A DNA stretch of 64,000 nucleotides from assembly GCA_937127435.1 (NCBI GenBank), contig CAKZLZ010000124.1:28602-92601 (forward strand), in the 5' to 3' direction. The notes beneath the pieces were generated by a model. It made no database searches. It saw nothing but the letters and a program-made list of their open reading frames with translations, and was not told where the DNA came from. The DNA is from an uncultured Verrucomicrobiota bacterium (GTDB taxonomy: Bacteria > Verrucomicrobiota > Kiritimatiellia > SS1-B-03-39 > UBA6053). A program made the translations under genes and the position numbers. Position 1 is the first letter of the stretch. Each line of letters opens with the position of its first letter. Positions 1 through 64,000 of the stretch are shown here, piece after piece.

Positions 1-2
1 AC

Positions 3-2762
3 CGTTATATCACAGGGGTATGGGATACAGAAAATCCCGGCGACGATCCCGTTTGGCTGATTTCATCGACCTCTGGAAATGCCATCGACCCTCTGGCCGC
101 CCCCAACACCGCGAACAGTATTGCACTGGTCGACACCGGCGTGCTTGGCAGCAGCCCGGACTTAAACGACCGGATCTTTGCAGAGCTGGTGGAATTAGAT
201 ACTTCCAACCGCCAGGGGAACTACGCCTGGTGGATTTCCGACGAGGGCGTGAAAGCGAGTTTAAGCCTGAATGATCCTTTTGAATCCGCTGCGGATATAG
301 ACACCCTTGACGCCACTGAACTGACACGTTTGCGCTATGGCGTTCCGGTTCGAAACGCCCAGGAAATGGCCCTGACCCCGTCCACAGATTTTGAAGATAC
401 CGCTTCCAACGCCTTTTTCGATTCAGTTGTGAACTTGGATCAGTATCCCTTTTACGCCAATTTGGACAATCCCCGTGAAAACGGAGGCATTCACCACTAC
501 ACCCACCGCGCCACCGGATTGCTGACCCAGCCCCTCACCGGCGGCGTAAAAAAAGATCTGTCCTTGGCCCCGCAACTTTTGGGCACGGGCTTTGAAGAAT
601 ACATGGATTTCACCACCTATCTGGTTGAACCCTCCACCACCCATCCGGTGATTAAAACCGCGGATGATCTCCGACGCGCCCACTATATCACGCCCCCCAC
701 CACCCTCACCCCTTCCAATGGCGACATCGTCCATTCCGTAACCCCCATTATCACAGACTTCGGACTGCAGTTCAGTCCCCGGAGGGAATCCTCAACCGAT
801 GGGGAGGCAACCCTCATGATGGCGATCATGCTGGAACTTTGGAACCCCTATACCACGGCCTTGGAGCAGGAAGATCTCATCCTGGAGATCACCGGACTTC
901 AACCCTTTGAGATGACCCTCAGGGACGCCGCAGATACCGTGATGTGGTCTGATACTTTTGACCCGAATTCCATCTTCAGCAATACCATTAGTATCCGCTT
1001 GGGTCAGGAACAGTTTCACAGTGCGACCTATGTCTTTCTGGAAGACGGCGCCTATGATATGGAATTGCACGGACCGGGAAGACTGCTCTACTGGACAGGT
1101 CCGGACCAGGACCACCCCGACCAGGCGAGCTTTGCGAGCCGCCGCTCCAATCTTTCCCGTTTACAGGGAAGCATCAGCCCCGGCATCACCTTCCCCACCG
1201 GCACGGGGACCGGCACCTACAAAGTCGGATACACCATGGATCCTACGGAACTTACCGTCCGATTAAGGCGCGCACCTGAAAACGGCGGAGAGATTTTAGT
1301 CGAACATCAGAACCTGCAATATGATGACGTGGACAATATCGATCACGGCACCCTCAGCTACTGGCAAAATCGATGGTTGACCTACAGATTCAGGATGATT
1401 GAGCGGGGGACCACGTATCTGGGGGATCGGAGTGCATGGCTTAAAAATGTGGACAAACGCACCCCGAATCCGAGATTTGGGGACGACATCAGCACCGATG
1501 CCCACACCCTGCATGAATCGGCGACCTCTTACGCCCCGGATGATTCAGGGTTGAAAAACAACTTAAGCGTCGACCAGGATTCAACCATTTATTATTTCGA
1601 CCGCACCTTAAGTAACAGTGAGTATAGCCGGGACACCCGGCGGGACATCTCCCTGTTTGAACTTCCCCGCCAGCCCTTGATTTCCGTGGGGCAACTTCAG
1701 CAACTCTACATTCACGGCATGCCCCCTTACAGCATTGGCAACCCCTGGGGGGGCAGCACCTGGAACCAACTTTTTGACGACTACTTTCTCTCCGGCATTC
1801 AGCGGGATATTTCAGAACCGGACTTCAGTTCGTCGTCCTATCCGCAACTCCCCCACCCCCGCCTGGAACTCGCAGATCCCCGGGATCTGGGGCTGGCCTC
1901 CTTCGACAACAATACCCTCTCCACTTTAGACGAAGATTCCGCACTGGCATTAAAAGTGAGAGGACAGTTCAATCTGAATTCCGTATCCACCCAGGCGTGG
2001 AAAACCGTGCTGGCCGGCTCCCGCTTCGTCAACTTTAAGCACACCCTCCGCGATACCAATCTGCATGATGCCACCCACAGCAATGTTCTCATCGATACTG
2101 CCAACGATTACCCTGCAGGTTTCACCCGCTTCCCGCAATCGATTCAGGAATTGTTCGATGTGGATAACATCAGCTTTGACACCAGCTATGACAGCTTGAT
2201 GTTAAACTTAAAACCGGGGATCACTTTTTTGGTGGACCGGGATACCTTTAACGAAGATGATACCGATTACGATATTTCGGACGAAAGCAAAATTGATTCC
2301 ATGGCGGAAGAAATAGTTGACGCGATCAAGCAGCGCATGCAGAATGTAGGTCGACCCTACTTCACGCTCAATGAATTTCTCACCGAACCTTATGACAATG
2401 GAGATCCCATATTAGAATACGTGATAGAAACCGCCGGATTACGCAGGAGGGCTACCCCCAGTGGCTCCATTACGCCTGAAGAACGAACCCCCGGCTGGCT
2501 TTCACAAGCGGACGTTATTTCGACCCTCGCCCCTTTCCTTTCGACCCGGTCAGACACCTTCACCATCCGGGCGTATGGAAATGTGGAAGCGCCCAATGGC
2601 GATATCTCCTCACAGGCCTGGTGCGAAGCCACCGTTCAAAGAACCATTACCCCGGTTGAATCCGGACTCTCTCTAAGCGAAATGGCCAATCCTTTAGACT
2701 CCGCATTCGGCCGACACTTCAAAATCATTTCATTCAAATGGCTTTCACAATCAGAAATTTAA
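3..2762 (+). CDS. Verru_Chthon cassette protein A-like protein (5' truncated by window edge)
   Basis: Frame is open from the window start (RYITGVWDTENPGDDPVWLISS...). C-terminal FTIRAYGNVEAPNGDISSQAWCEATVQRT resembles the end of the Verru_Chthon cassette protein A family (TIGR02600). Confidence 0.75.
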   Translation, partial: RYITGVWDTENPGDDPVWLISSTSGNAIDPLAAPNTANSIALVDTGVLGSSPDLNDRIFAELVELDTSNRQGNYAWWISDEGVKASLSLNDPFESAADIDTLDATELTRLRYGVPVRNAQEMALTPSTDFEDTASNAFFDSVVNLDQYPFYANLDNPRENGGIHHYTHRATGLLTQPLTGGVKKDLSLAPQLLGTGFEEYMDFTTYLVEPSTTHPVIKTADDLRRAHYITPPTTLTPSNGDIVHSVTPIITDFGLQFSPRRESSTDGEATLMMAIMLELWNPYTTALEQEDLILEITGLQPFEMTLRDAADTVMWSDTFDPNSIFSNTISIRLGQEQFHSATYVFLEDGAYDMELHGPGRLLYWTGPDQDHPDQASFASRRSNLSRLQGSISPGITFPTGTGTGTYKVGYTMDPTELTVRLRRAPENGGEILVEHQNLQYDDVDNIDHGTLSYWQNRWLTYRFRMIERGTTYLGDRSAWLKNVDKRTPNPRFGDDISTDAHTLHESATSYAPDDSGLKNNLSVDQDSTIYYFDRTLSNSEYSRDTRRDISLFELPRQPLISVGQLQQLYIHGMPPYSIGNPWGGSTWNQLFDDYFLSGIQRDISEPDFSSSSYPQLPHPRLELADPRDLGLASFDNNTLSTLDEDSALALKVRGQFNLNSVSTQAWKTVLAGSRFVNFKHTLRDTNLHDATHSNVLIDTANDYPAGFTRFPQSIQELFDVDNISFDTSYDSLMLNLKPGITFLVDRDTFNEDDTDYDISDESKIDSMAEEIVDAIKQRMQNVGRPYFTLNEFLTEPYDNGDPILEYVIETAGLRRRATPSGSITPEERTPGWLSQADVISTLAPFLSTRSDTFTIRAYGNVEAPNGDISSQAWCEATVQRTITPVESGLSLSEMANPLDSAFGRHFKIISFKWLSQSEI

Positions 2763-3520
2763 CCTTGAGCATTGGGGGAATCTGCTGCGCGTTGCTGCTG
2801 CAAGCCCAAGAGCCACCCCCACTTCGGGAACTAAACTTCCATGTGGTGTCCGGTTCGCGGATTCACAATGTACGGTTCGGAGTATACGACGACGAAGGCA
2901 ATCTGGTCGGCTCCAAACAAACAGGATTCCGTTCCTCGGGCAGATCCCTGAAATACACTTATAAAGGGCCTTCCAAAATCATCTTTTTTGAAGAAAAAGC
3001 AGCCCCCACCGCCGCAAATCCACAAGCGGTATCCCGCAGCATTGTAGGGGTTTCCCAGGTGCCGGAGAATGTGACAGATGCCCTTTTTCTGTTTTCAGAA
3101 ATAAAGCCCGCCCCAAAAAAGGGCTACAAATATGACATCCAATGGATGGATATTTCAGGAGACAACATTCCCCCCGGTCACGTGACCATTTTTAATACCC
3201 TGCCCATAAATTTCAAAGGTGCGGTGGGGAAAAAAGGACAGAAGGGAAAAGTGATCAATGCCCAACCCGGCTTAAATCCGCCCATCAGCTTTCACCCGCA
3301 GGCCACGCTCCTCCTCACCCTTGAATCCAAAAAGGATGGGATATTGAGAGTCTACGAAGAGAACATTACCTGCAGCGAAGATGACCGTATCCTTTTGGTC
3401 CTCTTCCCTCCCCGATTCCCCGGCTCTCTGAATATCGGATCCAAAATCATTACTTTCCCCCTGACCCCGGTCAAAAAAGAAAAGGAAGATAAGGAAAAGC
3501 CTTCCCCGGGTCAGGACTGA
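2738..3520 (+). CDS. Hypothetical secreted protein
   Basis: ORF with signal-peptide-like N-terminus, overlapping the end of the preceding gene. Confidence 0.7.
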   Translation: MAFTIRNLTLSIGGICCALLLQAQEPPPLRELNFHVVSGSRIHNVRFGVYDDEGNLVGSKQTGFRSSGRSLKYTYKGPSKIIFFEEKAAPTAANPQAVSRSIVGVSQVPENVTDALFLFSEIKPAPKKGYKYDIQWMDISGDNIPPGHVTIFNTLPINFKGAVGKKGQKGKVINAQPGLNPPISFHPQATLLLTLESKKDGILRVYEENITCSEDDRILLVLFPPRFPGSLNIGSKIITFPLTPVKKEKEDKEKPSPGQD

Positions 3521-4605
3521 CCGGAATACATAACCAACGCCTCTGACCACAAGCGGTCACGTTTCTTCCCTTTTTTCTGGGATGCGCGGATTGCCAGTCG
3601 TCCGGCCTCCTGCAGCTTTTCCACTTGCTGATTAAACGCCGGCGTCTGCCGGAACCGCAAGCGTTGCAACCGCACAATCCAATCCTGCATGGCCCCGCCA
3701 AACCGGGGATCATCCAGGTAGGCTTCCAAATTGCGGAAAGGGATGGGCTGAAAGCGGTTTTCCCCTTCCACAGACAATCCATAACAGGCGGGAATAAAAA
3801 CGCATTCCGCTTTTAATCTGTCACGGGCAGGTTGCTCCAAGCCATATTCCGAAATCAACCGGTTCCGTTCCTCCATCCACCACACATCCCATTGTTGATG
3901 TAACTCCCGCAGATTTCCGATGGACGGAATCCGTTTTATCCAAACTTCCGGCTCCCGGAAATCCCCCTGACCGATCCAGGTCCACAGGTTTTTCTGTCCG
4001 GAAGCAAACAACCATCGGCAAAGCAGCGCTTCGCTTCTTTCATCTGACAGTTGGTTCAACACTATTTGTTCCGGATACGCGGGGGATCCCTGATCAAAAT
4101 CGACCACCAAACCTTCAAACAACATCCGGCTGCGTCCGGCCAGCAAAGCATGGGCAGAACCCTTCACCAGCCAATCCGGCACTTGCCAGTCGCGTTTTTT
4201 CTGGCCGGGCGGCATGGCGGCCAGGCCCACCCGGTAGGCCAGCGCCCGGGTAAACGCTTCAGCCAATTCCCGGGGCTCTTCCTTTAAAGATTTTTCGGAA
4301 AGAATGAGTGTTTGTTTAAGCACGCCCTGTTGCCAGTTTTGGGAAAGCGCCACCTTCTTTGCCCGTGAATCCACCGCAATAAGTAAAGGCTGTCCCTGCT
4401 GAAACGGAACGATGACCTGCCAATCCGCTTCCAACTGTTTGAGACTGCGCTCCCCCCAAAAGGAAAGTTTCTGCACTTGTGCCGCATCGGTAGCCATCAC
4501 CTTGATTTTCCCTTTGGCACTGAGGGACGTCATCCAAAAATCCACCGGTTCCTGTGCCGAGAGCAAGGCTCCGAAGAGACACAGCCAGCCCCATCTCCGT
4601 TTCAC
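3511..4605 (-). CDS. Hypothetical exported protein
   Basis: Long ORF with signal peptide (MKRRWGWLCLFGALLSAQ), overlapping dtd by 4 nt. Confidence 0.7.
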   Translation of the reverse strand: MKRRWGWLCLFGALLSAQEPVDFWMTSLSAKGKIKVMATDAAQVQKLSFWGERSLKQLEADWQVIVPFQQGQPLLIAVDSRAKKVALSQNWQQGVLKQTLILSEKSLKEEPRELAEAFTRALAYRVGLAAMPPGQKKRDWQVPDWLVKGSAHALLAGRSRMLFEGLVVDFDQGSPAYPEQIVLNQLSDERSEALLCRWLFASGQKNLWTWIGQGDFREPEVWIKRIPSIGNLRELHQQWDVWWMEERNRLISEYGLEQPARDRLKAECVFIPACYGLSVEGENRFQPIPFRNLEAYLDDPRFGGAMQDWIVRLQRLRFRQTPAFNQQVEKLQEAGRLAIRASQKKGKKRDRLWSEALVMYSGQS

Positions 4606-5051
4606 TTGCCGGCCTCGCGTTCAAGGATCAGCGTGACCGGTCCGTCATTCAGCAAATGCACCTGCATGTCCGCCTGAAAGATGCCGGTTTCCACCTCAAC
4701 CCCCTCCCCGCGCAAGTACCCCACAAAGTCATCAAAATCCTGCTTCCCTTTCTCTGCGGGAGCGGCGGAAGTGAAACCCGGACGGAAGCCTTTTTTGCAA
4801 TCGCCGAACAGGGTAAACTGGCTGACCACCAAACATTTTCCTTCCACTTCCGCCAGAGAGAGATTCATGCGCCCTTCCGCATCCGGAAAAATCCGCAGGC
4901 CGGCAATTTTCCGGGCCAGCCATTGTCCATCGGCAGGAACGTCTTCGCGACCGACCCCCACCAGGAGCAGAAAGCCCCGATCGATGCGGCCCACGACTTT
5001 CGCGTCCACTTCGACCCGCGCTTCCCGAACCCGCTGCAGGACAACTTTCAT
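4602..5051 (-). CDS. dtd: D-aminoacyl-tRNA deacylase
   Basis: MKVVLQRVREARVEV, SQFTLFGD and NDGPVT motifs. Confidence 0.95.
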   Translation of the reverse strand: MKVVLQRVREARVEVDAKVVGRIDRGFLLLVGVGREDVPADGQWLARKIAGLRIFPDAEGRMNLSLAEVEGKCLVVSQFTLFGDCKKGFRPGFTSAAPAEKGKQDFDDFVGYLRGEGVEVETGIFQADMQVHLLNDGPVTLILEREAGK

Positions 5052-5055
5052 GGGT

Positions 5056-5751
5056 TTAAGGGGTATAGGTCACAGACACGATACCGCCACTCACTCCGGA
5101 AATTTTAAGGTGGTTCCAAAGTTCCGGTTCCAGATCCAGATCAAAACGATCCGCCAGTGAACGGGTCCAGGGAGTGGCCCAGAATCCGGGAAGCGGGAGA
5201 TGTCCAACCCAGAAAATGCTCACCATGTTTTCAGCATCCCCAGCTTGGGGGTCGACCACCACCCGGGTGCTTAAGTTAAAGGGGCCGATCGGTTCATTGG
5301 CAATCAATTCCATCTCGGAGCCGGAGATCACCACTCCCAACAATTTGTTGTTGTCCGGTTCATTGTTCTGCCCGATAAAAGCATTGAGATTGCGTTGGGA
5401 AATTTTGGAAACCGGCAACTCGGTTTCAGAACCAATGGTGTTTTCCACGATTTGTAAATATCGCTCGACCTGCTTGCCGGGATCGCTGGCAATCGGAACC
5501 GTCAAGGATGCGTAAGGCCAAAATGCCAGTCCCACCACCGACACGATCGCCAAAAACAGCAAGGAGTTGATAGAATTACGAAAAGCTTTGGCCCCTTTGG
5601 CGGGCTCTTTCGCACTATTTTCAGGCGTGGGAGACGCACCGTTTTTATAAATACGGTCTCCACAATCTTTGCAGAAAGGTGAGGCAATTCGGTTTAAGAC
5701 CCCACATGAGGGACAAGGGATCATCGGTTCAGTATTTTTTTTACGGCTCAT
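5056..5751 (-). CDS. Zinc-ribbon domain membrane-anchored hypothetical protein
   Basis: N-terminal CPSCG...CKDCG zinc ribbon followed by one TM segment. Confidence 0.7.
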   Translation of the reverse strand: MSRKKNTEPMIPCPSCGVLNRIASPFCKDCGDRIYKNGASPTPENSAKEPAKGAKAFRNSINSLLFLAIVSVVGLAFWPYASLTVPIASDPGKQVERYLQIVENTIGSETELPVSKISQRNLNAFIGQNNEPDNNKLLGVVISGSEMELIANEPIGPFNLSTRVVVDPQAGDAENMVSIFWVGHLPLPGFWATPWTRSLADRFDLDLEPELWNHLKISGVSGGIVSVTYTP

Positions 5752-6026
5752 GCTTTTTTGGCTGCGGGGTTGGCTTTGCTTTCTTTTTTAGGACTCGGGG
5801 CAGATTTAGACGAATCGGCAGCCGCGGATTTTTTATAATTATCGCTGCGGTAATCCGTTTGATAAAAACCACTTCCCTTAAACAGCAAGCCGGCACCGGT
5901 ACCGATCAGGCGTTTTAACGCGGGTTTTCCACAAGCCGGGCAGTCCTTTAAAGGTTCCGCGCTCATGGCGTGAAACGCTTCCAGCTGATGGTGACATTTC
6001 TGACATTCATAATCGTAAGTAGGCAT
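5748..6026 (-). CDS. FmdB family zinc ribbon protein
   Basis: MPTYDYECQKCHHQLEAF...CPACGKPALKRLIG...GSGFYQTDYR. Confidence 0.92.
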   Translation of the reverse strand: MPTYDYECQKCHHQLEAFHAMSAEPLKDCPACGKPALKRLIGTGAGLLFKGSGFYQTDYRSDNYKKSAAADSSKSAPSPKKESKANPAAKKA

Positions 6027-6089
6027 CTAAATCCTCCGGTTCCTGTTCCGTGATTGAAAAATTGGGATCTAAACTATATCGATGACCGC

Positions 6090-6998
6090 ATGAATGTCAA
6101 TGACCCGCAAATCTCCACCGCATTCCAGGAGTGGATGCAAATCCGCAAACAGGAACTGGACCAATCCCTTTTGGAATTTCTGCCTCCGGCCGATACCCGT
6201 CCCTCTGTGGTGCATGAAGCCATGCGCTACGCCTGTTTGAATGGCGGAAAACGTCTGCGGGGAATTTTGGCGTTGGGATTTTGTGAATGCTTCGGGGCCC
6301 CGAAAACGCGGGCCGTCAAAGCGGCCGCTGCTCTGGAGATCTTTCATGCCTCCACCCTCATCCATGATGACCTGCCCTGTATGGACGATGACGATTTACG
6401 CCGGGGGAAACCCTCGACCCATATTCAATTTGGTGAAGCCAATGCCCTGTTAGCCGGAAATGCCCTGCTTACCCTGGCTTTGGGATGGATGGCTGAAACG
6501 CCTGTCCCGCTGCCGCATCCACCGGGAATGCTGGTGAGCGAATTGGCCCGCGCTGGCGGAAGTGAAGGCGTGATCGGCGGACAAATTGAGGATCTCGAAG
6601 CCGAAACCGCGCCGCCGGATGAAGAAAGACTTATCTACATTCATACTGAAAAAACCGCGCGGTTGATTGCTTGCGCCTGCAGAAGCGGAGTCATTTGCGG
6701 AGGGGGCTGTGCCTCCAAAGTGGATCGGGCGGGAAGCTTCGGCATGAATCTCGGCATGGCCTTTCAAATTTTGGACGACATTCTCGATTGCACCCAAAGC
6801 ACCGAAATCCTCGGCAAACCGGCCAAAAGTGATGAAGGACACGGCAAAATGACCTCGGTCAGTCTATGGGGACTGGAAGGCAGCCGGGCCAAAGCCGCCG
6901 CCTACACTCAAAAAGCTTTAGAGGATTTAGAAGCCCTCGATCAACCCACCGAAATGCTGGAAGCCCTGACCCGCTGGTTGCTGGAACGGGAGATGTAG
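6090..6998 (+). CDS. ispA: Polyprenyl synthetase / farnesyl diphosphate synthase
   Basis: GGKRLRG, DDLPCMDDDDLRRGKPSTH and FQILDDILD motifs. ORF open from 6054; ATG at 6090 chosen. Confidence 0.9.
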   Translation: MNVNDPQISTAFQEWMQIRKQELDQSLLEFLPPADTRPSVVHEAMRYACLNGGKRLRGILALGFCECFGAPKTRAVKAAAALEIFHASTLIHDDLPCMDDDDLRRGKPSTHIQFGEANALLAGNALLTLALGWMAETPVPLPHPPGMLVSELARAGGSEGVIGGQIEDLEAETAPPDEERLIYIHTEKTARLIACACRSGVICGGGCASKVDRAGSFGMNLGMAFQILDDILDCTQSTEILGKPAKSDEGHGKMTSVSLWGLEGSRAKAAAYTQKALEDLEALDQPTEMLEALTRWLLEREM

Positions 6999-7140
6999 GC
7001 AAGATGATGGCTCGGAAACGGGCAAGATCATTTTTGGGCAAGATGATGGCTCGGAAACGGGCAAGATCATTTTTGAGCACGATGATGGCTCGGAAAAGGG
7101 GCAAGATCATTTTTTGGCAAGATGATGGCTCGGAAACCAG
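6998..7140. repeat. 39-bp tandem repeat (about 3.6 copies), unit ggcaagatgatggctcggaaacgggcaagatcattttt(g)
   Basis: Units start at 6998, 7037, 7076 and 7116 (spacing 39, 39, 40). Confidence 0.9.
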
Positions 7141-7160
7141 TCGTCTTTGACCTTTCCTCC

Positions 7161-7220
7161 AAAATCATCCTGCCCAAAATCATCCTGCCCAAAATCATCC
7201 TGCCCAAAATCATCCTGCCC
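7161..7220. repeat. 15-bp tandem repeat, 4 exact copies of aaaatcatcctgccc
   Basis: Units start at 7161, 7176, 7191 and 7206. The reverse complement gggcaggatgatttt resembles the gggcaagatcatttt segment of the adjacent 39-bp repeat. Confidence 0.95.
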
Positions 7221-7378
7221 GATATTCGGCCTCCGTCTTTATTCTCCTTCCACAGTTAAACCGAATATCACGCCCGGGACTTACAAAAAGAAAAATAGAT
7301 TCCCGACAGGTAGATTTAAAGCTTACACAGAGGACGGAAGTTTCAGCTATACATCCCCGCCGAACTTAAGGATAATAA

Positions 7379-8209
7379 ATGAAGAACATGAAGCCTTCAT
7401 TAAAATCCATTTGCCAGCCGGTAACTTTCTTAACCCTCATGCTATTGGCGACCTGTTGGGTATTGTCTTATATGAGTGTGTTGTCAGTCGCGATGCTCCC
7501 CATCCTGGGATTTTATCTTCTTCGCTATGCGGGATCGGTACATTGGAAAGCTTTTCTGTGTTTGTTTCTGCTCAATCCCCTCTCCGTCGCATTTATGAGT
7601 GGGGTCGTGAGTTATGCAAAAGGGGCACCCACCCTTCGGGGGATGGGACTTTACAATTTAGAAGGTTACAATATTGATAGAAAAACCCGATGCTTCAGGA
7701 GCAGTGGAGGCTGTATGGTTTCCGGAAATGAATGGGTCTATATCGCCCCCCACAATTCTGCTCTGAAAATAATGTCTTTTATCTTCGGTCCCCCGTCCAA
7801 ATCCTACGATGGCCCCTACCCCACAAAAGAGGAAGCGTTCGCTTTGAGCGAAAAAGGAATGTCCATATCCCCGGAAGACTTCAAGTTGGGTAAAGTCGTG
7901 ATGCGCAATCGCAGCTATCAACTGGGAACCTTTTTCCCTAATGCGATCCTCTACAGAGGTTTTCTGCTTAGTGGTTTTTTTGAAGACAACGAAACTGAAC
8001 TTAAAATTACCGCCTCGATTTACCGGGAAAGGTGCCTCATCCTCCGCTTTGAAGAATCTTATTATTTTCCGGAGGAACATCCCGGTTCAGAAAAAATCGA
8101 TTTTGCGGTCTGCCTGGATTTGGAAACTCAAACGCCTTTCGCATACTATGCGCCCCCAAATCGATATTTACGCGGATACCCACCTTTTTTCTACCTTCCT
8201 GAAGAATAA
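7379..8209 (+). CDS. Hypothetical protein with N-terminal TM segments
   Basis: ORF between the repeat block and mutS; hydrophobic N-terminus. Confidence 0.6.
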   Translation: MKNMKPSLKSICQPVTFLTLMLLATCWVLSYMSVLSVAMLPILGFYLLRYAGSVHWKAFLCLFLLNPLSVAFMSGVVSYAKGAPTLRGMGLYNLEGYNIDRKTRCFRSSGGCMVSGNEWVYIAPHNSALKIMSFIFGPPSKSYDGPYPTKEEAFALSEKGMSISPEDFKLGKVVMRNRSYQLGTFFPNAILYRGFLLSGFFEDNETELKITASIYRERCLILRFEESYYFPEEHPGSEKIDFAVCLDLETQTPFAYYAPPNRYLRGYPPFFYLPEE

Positions 8210-8313
8210 TCCCCTCCTCTTGCCGCTTGCGTTATGGTTTAAAACCGAAAGGTCTTTAAGGTTGAAACCGCTTTATTTCTTGCCCCCTGCGCTCTGCTGG
8301 TTAAGAGTCCGCC

Positions 8314-10812
8314 ATGGTTAATGAAGCAACCCCCATGATGAAGCAGTTCCGTAAAATCCGGAACAGTCTGCCTGAAGAGATTATCTTATTTTTCAGGTTG
8401 GGTGACTTTTATGAAATGTTCTTCGATGATGCGGTCACCGCCTCGAAAATTTTGGAAATCACCCTCACCAAACGTCAGAAAGTGCCCATGTGCGGCATCC
8501 CTTTTCATTCTGCGGACGGCTATTTGGCCAAACTGATTAAAGCCGGCAAAAAGGTGGCGATTTGCGACCAGGTGGAGGATCCTGCCCAAACCAAGGGGAT
8601 CGTGCAACGGGAAGTTGTCCGCATTATCACCCCGGGAACAGTACTGGAAGATAACGTGCTGGATTCCGCCCGCCCGAATTATCTGGCGGGGTTGCATCGG
8701 GAGAAAAACGGTTATGGACTGGCGCTTCTGGATATTTCCACCGGAGATTTCCGCATTGAAGAATCCAAAGATCTGGGTGCGCTGCTGGACAGTTTTGTGG
8801 CCGCCGGACCGGCCGAATTGCTGGTGGCGGAAGAGGAAAAAGATCAGTGGCCGGCCGATTTAAAATTGGTGGCGCGGGTGCTCACCCCTTACGACGACTG
8901 GGTCTTCGAAGGCGATGCGGCCGAAGACCTGTTGATCCGCCATTTTTCCGTACAATCGCTGGAAGGATTTGGTTGTCAGAACCTGGGCCCCGCCCTGGGC
9001 GCCGCGGCCGCGGTACTGCATTATGTGCACCACAACCTTCACAACAAAATCGACCACATCCGCTCTCTGCAGGTTCGGAATCCGGAAGATTTTTTGGTAC
9101 TGGACGAAGCCACGGTTTCCAATCTGGAACTTTTGGAATCCCGGGATCCGCGTCCCGGTCATCGCGGCCCCACTTTGCTTAAAGTCATGGATGCCACCTG
9201 CACCGCCATGGGTGCCCGATTGTTGCGTCAGTGGATTGCCCGTCCCCTCACCAACAAAGCCGCCATTGAAGCACGACACCAGGCGGTGGAAACTTTATTG
9301 ACGCAACAGGCGGATTACCGCGGCATCCGCGAAGGCCTGGGGGATGTAAAAGATTTGGAACGGTTGTTGGCCCGACTGCACAGCAGCAGTGGAAATCCGC
9401 GGGAAGTGCAAGCCATGGCGCAATCGTTGCGTGCCCTCCCGGGTTTAAAATCTTTGTTGGCCTCCTCTCCTTCCCCCCGCCTTCATCAATTGGGAGGGGA
9501 ACTGCAACCTCTGCCCGAACTTACTGCCCATATTGAAGCCTCGTTGGTGGATGAACCACCGGCCAATCTGAAAGATGGCGGGGTCATCCGGGAGGGGGTG
9601 CATTCCGAGTTGGACGAACTGCGGGCGGCCTCTACCGAAGGCCGGAAATGGCTGGCCAACTTTCAAGTCGAAGAGCAGGAACGCACCGGAATTAAAAGTC
9701 TTAAGATCCGGCACAATAAAGTTTTCGGATATTATATCGAAGTCAGCAAATCCAATCTTGAGTTGGTGCCGGAAGACTACCAACGCAAACAGACCCTGGT
9801 CAATGCGGAGCGCTTCATTACCCCTGCTCTCAAAGAAGTGGAAAACAAAATCCTCGGCGCCCAGGACCGTTCCGTCGCCCTGGAGCAGGAGCTCTTTTCC
9901 GCCCTGCGCGAGGAAGTGTTGAAGTATACTTTAGAAATTCAACAAAGTGCGGGCGCACTGGCGGAGATCGACGTTCTCACCGGGTTTGCCGAGCGGGCTT
10001 TGCGCTTGAGTTATTGCAAACCGCAGATGACGGAGGACGGGGTGCTCGACATCCGCGACGGACGTCATCCGGTGATTGAAACCCTGGAAGATGCCGAACG
10101 TTTTGTACCCAACGACAGTTACCTGAATGATCAGGACTATCAGCTACACATTCTCACCGGACCCAATATGGCCGGTAAATCGACCTATATTCGTCAGGTG
10201 GCGCTGATTACCATTCTGGCGCAAATGGGAAGCTATGTACCGGCATCCGAAGCCAAACTGAGTGTCGTCGACCGGGTGTTCACCCGGGTGGGTGCCAGTG
10301 ATGATCTGGCCCGCGGCCGCAGTACTTTTATGGTGGAGATGCAGGAGACGGCAAATATCCTGAACAACGCCACCCCGAAAAGCCTGGTCATTCTGGATGA
10401 AATCGGACGCGGCACTTCGACTTACGACGGGATCAGTATTGCCTGGGCGGTGGCGGAGCATCTGCACAACCGCCCCGAGAGCAAAGCCAAAACCCTGTTC
10501 GCCACCCATTATCACGAACTCACCCAGTTACCGGAAACCCTCAGTGGCGCCAAAAACTTTTCGGTCGCGGTGAGAGAGCGGGGGGAACAAATTGTGTTCC
10601 TGCGCAAGATCGTCGAAGGCGCGGCAGACCGCAGTTACGGCATTCAGGTGGGCCGCCTTGCAGGATTACCCGAACCCGTGGTCAACCGCGCAAGAGAGAT
10701 TTTATTTGGTCTGGAAGCGGGACAACACGGCAAAGGTCAACCCCAGTTGTTGCAACCCAAACCCCGGCGCAAAAAAGAAGACCCGGATCAGATGAAGCTT
10801 TTCGGAGATTGA
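8314..10812 (+). CDS. mutS: DNA mismatch repair protein MutS
   Basis: FFRLGDFYEMFFDDA, TGPNMAGKSTYIRQVALI and DEIGRGTSTYDGISIAWAVAEH. Confidence 0.98.
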   Translation: MVNEATPMMKQFRKIRNSLPEEIILFFRLGDFYEMFFDDAVTASKILEITLTKRQKVPMCGIPFHSADGYLAKLIKAGKKVAICDQVEDPAQTKGIVQREVVRIITPGTVLEDNVLDSARPNYLAGLHREKNGYGLALLDISTGDFRIEESKDLGALLDSFVAAGPAELLVAEEEKDQWPADLKLVARVLTPYDDWVFEGDAAEDLLIRHFSVQSLEGFGCQNLGPALGAAAAVLHYVHHNLHNKIDHIRSLQVRNPEDFLVLDEATVSNLELLESRDPRPGHRGPTLLKVMDATCTAMGARLLRQWIARPLTNKAAIEARHQAVETLLTQQADYRGIREGLGDVKDLERLLARLHSSSGNPREVQAMAQSLRALPGLKSLLASSPSPRLHQLGGELQPLPELTAHIEASLVDEPPANLKDGGVIREGVHSELDELRAASTEGRKWLANFQVEEQERTGIKSLKIRHNKVFGYYIEVSKSNLELVPEDYQRKQTLVNAERFITPALKEVENKILGAQDRSVALEQELFSALREEVLKYTLEIQQSAGALAEIDVLTGFAERALRLSYCKPQMTEDGVLDIRDGRHPVIETLEDAERFVPNDSYLNDQDYQLHILTGPNMAGKSTYIRQVALITILAQMGSYVPASEAKLSVVDRVFTRVGASDDLARGRSTFMVEMQETANILNNATPKSLVILDEIGRGTSTYDGISIAWAVAEHLHNRPESKAKTLFATHYHELTQLPETLSGAKNFSVAVRERGEQIVFLRKIVEGAADRSYGIQVGRLAGLPEPVVNRAREILFGLEAGQHGKGQPQLLQPKPRRKKEDPDQMKLFGD

Positions 10813-10828
10813 ATTGAACCCAAGGTAA

Positions 10829-11467
10829 ATGATGAGCACGGCTTTAATATTTCATGGTGGCTGGGATGGTCATCAACCGGTTGAATGTGCGGATATTTTC
10901 GCGAAGGAACTGGAAGCGCATGGCGTAAAAGTTACGGTTTCCGACAGTCTGGATGCCTTGAATGATCCGGAACAGGTGAAAAGTTATGACTTAATCACCC
11001 CGATCTGGACCATGGGTGAAATCAGCAAAGCGCAATCTGACAACCTGTTGAATGCCGTAAAGGAAGGTACCGGGCTGGCCGGATTTCATGGGGGCATGGG
11101 CGACGCCTTTCGCGGTAATATCGATTACGAATGGGCCGTGGGGGGGATCTTCGTGGGACACCCGCATATTGGAGACTATACCGTTCGGCTGACGGCGAAT
11201 CAGCACGAGATCACCAACGGACTCCCCTTGGAATTTCCTTACAACTCCGAGCAGTATTATATGTTGGTGGATCCAAGTATCCACGTGCTTGCAGACACTC
11301 TCTACGACCACGATGGCCGCCGGGCGGTGATGCCGGTGGTGTGGACCCGTTCCCTGGGGAAAGGCCGGGTGTTTTTCTCTGCGCTCGGCCATCAGGCGCA
11401 GGAATTCAGTGACTTTCCACGGGTGAAGGACATGACGGTAAAAGGGTTGCTGTGGGCGATGCGGTAA
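10829..11467 (+). CDS. ThuA domain-containing protein
   Basis: ALIFHGGWDGHQP...GLAGFHGGMGDAF...GRVFFSALGH typical of ThuA-like glutamine amidotransferase fold. Confidence 0.88.
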   Translation: MMSTALIFHGGWDGHQPVECADIFAKELEAHGVKVTVSDSLDALNDPEQVKSYDLITPIWTMGEISKAQSDNLLNAVKEGTGLAGFHGGMGDAFRGNIDYEWAVGGIFVGHPHIGDYTVRLTANQHEITNGLPLEFPYNSEQYYMLVDPSIHVLADTLYDHDGRRAVMPVVWTRSLGKGRVFFSALGHQAQEFSDFPRVKDMTVKGLLWAMR

Positions 11468-11538
11468 AGATGAAAAGGAAGGGTAGAATTCAAAATTTCG
11501 TCACCCCGGCATTCCCTGCTTTGTTTCCAGGTACCCCC

Positions 11539-12432
11539 ATGAAATATATTAATTTTTCAGCTCTGGTTATCATACTTTGGTTTTGTAGAACCTACCCTTT
11601 ATACGGAGAAGAGAAAGCAGAGTTCAAAGGGACACCGCTAGAGGTTTTGGCCCAAGATTTGGACCTGGCTGACCCGACAGAGCGAAATGCAACCATAAGG
11701 AAAATTGCGCTGATAGGTTCTCCCGAGGCCATCACCTGGTTGCAAACCCGCCTTGAACGCAATTTAAATCAACAGACAGGGGAGACGACAAGTACAAGTT
11801 GTCAATCGCTGAAAGAGTTTCGAGCACACATGATCGTTCCATCTGAAAACGACGTATTGGCAGAGGAACTTGCGAAAACGTATTTAGAAAAATTGATTCC
11901 TCTTTTGAAACAAACAGCTCTGCTGGGCACCGACGATGGATCAAGTTTGGCCTGTAGAGTATATGAGTCATATGGTCAGAAAATCCAGTACAATAAAAAT
12001 GGGGAGATTTGCGACTACGAACCTTCCGAAAAACAAAAACAACACCAGCAGCTCCGAATAGACTTTGAGGCACAATGGAATGAAGCATTTGTAAACCTGA
12101 AGCCCGAAAAGAAAGCATTGGGACAACCGGTGAACGAGTGGCTCTCAACGTATAAAATGCCCTTTAACCTCACAAACCGCCCCAACGACGGAAACACGGT
12201 CCAATATTATAGAGAACGATATTCAAAAGATGAAATTGAAACCTTCACATTATATGGTGACCTCAACGCGCTGAATGATCATGAAAAATTCACTGAAATT
12301 CTCTGGAGCTCAGATACCGGTACCGGGCAAAAAGGGTTTTGGGCTTATTTCGATGCAGAGGATGGCAAACTTCTTTTCCTGTTTCATATGGATTGGTCTC
12401 ATGCAGATCGAATTTCAAAGAAATCGTTTTAG
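11539..12432 (+). CDS. Hypothetical exported protein
   Basis: ATG at 11539 gives a signal peptide MKYINFSALVIILWFCRTYPLYG; ORF continues from 11452 upstream. Confidence 0.6.
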   Translation: MKYINFSALVIILWFCRTYPLYGEEKAEFKGTPLEVLAQDLDLADPTERNATIRKIALIGSPEAITWLQTRLERNLNQQTGETTSTSCQSLKEFRAHMIVPSENDVLAEELAKTYLEKLIPLLKQTALLGTDDGSSLACRVYESYGQKIQYNKNGEICDYEPSEKQKQHQQLRIDFEAQWNEAFVNLKPEKKALGQPVNEWLSTYKMPFNLTNRPNDGNTVQYYRERYSKDEIETFTLYGDLNALNDHEKFTEILWSSDTGTGQKGFWAYFDAEDGKLLFLFHMDWSHADRISKKSF

Positions 12433-12443
12433 ATGATTCATTT

Positions 12444-13466
12444 ATGATCCCCCACAACTTTCCATCCCCTTCCATTCAAATCATCGGTCACGGACTGGCG
12501 GGAGCCATTCTGGCGGAAACACTTTCCCAAGCAGGTTTGCGGGTTTCGGTCTATGACGATGGCGGTGTTTCTTCCAGCCAGGTGGCGGCGGGAATGTTCA
12601 CGCCGCTCACCGGCAGGCGCCTCATTCCCAGTTGGTCGCTTGAACATGCCATGCCGGCAGTGGAACAGTTTTATCCGTCATTGGAAAAAAAATTGGGCTC
12701 CACCTTTTTCCATCCCTGTTCCACCCTGCGGATTTTCCGAAGTTTGGACGAACAGGCTGAATGGATAAAAAACCGGGAGAACGGATTCACAAAACCACTG
12801 AGCGGCGATGCCCTTCCCTTTCAATCATCTTTCGGAGGCTGTGAAATCGTGGGCGGCGGATGGGTGGATCTCCCCCTGATGCTGGAAGGGCTCACCCAAA
12901 GGCGCAAAGAGAAACAGGAATGGGGAAAACTCGAAGCGGCCGACATCACGGTTTGGGCCGAAGGTGTCCGGGCTTCTGAAAATCCGTTGTGGAAAGATGT
13001 GGGCTGGCGGAATGCGCACGGGGACATTCTCACCCTCAAAATTCCGGATTTGCCTGAAGACTGTATTTATAATTTCGGAAAGTTTTTGGTCCCCCTCGGA
13101 AATCAGAAATTCCGTTGTGGCGCAACCTATGCCTGGGACGAATGTTCTCCGGCACCCAGGGCGCAAGGACGACAGGAACTTGAAGCCGAAGTACGTTCGT
13201 TTTTGAAACTTCCTTTTGAAGTGTTGGATCACCGGGCAGGCATTCGGCCGGTCGCAGTCGCCCGGGTCCCGGTGGCCGGACCGCATCCTGAAGAGATATC
13301 CCAATGGATTTTTAATGGCTTTGGGAGCAAAGGCGTGTTGATGGCTCCATGGATGGCGGAATGCGTGCTGGCAAAAATTACGCAGGGGAAAGAATTGCCC
13401 AAAGAAACCCGGGCGGCCCGTCGCATGCAGCGTCAGCGGGACCGGGCGAAGACATATAACCGATAA
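12444..13466 (+). CDS. FAD-dependent oxidoreductase (DAO-like)
   Basis: IQIIGHGLAGAILAETLSQAGLRVSVYDDG nucleotide-binding fold; C-terminal NGFGSKGVLMAPWMAE. Confidence 0.85.
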   Translation: MIPHNFPSPSIQIIGHGLAGAILAETLSQAGLRVSVYDDGGVSSSQVAAGMFTPLTGRRLIPSWSLEHAMPAVEQFYPSLEKKLGSTFFHPCSTLRIFRSLDEQAEWIKNRENGFTKPLSGDALPFQSSFGGCEIVGGGWVDLPLMLEGLTQRRKEKQEWGKLEAADITVWAEGVRASENPLWKDVGWRNAHGDILTLKIPDLPEDCIYNFGKFLVPLGNQKFRCGATYAWDECSPAPRAQGRQELEAEVRSFLKLPFEVLDHRAGIRPVAVARVPVAGPHPEEISQWIFNGFGSKGVLMAPWMAECVLAKITQGKELPKETRAARRMQRQRDRAKTYNR

Positions 13467-13590
13467 ATTCCGTCCGGACGGCAGAGGGGAAAAATGCCGG
13501 GTTAAAAAAAAGTTTCACTCGAAACAATAAATCCGAAAACCCTGCGTTTATGTTCATTGTAACCAAACCCCTAACCTAAAGGTTGATGAA

Positions 13591-14166
13591 ATGAACAAAG
13601 TACAGATTAGTAAAAAATTGATTCCTTGCCTGATCGCAGGCCTGATAATTCCCCTCGCAGGATTCGCCGACGCCGACCAGGAAAAACCTGAAGGCCGCCG
13701 TAAAGGTCCGCCCCAGGAAGGTCCCCGCCGCGACCGCATTATAGAAATGTTCGATGCGGATGGGGATGGAAAACTTTCCGAAGAGGAACGTGCCACCGCC
13801 AAAGCCGCCGGGGAAGCCCGCCGTGCCGAAGCCCTGAAAAATTACGACAAAGATGGTGACGGCAAGCTCAGCAAAGAAGAACGTCAGGTGATGATCGAAG
13901 ATAACCGTGAAAAACGGCAAGCGGAAATTCTGGAAAAATATGATGCGGACGGAGATGGAAAGCTCTCCGAAGAAGAACGTGCAAAAGTACGTGAAGAATT
14001 AGGCCCGCCTCCGGAAAAACGCAAAGAAATGCGCGAAAAAGCTCTGGAAAAATTCGACGCCGATGGTGACGGAGAACTCTCAGAAGAGGAACGTGCCACC
14101 GCCCGGGCAGAAATGCAGAAGCGCAAAGGCCCCAAAGGTGAGCGGAAAGGTCCCCCGCAGGAATAA
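13591..14166 (+). CDS. Secreted EF-hand protein (4 DxDxDG loops)
   Basis: FDADGDGKLSEEE, YDKDGDGKLSKEE, YDADGDGKLSEEE and FDADGDGELSEEE; signal peptide. Confidence 0.88.
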   Translation: MNKVQISKKLIPCLIAGLIIPLAGFADADQEKPEGRRKGPPQEGPRRDRIIEMFDADGDGKLSEEERATAKAAGEARRAEALKNYDKDGDGKLSKEERQVMIEDNREKRQAEILEKYDADGDGKLSEEERAKVREELGPPPEKRKEMREKALEKFDADGDGELSEEERATARAEMQKRKGPKGERKGPPQE

Positions 14167-14191
14167 CCTTTCTTCCATCTGAAAAGCACTT

Positions 14192-14213
14192 CCCCCCTGA
14201 TTTTTCAGGGGGG
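14192..14213. terminator. Intrinsic terminator downstream of EF-hand gene
   Basis: cccccctga-tttt-tcagggggg followed by attttta. Confidence 0.9.
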
Positions 14214-14329
14214 ATTTTTATTATTCATATCTGAAAGTTAACTGTTGCAAATTTTCAGGTTCAGACTCTAAAATACATTATCCTCAGATCCAATTCGGAT
14301 CAAAGGAACTAACCCCAACCGAAAGGTAA

Positions 14330-14707
14330 ATGAGAATGCAAAAATCCACAATCGCAAAAATTTTAATGGCTGTCGTTTTAACGGGATGGGTATTACCCAT
14401 GACGTCTATGGCGGAAGAATCCGGTGAAAAAAAAGAGCATCAAAAAAAGAAACCCAACAAAGACATGCTCGAGAAATATGACGTCGACAAAGACGGTACG
14501 ATTTCTGCCGATGAAAAAGCGGCCATGAAGGAAGACAAAAAAGCGCAAAAAGCAGAATTCATGAAGAAGTATGACACAGACGGAGACGGAAAACTCTCCA
14601 TGGATGAAAAAGCCGAAATGAAGAAGGCGAAAATGGAAGCGAAACAAGCCGCCAAAGATGCGAAAGAAAAAGCAAAAGAAAAAGCAAATGACATGGTGGA
14701 AGAATAA
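14330..14707 (+). CDS. Secreted EF-hand protein (2 loops)
   Basis: YDVDKDGTISADE and YDTDGDGKLSMDE; signal peptide; Lys/Glu-rich tail. Confidence 0.85.
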   Translation: MRMQKSTIAKILMAVVLTGWVLPMTSMAEESGEKKEHQKKKPNKDMLEKYDVDKDGTISADEKAAMKEDKKAQKAEFMKKYDTDGDGKLSMDEKAEMKKAKMEAKQAAKDAKEKAKEKANDMVEE

Positions 14708-14736
14708 TCAGTCCCCTGAACTTTCTTGCATAAAAC

Positions 14737-14764
14737 AAAACCCCCGGAATCTTCCGGGGGTTTT
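14737..14764. terminator. Intrinsic bidirectional terminator between convergent genes
   Basis: aaaacccccggaa-tc-ttccgggggtttt. Confidence 0.9.
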
Positions 14765-14787
14765 CACTTTCTGGATGAAAAAGCGTT

Positions 14788-15240
14788 TTAGCTGCAACCG
14801 CCTTCGCTTCCACAGCTTCCGCCACCGCAACCACCACCGCAGCATCCACCCTGTTTGGGGGTCACTTCTTCTTCCGTCGGCACGCGACCGAGTTCAAAAG
14901 TTTTGGTGACATAACGAACAACGGTATCCCGGAGTTCTTCGAATCCCTGCTGGGCTTCCACAAATCCGCCGGCAACGGGGTGCATCAACAGGCGTTCGCG
15001 TTGATCTTCAAAGGCTTGGATTTCTTCTTCGGTTAAATCACCGGAAGTTTCCTGCTTCTGAACCAGCTCGGATTGTTTCTGGCTGAGGTCCTGATATAAT
15101 TTCTGGGCATCGGCATCCTCAACGAATGCGTCCAATTGCGCTTTCATGCGTTTGTAGCTCTCGAGTTCGAGCAGGCTGGCACAAAGTTCTTTGGTTTTAC
15201 TGATTACGGGTGTTTCTTGGGCATTGAGTAAATCTGACAT
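14788..15240 (-). CDS. YlbF-family-like protein with Cys/Gly-rich C-terminal tail
   Basis: Helical YlbF/YmcA-like body (SKTKELCASLLELESYKRMKAQLDAF...); tail KQGGCCGGGCGGGSCGSEGGCS. Confidence 0.75.
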   Translation of the reverse strand: MSDLLNAQETPVISKTKELCASLLELESYKRMKAQLDAFVEDADAQKLYQDLSQKQSELVQKQETSGDLTEEEIQAFEDQRERLLMHPVAGGFVEAQQGFEELRDTVVRYVTKTFELGRVPTEEEVTPKQGGCCGGGCGGGSCGSEGGCS

Positions 15241-15316
15241 GAGGTTCCTTCTGAATTGAATTATGAGTTGAGGAAGCGTATAGGAACTCTAATGAATTGC
15301 AACTCTGGAAACGTGA

Positions 15317-16630
15317 ATGATTGATGTACAAGAAAAGCCCCGCATGGTGGAAAAGGCTTTTTTATTAAGTGTTCACCTGAAAGGAGAGTCCAAAGCCGAA
15401 GCAGAAGATTTACTCGAAGAGCTTGAAGAACTGGTGAAAACCTTGGGAATCGGTATTGTCGGCTCCGCGGTGGTGGAAGTGCGGGAATGGAAGGCCCGCT
15501 TGCTGATTGGGACGGGAAAAGCGGACGAAATTCTTGAAAAAATGAAAGAAGTCGATGCCGACTGCCTGGTGATCGACAATGAATTGTCCCCGGCACAGCA
15601 ACGGAACTGGGAAGCTTTCAGTAAATGCACCTGTATTGACCGTCAGGAAGTGATTTTGGATATTTTTGGGAGCCGCGCCCAAACCAAAGAGGCCAAATTG
15701 CAGGTCGAACTGGCCCGCATGGAGTATAATTTACCCCGTTTAAAAAAGGCATGGAGCCATCTGGGACGCCAATCCGGTGGCGGAGGCGGAGGGGGTGCGG
15801 CCCAAAAAGGGGAAGGTGAGCAGCAAATCGAGCTCGACCGCCGCATGGTCCGGGACCGCATTTCGTCGCTTAAAAAAGAATTAAAGATCGTACGGGCCAA
15901 CCGCGCGGTCCAACGCAAAGAGCGGAGCCGCGTACCCCTCCCGCATGCAGCGGTGGTCGGATACACCAATGCGGGAAAAAGCTCTCTGTTACAGGCCCTT
16001 TCCGGCTCCAAAATATATGTCGCCAATAAACTTTTTGCCACATTGGACACCACTACCCGGCGAATCGAATTGCCCAATGGCCGGCCTTTACTGGTCACGG
16101 ATACGGTCGGATTTGTCAGAAATTTGCCCCACGGACTGGTAGATGCCTTTAAAGCCACGTTGGAGGAAGCCATTCTCGCCGATTTCCTGATTCATGTACT
16201 GGATGTGACCGCACCGCAAGTTGAAGCCTTCCATGATACCACCCTCAAGGTCCTGGGGGAACTGGGTGCGGATCAAAAACGGATGATTACCGTATTTAAT
16301 AAAATCGATCTGTTGCCGGACAACGCCCGAAAACTTTCCATATTGCAAAGGCATCCGGACGCCATTTTTCTCTCCACCCACAGCCGGGAGGGACTTCAAA
16401 CCCTTGAAGAAAGGTTAAGCGATCAACTGGCGGATCAGGTATCCCATCTTCACCTCGAAATTCCACATGCCCGGGGGGATGTGGTCGCCCTGTTACACGA
16501 GCAGGCCAAGGTAAACAGCAGCCGCTATGAAGACGAAGCGGTTTTCGTGGATGCCACGGTCCCCAAACGACTCGTGGATATGTTGGAAAGCTGGGTGATT
16601 TCCGAAGCGGAATCTCCGGTCCGGTCCTAA
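15317..16630 (+). CDS. hflX: GTPase HflX
   Basis: GTGKADEI, VVGYTNAGKSSLLQAL, FATLDTTTRRI, DTVGFVRNLPHGLVDAFKATLEE. Confidence 0.96.
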   Translation: MIDVQEKPRMVEKAFLLSVHLKGESKAEAEDLLEELEELVKTLGIGIVGSAVVEVREWKARLLIGTGKADEILEKMKEVDADCLVIDNELSPAQQRNWEAFSKCTCIDRQEVILDIFGSRAQTKEAKLQVELARMEYNLPRLKKAWSHLGRQSGGGGGGGAAQKGEGEQQIELDRRMVRDRISSLKKELKIVRANRAVQRKERSRVPLPHAAVVGYTNAGKSSLLQALSGSKIYVANKLFATLDTTTRRIELPNGRPLLVTDTVGFVRNLPHGLVDAFKATLEEAILADFLIHVLDVTAPQVEAFHDTTLKVLGELGADQKRMITVFNKIDLLPDNARKLSILQRHPDAIFLSTHSREGLQTLEERLSDQLADQVSHLHLEIPHARGDVVALLHEQAKVNSSRYEDEAVFVDATVPKRLVDMLESWVISEAESPVRS

Positions 16631-16691
16631 AGAACATTCCCTTTTTTCCTTCTGGTCTTTTAAGATTTGCTAGGTAGGATGTTGGACACTT

Positions 16692-19091
16692 ATGGACCCT
16701 AACTCAAACTTATCCCCTTATGGCGAATACCCAAACGCCACGCCCCCCCCACCCCCACCCCAAAGTATAGGACCCGCGTCATACGGCCCCTATTCAGGTT
16801 ACGGCTATAGCGGCAACCCTTACAGCCCCGGACAGGCCAATTATGGGTACTCCGGCTACAACAAATACGGTGGGTATGATTACGGGAACCAAGCCGCGGA
16901 ATTCCTGTCTCCCCGCCGTTTAATTAAAGTTTTACGCCGCCGTTGGTTTTTAATCCTGCTCATGTTGGCATTGGGCGCCGCCTCCGCCACGCTTTACTTC
17001 TGGAAAGCCGAGCGGGTTTACCGTTCAACCGCCTTGATTGAAATGAGCGTACGTGGTTCCAAAATCATGTCCGGGGTGGTAAATCAGGAGTTTGGTAAAA
17101 GTGAAGAAGTGTTTAATACCCGACTGGGACGCTTGCGGGGAACGTTCTTTGAAATGCAGGCTGCAGAGCGCTTTAAAAGCCTCTGGAACACCTTCGGAAG
17201 ACCTACCGCTTTGGATGAAATGCCTTCCTTTGGTAAAATCAGTTATAATATGATGCGCCAGTCCCGGCTGGTACAAATCACTGCGGAAAGCAATGACTCT
17301 TTGGTGGCGGCTGTCTCCGCCAATGCGGCCGCGGAAGCTGCGGAAATTTTCTTTGAAGAGGAAAACCGTCAGTTGTCCGACAATGCGGTCCAATGGTTGA
17401 ACCGCTCCGCCGCGGTGCAAAAAGACCAATTGCAACAAACCGAAAATGCCCTGCTGAACTTCCGGAAAGAAAACAAACTCGACACCCTGCAAGCCCAACA
17501 GGATGCAGACCGTCAGTCGCTGATGACCTTGAACAGTATCCTCATTTCATATGACAATGACCTGTTAGGCGCGAAAGAATTCCTCAAATCCATCGATAGT
17601 CTTACGATTAATTTAGACGAGGGTGTGAAACTTCCAAACACCTTGCCCAATCGTGACATCATCATGATGGAGGTTCAACGCTACCGTGCCGCCTTGGCCC
17701 AGCGGGAGTTGCTGTTGGAAACCCGAACTGAACGTCACCCGGATGTGGAAAAACTGGATCTACATATCGCGGAAATCTCCCACAACATCCGCCAGGAAGT
17801 TGAACTTTCCCAAAGTAGCTTTGCCCAACAGATTGCGGTGCTTGAAGGTCAACGGAAAGCTGTGGGGGACAAAATTGAAGAGTTAACGGAAAAAGTCACC
17901 CGTCAAGAACTGCACTTGGTTGAAAAAAATTCGCAGTTAAAATCCATGATGCGTGAACGCGATGCGGCCGAAGCACAATACAACAATGTTTTGGCTCAGA
18001 TTGAACAGGCCCGCCTGGCTGCGGATGAAGACACCGCCACCTTACGGTTGGTGGAACGCGCCACTCAGGAAAAGGAGCCCGTACACCCCAAATTGATCAC
18101 CATGATGCCCTTAGGCGTCTTCGGCGGTCTCGCGCTTGGATTCATGCTGGCCCTCACCTTGGAAGCGGTGGAAGACCGGATCTTCTCCATTGCCGAATTG
18201 GAAGCGGAAATTTCCAGCCGGATTATCGGAATTGTTCCCCATATCAGTGGCGGCAAACGTGCGGATTTGGCCATGATTTCTTTGAACCAGAAATTTGGTC
18301 AGGTCGCGGAATCCTTTAATGCGGTCCGGGTAATTCTCGATCATGTAAACAACAACCGCCTGCGTGAAATCCGGGACAAAGGTCACTCCCACCCCGGTGG
18401 ACACGTGGTCATGTTCTGTTCCGCGTCTCCCAGTGAAGGTAAAACGGTCAGTGCGACCAACGTGGCGATCACTTCCGCCCGGGCAGGTCAGAAAACACTT
18501 CTCATCGACTGCGATATGCGCCGTCCGCGATTGGCAAAAGTTTTTGCTGATGGTATCGAAGCCAAAGAAGGCGAAGATGAATATCAGTACAGCCTGCTTC
18601 ACCATCTCTCTACCCACGGCGGAAAAGATTTCGAAAAGATCATCCTTCCCGGCCCGACGGATCATTTAGACCTGATGGCATCACTGGCTTCCAGTGATAT
18701 CAACCCCGCTGACCTGCTGGGTGGAAAAGACATCCGGAATCTATTGGCCTGGGCCCGTAAAAATTACGACCGGGTAATTATCGATACGCCTCCGATTGGT
18801 CTGATCTCTGACGGTTTGGTGATCTCTGCCCTCTCCGACGGCGTGGTCGCCGTATGCCGGGCGGGACAAACCCGTCACCGCGCTCTGCGTCACGTGCTTC
18901 TCCAGTTTAAAGGGGTGGGCTCGAATGTCATCGGTATTATTGTGAATGACTTCAACATGAAGAAAGCCGCTGAACCCCTCGATGTCCATTACAAAGATTT
19001 TGCGACCGGTTATGACAAATCGGTTTATAAAAATCAGGAAGTCACCGAGGCAAAAGAAGCGAAAGCCAAAGAAAAATCCGCAGACAGCTAA
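16692..19091 (+). CDS. Polysaccharide biosynthesis tyrosine autokinase (Wzz + BY-kinase domains)
   Basis: Wzz-like TM/coiled-coil region; FCSASPSEGKTVSATNVA Walker A; LLIDCDMRRPRL Walker A'; VIIDTPP Walker B; Tyr-rich N-terminus. Confidence 0.93.
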   Translation: MDPNSNLSPYGEYPNATPPPPPPQSIGPASYGPYSGYGYSGNPYSPGQANYGYSGYNKYGGYDYGNQAAEFLSPRRLIKVLRRRWFLILLMLALGAASATLYFWKAERVYRSTALIEMSVRGSKIMSGVVNQEFGKSEEVFNTRLGRLRGTFFEMQAAERFKSLWNTFGRPTALDEMPSFGKISYNMMRQSRLVQITAESNDSLVAAVSANAAAEAAEIFFEEENRQLSDNAVQWLNRSAAVQKDQLQQTENALLNFRKENKLDTLQAQQDADRQSLMTLNSILISYDNDLLGAKEFLKSIDSLTINLDEGVKLPNTLPNRDIIMMEVQRYRAALAQRELLLETRTERHPDVEKLDLHIAEISHNIRQEVELSQSSFAQQIAVLEGQRKAVGDKIEELTEKVTRQELHLVEKNSQLKSMMRERDAAEAQYNNVLAQIEQARLAADEDTATLRLVERATQEKEPVHPKLITMMPLGVFGGLALGFMLALTLEAVEDRIFSIAELEAEISSRIIGIVPHISGGKRADLAMISLNQKFGQVAESFNAVRVILDHVNNNRLREIRDKGHSHPGGHVVMFCSASPSEGKTVSATNVAITSARAGQKTLLIDCDMRRPRLAKVFADGIEAKEGEDEYQYSLLHHLSTHGGKDFEKIILPGPTDHLDLMASLASSDINPADLLGGKDIRNLLAWARKNYDRVIIDTPPIGLISDGLVISALSDGVVAVCRAGQTRHRALRHVLLQFKGVGSNVIGIIVNDFNMKKAAEPLDVHYKDFATGYDKSVYKNQEVTEAKEAKAKEKSADS

Positions 19092-19119
19092 ATTCCTGTA
19101 GCAGGGCGATTGATTCCCT

Positions 19120-20019
19120 ATGATCTTCGCCCTGCTCACTGCGATTTGCTGGTCTTTTGCAGGATTTTCTTCGTCGCGGATCTCACGGGCCTACGGCACG
19201 GCGGTTGGAAACGGATTACGGCTGTTCTTTTCAACCATCGTCCTCCTGCTCATCTGTGTCTTTAGCGGCATCAGTTTATGGCTGCCGGGTCAACCCTGGT
19301 TTATGCTGGCAGGGGTCATTCACCTTACCCTCGGAGACATTGGACTGTTTGCCGTGTACCGCCGCTTAGGTCCACGGATCGGCGTGCTTATGGTGAGCAG
19401 CCTTGCGCCGGCCACCGCCTTGCTGGGTGAGTGGGTACTCCTGGGCACCACCCTGAAACTTCAACAACTCTTTATGATTGGGGTTATTCTCGCTTTGGTC
19501 ATTTTCGCGGTGGCCCCCAGAGAACGAAGCCATCTCAGTCGACGGGAATTAAAAATCGGGATTCTCGCAGGGTTCTTTGCTGCCGTAATGCAAGGACTGT
19601 CAGCGGTCGTCAGCCGTTATGCCTACAGTCTTAGTGATATCGCCATCAGTCCCTGGTCCGCCGCATTCTCCAGAGTAAGCACCGCAACGCTGGGGGTAGG
19701 ATGCTGGATTCTATTCTTACAACTCAAAGGCCACAACCCTCTCCGAAAACCTGAAGAACTGGTCCCCCATAAAAAAATCGCCGGACATCCGGCAATCTGG
19801 ATGACGGTTTCCGTTGGCCTGGGGCCGGTTTTGGGCATTACCTGTTTAATGAAAGCATTGGAAACCACCCCCTCAGGATTGGTGCAAGCCGTTATTTCCA
19901 CCTTACCGGTGTTCATGATTCCTGTGGCGTGGATCCTCGATGGCAACGTCCCCAGCCGCCGGTCTGTACTTGCGGGCTGTGGAGCCGTCGGCATGACCGC
20001 CTGGCTGATTATGATTTAA
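19120..20019 (+). CDS. EamA/DMT family transporter
   Basis: About 10 hydrophobic segments with EamA-like internal duplication. Confidence 0.87.
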   Translation: MIFALLTAICWSFAGFSSSRISRAYGTAVGNGLRLFFSTIVLLLICVFSGISLWLPGQPWFMLAGVIHLTLGDIGLFAVYRRLGPRIGVLMVSSLAPATALLGEWVLLGTTLKLQQLFMIGVILALVIFAVAPRERSHLSRRELKIGILAGFFAAVMQGLSAVVSRYAYSLSDIAISPWSAAFSRVSTATLGVGCWILFLQLKGHNPLRKPEELVPHKKIAGHPAIWMTVSVGLGPVLGITCLMKALETTPSGLVQAVISTLPVFMIPVAWILDGNVPSRRSVLAGCGAVGMTAWLIMI

Positions 20020-20140
20020 ATGACTCGACGTCATCCTCCATTATTCCATGGGCCACTCACCAGCAGACATAAGGCCCGTCTGCTCTTTCATTCCGTTTTG
20101 ATTTGCTCCAATTCCCCCCGCCCGTTATGATAGCGCGCAT

Positions 20141-20866
20141 ATGACAGATGCACCCACCCGCTATAAACGTATTTTACTAAAATTGAGTGGTGAAACGCTA
20201 CTCAATCCCATTACCCACATGAACCTGGATGCGGATGTAATCCGTAAAGTGGCCCTCCAAATCCAAGCCGTACGTGACCGGGGGGTTGAAATAGCCCTGG
20301 TGGTGGGTGGCGGAAACATTTATCGGGGTCTTTCCGGTGAAAAACACGGGATCAGCCGCTCCCAGGGAGATTACATGGGGATGCTTGCCACCTGTATCAA
20401 CTCTCTGGCCCTCCAAGCCAGTTTAGAACAAATCGGTGTCGAAACCCGCGTGATGTCCGCCATTACCATGCCCCGGGTAGCGGAACCTTTTATTTTACGG
20501 CGCGCCACCCGACATCTGAGTAAAGGCCGGGTGGTAATTTTCGCAGCCGGTACGGGAAATCCCTTTTTCACCACTGACAGTGCTGCCGCCCTGCGGGCCT
20601 CAGAAATCGGTGCGGACTGCCTCATGAAAGGCACCAAAGTTGACGGCATCTACGATAAAGATCCGGTAGAATACCCCGACGCAAAACGCTATGACAATCT
20701 CACCTACCAGGAAGCCATCTCCAGACAGCTGAAAGTCATGGACACCGCGGCTTTTTCCCTGTGTCAGGAAAACCACATTCCCATTGTCGTATTTGACTTT
20801 TTTAAGCAGGATGAACTCAAAAGAGTCATCGACGGTGAAAATGTAGGCACCCGAATTCAAGAATAA
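20141..20866 (+). CDS. pyrH: UMP kinase
   Basis: YKRILLKLSGETL, VVGGGNIYRG, GTGNPFFTTDSAAALRA. Confidence 0.98.
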   Translation: MTDAPTRYKRILLKLSGETLLNPITHMNLDADVIRKVALQIQAVRDRGVEIALVVGGGNIYRGLSGEKHGISRSQGDYMGMLATCINSLALQASLEQIGVETRVMSAITMPRVAEPFILRRATRHLSKGRVVIFAAGTGNPFFTTDSAAALRASEIGADCLMKGTKVDGIYDKDPVEYPDAKRYDNLTYQEAISRQLKVMDTAAFSLCQENHIPIVVFDFFKQDELKRVIDGENVGTRIQE

Positions 20867-20883
20867 GTACTCAGGAGATAGAT

Positions 20884-21447
20884 ATGGATGATTTAGAAAT
20901 GATCGGCTTGGAAGCTGAAGAAAAAATGCAGAAAGCACTGGGATTCCTCAAAGAGGAACTCTCCGGCCTGAGTACAGGCAAAGCCAGTCCGGCCATGGTG
21001 GATAAAATTACGGTGGACTACTACGGCTCCCCCACCCGCATTCAACAACTGGGTAATATTTCCATTCCCGAACCCCGTATGTTGGTCATCACTCCTTTCG
21101 ACCCCTCCAGTCTGGGTGAAATCAACAAAGCGATTTTGGCGGCAAATATTGGCGTCACCCCCATGAACGACGGTCGCATCATCCGGATTCCGGTTCCTGA
21201 GCTCAGTGAAGAGCGACGGAAAGAAATGGTTAAAATCGCCAGTAGAAATGCCGAAGAACAGCGCATCGCCATTCGAAATATCCGGAGAGATGCAAATGAC
21301 ACCGTGAAAGGCCTCGAAAAATCAGGCGATATTACCGAAGATGATCGGGACCTGAGTCTGGGTGAAGTTCAAAAACTCACTGACAAATACGTCAAAGAAA
21401 TTGACGATGCTTTGGCGTCAAAAGAGAAAGATATCCTTGCAGATTAA
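20884..21447 (+). CDS. frr: Ribosome recycling factor
   Basis: ELSGLSTGKASPAMVDKITVDYYGSPTRIQQLGNIS; IRRDANDTVKGLEKSGDITEDD. Confidence 0.98.
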   Translation: MDDLEMIGLEAEEKMQKALGFLKEELSGLSTGKASPAMVDKITVDYYGSPTRIQQLGNISIPEPRMLVITPFDPSSLGEINKAILAANIGVTPMNDGRIIRIPVPELSEERRKEMVKIASRNAEEQRIAIRNIRRDANDTVKGLEKSGDITEDDRDLSLGEVQKLTDKYVKEIDDALASKEKDILAD

Positions 21448-21539
21448 AGGCCTCTTACCCTATTCAGGGTAAATAACATGTAATATTCGTCATATTCTTC
21501 CCTTGATCTTTTGGGTTTTTACCAAAATAATAGAAGAGT

Positions 21540-21875
21540 ATGAAAAATCTAAAGGAAGGCTTCACCCTGTTGGAGATCATGATCGTGGTCATGATCTTGG
21601 GGATGCTTGCGACCCTCAGCTTTCCTTCATACAAAAAAGCCAGGGACAATGCCCGGCGAACGGTTTGCATCAACAACCTTCGAATCCTTCAACACGCCGC
21701 CGACCGCTACTTGTTTGAGCGGCCCGGGTTGACGGAGATCGTTCCCGCAGATCTGGATGACTATTACTCAAACAATCATCGGCCCGAGTGTCCCGACCAC
21801 GGCACCTACACCATTGAAGTGAATGGAGATGCAAACGCAAAGTGCGATTACGGATTTGGGCACCAACTAAATTAG
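21540..21875 (+). CDS. Prepilin-type N-terminal cleavage/methylation domain protein
   Basis: KEGFTLLEIMIVVMILGMLATLSFPSYKKAR. Confidence 0.93.
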   Translation: MKNLKEGFTLLEIMIVVMILGMLATLSFPSYKKARDNARRTVCINNLRILQHAADRYLFERPGLTEIVPADLDDYYSNNHRPECPDHGTYTIEVNGDANAKCDYGFGHQLN

Positions 21876-21921
21876 CCTATTTCTTTGTTCATTTCCTTGG
21901 AAATTCCGCTAGGTATTTCCC

Positions 21922-24168
21922 ATGCCCCTTTCTCTAAACCAGAGACTCATCGAGAGTTATACGTCTCAACCTTCCCGTCTACCCGATCAGATCCGAAAGA
22001 ACTTAACGGAAATCTGGGGCGAACAGGATTTGGTTCTCTACGCAATGGCGGACCTGGATGCGGAGCTACATTTACAGGAACAGTGGGTGGTTTTAGGCAG
22101 CCGGGATCTTTGCTTTATCCGGATGGAATCCTCTGCGGAAACCCGGTGCAAAATCCCCCGGTCTGAAATTTCCACCATCCATGAAACCGCGGACATCAGC
22201 GGATACCGTTGGCGGATTATGGGGAAAGATAAAACCCGTCCTCCCCTCATTGAAATCCATTTTAGCCGGCGGCAACAACGTTGCTTGGAAAATATTCGCC
22301 TGATGTTGGAGGCCGATGCCCCTTCAACGACCGATTCGGAATTGGCCGACCGGGCATACAGCAGCTCTCTCTCAGAACCCATTCGGGATGCCCAGGCGAC
22401 CATACGTGGAGATCAAAAAGCCGTCATCTGGCGCCTGCTTACCTACCTGAAGCCCTACAAAAAGGATGTATGGATTGGGGGAATGGCAGCCGTTTTTCTA
22501 ACCGCCTTAAGCCTGGTCCCGCCCAGAATTTCCGGACTGCTGATCGATGGCATCGAGTCCCGGACCTCCACCAATGCGCTCTGGAAGTATATTGGATTCC
22601 TTACCGGAGCTTATATTCTCCACACCTTTTTTGTCTGGGTACGCCTGAGCCGTATGGCCTACATGGGCGAACGGGTGGCCCATGACATCCGCACCCAGGT
22701 TTACGCCCATCTACAAACCCTGAGTTTACGCTTCTTCACCCGCAAGCAAACCGGGTCCATCATTTCCCGCTGCTCTTCCGACACCGACCGCCTCTGGGAT
22801 TTCATCGCCTTCGGGGTGATTGAAGTCGCCCTTTCGGTTCTTATGCTCCTGGGACTGGGAACCGTGCTCATGATGCTGGACTGGCGCTTAGGCCTTTTAC
22901 TCACCTTGCCCGTCCCCTTCATCCTGTTTTCCTTCGTGGTACACGGAAGAAAAATGCAGCACATTTACCTCAAAGCATTCCGGAAATGGTCGGATCTCAC
23001 TTCGGTGCTCTCCGGCACCATTCCGGGCATTCGGGTGGTCAAAGCCTTTCATCAGGAAGAACGGGAAACCAAACGTTTTCTGCACTGCAACGATGACTGT
23101 TTGCATAGCTTCACCCAGGTGCACAAGGTATGGACCAAATTCTGGCCTTCACTCACCTTCTGTTTTCATGTCATCACCCTCGCTGTTTACTTTTTTGCAC
23201 TTCCCCGCCTGACCGGAGAAGCCGTACCCGCCATCAGCATTGGAACTTTTGTCACCTTTCTGCTGTATGCCGGGATGTTCATGCAGCCCCTGCAAACCAT
23301 CGGACAAATGACCCGCATGATGAACCGCGCGGTCAGTTCCGCCCACCGCATCTTTGAGATTCTGGATACCGAACCGCATATCCCTGAAAATGTGAATCAG
23401 TTAAAAATCCCCCGCCTTGATGGTAAAATTCAATTCGAAAATGTGCGGTTTTCATACGACGGGGTTCGACAGGTCATTAAAGACATCTCCTTCGAACTTC
23501 AACCCGGGGAAATGGTGGGCCTGGTCGGTCCTTCCGGCGCGGGAAAAAGCACCCTGATTCAGTTGATGGTCCGCTTTTATGACCCCAGCGCAGGACGTAT
23601 CCTTATTGACGGTCATGAACTTCGCGAACTCGATATGGGGAGCTACCGGACGCAGGTGGGCATGGTGCTTCAGGAACCTTACCTTTTCCATGGCTCGATT
23701 CGTGAAAACATCGCCTACGGCATGGAGGATGCCAGCCCCGGATCTATCGTCGAAGCCGCCAGGGCCGCCCATGCCCACGAATTTATCTGCAAACTGCCTC
23801 AGGCCTATGAAACCGTCATCGGAGAACGGGGACAAACGCTGTCCGGCGGAGAACGTCAACGAATTTCTATTGCCAGAGCCATCCTGCATAATCCGCGCAT
23901 CCTCATTCTGGACGAAGCCACTTCCAATGTGGACACCGAAACCGAACGTAAAATTCAAGACGCGCTCGACCAACTCATTTCCGGCCGCACCGTCATTGCC
24001 ATCGCCCACCGCCTCTCCACCCTCCGCCGGGCGGACCGGCTTCTGGTGCTCAAAGATGGCAAACTTGTAGAAAGCGGTAGCCATGAGGAACTCTTGAAAA
24101 AAGAAGCTGGCGTCTTCAAAGGACTTTACGACATGCAACAGGAACTCCACCAAACCTTTGTGATTTAA
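21922..24168 (+). CDS. ABC transporter, fused permease/ATPase with extra N-terminal domain
   Basis: GLVGPSGAGKSTLIQLMVRFYDP, LSGGERQRISIARAIL, LILDEATSNVDTETE; six-TM core. Confidence 0.95.
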   Translation: MPLSLNQRLIESYTSQPSRLPDQIRKNLTEIWGEQDLVLYAMADLDAELHLQEQWVVLGSRDLCFIRMESSAETRCKIPRSEISTIHETADISGYRWRIMGKDKTRPPLIEIHFSRRQQRCLENIRLMLEADAPSTTDSELADRAYSSSLSEPIRDAQATIRGDQKAVIWRLLTYLKPYKKDVWIGGMAAVFLTALSLVPPRISGLLIDGIESRTSTNALWKYIGFLTGAYILHTFFVWVRLSRMAYMGERVAHDIRTQVYAHLQTLSLRFFTRKQTGSIISRCSSDTDRLWDFIAFGVIEVALSVLMLLGLGTVLMMLDWRLGLLLTLPVPFILFSFVVHGRKMQHIYLKAFRKWSDLTSVLSGTIPGIRVVKAFHQEERETKRFLHCNDDCLHSFTQVHKVWTKFWPSLTFCFHVITLAVYFFALPRLTGEAVPAISIGTFVTFLLYAGMFMQPLQTIGQMTRMMNRAVSSAHRIFEILDTEPHIPENVNQLKIPRLDGKIQFENVRFSYDGVRQVIKDISFELQPGEMVGLVGPSGAGKSTLIQLMVRFYDPSAGRILIDGHELRELDMGSYRTQVGMVLQEPYLFHGSIRENIAYGMEDASPGSIVEAARAAHAHEFICKLPQAYETVIGERGQTLSGGERQRISIARAILHNPRILILDEATSNVDTETERKIQDALDQLISGRTVIAIAHRLSTLRRADRLLVLKDGKLVESGSHEELLKKEAGVFKGLYDMQQELHQTFVI

Positions 24169-24171
24169 ATC

Positions 24172-24633
24172 ATGTCAAAACCGACACTCATTCACCTCCC
24201 GGACGGCCAATTGGCCCTGCAAACTGAACATGGTCCCGAAGCTGTGCAGATCTCCCCCTGCTTTCCATGGACGGCCCCCGGGAAATTTCTCTCCTTACGG
24301 AATAGTGAGGGCGAAGAGTTGTGCTTTCTGGAGAGCCCCGAAGTTTTGGATGAAGCTTCCCGAAAACTCCTGGAGCAGGAGATCGCCCAAAGCACAGGTA
24401 CTTTCCTGATTACATCTATTCAAACGTTGAAAAAAGAAATCGAATTACGCTGTTGGGAAGTGACCACTTCACGCGGCCCCCGCAGCTTTCAGACCGAATT
24501 GGATGAATGGCCGCGGGCATTACCGGACGGTTCTTTTTTGATTGAGGATTTATTCGGAGACCTGTATGTGATTTCGTCATTGGACAAACTGGATCCGGTC
24601 AGCGCGAAACTCTTCTGGCCCCTTATTGGATAA
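24172..24633 (+). CDS. DUF1854 domain protein
   Basis: Short ORF 4 nt after the ABC transporter; EDLFGDLYVISSLDKLDPVSAKLFWPLIG C-terminus resembles DUF1854. Confidence 0.8.
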   Translation: MSKPTLIHLPDGQLALQTEHGPEAVQISPCFPWTAPGKFLSLRNSEGEELCFLESPEVLDEASRKLLEQEIAQSTGTFLITSIQTLKKEIELRCWEVTTSRGPRSFQTELDEWPRALPDGSFLIEDLFGDLYVISSLDKLDPVSAKLFWPLIG

Positions 24634-24716
24634 TGATCGCGAAATTGCATCCGGCGCCAGACATCACCCCGATGGGTAAAATATTCCATCTTCAACCCCC
24701 TCAATCCTTATAACCC

Positions 24717-25496
24717 ATGTATTTCGACTCCCATTTTCATTTAGATCATTTTGCCCTGAAAGAATGTATTCCCGAAATGCTCGGGAACGCCAAAGAGGCG
24801 GGCGTGAATCAAATGTTGGCAATTGGAGGAAGTGATCCGGCCAATCAACTTGCCTTTGAAACCGCAAAGCAACATCCGGAGCACATGTGGTGCAGCGCCG
24901 GGTATGACCGTGACCTGGCACCGGGCTGGGATGGAGATCTGAGCCGTCTGCGTCCATTGCTGGGCGAAGAAAAAGTCGTGGCCGTGGGCGAATGTGGCAT
25001 CGATTATTTTCATAACATCGGAACCCCCGAAGAGCAGAAACGACTGTTTGGTTCCATGATAGAACTCGCATGCGAATTTAAAAAACCGGTGGTAGTCCAC
25101 AGCCGTGAAGCTGACGAAGACACTTTGAACATGCTCACCGAACTGAGCCGGAATTGGCCCGATTCCTCACGTTGCTGCGCTGTTTTACATTGTTTCACCG
25201 GCGATGTGGATTTTGCAAAAAAGATTTTGAATCTCAATCTCATGATCAGCTTCAGCGGCATTGTAAGTTTCAACAATGCCGCCTCGATTCGCGAAGCGGC
25301 CGCCATCGTCCCGGCCGACAGAATTCTCATTGAAACTGACAGCCCCTACCTTGCACCCGTCCCCCACCGCGGCAAACGAAACGAACCCGCTTTCGTGCCC
25401 CATGTTGCAGAAGTCCTCGCCAAGGTTCGTGATTGTACTCCCGAAGAAATCGGAAATCAATGTACGCAAAACACCTGTCATTTCTTGTCAATTTAA
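24717..25496 (+). CDS. TatD family hydrolase
   Basis: DSHFHLD, VGECGIDYFHN, VVHSREADEDT, LIETDSPYLAP. Confidence 0.96.
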   Translation: MYFDSHFHLDHFALKECIPEMLGNAKEAGVNQMLAIGGSDPANQLAFETAKQHPEHMWCSAGYDRDLAPGWDGDLSRLRPLLGEEKVVAVGECGIDYFHNIGTPEEQKRLFGSMIELACEFKKPVVVHSREADEDTLNMLTELSRNWPDSSRCCAVLHCFTGDVDFAKKILNLNLMISFSGIVSFNNAASIREAAAIVPADRILIETDSPYLAPVPHRGKRNEPAFVPHVAEVLAKVRDCTPEEIGNQCTQNTCHFLSI

Positions 25497-25540
25497 TAAA
25501 TTTTGATTAAAGATTCAGCATTGTAGCTCCGCTATCAAAC

Positions 25541-25936
25541 ATGCCCACCCATCTCTTCCATTTTATACGCAATTCGATGCCTCTACTCTTTGTGGTCTTT
25601 GCACTACAATTGGAGATCGTACAAATGGGTGCATGGGCCACCATGATACGTGACTATTCAGAAGGGAGCAGCCTCAAGTTGGCGGTAGCAGATACCTTTA
25701 GCGGGGAAAGGCCTTGTGAAAAATGCATGCAACTCACCCGAAACCAAACCGGCAGCTCCAACCCTTCCGAAATTACGGCGTCCTCCTCCGTCCCCCCCGA
25801 AGTAGAGTTTCTTGCTCCATTACGCCTCCCCCCTCCGCCTCAGGGGAGAAACCGGTTTTCTATTGAATCCTTCCTGAACGCGAAAACACTCAATCTGCGT
25901 CCCCCCACACCCCCTCCCCGATTTTTCTTAAGTTAA
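25541..25936 (+). CDS. Small hypothetical protein preceding TonB receptor (CxxC)
   Basis: Hydrophobic N-terminus and GERPCEKCMQL motif; 52 nt upstream of the receptor start. Confidence 0.6.
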   Translation: MPTHLFHFIRNSMPLLFVVFALQLEIVQMGAWATMIRDYSEGSSLKLAVADTFSGERPCEKCMQLTRNQTGSSNPSEITASSSVPPEVEFLAPLRLPPPPQGRNRFSIESFLNAKTLNLRPPTPPPRFFLS

Positions 25937-25987
25937 CTTTCCTGTCACCGAAAGGTGCGAAACTTTTACCCAACTTTAAGAAAAATT

Positions 25988-28063
25988 ATGTATCGATTTT
26001 TATATGTCGGTGTGGCTTGCGTGGTGTCAGCCGTATCCGCTCAAACCCTTGAGACCCACACCCTCTCACCCCTGCAGGTGAGCAACCGGGCTTTGCCCGC
26101 ATCCGAAATTTCGTCCACCCTTTCTCTTCCTGAACAACAGCAGGAACTGGGAAAAACTCTTAGCAGCCTCCCCGGCGTTTCCCTGCGGCAACAAGGTGCC
26201 CACGGCGGAGAACCCGTGTTGCGCGGACTCGGCTGGGAACGGGTCACGACCCAATACAATGGACTTTGCCTCTATGGTGCCTGTCCTTCGCGTATGGATC
26301 CTCCCGTCAGTATGTTTAACGCCGACAGCTTGCAATCCGCATTGATCGAATTGGGACCTGCATCCGTCATTCACGGCCCCCTGTCTACGGGTGGACGCAT
26401 CATGCTTTCGGATGAATTGGATTTTGCCGATCCTGGAGAAAAAATCTATGCCGGATCGGCCTTGGCCAGCTACGGGAGCAATGGAAAAAACCGGGCGGGA
26501 TCCATCACCAGCGGTGGCGCCAATGACCACCAGGCCTGGCAGGTCGATTTTGGTGCCGACGAAGCGGAGGATTACACCTCCGGTGATAATCAGAAAATTC
26601 CTGCCGGCGGGAGTTCTCAGGAAGCCTCCGCTCAATTTAAGAGCAAAATCGGTGACGAGTGGACCCTGGACCTGAGTACCCGCTGGATTTATGATCAGGA
26701 TATCATTTATCTTTCCCTCCCCATGGACAGCCGGCATTCCAAGACCAACCTGTATACTGGAAAACTCACCTGGAACCCTGAAGGAAAAGACCTGACCGAA
26801 CTCAGTTTCCGGGCCGGGGCAGGTACCGTGGATCACCTTATGGACAACCGGGAGAAACCCAACCGGATGATGATGCAGGCTTCCACCCCCTCAACCGCAG
26901 ACAGTGTTGACGCGGGAATTTTGGGCAAGTGGGCCTTCAAAGGCGGAGAACTCCGTTCCGGAATCGACGGATCGATTCTCGACCGCGATGCACTCCGGAC
27001 CCGGACAATCACGGCGACAGGTATGACTTTTCAGGATCCCATCTGGCCCGATCTCACCCGTGAGCAAGTTGGCTTTTTCGGTGAATGGGAAGGCGACATA
27101 TCCGACAAGCTCACCTTGCGGGCGGGTGCCCGTTTAGATCAGATCCAATCCGATGCCGGAAAAGCCGACGCCGTGATTGTCCCCGGCCCCGGCATTGGAA
27201 AAACCACGGTCAACGATGCCTGGCAGACCGTAGGAGGTTCTACCAGCGCCGACCCGGCACAGGATGACACGCTGGTTTCCGCAAATCTGGTACTGTCACA
27301 AAACCTGAGTGAAAATTGGTTGGGACAGATCGGATTCAGCCGTACCGAAGCCGGGCCCAATCTGACCCAACGCTATTTGTCCTTTGGACCGGTACCGGGC
27401 GGATACGGAATCGGCACCCCCTCTCTAGATCCCGAAACAAAATACGAGATCGAACTTCGCAGCGAAGGTCAAATCGGGCCCCACCGCTTGGGTTTTGCGG
27501 CCTTCGCATCCCGAATTTATGACTATCTGCTCCCCACCACGGTGGCGATGACAGATGTCAACGGAGACGGAACCGTGGACCGGGTCAAAGGCACCGTAAA
27601 CCAGGATGCGGAAATGTGGGGCCTTGAAGCCTCCTTGCGCATGCAACTGGGACAAGGACTCTCCGTCCCGATGAACCTCGGCTGGGTGCGGGGGCAAACG
27701 ACTGACGGGGACGACCTGCCGGAAATCCCTCCCTTGGAATTCGATGCCGCTCTGCGCTGGGAAGGCTCACAGGAAAGCCGCCCCTATGGAGAGCTGGGCA
27801 TGCGTTTTGCCTACAAGCAAGACCACATCGATCCGGCATTCGGCGAAGACGAAACCCCTTCATTTGCCGTACTTCACCTGCGGGGAGGCATGGAAATCGT
27901 TCCCGGATGGATCATTGAAGCAGGCATAGAGAACCTGTTGGACAGGGAATATCATGAACATCTCACCCGCGAAGCGCTGATGCCCTTAGGCGATCTGGCT
28001 GCCGGGGATGAAGTACCGGCACCCGGCCGGAGTTTCACCTTGAGCACCCGTATCAACTGGTAA
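25988..28063 (+). CDS. TonB-dependent copper receptor (OprC/NosA-like)
   Basis: Plug-like LSSLPGVSLRQQGAHGGEPVLRGLGWERV, GACPSRMDPP (CxxxM) and VDHLMDN (HxM); C-terminal aromatic W. Confidence 0.88.
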   Translation: MYRFLYVGVACVVSAVSAQTLETHTLSPLQVSNRALPASEISSTLSLPEQQQELGKTLSSLPGVSLRQQGAHGGEPVLRGLGWERVTTQYNGLCLYGACPSRMDPPVSMFNADSLQSALIELGPASVIHGPLSTGGRIMLSDELDFADPGEKIYAGSALASYGSNGKNRAGSITSGGANDHQAWQVDFGADEAEDYTSGDNQKIPAGGSSQEASAQFKSKIGDEWTLDLSTRWIYDQDIIYLSLPMDSRHSKTNLYTGKLTWNPEGKDLTELSFRAGAGTVDHLMDNREKPNRMMMQASTPSTADSVDAGILGKWAFKGGELRSGIDGSILDRDALRTRTITATGMTFQDPIWPDLTREQVGFFGEWEGDISDKLTLRAGARLDQIQSDAGKADAVIVPGPGIGKTTVNDAWQTVGGSTSADPAQDDTLVSANLVLSQNLSENWLGQIGFSRTEAGPNLTQRYLSFGPVPGGYGIGTPSLDPETKYEIELRSEGQIGPHRLGFAAFASRIYDYLLPTTVAMTDVNGDGTVDRVKGTVNQDAEMWGLEASLRMQLGQGLSVPMNLGWVRGQTTDGDDLPEIPPLEFDAALRWEGSQESRPYGELGMRFAYKQDHIDPAFGEDETPSFAVLHLRGGMEIVPGWIIEAGIENLLDREYHEHLTREALMPLGDLAAGDEVPAPGRSFTLSTRINW

Positions 28064-28081
28064 AATACCCCCCAAACCAGC

Positions 28082-28130
28082 AGAACCCCCGTTTTTTTTC
28101 GGTTGCGAAAGAGAACGGGGGTTCTTTTTT
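28082..28130 (+). terminator. Intrinsic terminator downstream of TonB receptor
   Basis: agaacccccgtt...aacgggggttct followed by ttttt. Confidence 0.9.
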
Positions 28131-28184
28131 CAAAATCAATGTTTGATTTTAGTCAAAAACTCCGTATCAACGTCCTTCCTCGGT

Positions 28185-28261
28185 CGGAGCGTGGCTCAGC
28201 CTGGTAGAGCACTTGCCTGGGGGGCAAGGGGTCGCAGGTTCGAATCCTGTCGCTCCGACCA
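28185..28261 (+). tRNA. tRNA-Pro(GGG)
   Basis: cggagcg...cgctccgacca acceptor; anticodon arm cttgc-ctGGGgg-gcaag; T-arm gcaggttcgaatcctg; encoded CCA. Confidence 0.96.
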
Positions 28262-28398
28262 TCTTTTTACCCCTGTATACCAGCGACAGGAGTCGAACCT
28301 GCGAAGCAGGTCGAAACGAAGCGTAGCGGAGTAAGCGCAATGTATTCCCATTGCGAGTGAAGCGCAGCGAAACGCCAATCCTGTCGCTCCGACCATCT
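28262..28398 (+). repeat. tRNA 3'-end composite element (Pro copy): inverted T-arm copy, GAA, T-arm 5' half, conserved core, duplicated tRNA 3' end
   Basis: 22-bp direct repeat aatcctgtcgctccgaccatct at 28243-28264 and 28377-28398. Inverted T-arm copy at 28282-28302 (20/21). Core hairpin CGCAATG-TATTCC-CATTGCG at 28336-28355. Confidence 0.85.
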
Positions 28399-28482
28399 AA
28401 TTCCCGGAATCACCCAAACTCCATTCATCCCAAGAGATTCGAGTTTGTATAACCATTCCCTTCATCCGGTAAATTTTTGCAC

Positions 28483-29901
28483 TTACTGCACAGGAGAGGT
28501 CAATCGCGCAAAGCGGGTCATCAATTTGAAGAGGAACTTTTTGTCGTTCACATCCGCCATGGTCATTTCACGGGAATGGGCGAAGTCATTTTCAAACATC
28601 GCTTCCATTTTTTTGGCAAAGTCCGGATCCGCAATCAGGGATGTGATCTCAAAATTCAAGCGAAAGGAGCGGTTGTCAAAATTCGCTGTACCCACGCCCG
28701 ATACAACATCATCGATCAGCATGGTTTTCTGATGCAAAAATCCGTCGGTGTAACGAAAGACACGGCAACCGGTTTTACTGGCATCTTCAAAGTAGGTAAA
28801 CGCGGCCAGATACACCAGCAGATGATCGGGTTGATCGGGAATCAGAATGCGCACATCCACCCCGCGGAGACCGGCCAACTGCAATGCAGCCACAATGGAG
28901 TCATCCGGCACAAAATAGGGACTGGCAATCCAGATACGTTTCTTTGCGGAATTAATGGCGTGATGGAACATCAGAGCGGCGGATTCCAACTCATCTGCCG
29001 GACTGGTGGGCACCACTAAAACCGCACTGGCACCCTCTGTGATTTCAGGTTTCCAGTTCAGGTCGGATAACATTTCATCTGCCGCCCAATTCCAATCTTC
29101 GCAAAATGCAAGTTGGGCTCCAAGCACTGACGGTCCCTGAATGCGTACATGGGTATCGCGCCAGTGACCGAATTTGGGATCTTTGCCCATATATTCATCG
29201 CCAACATTATGTCCGCCAATCCAGGTGACTTTCCCATCGACCACCACATTTTTCCGGTGGTTGCGGAAGTTAAGCTGAAAGCGGTTCCCTTTCCCTTTCC
29301 GGGTATTAAAAGGCAGGATCTCCGCGCCAGCGCCGATTAAATCATCACGATAGCTCTGCGGCATGGTATGACTCCCGACTTCATCATAAAGCACGTACAC
29401 CCGAACGCCTTCTTTGGCTTTGATTTCCAAGGCCTTTTTCATCCGGCGCCCCAATTCATCATCATTAATGATAAAGAATTGAAACAGGACATAGGCCTTC
29501 GCAGAAGAAATCCCCTCTTCAATACTCTCAAAAGTCGCATCTCCATCCACCAACAAGTCCACTTTGTTCCCTTTCAGAAAAGGCAACTCCGCCAATTTTT
29601 CAGCCGCATGTCCTGCCCCCCCTATTTCTGCTTCATTCAACATATAGGGTTCAAGACCTTGATTAAATTTATCCAATCCCGCCAACACCTCTTCATCTTC
29701 CTGTTTCCGCGCTGCGGAATAACCTTTGAACCGGCTGCGCCCCAACACCCAATACAAAGGGACCGACACGACCGGAAATGTTAACAGGGAAATCCCCCAG
29801 GCAATAGTCCCTTGAGACGTGCGGGTTTTATAGACAGCTTCGATTGCCGACAAAATACCCAAAATATGAAAAACTGTTCCTAAAAATACCAAAAACCACA
29901 T
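28483..29901 (-). CDS. cls: Cardiolipin synthase (phospholipase D family)
   Basis: Two HxKxxxxD motifs: HRKNVVVDGKVTWIGGHN and HQKTMLIDDVVSGVGTANFDNRS; N-terminal TM pair. Confidence 0.93.
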   Translation of the reverse strand: MWFLVFLGTVFHILGILSAIEAVYKTRTSQGTIAWGISLLTFPVVSVPLYWVLGRSRFKGYSAARKQEDEEVLAGLDKFNQGLEPYMLNEAEIGGAGHAAEKLAELPFLKGNKVDLLVDGDATFESIEEGISSAKAYVLFQFFIINDDELGRRMKKALEIKAKEGVRVYVLYDEVGSHTMPQSYRDDLIGAGAEILPFNTRKGKGNRFQLNFRNHRKNVVVDGKVTWIGGHNVGDEYMGKDPKFGHWRDTHVRIQGPSVLGAQLAFCEDWNWAADEMLSDLNWKPEITEGASAVLVVPTSPADELESAALMFHHAINSAKKRIWIASPYFVPDDSIVAALQLAGLRGVDVRILIPDQPDHLLVYLAAFTYFEDASKTGCRVFRYTDGFLHQKTMLIDDVVSGVGTANFDNRSFRLNFEITSLIADPDFAKKMEAMFENDFAHSREMTMADVNDKKFLFKLMTRFARLTSPVQ

Positions 29902-30196
29902 AACCTTTCTCCTGATCGATTTACAAAAAACATCACCAGTTTTTATAAAAAACCGACACCGGAGAATCCAGTATCGGCTGAATGATCTTTTCACTCTATC
30001 AGATTAAATCATCCAGTTAAATGTCTAGTACAGACCATCTTCGCTTCCAAACCACCCAAATATACATCGCACCCTACACCCGGATGCTACTGAAGCTCCA
30101 GTAAATATCTGCAGTGTGAGAGGTTGAAGGTCCGCATCGGTCCATCGAGAGTTTCCCTGTCAGTCCTTCCCCTGAAATCCGGATATTCACTCCCCC

Positions 30197-31390
30197 TCAG
30201 TTACAGACACAGGCCCGCAGCTCCACCTGTTTTCTTTTTTCAAATCGTGCGACAAACACTGCGGCCAAAAGACTCGTCGTCAAAAATACAAAGGCTGAAT
30301 AGGCAAAGAGCATCTCCGGCCCCTGTCCTTTCATAAGGCTTGCGTTGAGGGCGGTGCCACAGGCCCCGCCCAAAAACAGATTAAACCCGGACATGGACAT
30401 TACCGTCCCTTTAATTTCAGGATGTTTTTCGATGATGGTGGCCACCAGAGTGGATTGCAAAAGTACAAAGGACATTCCGAATCCCAACAAGCCCACAAGC
30501 ATAAAACCTATCGGCAAGCCTGCGGATAAAAGAAGCATCGAAAAAAATCCAAGAAAACCGGTAATCACTAAAAATACATTTTTCGTTTTACGTCTTAACT
30601 TTGGCGCCAAGCGTCCTCCGGCTACGGTCCCTACTCCGAAAACGGAAAGGATCAGACCGACCGTAAGTACAGTATACGATGTCGACTGTTGAATTAAAAT
30701 ACCGGAATAAGTGAAGGTCCCGAACACACTAAACCCTACCCCGAAAATCAAAAAAGTAAGCCGCATGAAGCGTGGGTTGCTCCAAACCCTCCGGTAGGCG
30801 GCCAGAGAAGAAATTTTCTGCTCCGACGGTTGATCTTTTTTCAACAACCGCGTCATCAGCAACGCCAAAATCAGTTCCGCGATCCCATAAACCAAATACA
30901 CAAAACGCCAGGAACCCAAATATGCAAAAGCCCCTCCGATGGCCGTGGCGGTCGCGGCACCCAGAAAAGCCATCCCCATGGTCTTGGCAATCGCAACCTG
31001 CCGGTCTTCCGCTTCAAATGCATCCCCAATCAATGCAAAGGCCACTGGAAATATTCCCGCTCCGAACATACCGTTCATGGCACGGAAAAATACCAGCGAA
31101 GACAGGTTGAAAGCGAAAGCACCCAATATACTGAAAACCGCTGTTCCCAGAGAAGCGGCAATAAACACCTTCACTTTTCCAAAGCGGTCGGACAAAGGCC
31201 CGAATACCAGCGTAAAAATGCCAAAGGAGAGCATATAAGCAATTACCGACCAGGCGGCGCGGCTTAAAGTGAGATTCAAATCCGAAGCAATATCACTCAG
31301 TAAAGATGCCGCCGCATAATTGTCCCCGTTGGCCAGAAACAACATCAGACCTAACACCCATAACATTTTTATCTTATCCGGATTTTTCAT
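30197..31390 (-). CDS. MFS transporter
   Basis: About 12 TM segments; GPLSDRFGKVKVFI motif. Confidence 0.92.
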   Translation of the reverse strand: MKNPDKIKMLWVLGLMLFLANGDNYAAASLLSDIASDLNLTLSRAAWSVIAYMLSFGIFTLVFGPLSDRFGKVKVFIAASLGTAVFSILGAFAFNLSSLVFFRAMNGMFGAGIFPVAFALIGDAFEAEDRQVAIAKTMGMAFLGAATATAIGGAFAYLGSWRFVYLVYGIAELILALLMTRLLKKDQPSEQKISSLAAYRRVWSNPRFMRLTFLIFGVGFSVFGTFTYSGILIQQSTSYTVLTVGLILSVFGVGTVAGGRLAPKLRRKTKNVFLVITGFLGFFSMLLLSAGLPIGFMLVGLLGFGMSFVLLQSTLVATIIEKHPEIKGTVMSMSGFNLFLGGACGTALNASLMKGQGPEMLFAYSAFVFLTTSLLAAVFVARFEKRKQVELRACVCN

Positions 31391-31433
31391 AAAAACTTAG
31401 TACAGGCATGAACTTGCCTTCGTAACCATTGGG

Positions 31434-32102
31434 TCAGGAATTAAGCTGCTTCAAAGCGTCAACAATTTCAGAAGGTTCGGCACGATTTCGATAATCCGCA
31501 TCTAAAAATGCATACACGACCTTGCCTTCACGGTTGATAACATAGGTGGCGGCCAAAGGGAGTTCATTTGAATCATTTCCATTGTGGGACGCCATAGAGA
31601 ACTTCTCTTCATAAATCGAAGCCACCCCCTCTGTAAGCTTGTAAACGATCCCGTACTCACGGGCGACGTGGTTGTTGAGATCGCTGAGAACTTCGAATTC
31701 CAATTCGGATTTTTCCCTGGTCGATAAAGATTGATCCGGCTTTTCAGGGCTCAGGGCCATCAAAGAGGCACCCTCGGCTTGAAACGCCGGTAATTTTTCC
31801 TGCAGGGCCCGCAAAGTCAAATTGCAATAAGGACACCAGCCTCCCCGGTACCAGGTGAGAACCACCGGTCCATGTTTAAGCGCATCAGATAAGCGTACGC
31901 ATTCACCGGCAGCATTTTTCAGTTCAAAATCCGGTGCGGATGCGCCCACCTGTTTTGCCCTTTTCACCACGCCACTTTCCGCCACCGCTTGAATTCCTTC
32001 TGCATAGGTGACCTTCATCCCTTCCGGAGCACTTTCATTAAAGGTTTGTTTCCGGTGATCGAGCTGTTGCTTTAGGGCTGTATTTGTATGTTCATTCTTC
32101 AT
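31434..32102 (-). CDS. Peroxiredoxin-like (AhpC/TSA) protein
   Basis: LTWYRGGWCPYCNLTLRALQ. Confidence 0.92.
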   Translation of the reverse strand: MKNEHTNTALKQQLDHRKQTFNESAPEGMKVTYAEGIQAVAESGVVKRAKQVGASAPDFELKNAAGECVRLSDALKHGPVVLTWYRGGWCPYCNLTLRALQEKLPAFQAEGASLMALSPEKPDQSLSTREKSELEFEVLSDLNNHVAREYGIVYKLTEGVASIYEEKFSMASHNGNDSNELPLAATYVINREGKVVYAFLDADYRNRAEPSEIVDALKQLNS

Positions 32103-32189
32103 AATTAATTCCTGTACTTATTAAATATTCCCAATCCGGACAGCGCGTTTTGCGGTGAGGGCTGTGTCATGGAAAGAGCTCCAATATTT

Positions 32190-32993
32190 TTAATCTTTGA
32201 TGGTTTCATTTTGGAGAAGCTTCACCAGTTCCAACAAATCTTCTACAACATAATCCGGACGGGCAATATTCGGATAAAGGGTTTTCCCGGGACGGGCAAC
32301 AAAAGCGGTCTGCAGGCCGACATTTTTGGCACCGGCCAAATCCCAGGCATGGGCGGCAACCATGAGCACCTCTTCCGGCTTCAGATTCAGATCCTCCAAC
32401 ACCTTGCCGTAGGTGTCCGGGTGCGGTTTGTATTTCTTGAGGGATTCGATCGTATAAACTTTGTCAAACAATTCGATTAATCCGGCCTTGGTCAGTTGGG
32501 AGGTTACCCCCGCATCATTCGAGTTGGTCAAGGTAACCATTTGAAAGCGTCCGTCTTCCCTCAAGGCCGTCAGGCCGGCCAATACATCCGCGTGGGCCGG
32601 TAAAGAACGCAAAGGAGGAAGAATCACCTCGCGGGCATCCTCAAGGGTCATTTCAATGCCCTGGGTTTCGGCCACCATCACCAGTGCGGCGGTACCAATT
32701 TCCCCGAAGCTATGATAGGAACCGCTCAAGGTTTCCACCAGGGAATAATGTAACATGGTCGAGAACCACAAAGGCAACAGGTCTTCCCGTCCGCCAAGGG
32801 CCTCTCCCACAGAAACTTTGAGGGGTGCAAGGCTGAGCAAGGTTTCATTTACATCAAAAATGATGGCTTTAGGTGCAGGCATAGCCGCCTCCATATTGGG
32901 TTGAACAATTTGGGCGCTAAGGCCCGTTGAGAATAGGATTGTAGCGGAAAACCGTGCGGCCGTGCGTAAGTATTTTGAACAGAAATTTCTCAT
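32190..32993 (-). CDS. Haloacid dehalogenase type II family protein with N-terminal signal peptide
   Basis: AIIFDVNETLLSL, VTLTNSNDAG, KPHPDTY, MVAAHAWDLAGAKNVGLQTAFV; N-terminus RNFCSKYLRTAARFSATILFSTGLSAQ. Confidence 0.88.
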   Translation of the reverse strand: MRNFCSKYLRTAARFSATILFSTGLSAQIVQPNMEAAMPAPKAIIFDVNETLLSLAPLKVSVGEALGGREDLLPLWFSTMLHYSLVETLSGSYHSFGEIGTAALVMVAETQGIEMTLEDAREVILPPLRSLPAHADVLAGLTALREDGRFQMVTLTNSNDAGVTSQLTKAGLIELFDKVYTIESLKKYKPHPDTYGKVLEDLNLKPEEVLMVAAHAWDLAGAKNVGLQTAFVARPGKTLYPNIARPDYVVEDLLELVKLLQNETIKD

Positions 32994-33544
32994 GATACTT
33001 TCTCCCACACGAAAGGCTGAAAAGGTGCATCCAGGGGGGTGTCAGCCAAATGGTTGACATAATTGCTCATGATTTTCTGGGACAGGATCAGCACGATTTC
33101 CAAGAGCTGGCGGTTTTCGTAACCTGCAGCATAAAATTTTTCCACGTCCTCATCGGCAAGCACGCCGCGGTTCCGTCCCATCAGCAATGCCGTTTCATGC
33201 AAAACCTGCAATTTTTCCGTGGGGAGTTTGCTGCGGCTGCGCAGTGCCCCGGTGATGGCCGGATCAACCTTCATCATGTTGGCGATCACGGTATGGGCCG
33301 GCACACAGTAATGGCAGGCATGCTCCACATTAAAGGTTTGCCAGACTACGGTCACCTCTTCATCCGAAAAGGAAGTTTCCTGCGCCAGGGCATGGATCTT
33401 TTGATAGCCCTCCAACAACGCAGGGGATTCTGCCATCACTCCGTGCAGGTTGGCAATCATGCCTGTTTCTTTCAGGGATTTTTCTAAAATGGGTTTACTG
33501 CCTTTAGGGGCGCTTTCGAGGTTATGAATTTTAAAGGGGTTCAT
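32990..33544 (-). CDS. Carboxymuconolactone decarboxylase family protein
   Basis: Alkylhydroperoxidase-like EHACHYCVPAHT. Confidence 0.88.
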   Translation of the reverse strand: MNPFKIHNLESAPKGSKPILEKSLKETGMIANLHGVMAESPALLEGYQKIHALAQETSFSDEEVTVVWQTFNVEHACHYCVPAHTVIANMMKVDPAITGALRSRSKLPTEKLQVLHETALLMGRNRGVLADEDVEKFYAAGYENRQLLEIVLILSQKIMSNYVNHLADTPLDAPFQPFVWEKVS

Positions 33545-33635
33545 GGTTTCTCCTATGGTTTTATTTTCGATTTTACCCGAAACCTTTCGTTCCGGATTCA
33601 GAACCTATTGCATGTTGAACGATTATTCAAATAAT

Positions 33636-33657
33636 ATTTTGAATGACTATTCAAAAT
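33636..33657. promoter_or_regulatory. Candidate TetR-family operator (ATTTTGAAT-GACT-ATTCAAAAT)
   Basis: Perfect 9-bp inverted repeat in the divergent intergenic region 51 bp upstream of the TetR gene. Confidence 0.7.
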
Positions 33658-33707
33658 AAAGCTGTATAGTAGAGTTCAGTCAGTAAAACAACGACCCAGG
33701 AATCCCC

Positions 33708-34271
33708 ATGGCCAAAGCAAAATTTAATCGGGAAGAAGTCATCGACAAGGCGATCGATCTGTTCTGGCAACACGGATACAGTGCATCTTCCATGCAACAG
33801 GTGGTCCAGGCCACCGGTCTGAAGCCGGGATCGATCTATCTGGCCTTCGAAAATAAAGAGGGACTCTTCCGTGAAGCACTGGAGCGGTATGCCCAGAAAT
33901 CTATCGCCCGCACCCGGAAAATACTGGATAGCGCTCCCAGTGTGCAGGCAGGGATCTGTCAGCTTTTCGAAGACAACATCCAACAGTCATCCAAAGAAGA
34001 TTACTGCAGTTGCTTTCTGGTGAAGACCCGACTGGAACTGGCAGCGGAAGGAAACGACCTTCACAACCTCGCCTCCGAAAAACTGGAGATGATGGAAGCA
34101 CTGTTCGCAAGCTATCTCGAAAAAGAGTTTACCCCGGAAATCAGCCAGCGGCGGGCCACCAGCATTATGCTGCACATTTTCGGCATCAGGGTTTACGGCT
34201 ACCAGAAAAAGTCCGAAGACCGAATGCGCCAGGGACTCCGCGAAGGTTTACCCTGGCTCCCCTGGCCTTAA
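33708..34271 (+). CDS. TetR/AcrR family transcriptional regulator
   Basis: N-terminal HTH FNREEVIDKAIDLFWQHGYSASSMQQVVQATGLKPGSIYLAFENKEGLF. Confidence 0.95.
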   Translation: MAKAKFNREEVIDKAIDLFWQHGYSASSMQQVVQATGLKPGSIYLAFENKEGLFREALERYAQKSIARTRKILDSAPSVQAGICQLFEDNIQQSSKEDYCSCFLVKTRLELAAEGNDLHNLASEKLEMMEALFASYLEKEFTPEISQRRATSIMLHIFGIRVYGYQKKSEDRMRQGLREGLPWLPWP

Positions 34272-34276
34272 GTGAT

Positions 34277-35263
34277 TTATGCCCCTGCAACCCAGGGCAT
34301 CAACGCCAGCAGATTTTCGGCATGCGTTTTTTCCGCTTCCGCCGTTTGAGGATGGGCATAATCAAAATGCCCAACCGGAAAGGCGGTTGCACGGCTGGGG
34401 CCGGGATGGGAGTTGGCCGCGGACCATTGACCCGGAGGGGGTACCGCCGGATCGAAACAGGAACAACCGAACAAGGTGGGAATTTTCAGGTGCCGGACCG
34501 AAAAGGCGGCATCGTAATACCGAAGCGTCTCCTCAATCGACCGATCTTTCAACCAATATTGCCTCACCGAAGCGCCGCTGCCGACACACTCATTCCGAAG
34601 GCGGAAAGGATGGTTTGCAAATGTCACGTGTCCAAGTTCGGCACTCTGAAATCGTGGCTCCCAAGGCACCGATAAGGCCCCCATCCCGCCGCCGAAACTC
34701 CATCCGTGATAATGAAATTTTTTCACCGATGATTCTGTAAGCTCCAGCAGCACATCCACTCCCCTCCAAATGGTGGCCGCACAGGAAGCTAACAGATAAC
34801 TCTCCCGGGATTCAATTCCGTAGACCACGTGTTTCCCGGCATCATTCACCGGCAAACGGGAATCCTGTGAAATATGAAATCCGGGGGCGATTGTAAAAAT
34901 CAAGATCCGGTCCTTGCGGGCAAAACCCACATCCGGCGCTTCCCTTCCACCATAGCCATGACCCAACACCACCCCCAAATCCGGTTGGGGATGGTCTTCA
35001 TGAAAGATTACCCAGGCCCCCACCCGGTAATCCGGCCAGACCCGATAGCTCACCCGTTGACAACGGAATCCGTTTTCAAGGGATTGCTCTTCCTCGATTT
35101 TCAAATCCAGGGGAACGTCCATGGCCTTTTGATAGAGGTCCTGCCAAAAGTCGGCAAAATCTTCAGGTTCGGGATCCACATAACGAATGCGCTGTAAATC
35201 AGGTACCGAGTGTCCGTAAGTGGGATCAAAGTCGAATTCGTGAGGCGTGGTTTCAAATTTCAT
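34277..35263 (-). CDS. Acetylxylan esterase (AXE1) family alpha/beta hydrolase
   Basis: DFWQDLYQKA, GHGYGGREAP, GWSFGGGMG nucleophile elbow. Confidence 0.85.
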   Translation of the reverse strand: MKFETTPHEFDFDPTYGHSVPDLQRIRYVDPEPEDFADFWQDLYQKAMDVPLDLKIEEEQSLENGFRCQRVSYRVWPDYRVGAWVIFHEDHPQPDLGVVLGHGYGGREAPDVGFARKDRILIFTIAPGFHISQDSRLPVNDAGKHVVYGIESRESYLLASCAATIWRGVDVLLELTESSVKKFHYHGWSFGGGMGALSVPWEPRFQSAELGHVTFANHPFRLRNECVGSGASVRQYWLKDRSIEETLRYYDAAFSVRHLKIPTLFGCSCFDPAVPPPGQWSAANSHPGPSRATAFPVGHFDYAHPQTAEAEKTHAENLLALMPWVAGA

Positions 35264-35613
35264 AAGGACCTTGCGGTATCGGAAAATCAGCCCCGGGTCA
35301 AGCGACTCTCCTCCCTACCATCCACGGGGCGGACTACATAAATTCGAACACAGGATCAGCATGTTGTTGCATCATGCAGAACATGCAACTCCGGGAACAG
35401 ATACCATCATGCTCGCGCATTATTGTAATAAGTTTTAGCAATTTATAAAGAGTGCTACTTCGCAAAAACCCGGAATGGGGTTTGGAGGAGAAAATGTTTT
35501 TACCGCGAATGGTTTCCGGAAAATGGGCTATCGATGAAATTAAATGGCTCTAAGCGGTAATCCGCCATTCCGTTTGCGATTACAATATCAACCACGATAT
35601 CGATTTAGATCAT

Positions 35614-36360
35614 TCAAGCTCCTTTAGGCCCCAGCGTCCGGCCTCCATCAATAGTATAATTTACACCGGTAATAAAATCAGCCTCCGGTGAAGCAAGAAA
35701 AGCGACCAGAGACGCCACTTCTGCCGGCGCACCATTTCTTCCCAAACAAGTACCCTGGCTTGGGCTGATATCTTCGGTTCTGGAAATCAGTCCCGGAGAA
35801 ATACAGTTGACGGTGATCCCATGGGGGCCCACTTCCATGGCGAGGGCTTTACTCATGGACACCACCGCGCCTTTGGCAGCCGAATAATCAACGCGGTCCA
35901 CGATGCCGACTTCTGCCGCAATGGAGGCAATGTTGATAATTTTACCGGTTTTGCGCGCCACCATTTGGTTGAGGACCGCATGGGTGAAACGCAGGGTACC
36001 GTTGATGTTCAGATCAAGCACCCAACTCCAAATTTCTTCGGTGGTATCTTTGAAGTTACTGAGCTTGTTGATTAAACCGGCACTGCCCCCGGCATTGTTC
36101 ACCAGCACATCAACCTTCCCGAAATCCTCCAGCACCCGGGCGGTAACTTCTTTCACTTCCGCACTGTTGAGCACATCGGCTTTATACCCTTTGGCTTTCC
36201 CGCCGGCATTCCGGATTTCCGCAACGACCTTATTTGCATTCTCCAGACTGACATCGGTTACAGCGACCTCCATGCCTGCGGCAGCCAAGCGTAATGAAAT
36301 CGCGCGTCCGATGCCACGCCCCCCGCCGGTAATCAATGCAGTTCTATTTTCTGTTTTCAT
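35614..36360 (-). CDS. SDR family oxidoreductase
   Basis: TALITGGGRGIGRAISLRLA, NNAGG, YSAAKGAV; ATG at 36360. Confidence 0.93.
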   Translation of the reverse strand: MKTENRTALITGGGRGIGRAISLRLAAAGMEVAVTDVSLENANKVVAEIRNAGGKAKGYKADVLNSAEVKEVTARVLEDFGKVDVLVNNAGGSAGLINKLSNFKDTTEEIWSWVLDLNINGTLRFTHAVLNQMVARKTGKIINIASIAAEVGIVDRVDYSAAKGAVVSMSKALAMEVGPHGITVNCISPGLISRTEDISPSQGTCLGRNGAPAEVASLVAFLASPEADFITGVNYTIDGGRTLGPKGA

Positions 36361-36460
36361 AAATATCCCTTCGCCCTGAACCCTACGGTTCCATAAGTTG
36401 GTTTCATTTCGTTGAAGTTTGATTTCATATTGATGTAAGACATAAAAAAACTCATTTTCA

Positions 36461-36694
36461 ACCACCCGCTACGCTGGAGGACACGGAGGCAAGTCGCCCG
36501 GGGAAGGAATGCCGCAAGCCCCGGAATTCACCCCAAACCTGCGGCATCTCCTTCCGTGTATCACCGATGGTGCGGCCCTCGGGAAACCAATCGGTTGAGC
36601 GTTTGCAAACGGGGGTTCTTTCGGGGCTCGCAAACGTCAACCGCCCACTGGATGCCTCCGTGTTCTCTCCGTGCTCTCCAGCGTAGCGGGTGGT
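36461..36694. repeat. MITE/REP-like 234-bp element bounded by 18-bp inverted repeats
   Basis: accacccgctacgctgga (36461-36478) and tccagcgtagcgggtggt (36677-36694), with nested internal hairpins. Confidence 0.8.
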
Positions 36695-36814
36695 TAAAAC
36701 CTTTTTCAGGGTGCCTTGCAGAGGAATCGAACAAAACTTAATCATACACAACCGAAGCATGCGTGGATGGTTGTATTCTGAGTTCATGATGTGGTTCTCA
36801 TTTTTTGCGTATGT

Positions 36815-37825
36815 TTAACGCAATTTCCGCCAGTCAAATACGATACCCAGCGGTGGGTTTTGATTTTCCGCAAGTCGATTGTACACCTCCGGCGCAGCTT
36901 CCGGAGAGACGATCTCGGAAATCAGCGGGCGGACTTTAAGTTTACCCGCAGCGACCAGTTTCATAAAAGTCCGGAAGTCATCATGTTCGGTCCAGGCACC
37001 CGGTTTGGAATCGGTGCCGGGACGGGTATGGTTATGGGATCCCACCAGGGTAATCCCCCGTTTATGCACATATTTATAATAATCTATAGGTACATCAGAT
37101 ATCCGGGTGCAGCCCAGCAACGAAATTCTTCCTTCCCAATTAATAACTTCCAACGCCTGTTGCATGGCGGCCGCACTGCCACTCACTTCCACCACCGCAT
37201 CCGGACCTTTGCCACCGGTCGCATTTTTTACTTTCTCAACCAAACCCTCTTCATCGGGCGCAAAAGCGGCGGTGGCGCCCAGCTGTAAAGCCAGCTCACG
37301 TCTTGCCGGATCAAAATCGGAAACCAATACCGGAACCGCACCGGACAAATTTGCGATCTGGACCGCAAAAGCACCCAGCAATCCCATGCCGGCCACCATC
37401 ACTGATTCACCCAGTTCGACTTTCAGTTTACGAACACCCAGCAGAGGAAAAATGGCGATGTAAGCAAACGAGGCATCCAACAAATCGATGGTATCGTCCT
37501 CGATTTTAAACACCTTCTCGGCTTTTTGAACCGTGTAGGAACGATGCCCCCCCTTCACAATCAAAACCCGGTCTCCGACTTTCAGGTTTGAAACCTCACT
37601 CCCGGCCGCAAACACCCGTCCGGCCGAACTGTAACCCGGGGTCATCGGAAAACCATCCGTGGTAATGGTATTGGGCATCTGCATTAAATTTGCTCTTTCC
37701 GTCCCCGCACTGACCGCACTGAAGTCGCTTTCCAGCAACACTTCATCTTTTTTCAGTTCCGGAATTTGAAACTCTTTTAAGACCGCCTTGCCGACGGATT
37801 CGAAAACAATGATGTGACCTTTCAT
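36815..37825 (-). CDS. Zinc-type alcohol dehydrogenase-like protein
   Basis: MDR fold: VMVAGMGLLGAFAVQIANL, GYSSAGRVFAAGSEV. Confidence 0.9.
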   Translation of the reverse strand: MKGHIIVFESVGKAVLKEFQIPELKKDEVLLESDFSAVSAGTERANLMQMPNTITTDGFPMTPGYSSAGRVFAAGSEVSNLKVGDRVLIVKGGHRSYTVQKAEKVFKIEDDTIDLLDASFAYIAIFPLLGVRKLKVELGESVMVAGMGLLGAFAVQIANLSGAVPVLVSDFDPARRELALQLGATAAFAPDEEGLVEKVKNATGGKGPDAVVEVSGSAAAMQQALEVINWEGRISLLGCTRISDVPIDYYKYVHKRGITLVGSHNHTRPGTDSKPGAWTEHDDFRTFMKLVAAGKLKVRPLISEIVSPEAAPEVYNRLAENQNPPLGIVFDWRKLR

Positions 37826-37891
37826 TTAACGCCTCTTCTCTCTGGGTGAATTTCGTGTCTGAGGGTGGGGCTGCTCCACGGACAATGCTAC

Positions 37892-38650
37892 TTAAGCACT
37901 GCCTCTTAAACCAAGGCTGCGTCCGCCGTCCACGGCCAAATCCTGTCCGGTAATGTAACTGGCTCCCGGTTGCACCATAAAGAGTACCGTCTCCGCGATA
38001 TCATCCTGCGTGCAAATACGGTTGAGCACGGAATGGCGTTGCGCAAAGGCCCGTTCATCCTCCGGGGCGGTTCGCTCCACTAAACCTGGGGAGACACAAT
38101 TAATATTGATATTATGGGCACCCAACTCAATTGCCAGTGACTTGGTTGCGGCGATCAATCCCCCTTTCGCAGCACCGTATTCCGCACATTTTCTGGCGCC
38201 CCCCCGGGCCACGATGGAGGTGATGCTCACGATGTTTCCCTGTTTGGCTTCCACCATATAGGGGCTAACGGCACGGATGCAATGCAGGGCGCCAAACAAA
38301 TTCACCTGCAGCATTGCGTGAATGACTTCGATGGTCTGCTCATGAAATTCAGCCATCTTTTCACGGGCACTCCCTCCGGCACAGTTCACCAGAATATCAA
38401 TTTTGCCATAGTGATCATGTACATGTTTTACCGCTTCACAGACGTCTTCATACTTACCGACATCTACCGCATAAGGCAGGGCCTCAGCTCCTTTGTCTGT
38501 CAGTTCTTCGACAACCTTGCCTGCGCTTTCCTGCATCAGATCAAATACGGCAATTTTGGCACCGGCTTCCGCCAATTTAAGGCAGACCGCACGTCCAATC
38601 GCGCCACCGCCACCACTCACAATTACGATTTTATCCTCTAAGATCATCAT
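37892..38650 (-). CDS. SDR family oxidoreductase
   Basis: IVIVSGGGGAIGRAVCLKLA, NCAGG, YGAAKGGL. Confidence 0.93.
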   Translation of the reverse strand: MMILEDKIVIVSGGGGAIGRAVCLKLAEAGAKIAVFDLMQESAGKVVEELTDKGAEALPYAVDVGKYEDVCEAVKHVHDHYGKIDILVNCAGGSAREKMAEFHEQTIEVIHAMLQVNLFGALHCIRAVSPYMVEAKQGNIVSITSIVARGGARKCAEYGAAKGGLIAATKSLAIELGAHNININCVSPGLVERTAPEDERAFAQRHSVLNRICTQDDIAETVLFMVQPGASYITGQDLAVDGGRSLGLRGSA

Positions 38651-38660
38651 AGGGTTACCT

Positions 38661-39686
38661 TTATATATTTATCGTGTATCCACAGGCCCGCAGCAGGGAC
38701 TCTTGTACGAGAAATTCATGATTATAGTCAAAGGGATTGTCTTTTTCTTTGCGGATAATTTGCGCAAACTCTTCCAACTGTCCGGCGTAGCGATCACCCA
38801 GGGGACCGCAATCCACCTGATGCGTACCGGCACTGAATCCCGGCACATCTTCCTTCAGGGTTAAACGCGCAGACAGCGCATCGGAATAGTAACGATCCGC
38901 AGGCATTTCCAATGGACAGATTTCCACGCTCCCTTTGGTGCCGCAGATGATGAGGCGGCGGTGTTTCATCCCGTCGATCTCCGCAACGGAGACTCTTACG
39001 GTGGCGCTGGCGACAGGGTACTCCATTACCGCCAGTCCATTGTCAACCAATCCGTCTCCACGCGTTTGCTTCATGTAGGGGGTAATTTTGTCCGCGCGTC
39101 CTAAGAGTTGGATAACAATATCAATCAGATATCCGGCAAAGATATACATCGCCCCGCCCTTGAATTGGCTCAGCCATTGGCGGTACTCTTCATTGTCACC
39201 ATCGTAACGGCACATGCTGGCATGGATTTCGAAAATGTCTCCCAACCATCCCTTTTTTGCCGCTTGAACCGCAAAGCAAATCGCCGGATTGTAGCGATAG
39301 ACGTAGGCCAGTTGCAGGGCCAGTTCATTTTCTTTGCAGGTGGTCAGCAATTTTTTGAAATCAGGCAGGGATTCGCCTGCAGGTTTATCCAGGTGAAGAT
39401 GCAGCCCCCGCTCTGCGCAACGTTGGGCAGTGGGAACTAAATCAAATCCAGCCGTTTCAACCGCGACTGCATCCAGGTCAGGGATCGCGAAGAGTTCGTC
39501 TTCACTCATCCATTGAAGTCCTTGATACGCTTTATCGTTCCCGCGTTTTTTTATCCACTCCGGGTTGGATTCCACCACACCTACGATTTCAAATATCTCC
39601 GGCAATTTGCGGAGGGAGTACATGTTGGCGGATGCATGGTTATGGCCGATACCGATTTGAGCGATTTTGATGCGCGGTTTTGTCAT
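38661..39686 (-). CDS. Gfo/Idh/MocA family oxidoreductase
   Basis: IKIAQIGIGHNHASANMYSL, HLDKPAGESL. Confidence 0.92.
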   Translation of the reverse strand: MTKPRIKIAQIGIGHNHASANMYSLRKLPEIFEIVGVVESNPEWIKKRGNDKAYQGLQWMSEDELFAIPDLDAVAVETAGFDLVPTAQRCAERGLHLHLDKPAGESLPDFKKLLTTCKENELALQLAYVYRYNPAICFAVQAAKKGWLGDIFEIHASMCRYDGDNEEYRQWLSQFKGGAMYIFAGYLIDIVIQLLGRADKITPYMKQTRGDGLVDNGLAVMEYPVASATVRVSVAEIDGMKHRRLIICGTKGSVEICPLEMPADRYYSDALSARLTLKEDVPGFSAGTHQVDCGPLGDRYAGQLEEFAQIIRKEKDNPFDYNHEFLVQESLLRACGYTINI

Positions 39687-40411
39687 GAGGATTTTTGTAT
39701 CACAGTTTGAAAGTCCACGGGTAACTCGCCGGGCGTATTCCCTGTCTGGAAATTACCCCGTCGCACCCATCTAAAACACCAGAGGGTTCCTACATTAATC
39801 GTCAATCCCACCGCGCAGATAAAGTAAATCGGCCAGCCTGTACTGCTTCCCATGACCAAAGCAAAGGTGGCCAGGGAAAGGTCTTTGAGCACAAAAAGCT
39901 GATGCATACCGCGGGACAATCCTCCGGTGCTGCCCAGGCGGCGGATCATGCGGATTTGGATCACCCCGCCCTGTAAATAGAGAAGACTGGCCCCCACGAC
40001 CAATAGAGGAAAAAGCAGGGGATTCGGATCTTCTGTCGAAGGAAAAAACAGGACCACCCCCACGGAGATCAGGCATGCCGCAAGACAGCTTAAAAACGCC
40101 GCTTTCGAATGACGGCATCTTCGGTCTTGCGCCATCATAAACAGAATCAGCAGCACCAGAGACATTCCCAAAACCCGGGGCCAGGCCAAATAATGATTAA
40201 AAGGCCTGAGCATTCCGCCATAAGTGAACAAAGCCAAAAACATAATAAAGCTGGTCACAAAACGGTTCAGAGAAAGCCCTTCTGAAATTTGACGACCCTC
40301 AACCCCCTCACGGTGCCGTTTCCACAGCAGACGCACCTGCGTGGCCAATCCGGCCGAAGCCAGAATGGACAACAGTGCGCTGATACTGCCCGTGAGGTGG
40401 TAGGGTGTCAT
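39683..40411 (-). CDS. Hypothetical multi-TM protein
   Basis: Multiple hydrophobic segments; 4-nt overlap with the neighbouring gene. Confidence 0.7.
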   Translation of the reverse strand: MTPYHLTGSISALLSILASAGLATQVRLLWKRHREGVEGRQISEGLSLNRFVTSFIMFLALFTYGGMLRPFNHYLAWPRVLGMSLVLLILFMMAQDRRCRHSKAAFLSCLAACLISVGVVLFFPSTEDPNPLLFPLLVVGASLLYLQGGVIQIRMIRRLGSTGGLSRGMHQLFVLKDLSLATFALVMGSSTGWPIYFICAVGLTINVGTLWCFRWVRRGNFQTGNTPGELPVDFQTVIQKSS

Positions 40412-40415
40412 AACC

Positions 40416-41417
40416 TTATGTGGAAACCGGAGACTCGGCTCCGTCCCGGATCGTCAGCACCACTTTCCCGAGATTCTCTCTGGACTGGAGAATACGGTGG
40501 GCCTCGTCCGCTTCCTGAATCGGTAACACCCGGTGAATAACCGGACGAATCTCACCGGATTCAAACTTAGGCCAAAGCTCTGTTACCAGGTCGGAAAGGA
40601 TCTGCTTTTTTTCAGCCAGGGAACGGGAACGCAATGTACTGCCAATCAAACGTAACTTCCGGGTAAGCACCGCCCGCAGATTCAGTTCCGTGGTTGGACC
40701 ACCCAGCGTCGCAATCAGTACCCAGCGTCCACTGATCGCGAGTTTCGCGATGTGTTCGCCAAGACCGGCACCGCCCACACAGTCCAGAGCCACGTTGACC
40801 GGATGGCCGGCTTCGGCACATTCGTCGAACACCGCTCCCACATCTTCTTGCTGATGATGAATGACCCGGTCCACTCCCAGATCCTGCATCAAGGTCACTT
40901 TGTCTGCAGAACCAACCGATGCAACCGTTCGGGCCCCGAGATGCTTTGCGATTTGTATGGCGGCCGTTCCCACGCCACTGGCACCGGCATGAACAAACAC
41001 GGTTTCCCCGGATTGGGTATGGGCTTCGCCCACCAGATTCAGCCAGGCCGTGGCAAAAACTTCAGGAAGGGCTGCCGCCTCCGCAAACGAGAGTCCCGCC
41101 GGCACCGGCATCAGCAGTTCTACCGGCACCGCGACTTTCTCCGCGTAGCCACCGCCTCCCAGCAGAGCGCAAACGCAGTCTCCCGGCTTCCAACCGGAAT
41201 CCGCCGGCGCTTCCAGAATTTTACCGGCGACTTCCAAACCCGGCCACTCGGGCCAACCTGGAGGGGGCGGATACTTGCCTGCGCGCTGCAGAAGATCCGC
41301 ACGGTTCACGGCGGCGGCATGAATTTCGATCAGGGCCTCTCCGTCAGCACAAACCGGGTCCGGGACCTCTATCCATTCCAACGTTTCATCTGCATGTATT
41401 TTCGTAACTTTCATCAA
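40416..41417 (-). CDS. NAD(P)H-quinone oxidoreductase (zinc-less MDR, PIG3-like)
   Basis: NRADLLQRAGKYPPPPGWPEWPGLEVAG, VHAGASGVGTAAIQIAKHLGA. Confidence 0.92.
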   Translation of the reverse strand: MMKVTKIHADETLEWIEVPDPVCADGEALIEIHAAAVNRADLLQRAGKYPPPPGWPEWPGLEVAGKILEAPADSGWKPGDCVCALLGGGGYAEKVAVPVELLMPVPAGLSFAEAAALPEVFATAWLNLVGEAHTQSGETVFVHAGASGVGTAAIQIAKHLGARTVASVGSADKVTLMQDLGVDRVIHHQQEDVGAVFDECAEAGHPVNVALDCVGGAGLGEHIAKLAISGRWVLIATLGGPTTELNLRAVLTRKLRLIGSTLRSRSLAEKKQILSDLVTELWPKFESGEIRPVIHRVLPIQEADEAHRILQSRENLGKVVLTIRDGAESPVST

Positions 41418-42637
41418 AGATTCTCCAAGGGGTGTGTTCGTTTAGGTAAAGGGAAAGACACGCGTTTGCCGCTCAACTGGGATCGGTACGCGCCGTAAAT
41501 CATTTCTAAAACCGTTCGGGCATCCCGGGCACTCGCCAGCGGTTCTCTTTGCGCCTCCAGGGCACAGATAAACTCCCAGGCGGCCCGGCGGTTATTGCGG
41601 ATAAAATACCGCATGTACCCTTGGTAGGGACCAAAGTCCAAAGGGGCCGCTCCGGGAATTTCAGCATCTGCCGGAAGGGTCAGGTCTTCAAAATGGGTAT
41701 CATCTTCGGGAGGCATAGAAGAACGGCTGATTCGCAACTTACGTTCATCGTCAAAGCGGACCGCCAGCGACCCGGCAGTTCCGACAATGGTAATGCCCAT
41801 GCGCAGGCCGGAGTCGGCCATACCCCGACGACTTTCAAACCAGGCACGCACTCCGCCTGGAAAGGTGTAAAACGCCACCACCTCGTCGCCGGCCACCGTC
41901 CCGATGGGTTCATCGGTTTCGATGGCATCCCCCACCTGAATGGGTTTTCCCTGCATGGTGAACTCCGCAAATACAGCGGACGGCTCCCCGAAAAAATAAC
42001 AGGCCAAATCCAGAATATGTGTGCCCAGCACCAGCAGATCCTCTCCCCCACCCCGGTGATCCTCTTTGCCCCTTCCGTAGAAAGATTTCACCTCACCGAT
42101 TTCGCCGTTCTCGATCATCCATTTGGCGGCTTGGAATACACCCGCATACCGCCCCAGATGGGCGACCGCAATATGAACGCCTTTTTGTTCTGCCTGTTTA
42201 ACGATGTCATCCGCCTCCTCCAGACTGGCGCTGAGGGGCTTTTCGCAGAACACGTGAATACCGCGGGAGATTGCGAGCGCAATAGGTTCGATGTGATCTC
42301 CGGGCAGACGTGAACAGACCGCGAGGATATCGATTGTCTCTGCGCCCAAAAGTTCCTGGAGGTCAGTATAATGCCGGGCAGCACCGACTTCCTGTCGGCG
42401 ATGATCAATTTGGTCTAAATTGGAATCCACCAAAGCCACCACCTCGCAACGCGGAAGTCCTTTAAAGGCCAAGTGGGTGAGGTGTCCACCGAGGCTGGGT
42501 TTGCTGGTGTCGTAATAAATGGCAACCCGCCAAATTTTATCAGCGCTATTTTTTTTAACCACTGATGAACACTGATCGACACTGATGTTCTGGTCTTGGT
42601 TCTGAGTATTTTGGGAATAGATGTTATTGGTATTCAT
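41414..42637 (-). CDS. Gfo/Idh/MocA family oxidoreductase (start uncertain)
   Basis: VFCEKPLSASLEEADDIV; N-terminal ~30 codons overlap a short repeat, so the start may be downstream of 42637. Confidence 0.88.
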   Translation of the reverse strand: MNTNNIYSQNTQNQDQNISVDQCSSVVKKNSADKIWRVAIYYDTSKPSLGGHLTHLAFKGLPRCEVVALVDSNLDQIDHRRQEVGAARHYTDLQELLGAETIDILAVCSRLPGDHIEPIALAISRGIHVFCEKPLSASLEEADDIVKQAEQKGVHIAVAHLGRYAGVFQAAKWMIENGEIGEVKSFYGRGKEDHRGGGEDLLVLGTHILDLACYFFGEPSAVFAEFTMQGKPIQVGDAIETDEPIGTVAGDEVVAFYTFPGGVRAWFESRRGMADSGLRMGITIVGTAGSLAVRFDDERKLRISRSSMPPEDDTHFEDLTLPADAEIPGAAPLDFGPYQGYMRYFIRNNRRAAWEFICALEAQREPLASARDARTVLEMIYGAYRSQLSGKRVSFPLPKRTHPLENL

Positions 42638-42677
42638 CTGTGTGTATCAGTGGTTGAAACTTTCTTCTACGCTTGGA

Positions 42678-43421
42678 TCAGCGATATCCACCACAGGCGC
42701 GGGCGCCGTCGATGAGATGATTGCTCCCACTGATCATGGCGGCATCTTCGGAGCTCAGGTAGAGGATAAATTTGGTTACTTCCTCAGGAGTGGCAGCACG
42801 TCCCAAAGGGGTTTTGATTCCCGCCATGGCCTCACGGGTGAGCACCGGCCCCGGGGAAACACAAACCGCGCGGATACCGTGGGGAGCCCCGGCCAGCGCC
42901 AGAGATTTGGTCAGACCGATGAGACCGCTTTTGGCGGCACCGTAGATCACCGCACCGGACCCGCCCACCACGCCGCCCACGGAGCCGAGATTGATGATGA
43001 CCCCGCTTTTCTGCTGCATCATGGTCGGCATCACCGCCCGGCTGAAATAGATCGGGCCGGTAAAGTTGACGTCAATCCCCCAATCCATCGCCTCCAGCGA
43101 CATCTCTTCGAAGCCACCCGGACAATTGCAGACCCGATGGGGATTTCCTCCGGCAATGTTGGCCAGGATGTCGATGCGGCCATAGCTTTCCACCGTGCGG
43201 GTCACGACCTGGGTGATGGCTTCATAGGAGCGGATGTCGGTGGGGACCGCCAGGGCCTCGCCACCGGATTGACGGATTTCTTCCGCCGCTGTTTCAATGG
43301 CTTGGGCATTCACATCCACCAGTACGACTTTTGCACCTTCGCCGGCGTATTGTTGGGCGCTAAGGAGGCCGAGGCCAGAGCCCGCTCCGGTTACAACTGC
43401 AACTTTTTCGTTGAATCTCAT
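42678..43421 (-). CDS. SDR family oxidoreductase
   Basis: VAVVTGAGSGLGLLSAQQYA, YGAAKSGLIGLTK. Confidence 0.93.
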   Translation of the reverse strand: MRFNEKVAVVTGAGSGLGLLSAQQYAGEGAKVVLVDVNAQAIETAAEEIRQSGGEALAVPTDIRSYEAITQVVTRTVESYGRIDILANIAGGNPHRVCNCPGGFEEMSLEAMDWGIDVNFTGPIYFSRAVMPTMMQQKSGVIINLGSVGGVVGGSGAVIYGAAKSGLIGLTKSLALAGAPHGIRAVCVSPGPVLTREAMAGIKTPLGRAATPEEVTKFILYLSSEDAAMISGSNHLIDGARACGGYR

Positions 43422-43488
43422 GGTAGTTTTGGGGCGGAGGGAGATGATTCCCCCTCCATTTTTTAGACTTATTCAAACAACGGTAAAA

Positions 43489-44403
43489 TCAAGAGTGAGA
43501 GCGACGATCCTTAAAAGCTCCCAAAGCCACCAAAAGCATTCCGCCCGCCATCAGCAGAAAGGAAGAAGGTTCCGGAATCGCGACGGCAACTACATCACCC
43601 AGCGTGGTTCCGTAGCGTACTTCGTCGATAAAGGCCGATTCAGTTTCTGAGCCTGAAGAACTGTTGCCCCCCAATACGAAATGCAACTCATGCTCAAAAT
43701 TTCTTTGAGAGTTAAAGGTCTCTGTAGCGGTGAAGGATGCATACGTCGCCAGATTAGCTTCCAAGCCTCCTCCAGCGCTCAACCAGTTGTCATAACCGGC
43801 CAGATCGAATATAAATTGGTCAGCCGTCCCCCCTCCGGGAAGACCTACATTGGTAAAGCGAGATAAAGCCAGATAGGTTGTATTCAGACTCAAACTGCCG
43901 TCGCTAGAAGCCGTGGTAACGTCATCATAAGCAACACCGGGATTTGAGGGAGCACCTGTTTCATCCATAACGGACATATACCGAGCGGTACTGGCTCCGT
44001 TGTTATACGTCCTTATTCTCACCGCACCCTCATTAGAAAGCGAGGTCAACTTAACCAGAGCGCTGTGGTAAAGATCACCAGTATGTGCCCGGGCGGTAGA
44101 GGTTAGATCACCTTTAAGGACCGTATAACTATTAGCTCCACTTGCGCTCTGGTACAGCGAGCCACCGGTGGTCGGAAGGAAATTCGCGCCAAAGGTCAGT
44201 CCAGCAGTTTTGTATATCGTGGCGCCACCAGAAATGGCATCGTAATAGTCTCCGGTCAATCCAGTCGCAGAGGTCGTTACACTATCCATAGATGCATTGT
44301 CGGCCAAACCATAATCCCATCCCTCGTAAATCAAAAGAGAGGCTTGTAGGGACAAAGCTCCGAATCCAATGAGGTAGCATGCAGCGGTTAATATTTTTTT
44401 CAT
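43489..44403 (-). CDS. PEP-CTERM sorting domain protein
   Basis: Signal peptide; C-terminal IPEPSSFLLMAGGMLLVALGAFKDRRSHS. Confidence 0.93.
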   Translation of the reverse strand: MKKILTAACYLIGFGALSLQASLLIYEGWDYGLADNASMDSVTTSATGLTGDYYDAISGGATIYKTAGLTFGANFLPTTGGSLYQSASGANSYTVLKGDLTSTARAHTGDLYHSALVKLTSLSNEGAVRIRTYNNGASTARYMSVMDETGAPSNPGVAYDDVTTASSDGSLSLNTTYLALSRFTNVGLPGGGTADQFIFDLAGYDNWLSAGGGLEANLATYASFTATETFNSQRNFEHELHFVLGGNSSSGSETESAFIDEVRYGTTLGDVVAVAIPEPSSFLLMAGGMLLVALGAFKDRRSHS

Positions 44404-44496
44404 GGTTCGTTCCTTTTTTAAGTTATCTTATGCAATGCTGTCAGTTTTTTGGCATTCGTGGCAAGAACAAACTTGTAATATTTATGAAACTAGGCA

Positions 44497-44517
44497 TGTA
44501 AATAATTCTTATTTACA
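44497..44517. promoter_or_regulatory. Candidate LacI-family operator (TGTAAATAA-TTC-TTATTTACA)
   Basis: Perfect 9-bp inverted repeat in the divergent promoter region between the PEP-CTERM and LacI genes. Confidence 0.75.
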
Positions 44518-44535
44518 ATCCATTTACAATATTTT

Positions 44536-45489
44536 ATGCCTACCATTCAGGATATCGCCCGCGAAGCCGGGGTATCGACCGCTACCGTCTCCCGCGTTTT
44601 CAGCAACCATCCCAACGTTAAACCTACGCTTCGGGAGCAGGTGCTCACGATTGCCCGCCGGCACAATTATGCGCCCCGATTGTCCGGCCGCCGCCGTACG
44701 GTGATGCTCATCACCCCTTCGCGCACCGAACATCCGGTGCAAAGTTACGTGGACATGGTACTTACCCATCTGGTGGAAACCGCCGGACAACGCGGCTACC
44801 GGATTGAAATTCTCACCGAGGACAGTCTGGATCCTTTGGCCAACACCCCCTTCTGTGCGGCCGTCCGGATCAGTACAGAAAGTCCTGCCCTGGAAAATTG
44901 GGAGCGGCATTTTCAGGTTCCGCTGATCCTGATCGACCGTGAAGCGCCGAAAAATCAGCGAAAGGTAATCTCGGTACGTTCCAACGAAGAGCAGGGAATG
45001 AATCTGGCCATCGAATATTTGGTCCAACGAAACTGCCGACGCATCGGCTGCCTGGTCAGCAATACCAAAATGGGCAACCCCGAAAAGAGGCTGCTGCATT
45101 TGCAGAAGGCCCTGCAGCAACACGGCCTGCCTGCGAGTGACGCCTTTGTCCGTCTGGTCCGTGAGGAAGATTATTTGGAAGAAGTTGCCAAACTGCTACG
45201 GCAGAAGGTGGATGGACTTTTTGCTCCCGGTGGAATGGGCGGGATCATTACGGCTTATGCGCTGAATCTGCTTGGAAAACGCGTACCCGGGGACGTCTCA
45301 CTGATCGCTTCCGAGCGCGCAGTGGTCTCCCGCTACAGCTTGCCGCCCCAAACCACCATCACCCAGGATTACGGACGCATGGCCTCGATTGCGGTGGATG
45401 CAATTGACGCCTCGCTAAGGGGAGAAGCTGTCATCCGCGATACGGTGCTCGACTATCAACTGATCGAACGGGAAAGCGTTGCCCGGTGA
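44536..45489 (+). CDS. LacI family transcriptional regulator
   Basis: MPTIQDIAREAGVSTATVSRVFSNHPNVKPTLREQVL HTH. Confidence 0.95.
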   Translation: MPTIQDIAREAGVSTATVSRVFSNHPNVKPTLREQVLTIARRHNYAPRLSGRRRTVMLITPSRTEHPVQSYVDMVLTHLVETAGQRGYRIEILTEDSLDPLANTPFCAAVRISTESPALENWERHFQVPLILIDREAPKNQRKVISVRSNEEQGMNLAIEYLVQRNCRRIGCLVSNTKMGNPEKRLLHLQKALQQHGLPASDAFVRLVREEDYLEEVAKLLRQKVDGLFAPGGMGGIITAYALNLLGKRVPGDVSLIASERAVVSRYSLPPQTTITQDYGRMASIAVDAIDASLRGEAVIRDTVLDYQLIERESVAR

Positions 45490-45568
45490 TCATTTTTTTT
45501 GGAGGCAGAGAAGCCGGGGAGGCAGAGGCCCAACCCGCCTTCACACAACCCTCCCGGTCGGCGGCTGT

Positions 45569-45685
45569 GTATTGACTGACCTTCTGGAGCGTGATCAGGA
45601 AGTCCTTACCCTGGAGGATGGCTCCGTCCCCCTCAGCCTTCCCCCCTTCGAAATCAAGACGCTGCGGTTTAAGCGCAAGTCGTAA
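45569..45685 (+). pseudogene. Possible C-terminal remnant of a glycoside hydrolase (GH38-like)
   Basis: In-frame TDLLERDQEVLTLEDGSVPLSLPPFEIKTLRFKRKS resembles the terminal segment of GH38 alpha-mannosidases, with no upstream catalytic part. Confidence 0.5.
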
Positions 45686-45719
45686 GCCTCATCGGGTACA
45701 AAAAAAGAACCCCGCAATT

Positions 45720-45737
45720 TTGCGGGGCTCTTATGTA
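45720..45737 (-). terminator. Intrinsic terminator for the prepilin gene
   Basis: ccccgcaa-tt-ttgcgggg with a T-run on the minus strand; a second hairpin cctcccgg-gaacaa-ccgggagg at 45754-45775. Confidence 0.85.
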
Positions 45738-45784
45738 TAAACGCCTCCCGGGAACAACCGGGAGGGTTGAATGCAACTCTAAGA

Positions 45785-46498
45785 TCAGTGAGGTTGCAGA
45801 ATCGGGTTTGTGGGACGCACACCGGAGTTATTTTTTGATCCGGGGTTAATCGCTTCCCAAGTCATGTTACGACGCACCACGACTTCTCCGCCACCACCTG
45901 CACGAATCACAATAATTGCATCTTCGCCATAGGGGTCTTTGTAAGCACCGGCCGTGGTGTTAACAGTTCCGTTCCCTACATTTTGAGGACGCAAGGTTGT
46001 ATCGGTCCCCCAATCCACCAGAGCATCTTCATTTAAGTTACGGGTTACGATAAAAGGTAATGCCGCTTCAGATTCGGCGGTGATGCCGGTCACTACGGAC
46101 CAGGGATTGTCTTCCCCTTCTAAATCAGTCAGGCTTTCGGCACGCGTCACTCCGGAGACCGCAAAAACAGAAAGGTCTTCGGGTAAAATCTGACCTGCAC
46201 CATTGTTGTCGTCATAATCACGCATCAACCAAGCAAAATACTCCGTACTGTTGCTGTAATTTGCGTTTGTTTCTTCCGCATAGTAGTTCACAGTATTGTA
46301 TCCGCTCACGTCCGTAACGGTAGCAAATATGTTTGTGTAAATACCTTTTCCGCTCGTCATGACTTTGAGCCGTTCCGCTTTCTTTAAAGCACCTGTAACA
46401 GCCGGGATAAGGATGGATGCCAGCAGGGCGATGATGGCAATAACCACCAACATTTCGATCAGGGTAAAACCTGTTTTTTGGGTTTGTTTGGTTTTCAT
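45785..46498 (-). CDS. Type II secretion/prepilin-like protein
   Basis: KTGFTLIEMLVVIAIIALLASILIPAV. Confidence 0.95.
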   Translation of the reverse strand: MKTKQTQKTGFTLIEMLVVIAIIALLASILIPAVTGALKKAERLKVMTSGKGIYTNIFATVTDVSGYNTVNYYAEETNANYSNSTEYFAWLMRDYDDNNGAGQILPEDLSVFAVSGVTRAESLTDLEGEDNPWSVVTGITAESEAALPFIVTRNLNEDALVDWGTDTTLRPQNVGNGTVNTTAGAYKDPYGEDAIIVIRAGGGGEVVVRRNMTWEAINPGSKNNSGVRPTNPILQPH

Positions 46499-46694
46499 AA
46501 AGTGTCTCCGGTTGTTCTACAGTTAAATCCCTGAATTCATCAATGAATGCAGGCCTATATTTAAAGCTACACCATACACATAGATTCTGTCAATCGACTT
46601 TCTTTGAATCATGGTAAGAATATTCAATTTTTCAGGGGGCAAATTACTTAATTTGGGGAGTTGGCTTCTGCAATAAAACCCCTATGAATGCATC

Positions 46695-47399
46695 ATGAAT
46701 CAAATTCCGGAACTTTTCACCCAATCCTGTCGCGATCACAATCTGTCCATTGAGGATGCCTCCCTGGAAACCCTCCGGCTTTACGTGGAGAAATTGATGG
46801 AGGTAAATCAGCATATGAACCTCACCGCCGTGCGCGATTGGGACGGCATGTGGATGCGTCATATCTTTGACAGCCTGCTGCTGCTCCCCGATCTTAAAGC
46901 AGATCCGGATCAACGGGCATTGGATTTGGGAAGCGGCGGCGGCTTTCCCGGTATCCCCCTGGCCATTGTCCGGCCGGATATGCAATGGACCCTGGTAGAT
47001 TCCGTCAGCAAAAAAGTCCGCTTTCTGAATGAAGTATCCGCCGAGTTGGGCCTCAAAAATGTAACCGCCCTGTCTGAACGGGCGGAAACTCTCGCCCATC
47101 AACCGGAACACCGCGAAAGCTATCATCTGGTCACCGCCCGTGCGGTTGCCCGCCTGCCGGTCTTACTGGAATACACCATTCCCTTCTTAAGGGTGAACGG
47201 ATATTTCGCCGCCATGAAGGGTGAACAGGCCGCCAAAGAGCTGAAAGAATCGCGACGGGCCATCGAACGGCTCTCTGTAAAGCTGATGCGGAAACAGGAT
47301 CAACCCGGCGGCGGTCAATTGTTGTGGTTCAAAAAAAGAAAACCCACCATGAACAAGTATCCCCGCGCGGTGGGGATTCCGGGACAAAAGCCGATTTAG
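46695..47399 (+). CDS. rsmG: 16S rRNA (guanine527-N7)-methyltransferase RsmG
   Basis: NLTAVRDWDGMWMRHIFDSL, LDLGSGGGFPGIPLAI. Confidence 0.95.
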   Translation: MNQIPELFTQSCRDHNLSIEDASLETLRLYVEKLMEVNQHMNLTAVRDWDGMWMRHIFDSLLLLPDLKADPDQRALDLGSGGGFPGIPLAIVRPDMQWTLVDSVSKKVRFLNEVSAELGLKNVTALSERAETLAHQPEHRESYHLVTARAVARLPVLLEYTIPFLRVNGYFAAMKGEQAAKELKESRRAIERLSVKLMRKQDQPGGGQLLWFKKRKPTMNKYPRAVGIPGQKPI

Positions 47400-47407
47400 C
47401 AAATCGT

Positions 47408-47480
47408 AGTCCACGATCTCCGAGCGTGGAAATGAAACAAAAGCATAAGCTGATATTTCCACGCTCGGAGATCGTGGACT
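47408..47480. repeat. 26-bp perfect inverted repeat (REP-like) between convergent genes
   Basis: agtccacgatctccgagcgtggaaat (47408-47433) and atttccacgctcggagatcgtggact (47455-47480). Confidence 0.92.
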
Positions 47481-47481
47481 C

Positions 47482-48288
47482 CTAAAGAAACACTTCCGGC
47501 AAGTTCTGTTCTTTGTCGTGTGCAATCAACAAATACGCATTCTCTTCATCATGCCATTTTATAGCCTTGCGCTCATTGACCAGCGCCTTTTCGGGTGAAG
47601 CCACGCCTTTTAATTTCACACTGGCCGAAGTGGTAACAAACAAGTGCACGGTCCCCTCATCCGAATTAAAGCAGATTACCGAAACTTTACCGTTAGGACC
47701 GTCTAAATAAGCACAACCCATGGTATCCTCTCCCAGTAATTTGGGGGGCGCGGAAAAAGGTTGTGCCCCTTGGCCTTCCAACCATGAGACCAGTTGGGTA
47801 CTGCCATTTTCACGATACTGAAGCGGCAAGCGTCCATCCGCCAATTCTCCGGCATAATGATAAAAGGCATCCGAGGGGGACTCATCCTGAATGGCGGCCA
47901 AACGCGCTTCTTTACGATTCTTCTGATCAATAATGTTCGTGGAAAGTACGGACATTCCCGCCAGCAAAAGGGCTAACACTGCGGCCCATGCGAAATTTTT
48001 GCGTATCCCCCATGGCGTCAATTCCACCATTTTGCCCTCAGGTTTCTTCTCCTGAGCTTTGCGCAACACCTGCTCAATCCTTTCACGGCAGTCTGCCGGC
48101 ATTCCCTCAATATGCGTCAACACGGGATGTGCCTTATAAAAGGTTTTGCTTTCCGCATATTTGCTTTGCAGCTCCGGGGAAGCAGACAGAATTTTTTCCG
48201 CCTCCGCAAAGTCAGGCTCATCCCGCAAATGGGGATGCTCTTCCGCGGATAATAATTTAGCTATGATTTCAATGTCGTCTTTCATCAT
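47482..48288 (-). CDS. Hypothetical single-TM protein (anti-sigma-factor-like layout)
   Basis: Acidic N-terminal region, TM segment FAWAAVLALLLAGMSVLS, C-terminal extracytoplasmic region. Confidence 0.6.
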   Translation of the reverse strand: MMKDDIEIIAKLLSAEEHPHLRDEPDFAEAEKILSASPELQSKYAESKTFYKAHPVLTHIEGMPADCRERIEQVLRKAQEKKPEGKMVELTPWGIRKNFAWAAVLALLLAGMSVLSTNIIDQKNRKEARLAAIQDESPSDAFYHYAGELADGRLPLQYRENGSTQLVSWLEGQGAQPFSAPPKLLGEDTMGCAYLDGPNGKVSVICFNSDEGTVHLFVTTSASVKLKGVASPEKALVNERKAIKWHDEENAYLLIAHDKEQNLPEVFL

Positions 48289-48575
48289 GTGAGTGTGACG
48301 TTTCCTGCCGTATTTTCTTACACGAATCAATCAATCTTTTTTTTGAAATTTACCTGTCCCGTAATTTTAACAACCATGGGGAACCAGAATTCCTGTTGGA
48401 AAACTATGGATTCCCGTGCAATTCACTCTTTTCATACGGTCCTCCCAGAGAAGAATCCGAAGGCGTGATTGGAGATGATGGCGAAGAATAGGTTCGGCAA
48501 CTCTACCCGACGGTTTACCCGGAATCAGGCTCGGCCTTACGCCTTTTAAAAATCCCGCTAAATAACGCCGCCACC

Positions 48576-49367
48576 TCAACCACGCCGACGGCGGAACCTC
48601 AGGCCAAACAGCACCAGGGCACCGGAAAACATCACCAAGGTGGACGGCTCGGGTACGATTTGGATAGAGACGTCATCGGTCTGAGCATTCGTGACATTCC
48701 CCTGGCCGCCGGTCCGCTTAATAGCGATGCCGACGTAATCCCAGTCCTCGGTAATATTTACGAATGTGGTGGGAGCAGCATGCCAGATACCATCGATATC
48801 ATCATTTGCGGTATCACCGGCATCATAATCAAGCGAGACGACTTGAGTGGTGAGAATTGAGCTGTTGAAGGTCTCCCCTCCAAAGGATAACCCTCCGGTA
48901 AAGGTGGTGGCTGCTTCCCCTCCGGTGGCTTGATTCAACGCAAATACTTCAATCTGAAAGCTTAAATCTTGAACATAAGCGGCATCGACGCCATAGCGCC
49001 AGTCGACTTGCAGGGTATCCCCATTCGAGATGGTGTCCAATGCAAGAATTTGGATGTACCGCCCTCCTTTCCGATTAGCAGTTACGCGGTTGGAGTCATT
49101 GCCAGTCCCAACAACAGCGGACGTCATACCATCTCCGGCTATAGTTCCTGCCCAGGTGCCGATAAACCCGGTGAAATTGGCATCGCCACTGTCGACGGTT
49201 ACCGGTGAGGTATAATCGGCGGGGGCATAATAGCCGGAACCGCTCAACACTGCGTCGTTTATGGAACTCGCAAAACTTTCAAAGCCAGGGTTACTGAGAA
49301 GGTTTGCCCCACTGGCGCTAGAAACGACAAGAAATACTGTAAAGATGAGAGTTGGAATTTTCGTCAT
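48576..49367 (-). CDS. PEP-CTERM sorting domain protein
   Basis: C-terminal IVPEPSTLVMFSGALVLFGLRFRRRRG; signal peptide. Confidence 0.93.
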   Translation of the reverse strand: MTKIPTLIFTVFLVVSSASGANLLSNPGFESFASSINDAVLSGSGYYAPADYTSPVTVDSGDANFTGFIGTWAGTIAGDGMTSAVVGTGNDSNRVTANRKGGRYIQILALDTISNGDTLQVDWRYGVDAAYVQDLSFQIEVFALNQATGGEAATTFTGGLSFGGETFNSSILTTQVVSLDYDAGDTANDDIDGIWHAAPTTFVNITEDWDYVGIAIKRTGGQGNVTNAQTDDVSIQIVPEPSTLVMFSGALVLFGLRFRRRRG

Positions 49368-49655
49368 AAGGAAGCCTCGATAGCGATTAATATATCAAAC
49401 GTGTGATAATATTAAATAATAAGAACCCTCATGAAGCAAGCTATATTTTGAGAGTATAATAACCCTTTTCAATTGCGGTATTGGCAACGGCCCGCGGTTT
49501 ACCAAAAACAATGGAATCACCGAAGGCTTTCACAATAAAATGGAAACCCTCTCAAGAAATGCCTATGGGTTCCGGAATTTTGAAAACTACAGATTGCGCG
49601 TGAGAGTCATGTGTTCTTAGTCTATTGCCAACATGCCCCACTTTATGGTGTTGAC

Positions 49656-49800
49656 CCCCTTTGTCTCCATTTTTAAAATGGAGCCGGCAGAGGGATTGAC
49701 GGGCTTTGCCCTCCCGTGGGAATACACGGGCTTACTCCGCTTTGCTTCGTTTCGAACACCCCTTCGGCGGTTCTCATCCCCTTTGCCTCCATTTTTAAAA
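49656..49800 (-). repeat. tRNA 3'-end composite element (Thr copy)
   Basis: 42-bp direct repeat with 1 mismatch at 49656-49697 and 49778-49819. Core shares (minus strand) TTCGAAACGAAGCAAAGCGGAGTAAGC and hairpin CCCGTG-TATTCC-CACGGG (49713-49730) with the Pro copy. Confidence 0.85.
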
Positions 49801-49877
49801 TGGAGCCGGCAGAGGGATTCGAACCCCCGACCCGCTGATTACAAATCAGCTGCTCTGGCCAACTGAGCTATGCCGGC
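49801..49877 (-). tRNA. tRNA-Thr(UGU)
   Basis: Minus strand gccggcatagctcagttggccagagcagctgatttgtaatcagcgggtcgggggttcgaatccctctgccggctcca; anticodon TGT; encoded CCA. Confidence 0.96.
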
Positions 49878-49997
49878 TTGGAAGGGACAGCTTATACGCC
49901 TTCAAATCGCTTTATCAAGCACTTGGAGTGAGATTTTACATAATTCTCCGCCTGAAAGGGGCTGACATTTGAACACATCCTGTTTAGGTTGCAAGCT

Positions 49998-50885
49998 ATG
50001 AAAATTTTGCAAACTCTCTTCCTGTTCGTTGGTCTCAGTCTCTGCTTGTCTGCGGAAGAGCCCATTGAGGTTACTGTTTTAGGAGACCGCGTCAATCTGC
50101 GGAATGCCGCAAGCACAGAAAGCGATGTCGTGGGACAGGCCAATTACGGCCAGAAAATGCAGGCCATTTCTATCGACGAGAAATGGGTGCAAGTCCGTCC
50201 CCCCGCAGATTTGGCCGCTTGGGTGTATTCCCCTTTGCTGTTTGAAGACAAAGAAGTCCGCGCGCCGGAATTGAATGTACGCTCCGGACCGGGCACCCAA
50301 TTCATTATTCTGGGCGAATTAAAACGTGGAGATGCCGTAACCGTGCTTCAAAGCATGGAAGAATGGCGGAAAATTGAACCGCCGGAAGCCGTCACCCTCT
50401 GGATTAGCCGGGATTTTGTACAGATTCCCGAGTCAGCATTGATACCGGAAAAAGAACCCGAACCCCTTCCTTTGCCCACCCCGGTTCCCGCGCCGCTACC
50501 GACGCCGGTTCCCACCCCGGTCACCATTGTGGAAATCCAAACCATCGAAAAAATCGTTGAAGTTCAGGTGACCCCGACCCCGATGCCCAAAGTCGATGCG
50601 CCGGAAGGCTTGAACCTGGTTCCTCTGAAAGGTCAGGGTACCCTTTCCAAACGCCGCGGTGTGGTTCGTGCCTACCTATTATCCGGAAGCAGCCCCAGCC
50701 GCTTTTCCCTGGTTCGCCAGGATGGGGATAAACAAACCCTCTGTTACCTGCTGGGGGATGAAGAAATGTTGAAAGAAGTTACCGGAAAAGCCCTGACCGT
50801 AAGTGGTCATGATTTTTGGATCACCGGTCAACGCCTCCCCGTCACCAAAGTGGAAAAAGTGGAACTTCTTGAGGAGACCCCCTAA
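49998..50885 (+). CDS. Secreted protein with two bacterial SH3 domains and a Pro-rich linker
   Basis: DRVNLRNAASTESDVVGQ and ELNVRSGPGTQFIILGEL; PLPTPVPAPLPTPVPTP linker. Confidence 0.85.
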   Translation: MKILQTLFLFVGLSLCLSAEEPIEVTVLGDRVNLRNAASTESDVVGQANYGQKMQAISIDEKWVQVRPPADLAAWVYSPLLFEDKEVRAPELNVRSGPGTQFIILGELKRGDAVTVLQSMEEWRKIEPPEAVTLWISRDFVQIPESALIPEKEPEPLPLPTPVPAPLPTPVPTPVTIVEIQTIEKIVEVQVTPTPMPKVDAPEGLNLVPLKGQGTLSKRRGVVRAYLLSGSSPSRFSLVRQDGDKQTLCYLLGDEEMLKEVTGKALTVSGHDFWITGQRLPVTKVEKVELLEETP

Positions 50886-52468
50886 TGCTGAAGCGCACGC
50901 TCTCCCTTCTCGATCAGGCCCCCATGTTTTGGGTGGCAGTCAGCTTGGCGATGCTTACATTTTCTTTTAACCGCATCATGCCGGGCCTCAATTGGGACGC
51001 CTTTCCCTCTGAGCAGTCCGTCCTCGATCAGGCCATCGTACATAGCCTTCGCAGCCAAAGCTGGCACTACGAGATTGTCCCTGATATCCCTCAAACCCTC
51101 GGGGCACATACCCTTCCTCAATATTTAAGAGCTGCCATCTCTCCCATGACCGGAGACAGCGGCCGGGCGGGCCTGTGGTTGAGTCTGCTGGGAATCACCT
51201 TAACCCTTTGCGGACTCTATCCCTTAACCCAACGTATTTTTCCACTTCGGGGATTCGGGGTCATCACCCTGGTTTGCGCGGGCGCACTGGGGGCTATTCA
51301 GTTTTCGCTTTCACCCGACCCCTCCGCCGCATTGGGCATGGCCCTGGTGGTTTGGGGCATGGTCTTTTTCCTGACGGCCATCACCCGCAGAAATCCCTAT
51401 GATGTCTTCGCTTCCGGACTGTTGTTCGGGTTGGCCGGATACATTCGCATCGAACTCAGTATGATGTGGGTTTTTCTGGCAGTCTATCTGGTGGCACTCA
51501 GTATTTTTCAATCCCGGAAAGAAAAAGGGGATGCCTCCTATTTCCCCATGGCGCTGGGAGGATTGATCACGGTTCTGATTGTACTCTGGCCCATGCTCAA
51601 CCACAATTTACGCCTCTCCGGCTCCCCCATTCTGCCGGGCTTTGATTCCGAAATCGTATTGGGCGCCCCCGCATTGTTGGGCCCATCCGGTGCAGAACCT
51701 TTCTTCACCCGCATCACCCAGGGACTCTCATTGATCTTGTTGAGCTTCAGAGGCCCCGGCGTTTTCGCCGGACTGCTCTGGCCGGTGGGCATCGTAATTT
51801 GTCTGTTCATGGGACGACACAAGCACCTCCCCTACTTCTGGCTTCCCGTGATCATCAGCATGCTGATTTGCCTGTCGGCGCTCAGTTATGTGACCGGATT
51901 TCAAAGCTTTCGGGAATCTCTGCTGATCCTCACTCCCCTGATCTTTCCCTTTGCAATTCTTCCCGCAGCGTATGGCGTACATTACTGGATGCAGTCAGAC
52001 TTTCGGGAGGAATCCACCTGCCGGCTCACCTGGTTGACCTGCGGATTGGTACTTCTGTGTATGATTCAACTGCCCCATTTCCTCCGCAGCGGCACATCCG
52101 GAAATCTGGAACGGGAAAAACAACGTACCCTCCTGATCGAAGAATTCAGCGCTCTGGATACCCATCAGCTCAGCCCCATGTTGTTGAGCGATATGCCGGG
52201 TTCATTCCTGACCGCCGGAAAGTCGAATGTGATTGGTATCAAAGGCGAAACCGACTGGGAAATCCTCACCGCAAAATATGCGAACGGAGAATTTCAATCC
52301 GACAAACTACTCGAATACATGCGCAAGCGCGGGATACGGATGATTCATCTTTCCGATGTGGAAGATCCCTTGGTGGACATGTTGGCCCTGGAGGCCGGTG
52401 CCCCGCAGATCCAGGCCGTGAACGGCTTCAGTCCTCCCCATCAGATTTTTCGCGTCGAGTGGCCCTAA
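50885..52468 (+). CDS. Polytopic membrane protein, glycosyltransferase family 39/ArnT-like
   Basis: About 10-12 TM segments; GLAGYIRIELSMMWVFL layout typical of GT-C glycosyltransferases. Confidence 0.65.
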   Translation: MLKRTLSLLDQAPMFWVAVSLAMLTFSFNRIMPGLNWDAFPSEQSVLDQAIVHSLRSQSWHYEIVPDIPQTLGAHTLPQYLRAAISPMTGDSGRAGLWLSLLGITLTLCGLYPLTQRIFPLRGFGVITLVCAGALGAIQFSLSPDPSAALGMALVVWGMVFFLTAITRRNPYDVFASGLLFGLAGYIRIELSMMWVFLAVYLVALSIFQSRKEKGDASYFPMALGGLITVLIVLWPMLNHNLRLSGSPILPGFDSEIVLGAPALLGPSGAEPFFTRITQGLSLILLSFRGPGVFAGLLWPVGIVICLFMGRHKHLPYFWLPVIISMLICLSALSYVTGFQSFRESLLILTPLIFPFAILPAAYGVHYWMQSDFREESTCRLTWLTCGLVLLCMIQLPHFLRSGTSGNLEREKQRTLLIEEFSALDTHQLSPMLLSDMPGSFLTAGKSNVIGIKGETDWEILTAKYANGEFQSDKLLEYMRKRGIRMIHLSDVEDPLVDMLALEAGAPQIQAVNGFSPPHQIFRVEWP

Positions 52469-52910
52469 GCTCGCGGAAGAATCCTACCAGATCTTCCCGG
52501 CAGACCTCCTCCATCAACCCGGGAACGCATTCGACCCGGTGCACCAATGAGGGGGAATTCAGAATGTGAAAAACACTTTCCCCTCCCCGGACCGGATCGG
52601 AGACGCCCCATACCACCTTGGCAATGCGGCTGAAAACGATGGCACCCGCGCACATGGGACAGGGCTCTTTGGTAACATAAAGCACACAACCTTCCAGACG
52701 CCAGTTCTCCAATACCTGGCAGGCCTGGGTAATGGCCAGAATTTCCGCATGGGCGGTGGCATCGTGGAGTTTTTCCACCTGATTAAAAGCTTTACCGACC
52801 ACCCCCCGTTCCGGGTGCACAATCATCGCCCCGATCGGCACTTCCCCTTCGGAGGCTGCGGCCTGGGCTTCGCGGATCGCCATCCGCATATACATTTCGT
52901 CAAAATCCAC
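52428..52910 (-). CDS. tadA: tRNA adenosine(34) deaminase / nucleoside deaminase
   Basis: HAEILAI and PCPMCAGAIVFSRI zinc deaminase motifs. Confidence 0.92.
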   Translation of the reverse strand: MDFDEMYMRMAIREAQAAASEGEVPIGAMIVHPERGVVGKAFNQVEKLHDATAHAEILAITQACQVLENWRLEGCVLYVTKEPCPMCAGAIVFSRIAKVVWGVSDPVRGGESVFHILNSPSLVHRVECVPGLMEEVCREDLVGFFRELRATRREKSDGED

Positions 52911-52913
52911 CGT

Positions 52914-53897
52914 CTACTCCCAGCGGGAAGCCTCAGGGGTATGTACCAATAGCGCAGCCAAGGCCGGGTGATGCAAGGTCCCATTGGATGCGATCACCCC
53001 CCGATTGTTCTTCAACGTCTCCCCCTGACTGAAATCCAGTTTCTTGCCATTCAGATCGGTCACCCGTCCGCCGGCCGCTTCGATCACCGCCAATCCGGCC
53101 GCATGATCCCAAATTTTTTCCCGATAGCCTTTTTTCACCGGCAAACGTAAATACAAAGCCGCATTTCCGGCGGCCACCGCTGCGTATTTGGCTTGAGAAT
53201 CCATCCGCAGAATATCTGTGGAGATGCCTAAATCTTTAATCACTTTGGCGGAAAGATCATGGGCGGTGTGGGCGCTCTCAACCGATTCACACAAACGGGC
53301 GGAAGTCACCTGGATCTCGGAGCAGGAACGCAGTTTCCGGGGGGCCGCACTTTCACTGGTCCAAAACTCGCCGGGGATGCCTTCCCCGCCACTGAACACG
53401 ATGCCGGCGGCATCCTCGATCCATTCATAACGCGGGCAACCCAGCACGCCCAGGGTGGGTTGACCTTTCTCGACCAGGGCCAAAGCCACGGCATATTGTC
53501 CTCCACGCAGGAAGCCTTTGGTGCCGTCAATCGGGTCCAACGTCCAAAAGGTACCGTTTCCCCCTTCATGATTGCCGCATTCCAGCAGGTCCAACAAGGT
53601 GTCTTCATTCACTTCCGGTGAAAACCGCTTGGTGAAAGAGGCAATACGGGCCACCAGCTCGGGCTCATCACGCAATCCTTCCGCGCCCTCTTCGGCCACA
53701 ATCCCTAAATCGGGAGTCAGGGCTTTGAGCCGGTGAAGAATAAGCGCCTGACTGGCATAATCCGCAATCGTAACCGGAGAACGGTCTGATTTTGTTTGGG
53801 AATCGGACTGCAATAATTCGGACGCGATGGCTTCACAGCAACGGGAAGCTTCCCATACTGCGGCCAGTGCCGGTTTTAACAAATCAGTGTTTTTCAT
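52914..53897 (-). CDS. 3'(2'),5'-bisphosphate nucleotidase / inositol monophosphatase family
   Basis: VAEEGAEG, WTLDPIDGTKGFLRGGQYAVALAL, WDHAAGLAVIEAAGGRVTD. Confidence 0.92.
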   Translation of the reverse strand: MKNTDLLKPALAAVWEASRCCEAIASELLQSDSQTKSDRSPVTIADYASQALILHRLKALTPDLGIVAEEGAEGLRDEPELVARIASFTKRFSPEVNEDTLLDLLECGNHEGGNGTFWTLDPIDGTKGFLRGGQYAVALALVEKGQPTLGVLGCPRYEWIEDAAGIVFSGGEGIPGEFWTSESAAPRKLRSCSEIQVTSARLCESVESAHTAHDLSAKVIKDLGISTDILRMDSQAKYAAVAAGNAALYLRLPVKKGYREKIWDHAAGLAVIEAAGGRVTDLNGKKLDFSQGETLKNNRGVIASNGTLHHPALAALLVHTPEASRWE

Positions 53898-53995
53898 AAA
53901 TGTACCCTCAATTGGGGGATGTTGCCATTGCCAAGAGGGGTTCGACATAGTAAGACGAATCCGAACTGGCAATATCAATCAGGAAAGGAATCCAC

Positions 53996-54706
53996 GTGAA
54001 CGTACCCCAACTTAAGTCCCTGCTGAAACTGCAAAAAAACGATTTAACCCTGATTCAACTGAAAAAAGAGGCGCAAAGCGTTCCTGAAAGACAGGCGCAA
54101 ATCAAAAAGAACGCCCAATCCGCCCGGGACCAGGCCACCGCCGCCCAGGATGCGGTGAAAGCCTGCGAAAGCGCCATCAAGCAAATTGAACTGGAAGTTG
54201 AAACCGCCAAAGAGCAGATCAACAAATACAAAACCCAGCAAATGCAGGCCCGCACCAACGAGGAATACAAAGCCTTCGAAAAGGAAATTGCCAACGCCGG
54301 AGAAAAAATCGGCGAATTGGAAGACAAAGAATTGCTGGAGATGACCCGTTTGGATGAGGTCAAAGCCGATTTAGTCAAAGCCCGGGAAGTTGAAGCCGCC
54401 GCAGAAGCCCAAGTCGCCACTGAAATTCAGGAATTGGAAGAACGGCTGAATGTGATTCGCAGCACTTTTGCGGAAGTCAAAGAAGGGCGGGAAGATCTGG
54501 TAGCCGAAATTGATAAAGAAATCTCTGACCGCTACATGCAGTTGCTGAACAAAAAACAGGATGCAGTGGTCGTGCCCATCCGTCAGGATTCCTGCAACGG
54601 CTGTCATATGAAACTCACACCCCAAACCCTGCATGACGCCCATTCCCAACAGAAATGGACCAATTGCAACTTTTGCGGACGCTATTTGTATGACGATGGG
54701 GAGTAG
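53996..54706 (+). CDS. Coiled-coil protein with C-terminal C4 zinc ribbon
   Basis: Long coiled coil; DSCNGCHMKLTP...NCNFCGRYLY. Confidence 0.88.
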   Translation: MNVPQLKSLLKLQKNDLTLIQLKKEAQSVPERQAQIKKNAQSARDQATAAQDAVKACESAIKQIELEVETAKEQINKYKTQQMQARTNEEYKAFEKEIANAGEKIGELEDKELLEMTRLDEVKADLVKAREVEAAAEAQVATEIQELEERLNVIRSTFAEVKEGREDLVAEIDKEISDRYMQLLNKKQDAVVVPIRQDSCNGCHMKLTPQTLHDAHSQQKWTNCNFCGRYLYDDGE

Positions 54707-54732
54707 TCCACGCTCTCCGAGCGTGGAAATCG
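54706..54732. repeat. REP-like hairpin related to the 47.4 kb inverted repeat
   Basis: agtccacgctctccgagcgtggaaat; perfect 8-bp stem ccacgctc-tcc-gagcgtgg; one mismatch to the arm at 47408. Confidence 0.85.
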
Positions 54733-55075
54733 GTACGAAAGGTTAAATGACATTCTCCTCTATGCTTCCCCGCTCGCAGCGGTGAAACACACTCGTATTC
54801 TGAACACCTTAAAAGTCCGATATTGATTTAGAGATCCGAATTTTAAGGCATAAAGACGTTTAGTAGGAATACGAACATCGAACATTGAGATCTGGTGGAG
54901 CGCGGACACATCTGTCCGCTATCTTCTTTCGACTTCATTTCAACAGATACTCCACAGCCCGAGGCAAGCTAAGGTTTTTGTTTCCCGGACGAATTTTCGA
55001 CCGGAGGTCCGTCGCTTAAAGCACCGACAACCCATACCGCACACCCATTTCCATTAAACCCCCAAAGCGTCAATC

Positions 55076-55837
55076 TTAGCGGCGGCGCAGCCAAACCAAC
55101 CCGGTCACAGCAGAGAGTAAAAGTAACAGGCTGCTGGGTTCAGGAATCGTCTGCAGGGTTCCATTGATTTCAAGGTCCTGATAAATCCGTTGGATCACAT
55201 TGGTTACTGAATACTCCGAGCCACTCACCGTATCACCGAAATAGATGCGGAATTCTAAATCCGTACCATTGGTCAAACCCGTAAATGCAGAACCGGCATT
55301 ACTGTTACTGGAGGTCAAATCGATATCAATCGCCACACCCGTGGTTATAGCCCCGTTACCGTTTAAGGTTTTGTTCCCCAGTCGATCATTAAAATCATCA
55401 AAGCCCACGGCATCTGAAAAGAAACTGAAATAAGCTGTGGCGTTCGATGCCCATGATCCCGTTCCAATATAGTCAAAGGTGATATTGGTTAAATTCAAGA
55501 CTTCATTGACTCCTAAACCGGAAACCGAAAGTCCAAAAGTATGATAAGCATTTGTTCCATCGCCGGGCAAACTACTGGTCGTGGTGCCGGTCGTGCGCAT
55601 ATAGACATTGTCATTCCCGGTGGAAAAGCCGGAGATTGTGTTTTCGTCAAATCCGGCACCGTCCTTTCCAATCGAGCCCGTGCGGGGATCATAGTTATCA
55701 GCGGTAACCTTTCCCGAGAAGCCAGCTTGAACCACACCCGTACCCGGACCATCCAAATCATAAGAAACGATCAAGGCTGCCTGACTACGCACACTCAGAA
55801 CCAGAGTAAAAGTGACTATAAGAAATGAGAACTTCAT
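55076..55837 (-). CDS. PEP-CTERM sorting domain protein
   Basis: C-terminal IPEPSSLLLLLSAVTGLVWLRRR; signal peptide from ATG at 55837. Confidence 0.92.
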   Translation of the reverse strand: MKFSFLIVTFTLVLSVRSQAALIVSYDLDGPGTGVVQAGFSGKVTADNYDPRTGSIGKDGAGFDENTISGFSTGNDNVYMRTTGTTTSSLPGDGTNAYHTFGLSVSGLGVNEVLNLTNITFDYIGTGSWASNATAYFSFFSDAVGFDDFNDRLGNKTLNGNGAITTGVAIDIDLTSSNSNAGSAFTGLTNGTDLEFRIYFGDTVSGSEYSVTNVIQRIYQDLEINGTLQTIPEPSSLLLLLSAVTGLVWLRRR

Positions 55838-55965
55838 GAAGCAAAATTGTTCCACACAGCAGAATATGTCAATAAGAAATCTAATTCCCTTCACCGCAAT
55901 GCACTGCCAATAAATCCCTTCTTCGCCGTTGAAAATTCAACATTCCTGTAGTTCATTTAACCGTA

Positions 55966-57867
55966 ATGACTGCCCCACTCCTCTTTCCCACCACCGCCTC
56001 AGATTGGCAACGTCAACATCACCTGGCCTTCCTCAGGGAATGCCTCACCGGTTTTGCGCAGGATCTGGATCCGAACAGTGGCAAATTCATTCCTCCTCCC
56101 TCCTGGCAGCAATCCCGCACCTGGAAAACCGCGACTGACCCCAATCAACCCGGCACTTCAGATGCCGCCTTTTATACCACCGAAGCATGGGAACGGGTCA
56201 TCGTGGGACTCGCCCACTACCTCAAAGGTTCCGGAGAACCAATACATCACCCCCAAGCCGGGAATCTCGGAGAACTTTTCCGTCACCGGCTCATCAACGG
56301 CTGTACACCCGGCCACCCCGACAATTTCGGTCCCGTACCTCCCGGACGTCAAACCGGCGCATACGTTCCCCTGGCATTGCTGGTCGCCCCCGAACAGTTG
56401 TGGGATCCCATGAATGCCCCAGAACAGGAAAACGTCCTCAGCTGGTTAGCGAAAAGTTTGAATCACCCCAGCCACCACAACAATCATTATTTGTTCCACC
56501 TCCAAGCCATCCCGCTTTTGGACCGATGTGGTTATGCTTACGACAAAGAACATGCGGACCAACTGTTGGATCAAATCATGGCCTTTTATTCCGGAGGCGG
56601 CTGGTTTCAGGATGGCAGCACCCTCTCCTACGATTATTATAACGCCTGGGGCTTTCAGTATTATCTGCTCAACTTAATCTACTTTCATCAACCATGGCGG
56701 GATCGGCTGGGCGATCAAATCCGCGAAATTGCCCGGCAGTTTTTCAGGGACTACCGACTGATGTTTGCCAACGACGGCGCCGCGGTTCCCTACGGACGCT
56801 CTCTGTCCTACCGCTTCGGCGCCGTGGATCCCATCCCCTGGGCCGTCCTGCTGGATGAAGACTTCTGGCCGGAAGAACCAGCGGACGCCCGCCGCATCAT
56901 CTCCGCAAACTTTCACTATCACCGCAGCCACGGATGTCTGGACGCGGCCGGACGCATGGAAAGCGGCTACCATCAGGCCAATCCCGCCCTCACCGAACCT
57001 TACCTCTCCCCCGCCTCCGGCCACTGGGCCCTCACCTCCTTTGCCCATTTGCTCCTCCCCGAAGATCATGATTTCTGGACCGCACCGGAACCTGCACCTC
57101 CGGAAACCCAAACCGTCCATCCGCTCGCCGGCCCGCAATGGCTCCTCAGCCGGCCCGCAGCCGGCAATGTGAAACTCTACCCCATCCGCAGCCCCCGTCC
57201 GGACTGGCCGGGCTGGCAGATTCCCGCCAAATATTATGGGCGGGTTTACGATACAGACATCGGATACGTCCTCGACCCGGAAAAAAATCCCACCGCCAAT
57301 CGCTTTCAAATCCGTTGGCAAGACAGCGCAAAATGGGAAGACCTCCCTGAAGCCCTTTCCCATTCCCTCAATCAACGAAACGCCCGGAGCATATTCCCCA
57401 CCGCTCACGGCCCGGTTGCTCTGGATGTCATCGCCCTGGATGAAGGGGAAGTTTTTGTCCTCAGCCACAACGCCGACATTCCTTTACAACTTCGCTGGGG
57501 AGCCGCCGGCCTGCAGAGGCTTCCCGATACCGAGATCCAAAGTGAGCAAATTCCGAACGGTATCATTTTACGCACCTCCACCATGAGTTCAGTTCTAAAA
57601 GTACTGAAGGGTTCTGTAGATCAGACCCGAGTTCAAACCCTGAAAGCGAATCCGGAAGCTGAACACGCTCACCTCTTCGGAGGAAATGCAGCCTGGATAG
57701 AAATGGAAATCCAAGAGATCAATGCCCGGGAACCTTTGGTGCTTTATCAGCATGCATTGCCCCAACCGCAGGCAAATTACACCATACCGGATATTGAACC
57801 CGACCTCTCGCGCCCGGGGTTGATCGAACTCAAGGTCCAGAGACAACGTATCTCTCTACATATCTAA
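55966..57867 (+). CDS. DUF2264 domain protein (GH154-like)
   Basis: Whole-length resemblance to DUF2264: SDAAFYTTEAWERVIVGLAHYLKG; NNHYLFHLQAIPLL; GGGWFQDGSTLSYDYYNAWGFQYYLL. Confidence 0.88.
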   Translation: MTAPLLFPTTASDWQRQHHLAFLRECLTGFAQDLDPNSGKFIPPPSWQQSRTWKTATDPNQPGTSDAAFYTTEAWERVIVGLAHYLKGSGEPIHHPQAGNLGELFRHRLINGCTPGHPDNFGPVPPGRQTGAYVPLALLVAPEQLWDPMNAPEQENVLSWLAKSLNHPSHHNNHYLFHLQAIPLLDRCGYAYDKEHADQLLDQIMAFYSGGGWFQDGSTLSYDYYNAWGFQYYLLNLIYFHQPWRDRLGDQIREIARQFFRDYRLMFANDGAAVPYGRSLSYRFGAVDPIPWAVLLDEDFWPEEPADARRIISANFHYHRSHGCLDAAGRMESGYHQANPALTEPYLSPASGHWALTSFAHLLLPEDHDFWTAPEPAPPETQTVHPLAGPQWLLSRPAAGNVKLYPIRSPRPDWPGWQIPAKYYGRVYDTDIGYVLDPEKNPTANRFQIRWQDSAKWEDLPEALSHSLNQRNARSIFPTAHGPVALDVIALDEGEVFVLSHNADIPLQLRWGAAGLQRLPDTEIQSEQIPNGIILRTSTMSSVLKVLKGSVDQTRVQTLKANPEAEHAHLFGGNAAWIEMEIQEINAREPLVLYQHALPQPQANYTIPDIEPDLSRPGLIELKVQRQRISLHI

Positions 57868-57870
57868 TCC

Positions 57871-58425
57871 TTAATAATAGACCGGGGTGATTTCAATAAA
57901 GTTGCCCTCGGATGAGGGGATCACGGGATCGAAATCCCTGACCGTCCCTGTCTCCGCCGCAGTCCACAACATCGTAAACAGCAGGGCCGAAACAACAATC
58001 AACCCTCCGACCATCAGGATTCGGTAGCCTCGGGTTTCTTCAATCCAAAGTTGCCGCAATCCGCGCCAGCGACTTAACAGAAAAACACACCACAACCCAA
58101 ACAGGATCAGCGCCTCCACATAACTTTTCAGGAGCATATAGCCTACAAAGAAAAACAACCCCAGCCCCATCGCTTTCCAAAATTCTTTGTAGCCGGGCTG
58201 AAGCCGGTCGCTCAATATCGCAAACAGAAAACTGGCAGCCCCTGCCCCGCGTAAAGGATACGATTTTCCCAGAATCACACTGATCAGGATTCCCAGCAAC
58301 AAGAAAAACAACGCCAACCCCAAACAGGCCCAACGGAGTTTCCGATACAGAGGCGTGTCCGTATCATACACCGCCAAGTTCCATCGGGGATGTTCTGATA
58401 ATTTAATCTTATAAGGCGGGGCCAT
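57871..58425 (-). CDS. Hypothetical membrane protein
   Basis: Multiple TM segments. Confidence 0.65.
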   Translation of the reverse strand: MAPPYKIKLSEHPRWNLAVYDTDTPLYRKLRWACLGLALFFLLLGILISVILGKSYPLRGAGAASFLFAILSDRLQPGYKEFWKAMGLGLFFFVGYMLLKSYVEALILFGLWCVFLLSRWRGLRQLWIEETRGYRILMVGGLIVVSALLFTMLWTAAETGTVRDFDPVIPSSEGNFIEITPVYY

Positions 58426-58612
58426 ATCTGTTTATAGCCACGGGGATGCCTCCGGGTACATGATAAATCACCCGAATATTTATAAGAACCCGCACGTGCT
58501 TCCGCATTCAGGATTTTTTTATACTAAAATTCATCGGGCAGGGATGCCCCCTGCCCGACAACCCGTCTGGAAAAATCATACAAACTCCTTTCGACTTTCA
58601 TCCGGAACGGAT

Positions 58613-61162
58613 ATGAACAAAACCCAACGTTCCAACCGATCCTCTCTCATGCTCCCCATCTACGACATTCAATCCGAACTGACCGATGCCTTGACCCGGG
58701 GCAACCGGATCATTTTGCAGGCCCCCACCGGATCAGGAAAATCCACCCAGGTGCCGCAAATGGTTTTAGATGCGGGCCTGATTGATTCGCAAAAAGAAAT
58801 CGCGGTCATGCAACCCCGCCGATTGGCGGCCCGCATGTTGGCCAAACGGGTGGCTTTTGAACGTAAAGGATCTTTGGGCGGAGAAGTCGGATATCAGGTA
58901 AGGCTGGACCGTAAAGTTGGACCCGAAACCCGGATCCGGTATGTGACCGAAGGAATACTGCTGAGAGAATGGCTGAACCGTCCCCAACTGGATCATGTGG
59001 GTTGCCTCATCTTTGACGAGTTTCATGAACGTCACCTCTACGGAGATCTTTCGCTCGCACACGCCTTGCACTTGCAGGCCACGGACCGGCCGGATTTGAA
59101 GATTATTTTGATGTCTGCCACCCTGGACACCGAACCGCTGCAAGCCTTCCTTCCGGATGCGCAATTGTTAAAATCCGAAGGGCGCAGCTTCCCGGTAGAC
59201 ATTCATTATTTGGATCGTGATCCGCGGGCCAACCGGGTCGATATTTGGCAGTCAGCGGCCGACACCGCAAACCGCCTGGCCGAAAAAACCGACGGCGACA
59301 TTCTGATCTTTATGCCCGGGGGATTTGAGATTGACCGGACGCTTGATGCATTAAAACGAAGCCCGGTCGGCAAAGCCTCCCTTTGTTTGCCTCTCCACGG
59401 ATCCTTAACGCCCGACCAACAGGATTTGGCCGTAGCTCCCGCCTCTCAAAGGCGCATCATCGTCTCCACCAACATTGCGGAAACTTCCCTCACCATCGAC
59501 GGTGTCACCGGTGTCATCGACAGCGGATTGGCCCGGGTGGCCCGCTTCGATCCCGTGCGCGGGGTGGATCAACTGAATGTCGAATCCATTTCCCGCGCCT
59601 CTGCGGATCAACGCGCCGGACGGGCAGGTCGCACCGCTCCGGGCATCTGCGTGCGCCTGTGGACCGAAGCCGGAAACCGCAGCCGCCCAATTCGCGAAAC
59701 CCCGGAAATCCACCGGGTGGATCTCTCCGAATCCGTGCTGACGTTCCGCGCCCTGGGCGTCAAAGACTGGTCGACCCTCGCCCTGCCCGATCCCCCGGAG
59801 GCAAGTGTACTGGAGGCCACCGAAAAATTCCTCCATCAACTGGGCGCTCTCAACCGGGAAGGCGATCTCACTCCTTTGGGCCGAAATCTTTTGGACTATC
59901 CCGCCCATCCGCGGATTGGCCGCTTGATGCTGGAAGCGGAATCCCGGGGCGTCGCCGAATCCGCAGCCCTGATTGCGGCCCTGCTCCAGGGACGCCCCCT
60001 GCTGCTTAGAAAAATATCCTCTTCCGCCCGTCAACAGCAACTGGATCTGTTCTCCGGAGACGGCGCTTCGGATCTGCTGATGCAACTGCAGGCCTGCGAA
60101 TGGGCGGCGGCCGTGCGCTTCGATCGAAATCAGTGTCAGGAACTGGGCATCCACGCCCTCACCGCCCGGCAGGCCATCCAAAGTGCCAAACTTTTTTTGC
60201 GTAACCGAAGTTCAAGTAAAACTGCAAAAGATCCCGCCACCGAATTGCGGAAATGTTTGGCGGTGGCCTTCGCCGACCACCTCGCTTTGCGACGTCCACA
60301 TACCCGGCGCTGCGATCTGATGGACGGCCGGGTGGCGGAAATCGATAAAGACAGTATTTGTGAAGAGGCGGAACTCATGGTGGCGGCAGAAATCCGTGAT
60401 CCCGAGCGCGCCAAAACTCCGTTCCTGACCGGCCTCACCCGGGTGGAGGAAGATTGGCTGCGCGAACTGTGGCCGGATCAGTTTGAGGAAAGAAAAGATC
60501 TCCGCTACGACGAGCAGGCCAAGCGGGTGCTATGCGAATCCCGAAAGCAGTTGGGAGAATTGATTCTGGAAAGCAAACTCAGTCATGAAGTAAGCGATGA
60601 CGATGCCGGACGTCTGCTCATGGAAGCCGTAACCGCAGGCAAAGTGCCTCTCCCCGGATGGGATGACGGTGTCGACGCCTGGATCACCCGCCTCAACTGC
60701 CTCGCGGAATGGCAACCGGACTGGGGCCTCCCGCCCTTGGAAGAAGAGGACCGGCACTTGTTGTTGGAGCATATGCTTTGCGGATGCAGAACCCGCAAAG
60801 ATGTCAAAAATTTGGACATCCGCTCTCAGGTGGAAAACTGGCTGAATCCCATGCAACGGAAACTGGTCAAAGAACACTGTCCCACCCGCATCAAACTTCC
60901 CAACGGACGGGATGCACGGGTACGATATGAAAGAGGATCCGCCCCGGTGGTCTCCTCAAAGCTCCAGGACTTTTTCGGGATGAACCAAAGCCCCAAAGTC
61001 GGAGGCGGCACCATCGCCTGCAAAGTGGAATTGCTTGCCCCCAACCGACGGCCCGCCGCCCTCACCGACGACCTCGCCGGCTTTTGGAAAAACGGCTATC
61101 TCCTGGTCCGCAAAGATCTGAAAGGCCGCTACCCCAAACACGACTGGCCGGAAACGGTGTAA
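58613..61162 (+). CDS. hrpB: ATP-dependent helicase HrpB
   Basis: LQAPTGSGKSTQVPQMVL, IFDEFHERHLYGDLSLA, STNIAETSLTIDGVTGVIDSG, QRAGRAGRTAPG; start at 58613 preferred over 58460. Confidence 0.94.
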   Translation: MNKTQRSNRSSLMLPIYDIQSELTDALTRGNRIILQAPTGSGKSTQVPQMVLDAGLIDSQKEIAVMQPRRLAARMLAKRVAFERKGSLGGEVGYQVRLDRKVGPETRIRYVTEGILLREWLNRPQLDHVGCLIFDEFHERHLYGDLSLAHALHLQATDRPDLKIILMSATLDTEPLQAFLPDAQLLKSEGRSFPVDIHYLDRDPRANRVDIWQSAADTANRLAEKTDGDILIFMPGGFEIDRTLDALKRSPVGKASLCLPLHGSLTPDQQDLAVAPASQRRIIVSTNIAETSLTIDGVTGVIDSGLARVARFDPVRGVDQLNVESISRASADQRAGRAGRTAPGICVRLWTEAGNRSRPIRETPEIHRVDLSESVLTFRALGVKDWSTLALPDPPEASVLEATEKFLHQLGALNREGDLTPLGRNLLDYPAHPRIGRLMLEAESRGVAESAALIAALLQGRPLLLRKISSSARQQQLDLFSGDGASDLLMQLQACEWAAAVRFDRNQCQELGIHALTARQAIQSAKLFLRNRSSSKTAKDPATELRKCLAVAFADHLALRRPHTRRCDLMDGRVAEIDKDSICEEAELMVAAEIRDPERAKTPFLTGLTRVEEDWLRELWPDQFEERKDLRYDEQAKRVLCESRKQLGELILESKLSHEVSDDDAGRLLMEAVTAGKVPLPGWDDGVDAWITRLNCLAEWQPDWGLPPLEEEDRHLLLEHMLCGCRTRKDVKNLDIRSQVENWLNPMQRKLVKEHCPTRIKLPNGRDARVRYERGSAPVVSSKLQDFFGMNQSPKVGGGTIACKVELLAPNRRPAALTDDLAGFWKNGYLLVRKDLKGRYPKHDWPETV

Positions 61163-61262
61163 GCGCCAAATTCAGATGCAAGGACCGGCACATACAGGAA
61201 GCTGAACCTATCCCTGTTTAATAAACTCTTGTAATAATCCCCGTGAGTGAAAGAGTTAAACA

Positions 61263-62300
61263 ATGAAATATACGAACCCATATCCTGTACACCGAGGTAT
61301 GACTTTTGGCTTTTACGCCCGTAACGGATATTACAGCAGTGCGGATGCCCGGGCCCAGGTCGAAAAGATGAAAGCCCTCAATATCGAGTGGATCTGTCTG
61401 GTGGTGACAGTGCTGCAGGAGAGCTATGCCTCCGGACGCCAGTTCCGTGACTTTGAAATTACACCTGCGGATGACGAGATTCGAGAAATTATTGATTTCA
61501 TCCACGAAAAAGGGATGAAAGTCCAGCTCCGGCCCATGCTTGAATGTTGGGATGGCACCCAACGTATCCACATCCAGTTTCCAGGAGACGGGGAAATCAT
61601 TCCCGGCAAACCCTTCACCTATTGTGCGGACTGGTTTGAAAGCATGACGCAACGCACCCTGCATTACGCCAGTCTGGCCACCCGGGCCGGCTGCGAAGCC
61701 TACGGGCTGGATAGTGAACTCGACTTAATTGCCCACTTCAACAAACCCTGGAAAGAAGTCGTGGCCGCCGCCCGCAGCGTGTTCAGCGGCCACCTGACTT
61801 CCAGCCACACGCCCGTCGCGGATTTTGAAAGGCAACTTTCCACACCCGGGCACTGGTGGTATGATCTGGATTCTCTGGGCACCAGCTTCTACCATCCGGT
61901 ATCAGAACAACCCGGAAGCAGTTTGGATGACATGGTAAAACATCTGGAAAGCTGGCGAAATCACCACCGGAAAATTGCGGAACTGTATGGAAAACCCTAT
62001 TATTTTGGTGAGGTCGGATGCTGTTCCACCGCCGGAGCTACCCGCAAACCGGCCGGCTGGAACAACCCCGGAGGCTTTGACGGCAATGAACAGGCTTTGT
62101 TTCTGGAGGCAATACTGCGAACGTTCTGGGAGGAACCCTGGTGGATGGGCATGTACTGGTGGAAATGGGATGAACAAAATGACCGCCCCTGGTTTCGGAA
62201 TGATCCCGCCGGGGATAAGGGCTTTACCCTTGACGGGAAACCCGCAGCCCATGTGCTCCGTGATTATTATGGCAAACCGAACCGGAATGCCGTCCGTTAG
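61263..62300 (+). CDS. TIM-barrel glycoside hydrolase (GH113-like)
   Basis: GMTFGFYARNGYY...LNIEWICLVVTVLQES...GYWPW-like MGMYWWKWDEQNDRPWF C-terminal segment. Confidence 0.72.
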   Translation: MKYTNPYPVHRGMTFGFYARNGYYSSADARAQVEKMKALNIEWICLVVTVLQESYASGRQFRDFEITPADDEIREIIDFIHEKGMKVQLRPMLECWDGTQRIHIQFPGDGEIIPGKPFTYCADWFESMTQRTLHYASLATRAGCEAYGLDSELDLIAHFNKPWKEVVAAARSVFSGHLTSSHTPVADFERQLSTPGHWWYDLDSLGTSFYHPVSEQPGSSLDDMVKHLESWRNHHRKIAELYGKPYYFGEVGCCSTAGATRKPAGWNNPGGFDGNEQALFLEAILRTFWEEPWWMGMYWWKWDEQNDRPWFRNDPAGDKGFTLDGKPAAHVLRDYYGKPNRNAVR

Positions 62301-62315
62301 GCCATCAACTGAGAT

Positions 62316-63269
62316 TTAGATTTTTTTAAGCTTCGATTTTTTCAGCCACACTGCGGCTTCATTCGAGGTGTCGAAGTAAATACCGCTTTTGACCGCAAGG
62401 ATTCCCCGAATATCGTGGATATGACTCTGATCATTGATATCTTCGGAATCCTCAAAATATTCAAATAGTTTTATCATCCGCATATAACCCTCGCGCTCCT
62501 CTTCACCACCGACCTCTATAAGCCCCCGGCATGCGTTGGTTGCATAAAAAGGGTGTATCTGATTCCGGATATCCCGACGTTCTTCAGCGTTCAGAGAGGC
62601 AATCGACGCATAGAGTTCCAGTTGTTGCGAAGACATTATATCAAAAACGGCGACCGCCGTTTCCCGGTCTCCGCAATCCAGCAATGCTCTGGCGGCGGTA
62701 AAACGGACGAAGATGTTCGGGTCATTTGTGAGCTCCTGCAAAGCCGGTATGGCCTCTTCCATTTTTAACAAACCGAGGACATAGGCCGCGTAACCACCGC
62801 CCAAACCGCCGTGCTCACAATGCTGGATAAGATTCTGCAGAGTCGATTCCTCCGCGCGGTCAATCATCTGATCCTTGTGATATCCAGCGAAAACAAGCGG
62901 AAGCGATTCCGGATCCTGCGGCACCCACATGGAATAAAGTTTTTTAATCGCCCGGCCACGGACCAAAGGATCTGAATCGTAAGTCATCCTTTTCAGAAAA
63001 GCGACATAGTCATCATCAGGGAGTGAGTAGAAATACCCCACCACAATGAGAACCCGTTCTCTTATCAAAGGATCTTTTGCATTTATGCGGGTTTCGAAAA
63101 ACATACATCGCGACGCGGTCCGTGGAAACATCGAGGCATGAATGTATTCATTCCTCTCCGCAGCTTTCGGACGATACATCGCCACTTGATTCGCTTCCCA
63201 TTGCCCCTTTGGCGTACAGCATCCTCCCACCAGGAGAAGAGTCAGAATCATTAAAAGTAAATTTTTCAT
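62316..63269 (-). CDS. HEAT-repeat lipoprotein
   Basis: Lipobox LLLVGGC; repeats such as DPNIFVRFTAARALLDCGD. Confidence 0.8.
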   Translation of the reverse strand: MKNLLLMILTLLLVGGCCTPKGQWEANQVAMYRPKAAERNEYIHASMFPRTASRCMFFETRINAKDPLIRERVLIVVGYFYSLPDDDYVAFLKRMTYDSDPLVRGRAIKKLYSMWVPQDPESLPLVFAGYHKDQMIDRAEESTLQNLIQHCEHGGLGGGYAAYVLGLLKMEEAIPALQELTNDPNIFVRFTAARALLDCGDRETAVAVFDIMSSQQLELYASIASLNAEERRDIRNQIHPFYATNACRGLIEVGGEEEREGYMRMIKLFEYFEDSEDINDQSHIHDIRGILAVKSGIYFDTSNEAAVWLKKSKLKKI

Positions 63270-63283
63270 AGCTCAGAGAAAAC

Positions 63284-63721
63284 CTACCCTTCTGGAATTC
63301 TCCCTTTTCGCAAGGAACTTTTTTTGAAAACGCCGGGAAAGGCCCAATAGACCAAAAAGACAAACAGGCATGCCGGAAGGAATACACATATCAAAACCGA
63401 TGCCGCGACGTAGTCGATCCCAATGATGGAAAACCACCTTAAAAATAAAACTGATCCATCAAACAACTGATCAGAAAACGTACTGAAATCATCTATGATC
63501 AGAGCCGAAAATATCAGAATGACCGTCCACCCGACCGTGGTAATCGGTTTTTTGAGTATTTTATCGATGAGTGCAAAAAACACAAAGGGAGTCAGCACGT
63601 AATAAACGATTATATTGATTTCATTGTATGACTGACCCGTCCATTCCGAAAGAACAACCAAAGCCCTATAAACGATGAAAAATATTTGATCCATACTCTT
63701 ATTTGTATTGGTCAGCTTCAT
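63284..63721 (-). CDS. Hypothetical membrane protein
   Basis: ORF with about 3 TM segments. Confidence 0.6.
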   Translation of the reverse strand: MKLTNTNKSMDQIFFIVYRALVVLSEWTGQSYNEINIIVYYVLTPFVFFALIDKILKKPITTVGWTVILIFSALIIDDFSTFSDQLFDGSVLFLRWFSIIGIDYVAASVLICVFLPACLFVFLVYWAFPGVFKKSSLRKGRIPEG

Positions 63722-63858
63722 CCCCGAACAGGAAAAAAGGAATGAGATCTATACATCCTTCAGGCTTCAAAAAGAATCTACAAAAGGAGTCTGCCCTTCC
63801 TTAAAAAGGACGAGAGGCAAGAGCTGTCCCGAATGGCACTAACTTAAGGCCATGTAGC

Positions 63859-63960
63859 AGCCCCGGAGGGGCTAACGCGTTTAGCCCAGGGCAAACGACG
63901 AAGGCGTGCAGCTCTGGGAAAATAGATAACGACATACGGGCCCCGGAGGGGTCCGGGTTT
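63859..63960. repeat. REP-like intergenic repeat with two ccccggagggg hairpins
   Basis: agccccggaggggct at 63859-63873 and gggccccggaggggtcc near 63939-63953. Confidence 0.6.
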
Positions 63961-64000
63961 AACGGGGACTCACGCCAGAACCCTTTGCAAATGGTCGCCC

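Follow-up and report, generated by a model that had tools for sequence, protein, structure and literature searches.

The DNA analysed here, a stretch of 64,000 nucleotides referred to as the window, comes from an uncultured bacterium of the Kiritimatiellota. Both of its tRNA genes bear one short composite unit each, 122-134 bp in length. The unit behind tRNA-Thr lies on the minus strand and is listed in the sense of the tRNA:

49801..49877, minus strand: host tRNA-Thr(TGT), T-arm GGGGGTTCGAATCCCTC (ARAGORN; Rfam tRNA 70.9 bits)
49781..49800, minus strand: post-tRNA spacer TTTTAAAAATGGAGGCAAAG (read from the sequence; recurs at 49659-49678 with one mismatch)
49766..49780, minus strand: inverted (antisense) T-arm GGGATGAGAACCGCC (12/15 against the reverse complement of the Thr T-arm)
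49763..49765, minus strand: GAA turn between the inverted and sense arms (read from the sequence; same position in most family copies)
49751..49762, minus strand: sense 5' half of the T-arm GGGGTGTTCGAA (read from the sequence)
49698..49750, minus strand: core, at the split of the T-loop copy, with three predicted hairpins (fold, covariation, R1 and R3 matches)
49739-49745, minus strand: core hairpin GC-AAA-GC (fold)
49713-49730, minus strand: middle core hairpin CCCGTG-TATTCC-CACGGG (fold and covariation)
49701-49711, minus strand: core hairpin GGGC-AAA-GCCC (fold)
49679..49697, minus strand: second copy of the tRNA-Thr 3' half AATCCCTCTGCCGGCTCCA (direct repeat, offset 122)
49659..49678, minus strand: second copy of the spacer (direct repeat)

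The corresponding parts behind tRNA-Pro are on the plus strand:

28185..28261, plus strand: host tRNA-Pro(GGG), T-arm GCAGGTTCGAATCCTGT (ARAGORN; Rfam tRNA 63.7 bits)
28262..28281, plus strand: spacer TCTTTTTACCCCTGTATACC (read from the sequence)
28282..28302, plus strand: inverted T-arm and part of the acceptor stem AGCGACAGGAGTCGAACCTGC (22/23 against the reverse complement of the Pro T-arm region)
28303..28305, plus strand: GAA turn (read from the sequence)
28306..28315, plus strand: sense 5' half of the T-arm GCAGGTCGAA (read from the sequence)
28316..28376, plus strand: core (whole-unit fold z = -5.2; R1 and R3 matches)
28336-28355, plus strand: middle core hairpin CGCAATG-TATTCC-CATTGCG (fold)
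28377..28395, plus strand: second copy of the tRNA-Pro 3' half AATCCTGTCGCTCCGACCA (direct repeat, unit length 134)

The two units share one order of parts, namely inverted T-arm, GAA turn, sense 5' half of the T-arm ending in TTCGAA, hairpin-rich core, tRNA 3' half and spacer. An earlier note on this DNA had described such a composite element behind tRNA-Thr and had claimed that both tRNA genes of the window bear it with a conserved architecture; every part it named was found in its place, and the common order of the Thr(TGT) and Pro(GGG) units bears out the second claim. The whole-unit model, whose seed includes both elements, matches the window at exactly these two places. The direct repeat of the Thr unit spans 42 bp with one mismatch, at an offset of 122. 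Agreement of 12/15 in the inverted Thr T-arm has P ~ 0.001 in a mononucleotide shuffle within that stretch, and the 22/23 of the inverted Pro arm was reached in 0/20,000 shuffles. A truncated ISL3-type insertion sequence (PF01610, E=1.7e-11; window 49435-49658) adjoins the second Thr spacer and is not native flank.

Predicted RNA folds of the units comprise an outer stem, formed by the inverted arm and the second 3' half, a T-arm hairpin and the core hairpins, and the centroid of the E. coli unit considered below has a similar predicted fold of five stems. The fold of the Pro unit is stable (z=-5.2), as is that of a Pro unit in the related genome G008 (-4.9); the window Thr unit, at -1.6, folds little better than its shuffles. 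The Thr and Pro core stems differ and still pair, as had been claimed, and the further claim that the middle hairpin covaries is strongly supported over 21 distinct sequences: 98.4% of cells are paired, two-sided changes occur at 6/6 pairs, and the covariation of 0.832 (0.254 when shuffled) was reached in 0/500 shuffles and is destroyed by sliding the partners. Whole stems seem to have been swapped at once, and the covariation may therefore owe as much to the arrival of new palindromes as to gradual compensation. The TATTCC loop is identical in the Thr and Pro units, as the earlier note had said, but it is typical only of the genus and of a few outside families; cores that differ in their stems form subtypes, and other family members carry CGAAGT-type loops at this position.

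The earlier note knew of no named family for this arrangement. One exists: the anatomy is shared by RtT (Rfam RF00391; E. coli rttR/tyrT, b4425). In E. coli K-12 tyrT/tyrV, 3.1 tandem copies of 178 bp show the same part order as the window units, with the tRNA 3' end, spacer, inverted T-arm (GGATGAGAA...), turn and GGTTCGA, then a core of consecutive hairpins with GCGAAGC-type motifs, followed by AATCC, acceptor and CCA. The Kiritimatiellota units likewise lie behind a tRNA gene and end with a copy of the 3' end of that tRNA, present the inverted T-arm, turn, T-arm 5' half, core and T-arm 3' half in that order, and occur as tandem repeats of variable copy number, with one unit at each window locus and two to five in the genome of the same-genus strain B12222. 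The TGAGAACC change in the Thr inverted T-arm is found in K-12 RtT also, and the GGATGAGAA arm of K-12 recurs in the window's Thr unit. RtT has been reported to carry a tandem GA beside the T-arm helix (PMC7657543), to which TGAGAAC/GTTCGA of the Thr unit may correspond as judged by eye; the Pro and Ser units have paired TTCGAACC instead.

Homology is supported in both directions, since RF00391 matches units of the family and a model built from Kiritimatiellota only (R3) finds the E. coli units. RF00391 aligned over its full length with the Pro-GGG units of G008 (36.5 and 32.4 bits; E=1.4e-5 and 1.4e-4), and in 13 genomes at E<=0.5, 12 of its 13 matches fell on arrays that had been found independently by R1 or by a flank survey. 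Conversely, R3 recovered all four E. coli units, an E. coli unit ranking first with 35.4 bits (E=1.4e-6). Kiritimatiellota units differ from RtT in their hosts, which are Pro, Ser and Thr tRNAs of another phylum, in their core sequence ACGAAGCGNAGCGGAGTAAG with its TATTCC loop, and in scores that lie below the curated gathering cut-off of 45 bits. This cut-off was reached by no Kiritimatiellota unit and by nothing in the window, RF00391 gave no match in the source genome even at E<=0.5, and the units are not formal members of the Rfam family. We consider the window elements very probably to be RtT-type repeats, distant homologues of E. coli tyrT/tyrV RtT.

RtT has been described at tyrT and at other tRNA operons of Gammaproteobacteria, has been likened to the repeated BIME elements, differs in copy number between Salmonella serovars, and contains a tandem GA that covaries (PMC4986893, PMC2965389, PMC2658671, PMC7657543, PMC8250186). 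It was known by 1991 at the latest, and its role was never settled. A search of the open-access literature found no paper on such units outside Gammaproteobacteria.

A survey of tRNA downstream regions across the source genome, covering the 3' flanks of 43 tRNA matches, had been proposed in the earlier note and revealed further loci. The element stands at five in all, behind Pro-GGG, Thr-TGT, Ser-GGA, Ser-TGA (two cores in a row) and, on contig C71, a displaced Pro-TGG 3' half, and the remaining flanks are without it. The six core matches at E<=0.01 in this genome are all tRNA-linked. The C71 copy, behind a Pro-TGG 3' half only, was apparently displaced from its tRNA by an integrated element, with phage-like genes upstream as judged by eye. 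The end sequence of the ISL3-type element beside the Thr unit also follows the C71 array (L001, about 1628-1672), and these are its only two occurrences in the source genome.

In strain B12222 (G002, CP120722), all 20 core matches lie in arrays. The Pro-TGG array has five units of 135 bp, that of Thr three of 215 bp with two cores per unit, that of Ser-GGA two of 159 bp, and the one following a displaced Ser-TGA 3' half three of 146 bp; further arrays stand behind Pro-GGG and Pro-CGG. Unit length is about 120-220 bp, and copy number varies between relatives from 1 to 5. Integrated elements seem to separate tRNA-Pro(TGG) of the source genome (C71, L001 1-1430, with C234, L023) and tRNA-Ser(TGA) of B12222 (L318) from their arrays, and both displaced arrays begin with the tRNA 3' half only. 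A comparison of orthologous tRNA loci, also put forward earlier as a way to find empty sites, yielded six of them in the congener G004, at Ser-GGA, Ser-TGA, Pro-GGG, Pro-CGG, Pro-TGG and Thr. At Ser-GGA, G004 has the tRNA, one terminator and then, by eye, the same AraC-like gene as the source genome, where the native terminator occurs twice with the unit in between. Given that the terminator is single in one genome and duplicated around the unit in the other, the two loci represent the empty and the filled site of one insertion. Cores were found in G004 only as a pair of copies within a group II intron (L095, about 981-1050 and 1220-1288, minus strand; RF02001 80 bits, RVT_1 1.8e-41). Among 388 genomes sampled from the phylum, tRNA-linked matches are confined to the family of the source organism, and the one match outside it, in G025, was seen without tRNA context.

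The claim that the arms match each host tRNA is supported by the Thr and Pro agreements and by variation between relatives. In G001 the T-stem of tRNA-Pro-GGG is CTGG/CCAG, against CAGG/CCTG in the source genome, and the inverted arm and 3' half of its element are altered to match. The inverted arm fitted its own host better than every clearly different arm in 32/45 units, a set that includes Gammaproteobacteria and in which two entries are complete neighbouring tRNA genes and not units. The hosts also share a T-loop: TTCGAATCC was present in 34/34 distinct hosts tested compared with 51/126 other tRNAs, a comparison partly biased, outside the source genome, by the way the loci were found. In the unbiased survey of the source genome it was present at 5/5 element loci and in 10/37 others (P=0.0035). 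A strict need for this loop is contradicted by tRNA-Arg-CCG of Neomarinimicrobiota, whose T-loop is TTCGACTCC and whose unit carries a host-matched ACTCC; a full palindrome is therefore not strictly required.

The same anatomy was found in Neomarinimicrobiota behind Ser-GGA, Ser-GCT and Arg-CCG, where some host tRNA genes have no encoded CCA and their units have none either. In the class of one gammaproteobacterium, RF00391 matched 66/369 genomes at E<=0.001, only 23 of them above the cut-off, and those loci that were read follow tRNAs for Tyr, Gln, Ser and Arg and have arms that match the host. The Rfam RtT model thus seems to undercall the family. The recurrence of one anatomy, with arms that follow the host, in Kiritimatiellota, Neomarinimicrobiota and Gammaproteobacteria makes a general class of what had looked like an oddity of a few operons.

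Parts of the core occur away from tRNAs as well. The 20-mer ACGRAGCGNAGCGGAGTARG was seen in unrelated contexts, including Geobacillus/Anoxybacillus hairpins, Clostridia palindromes, a repeat of one Acidobacteria genome and tandem copies in Sulfuricaulis/Muproteobacteria (L139, L155, L163, L177, L187, L199; L125, L128, L140; L138, L185, L196; L131, L150, L183). It was rejected as a diagnostic on its own, and the counts were accordingly restricted to copies in a T-arm context. In IMG/VR, the exact pattern of T-loop and core gave no viral carrier, and the looser 20-mer gave four matches, in none of which tRNA anatomy was seen. At five Neomarinimicrobiota loci (L180, L132, L151, L171, L186), the 5' half of the core with ACGAACGAAGTGAAGTC lies away from tRNAs in AATCCG-type repeats; one such case is a 63-bp tandem array in which the core is flanked by AA on both sides.

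Our overall reading, to which we give a probability of roughly 0.6, is that the elements are RtT-type repeats copied from the host tRNA by inverted template switching, varied in number by unequal exchange and provided with a portable core. A unit would arise by DNA copying at a tRNA gene with a near-palindromic T-loop (TTCGAA), where the replicating strand would switch template and back, leaving a forward-inverted-forward copy of the T-arm. A portable core of stable mini-hairpins would be present or acquired in the split T-loop. GCGNAGC matches the GNA-loop DNA mini-hairpin motif, and an explanation by such DNA mini-hairpins would be consistent with the data. Unequal exchange over the duplicated 3' half and spacer could raise or lower the number of units, while the match between arms and host tRNA would be maintained by local copying. 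With read-through, transcription behind the tRNA may take in the unit, which would then fold into a five-stem RNA like that reported for E. coli RtT transcripts. A DNA-level origin is favoured by the order of the T-arm parts, the near-palindromic T-loops, the duplicated terminators, the empty sites, the changes in copy number and the core in a group II intron. For DNA copying as the main driver we see about even odds: no intermediate stage of template switching was caught among the loci examined, and conserved pairing and the published RtT transcripts are equally compatible with an RNA function. Since filled and empty sites both occur among congeners, the origin can be tested directly.

RNA function is the main rival, because RtT RNA has been reported as a real transcript, both from E. 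coli (Bosl and Kersten 1991, cited after PMC2965389 and PMC4986893) and, on Northern blots, from Actinobacillus (PMC2965389, PMC4986893). The unit would then be primarily a small RNA that is made together with the tRNA, is released when the tRNA matures and serves as a regulator, in line with the role in amino-acid starvation proposed for RtT. The tandem-GA motif and the covarying helices reported for RtT (PMC7657543, PMC8250186) agree with this, as do the stem covariation and the stable folds of the two Pro units described above. About 12 of 43 units, however, lie past a terminator-like hairpin (14 raw matches, two of them within the inverted arm itself), which makes general co-transcription with the tRNA unlikely; moreover, the units are present or absent at orthologous loci within one genus, vary in copy number from 1 to 5, use tRNAs of many identities as hosts and, in the window Thr unit, fold much like their shuffles. 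We regard a primarily functional small RNA as a tentative alternative, clearly less probable than our reading.

Two explanations that invoke mobile elements fare worse. Attachment sites of phages and integrative elements in tRNA genes share the duplicated tRNA 3' half, as in attL/attR, and mobile elements apparently lie between tRNA and array at source Pro-TGG and B12222 Ser-TGA. An attR scar of an element using the T-loop and 3' end would nevertheless account neither for the inverted T-arm nor for a conserved core within the T-loop, and the tandem units and duplicated terminators also speak against it; units of 122-219 bp are too short for an integrase gene and contain none, and at both interrupted loci the element apparently predates the integration, so that this origin is very unlikely. 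REPINs (PMC3116915) and the repetitive hairpin elements of sponge mitochondria (PMC2800124) are likewise short, non-coding, hairpin-forming and apparently portable, as is the present core, which sits also in a group II intron and in other repeats. Mobilisation in trans of a REP/REPIN-like palindrome by a RAYT (Y1) transposase could draw on GTAG/GTAA-like bases ahead of the core hairpin and on the abundance of Y1 transposases (19 in the source genome, 17 in B12222). The RAYT link that the earlier note had suggested seeking was not borne out, as Y1 genes are just as common in relatives that lack the element, a core lay within about 1 kb of 0/20 sampled Y1 loci, and the cores of both genomes occur only in tRNA-linked arrays, tied to tRNA 3' halves and inverted T-arms, unlike REPs scattered between genes; such a mechanism has scarcely any probability in our estimation.

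Beyond our reading, it is a real though less likely possibility that RtT-type units form a cross-phylum class of self-amplifying elements templated by tRNAs, in which a portable cluster of stable mini-hairpins would drive inverted triplication of any T-arm it meets, each insertion rebuilding the arms from the new host tRNA, and of which E. coli RtT would be one domesticated example.

Further inserts were seen at related loci. At L310 (G003), L285 (G006) and L308 (G005), the split T-loop holds a second type of core at the same position, rich in GC (GATTACCGAGCC...GCAGC). Small inserts lie within the second tRNA 3' half at L274, L315 and L286. Two are clear palindromes (CCCGCCATAGGCGGGCAAG, CCCGCCCACGGCGGGTAAAT), which gives the impression that hairpins insert preferentially into array copies. 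Behind tRNA-Asn (GTT) (L012, about 390-622, minus strand), a degenerate tRNA copy is broken by hairpin inserts and represents a different kind of tRNA repeat.
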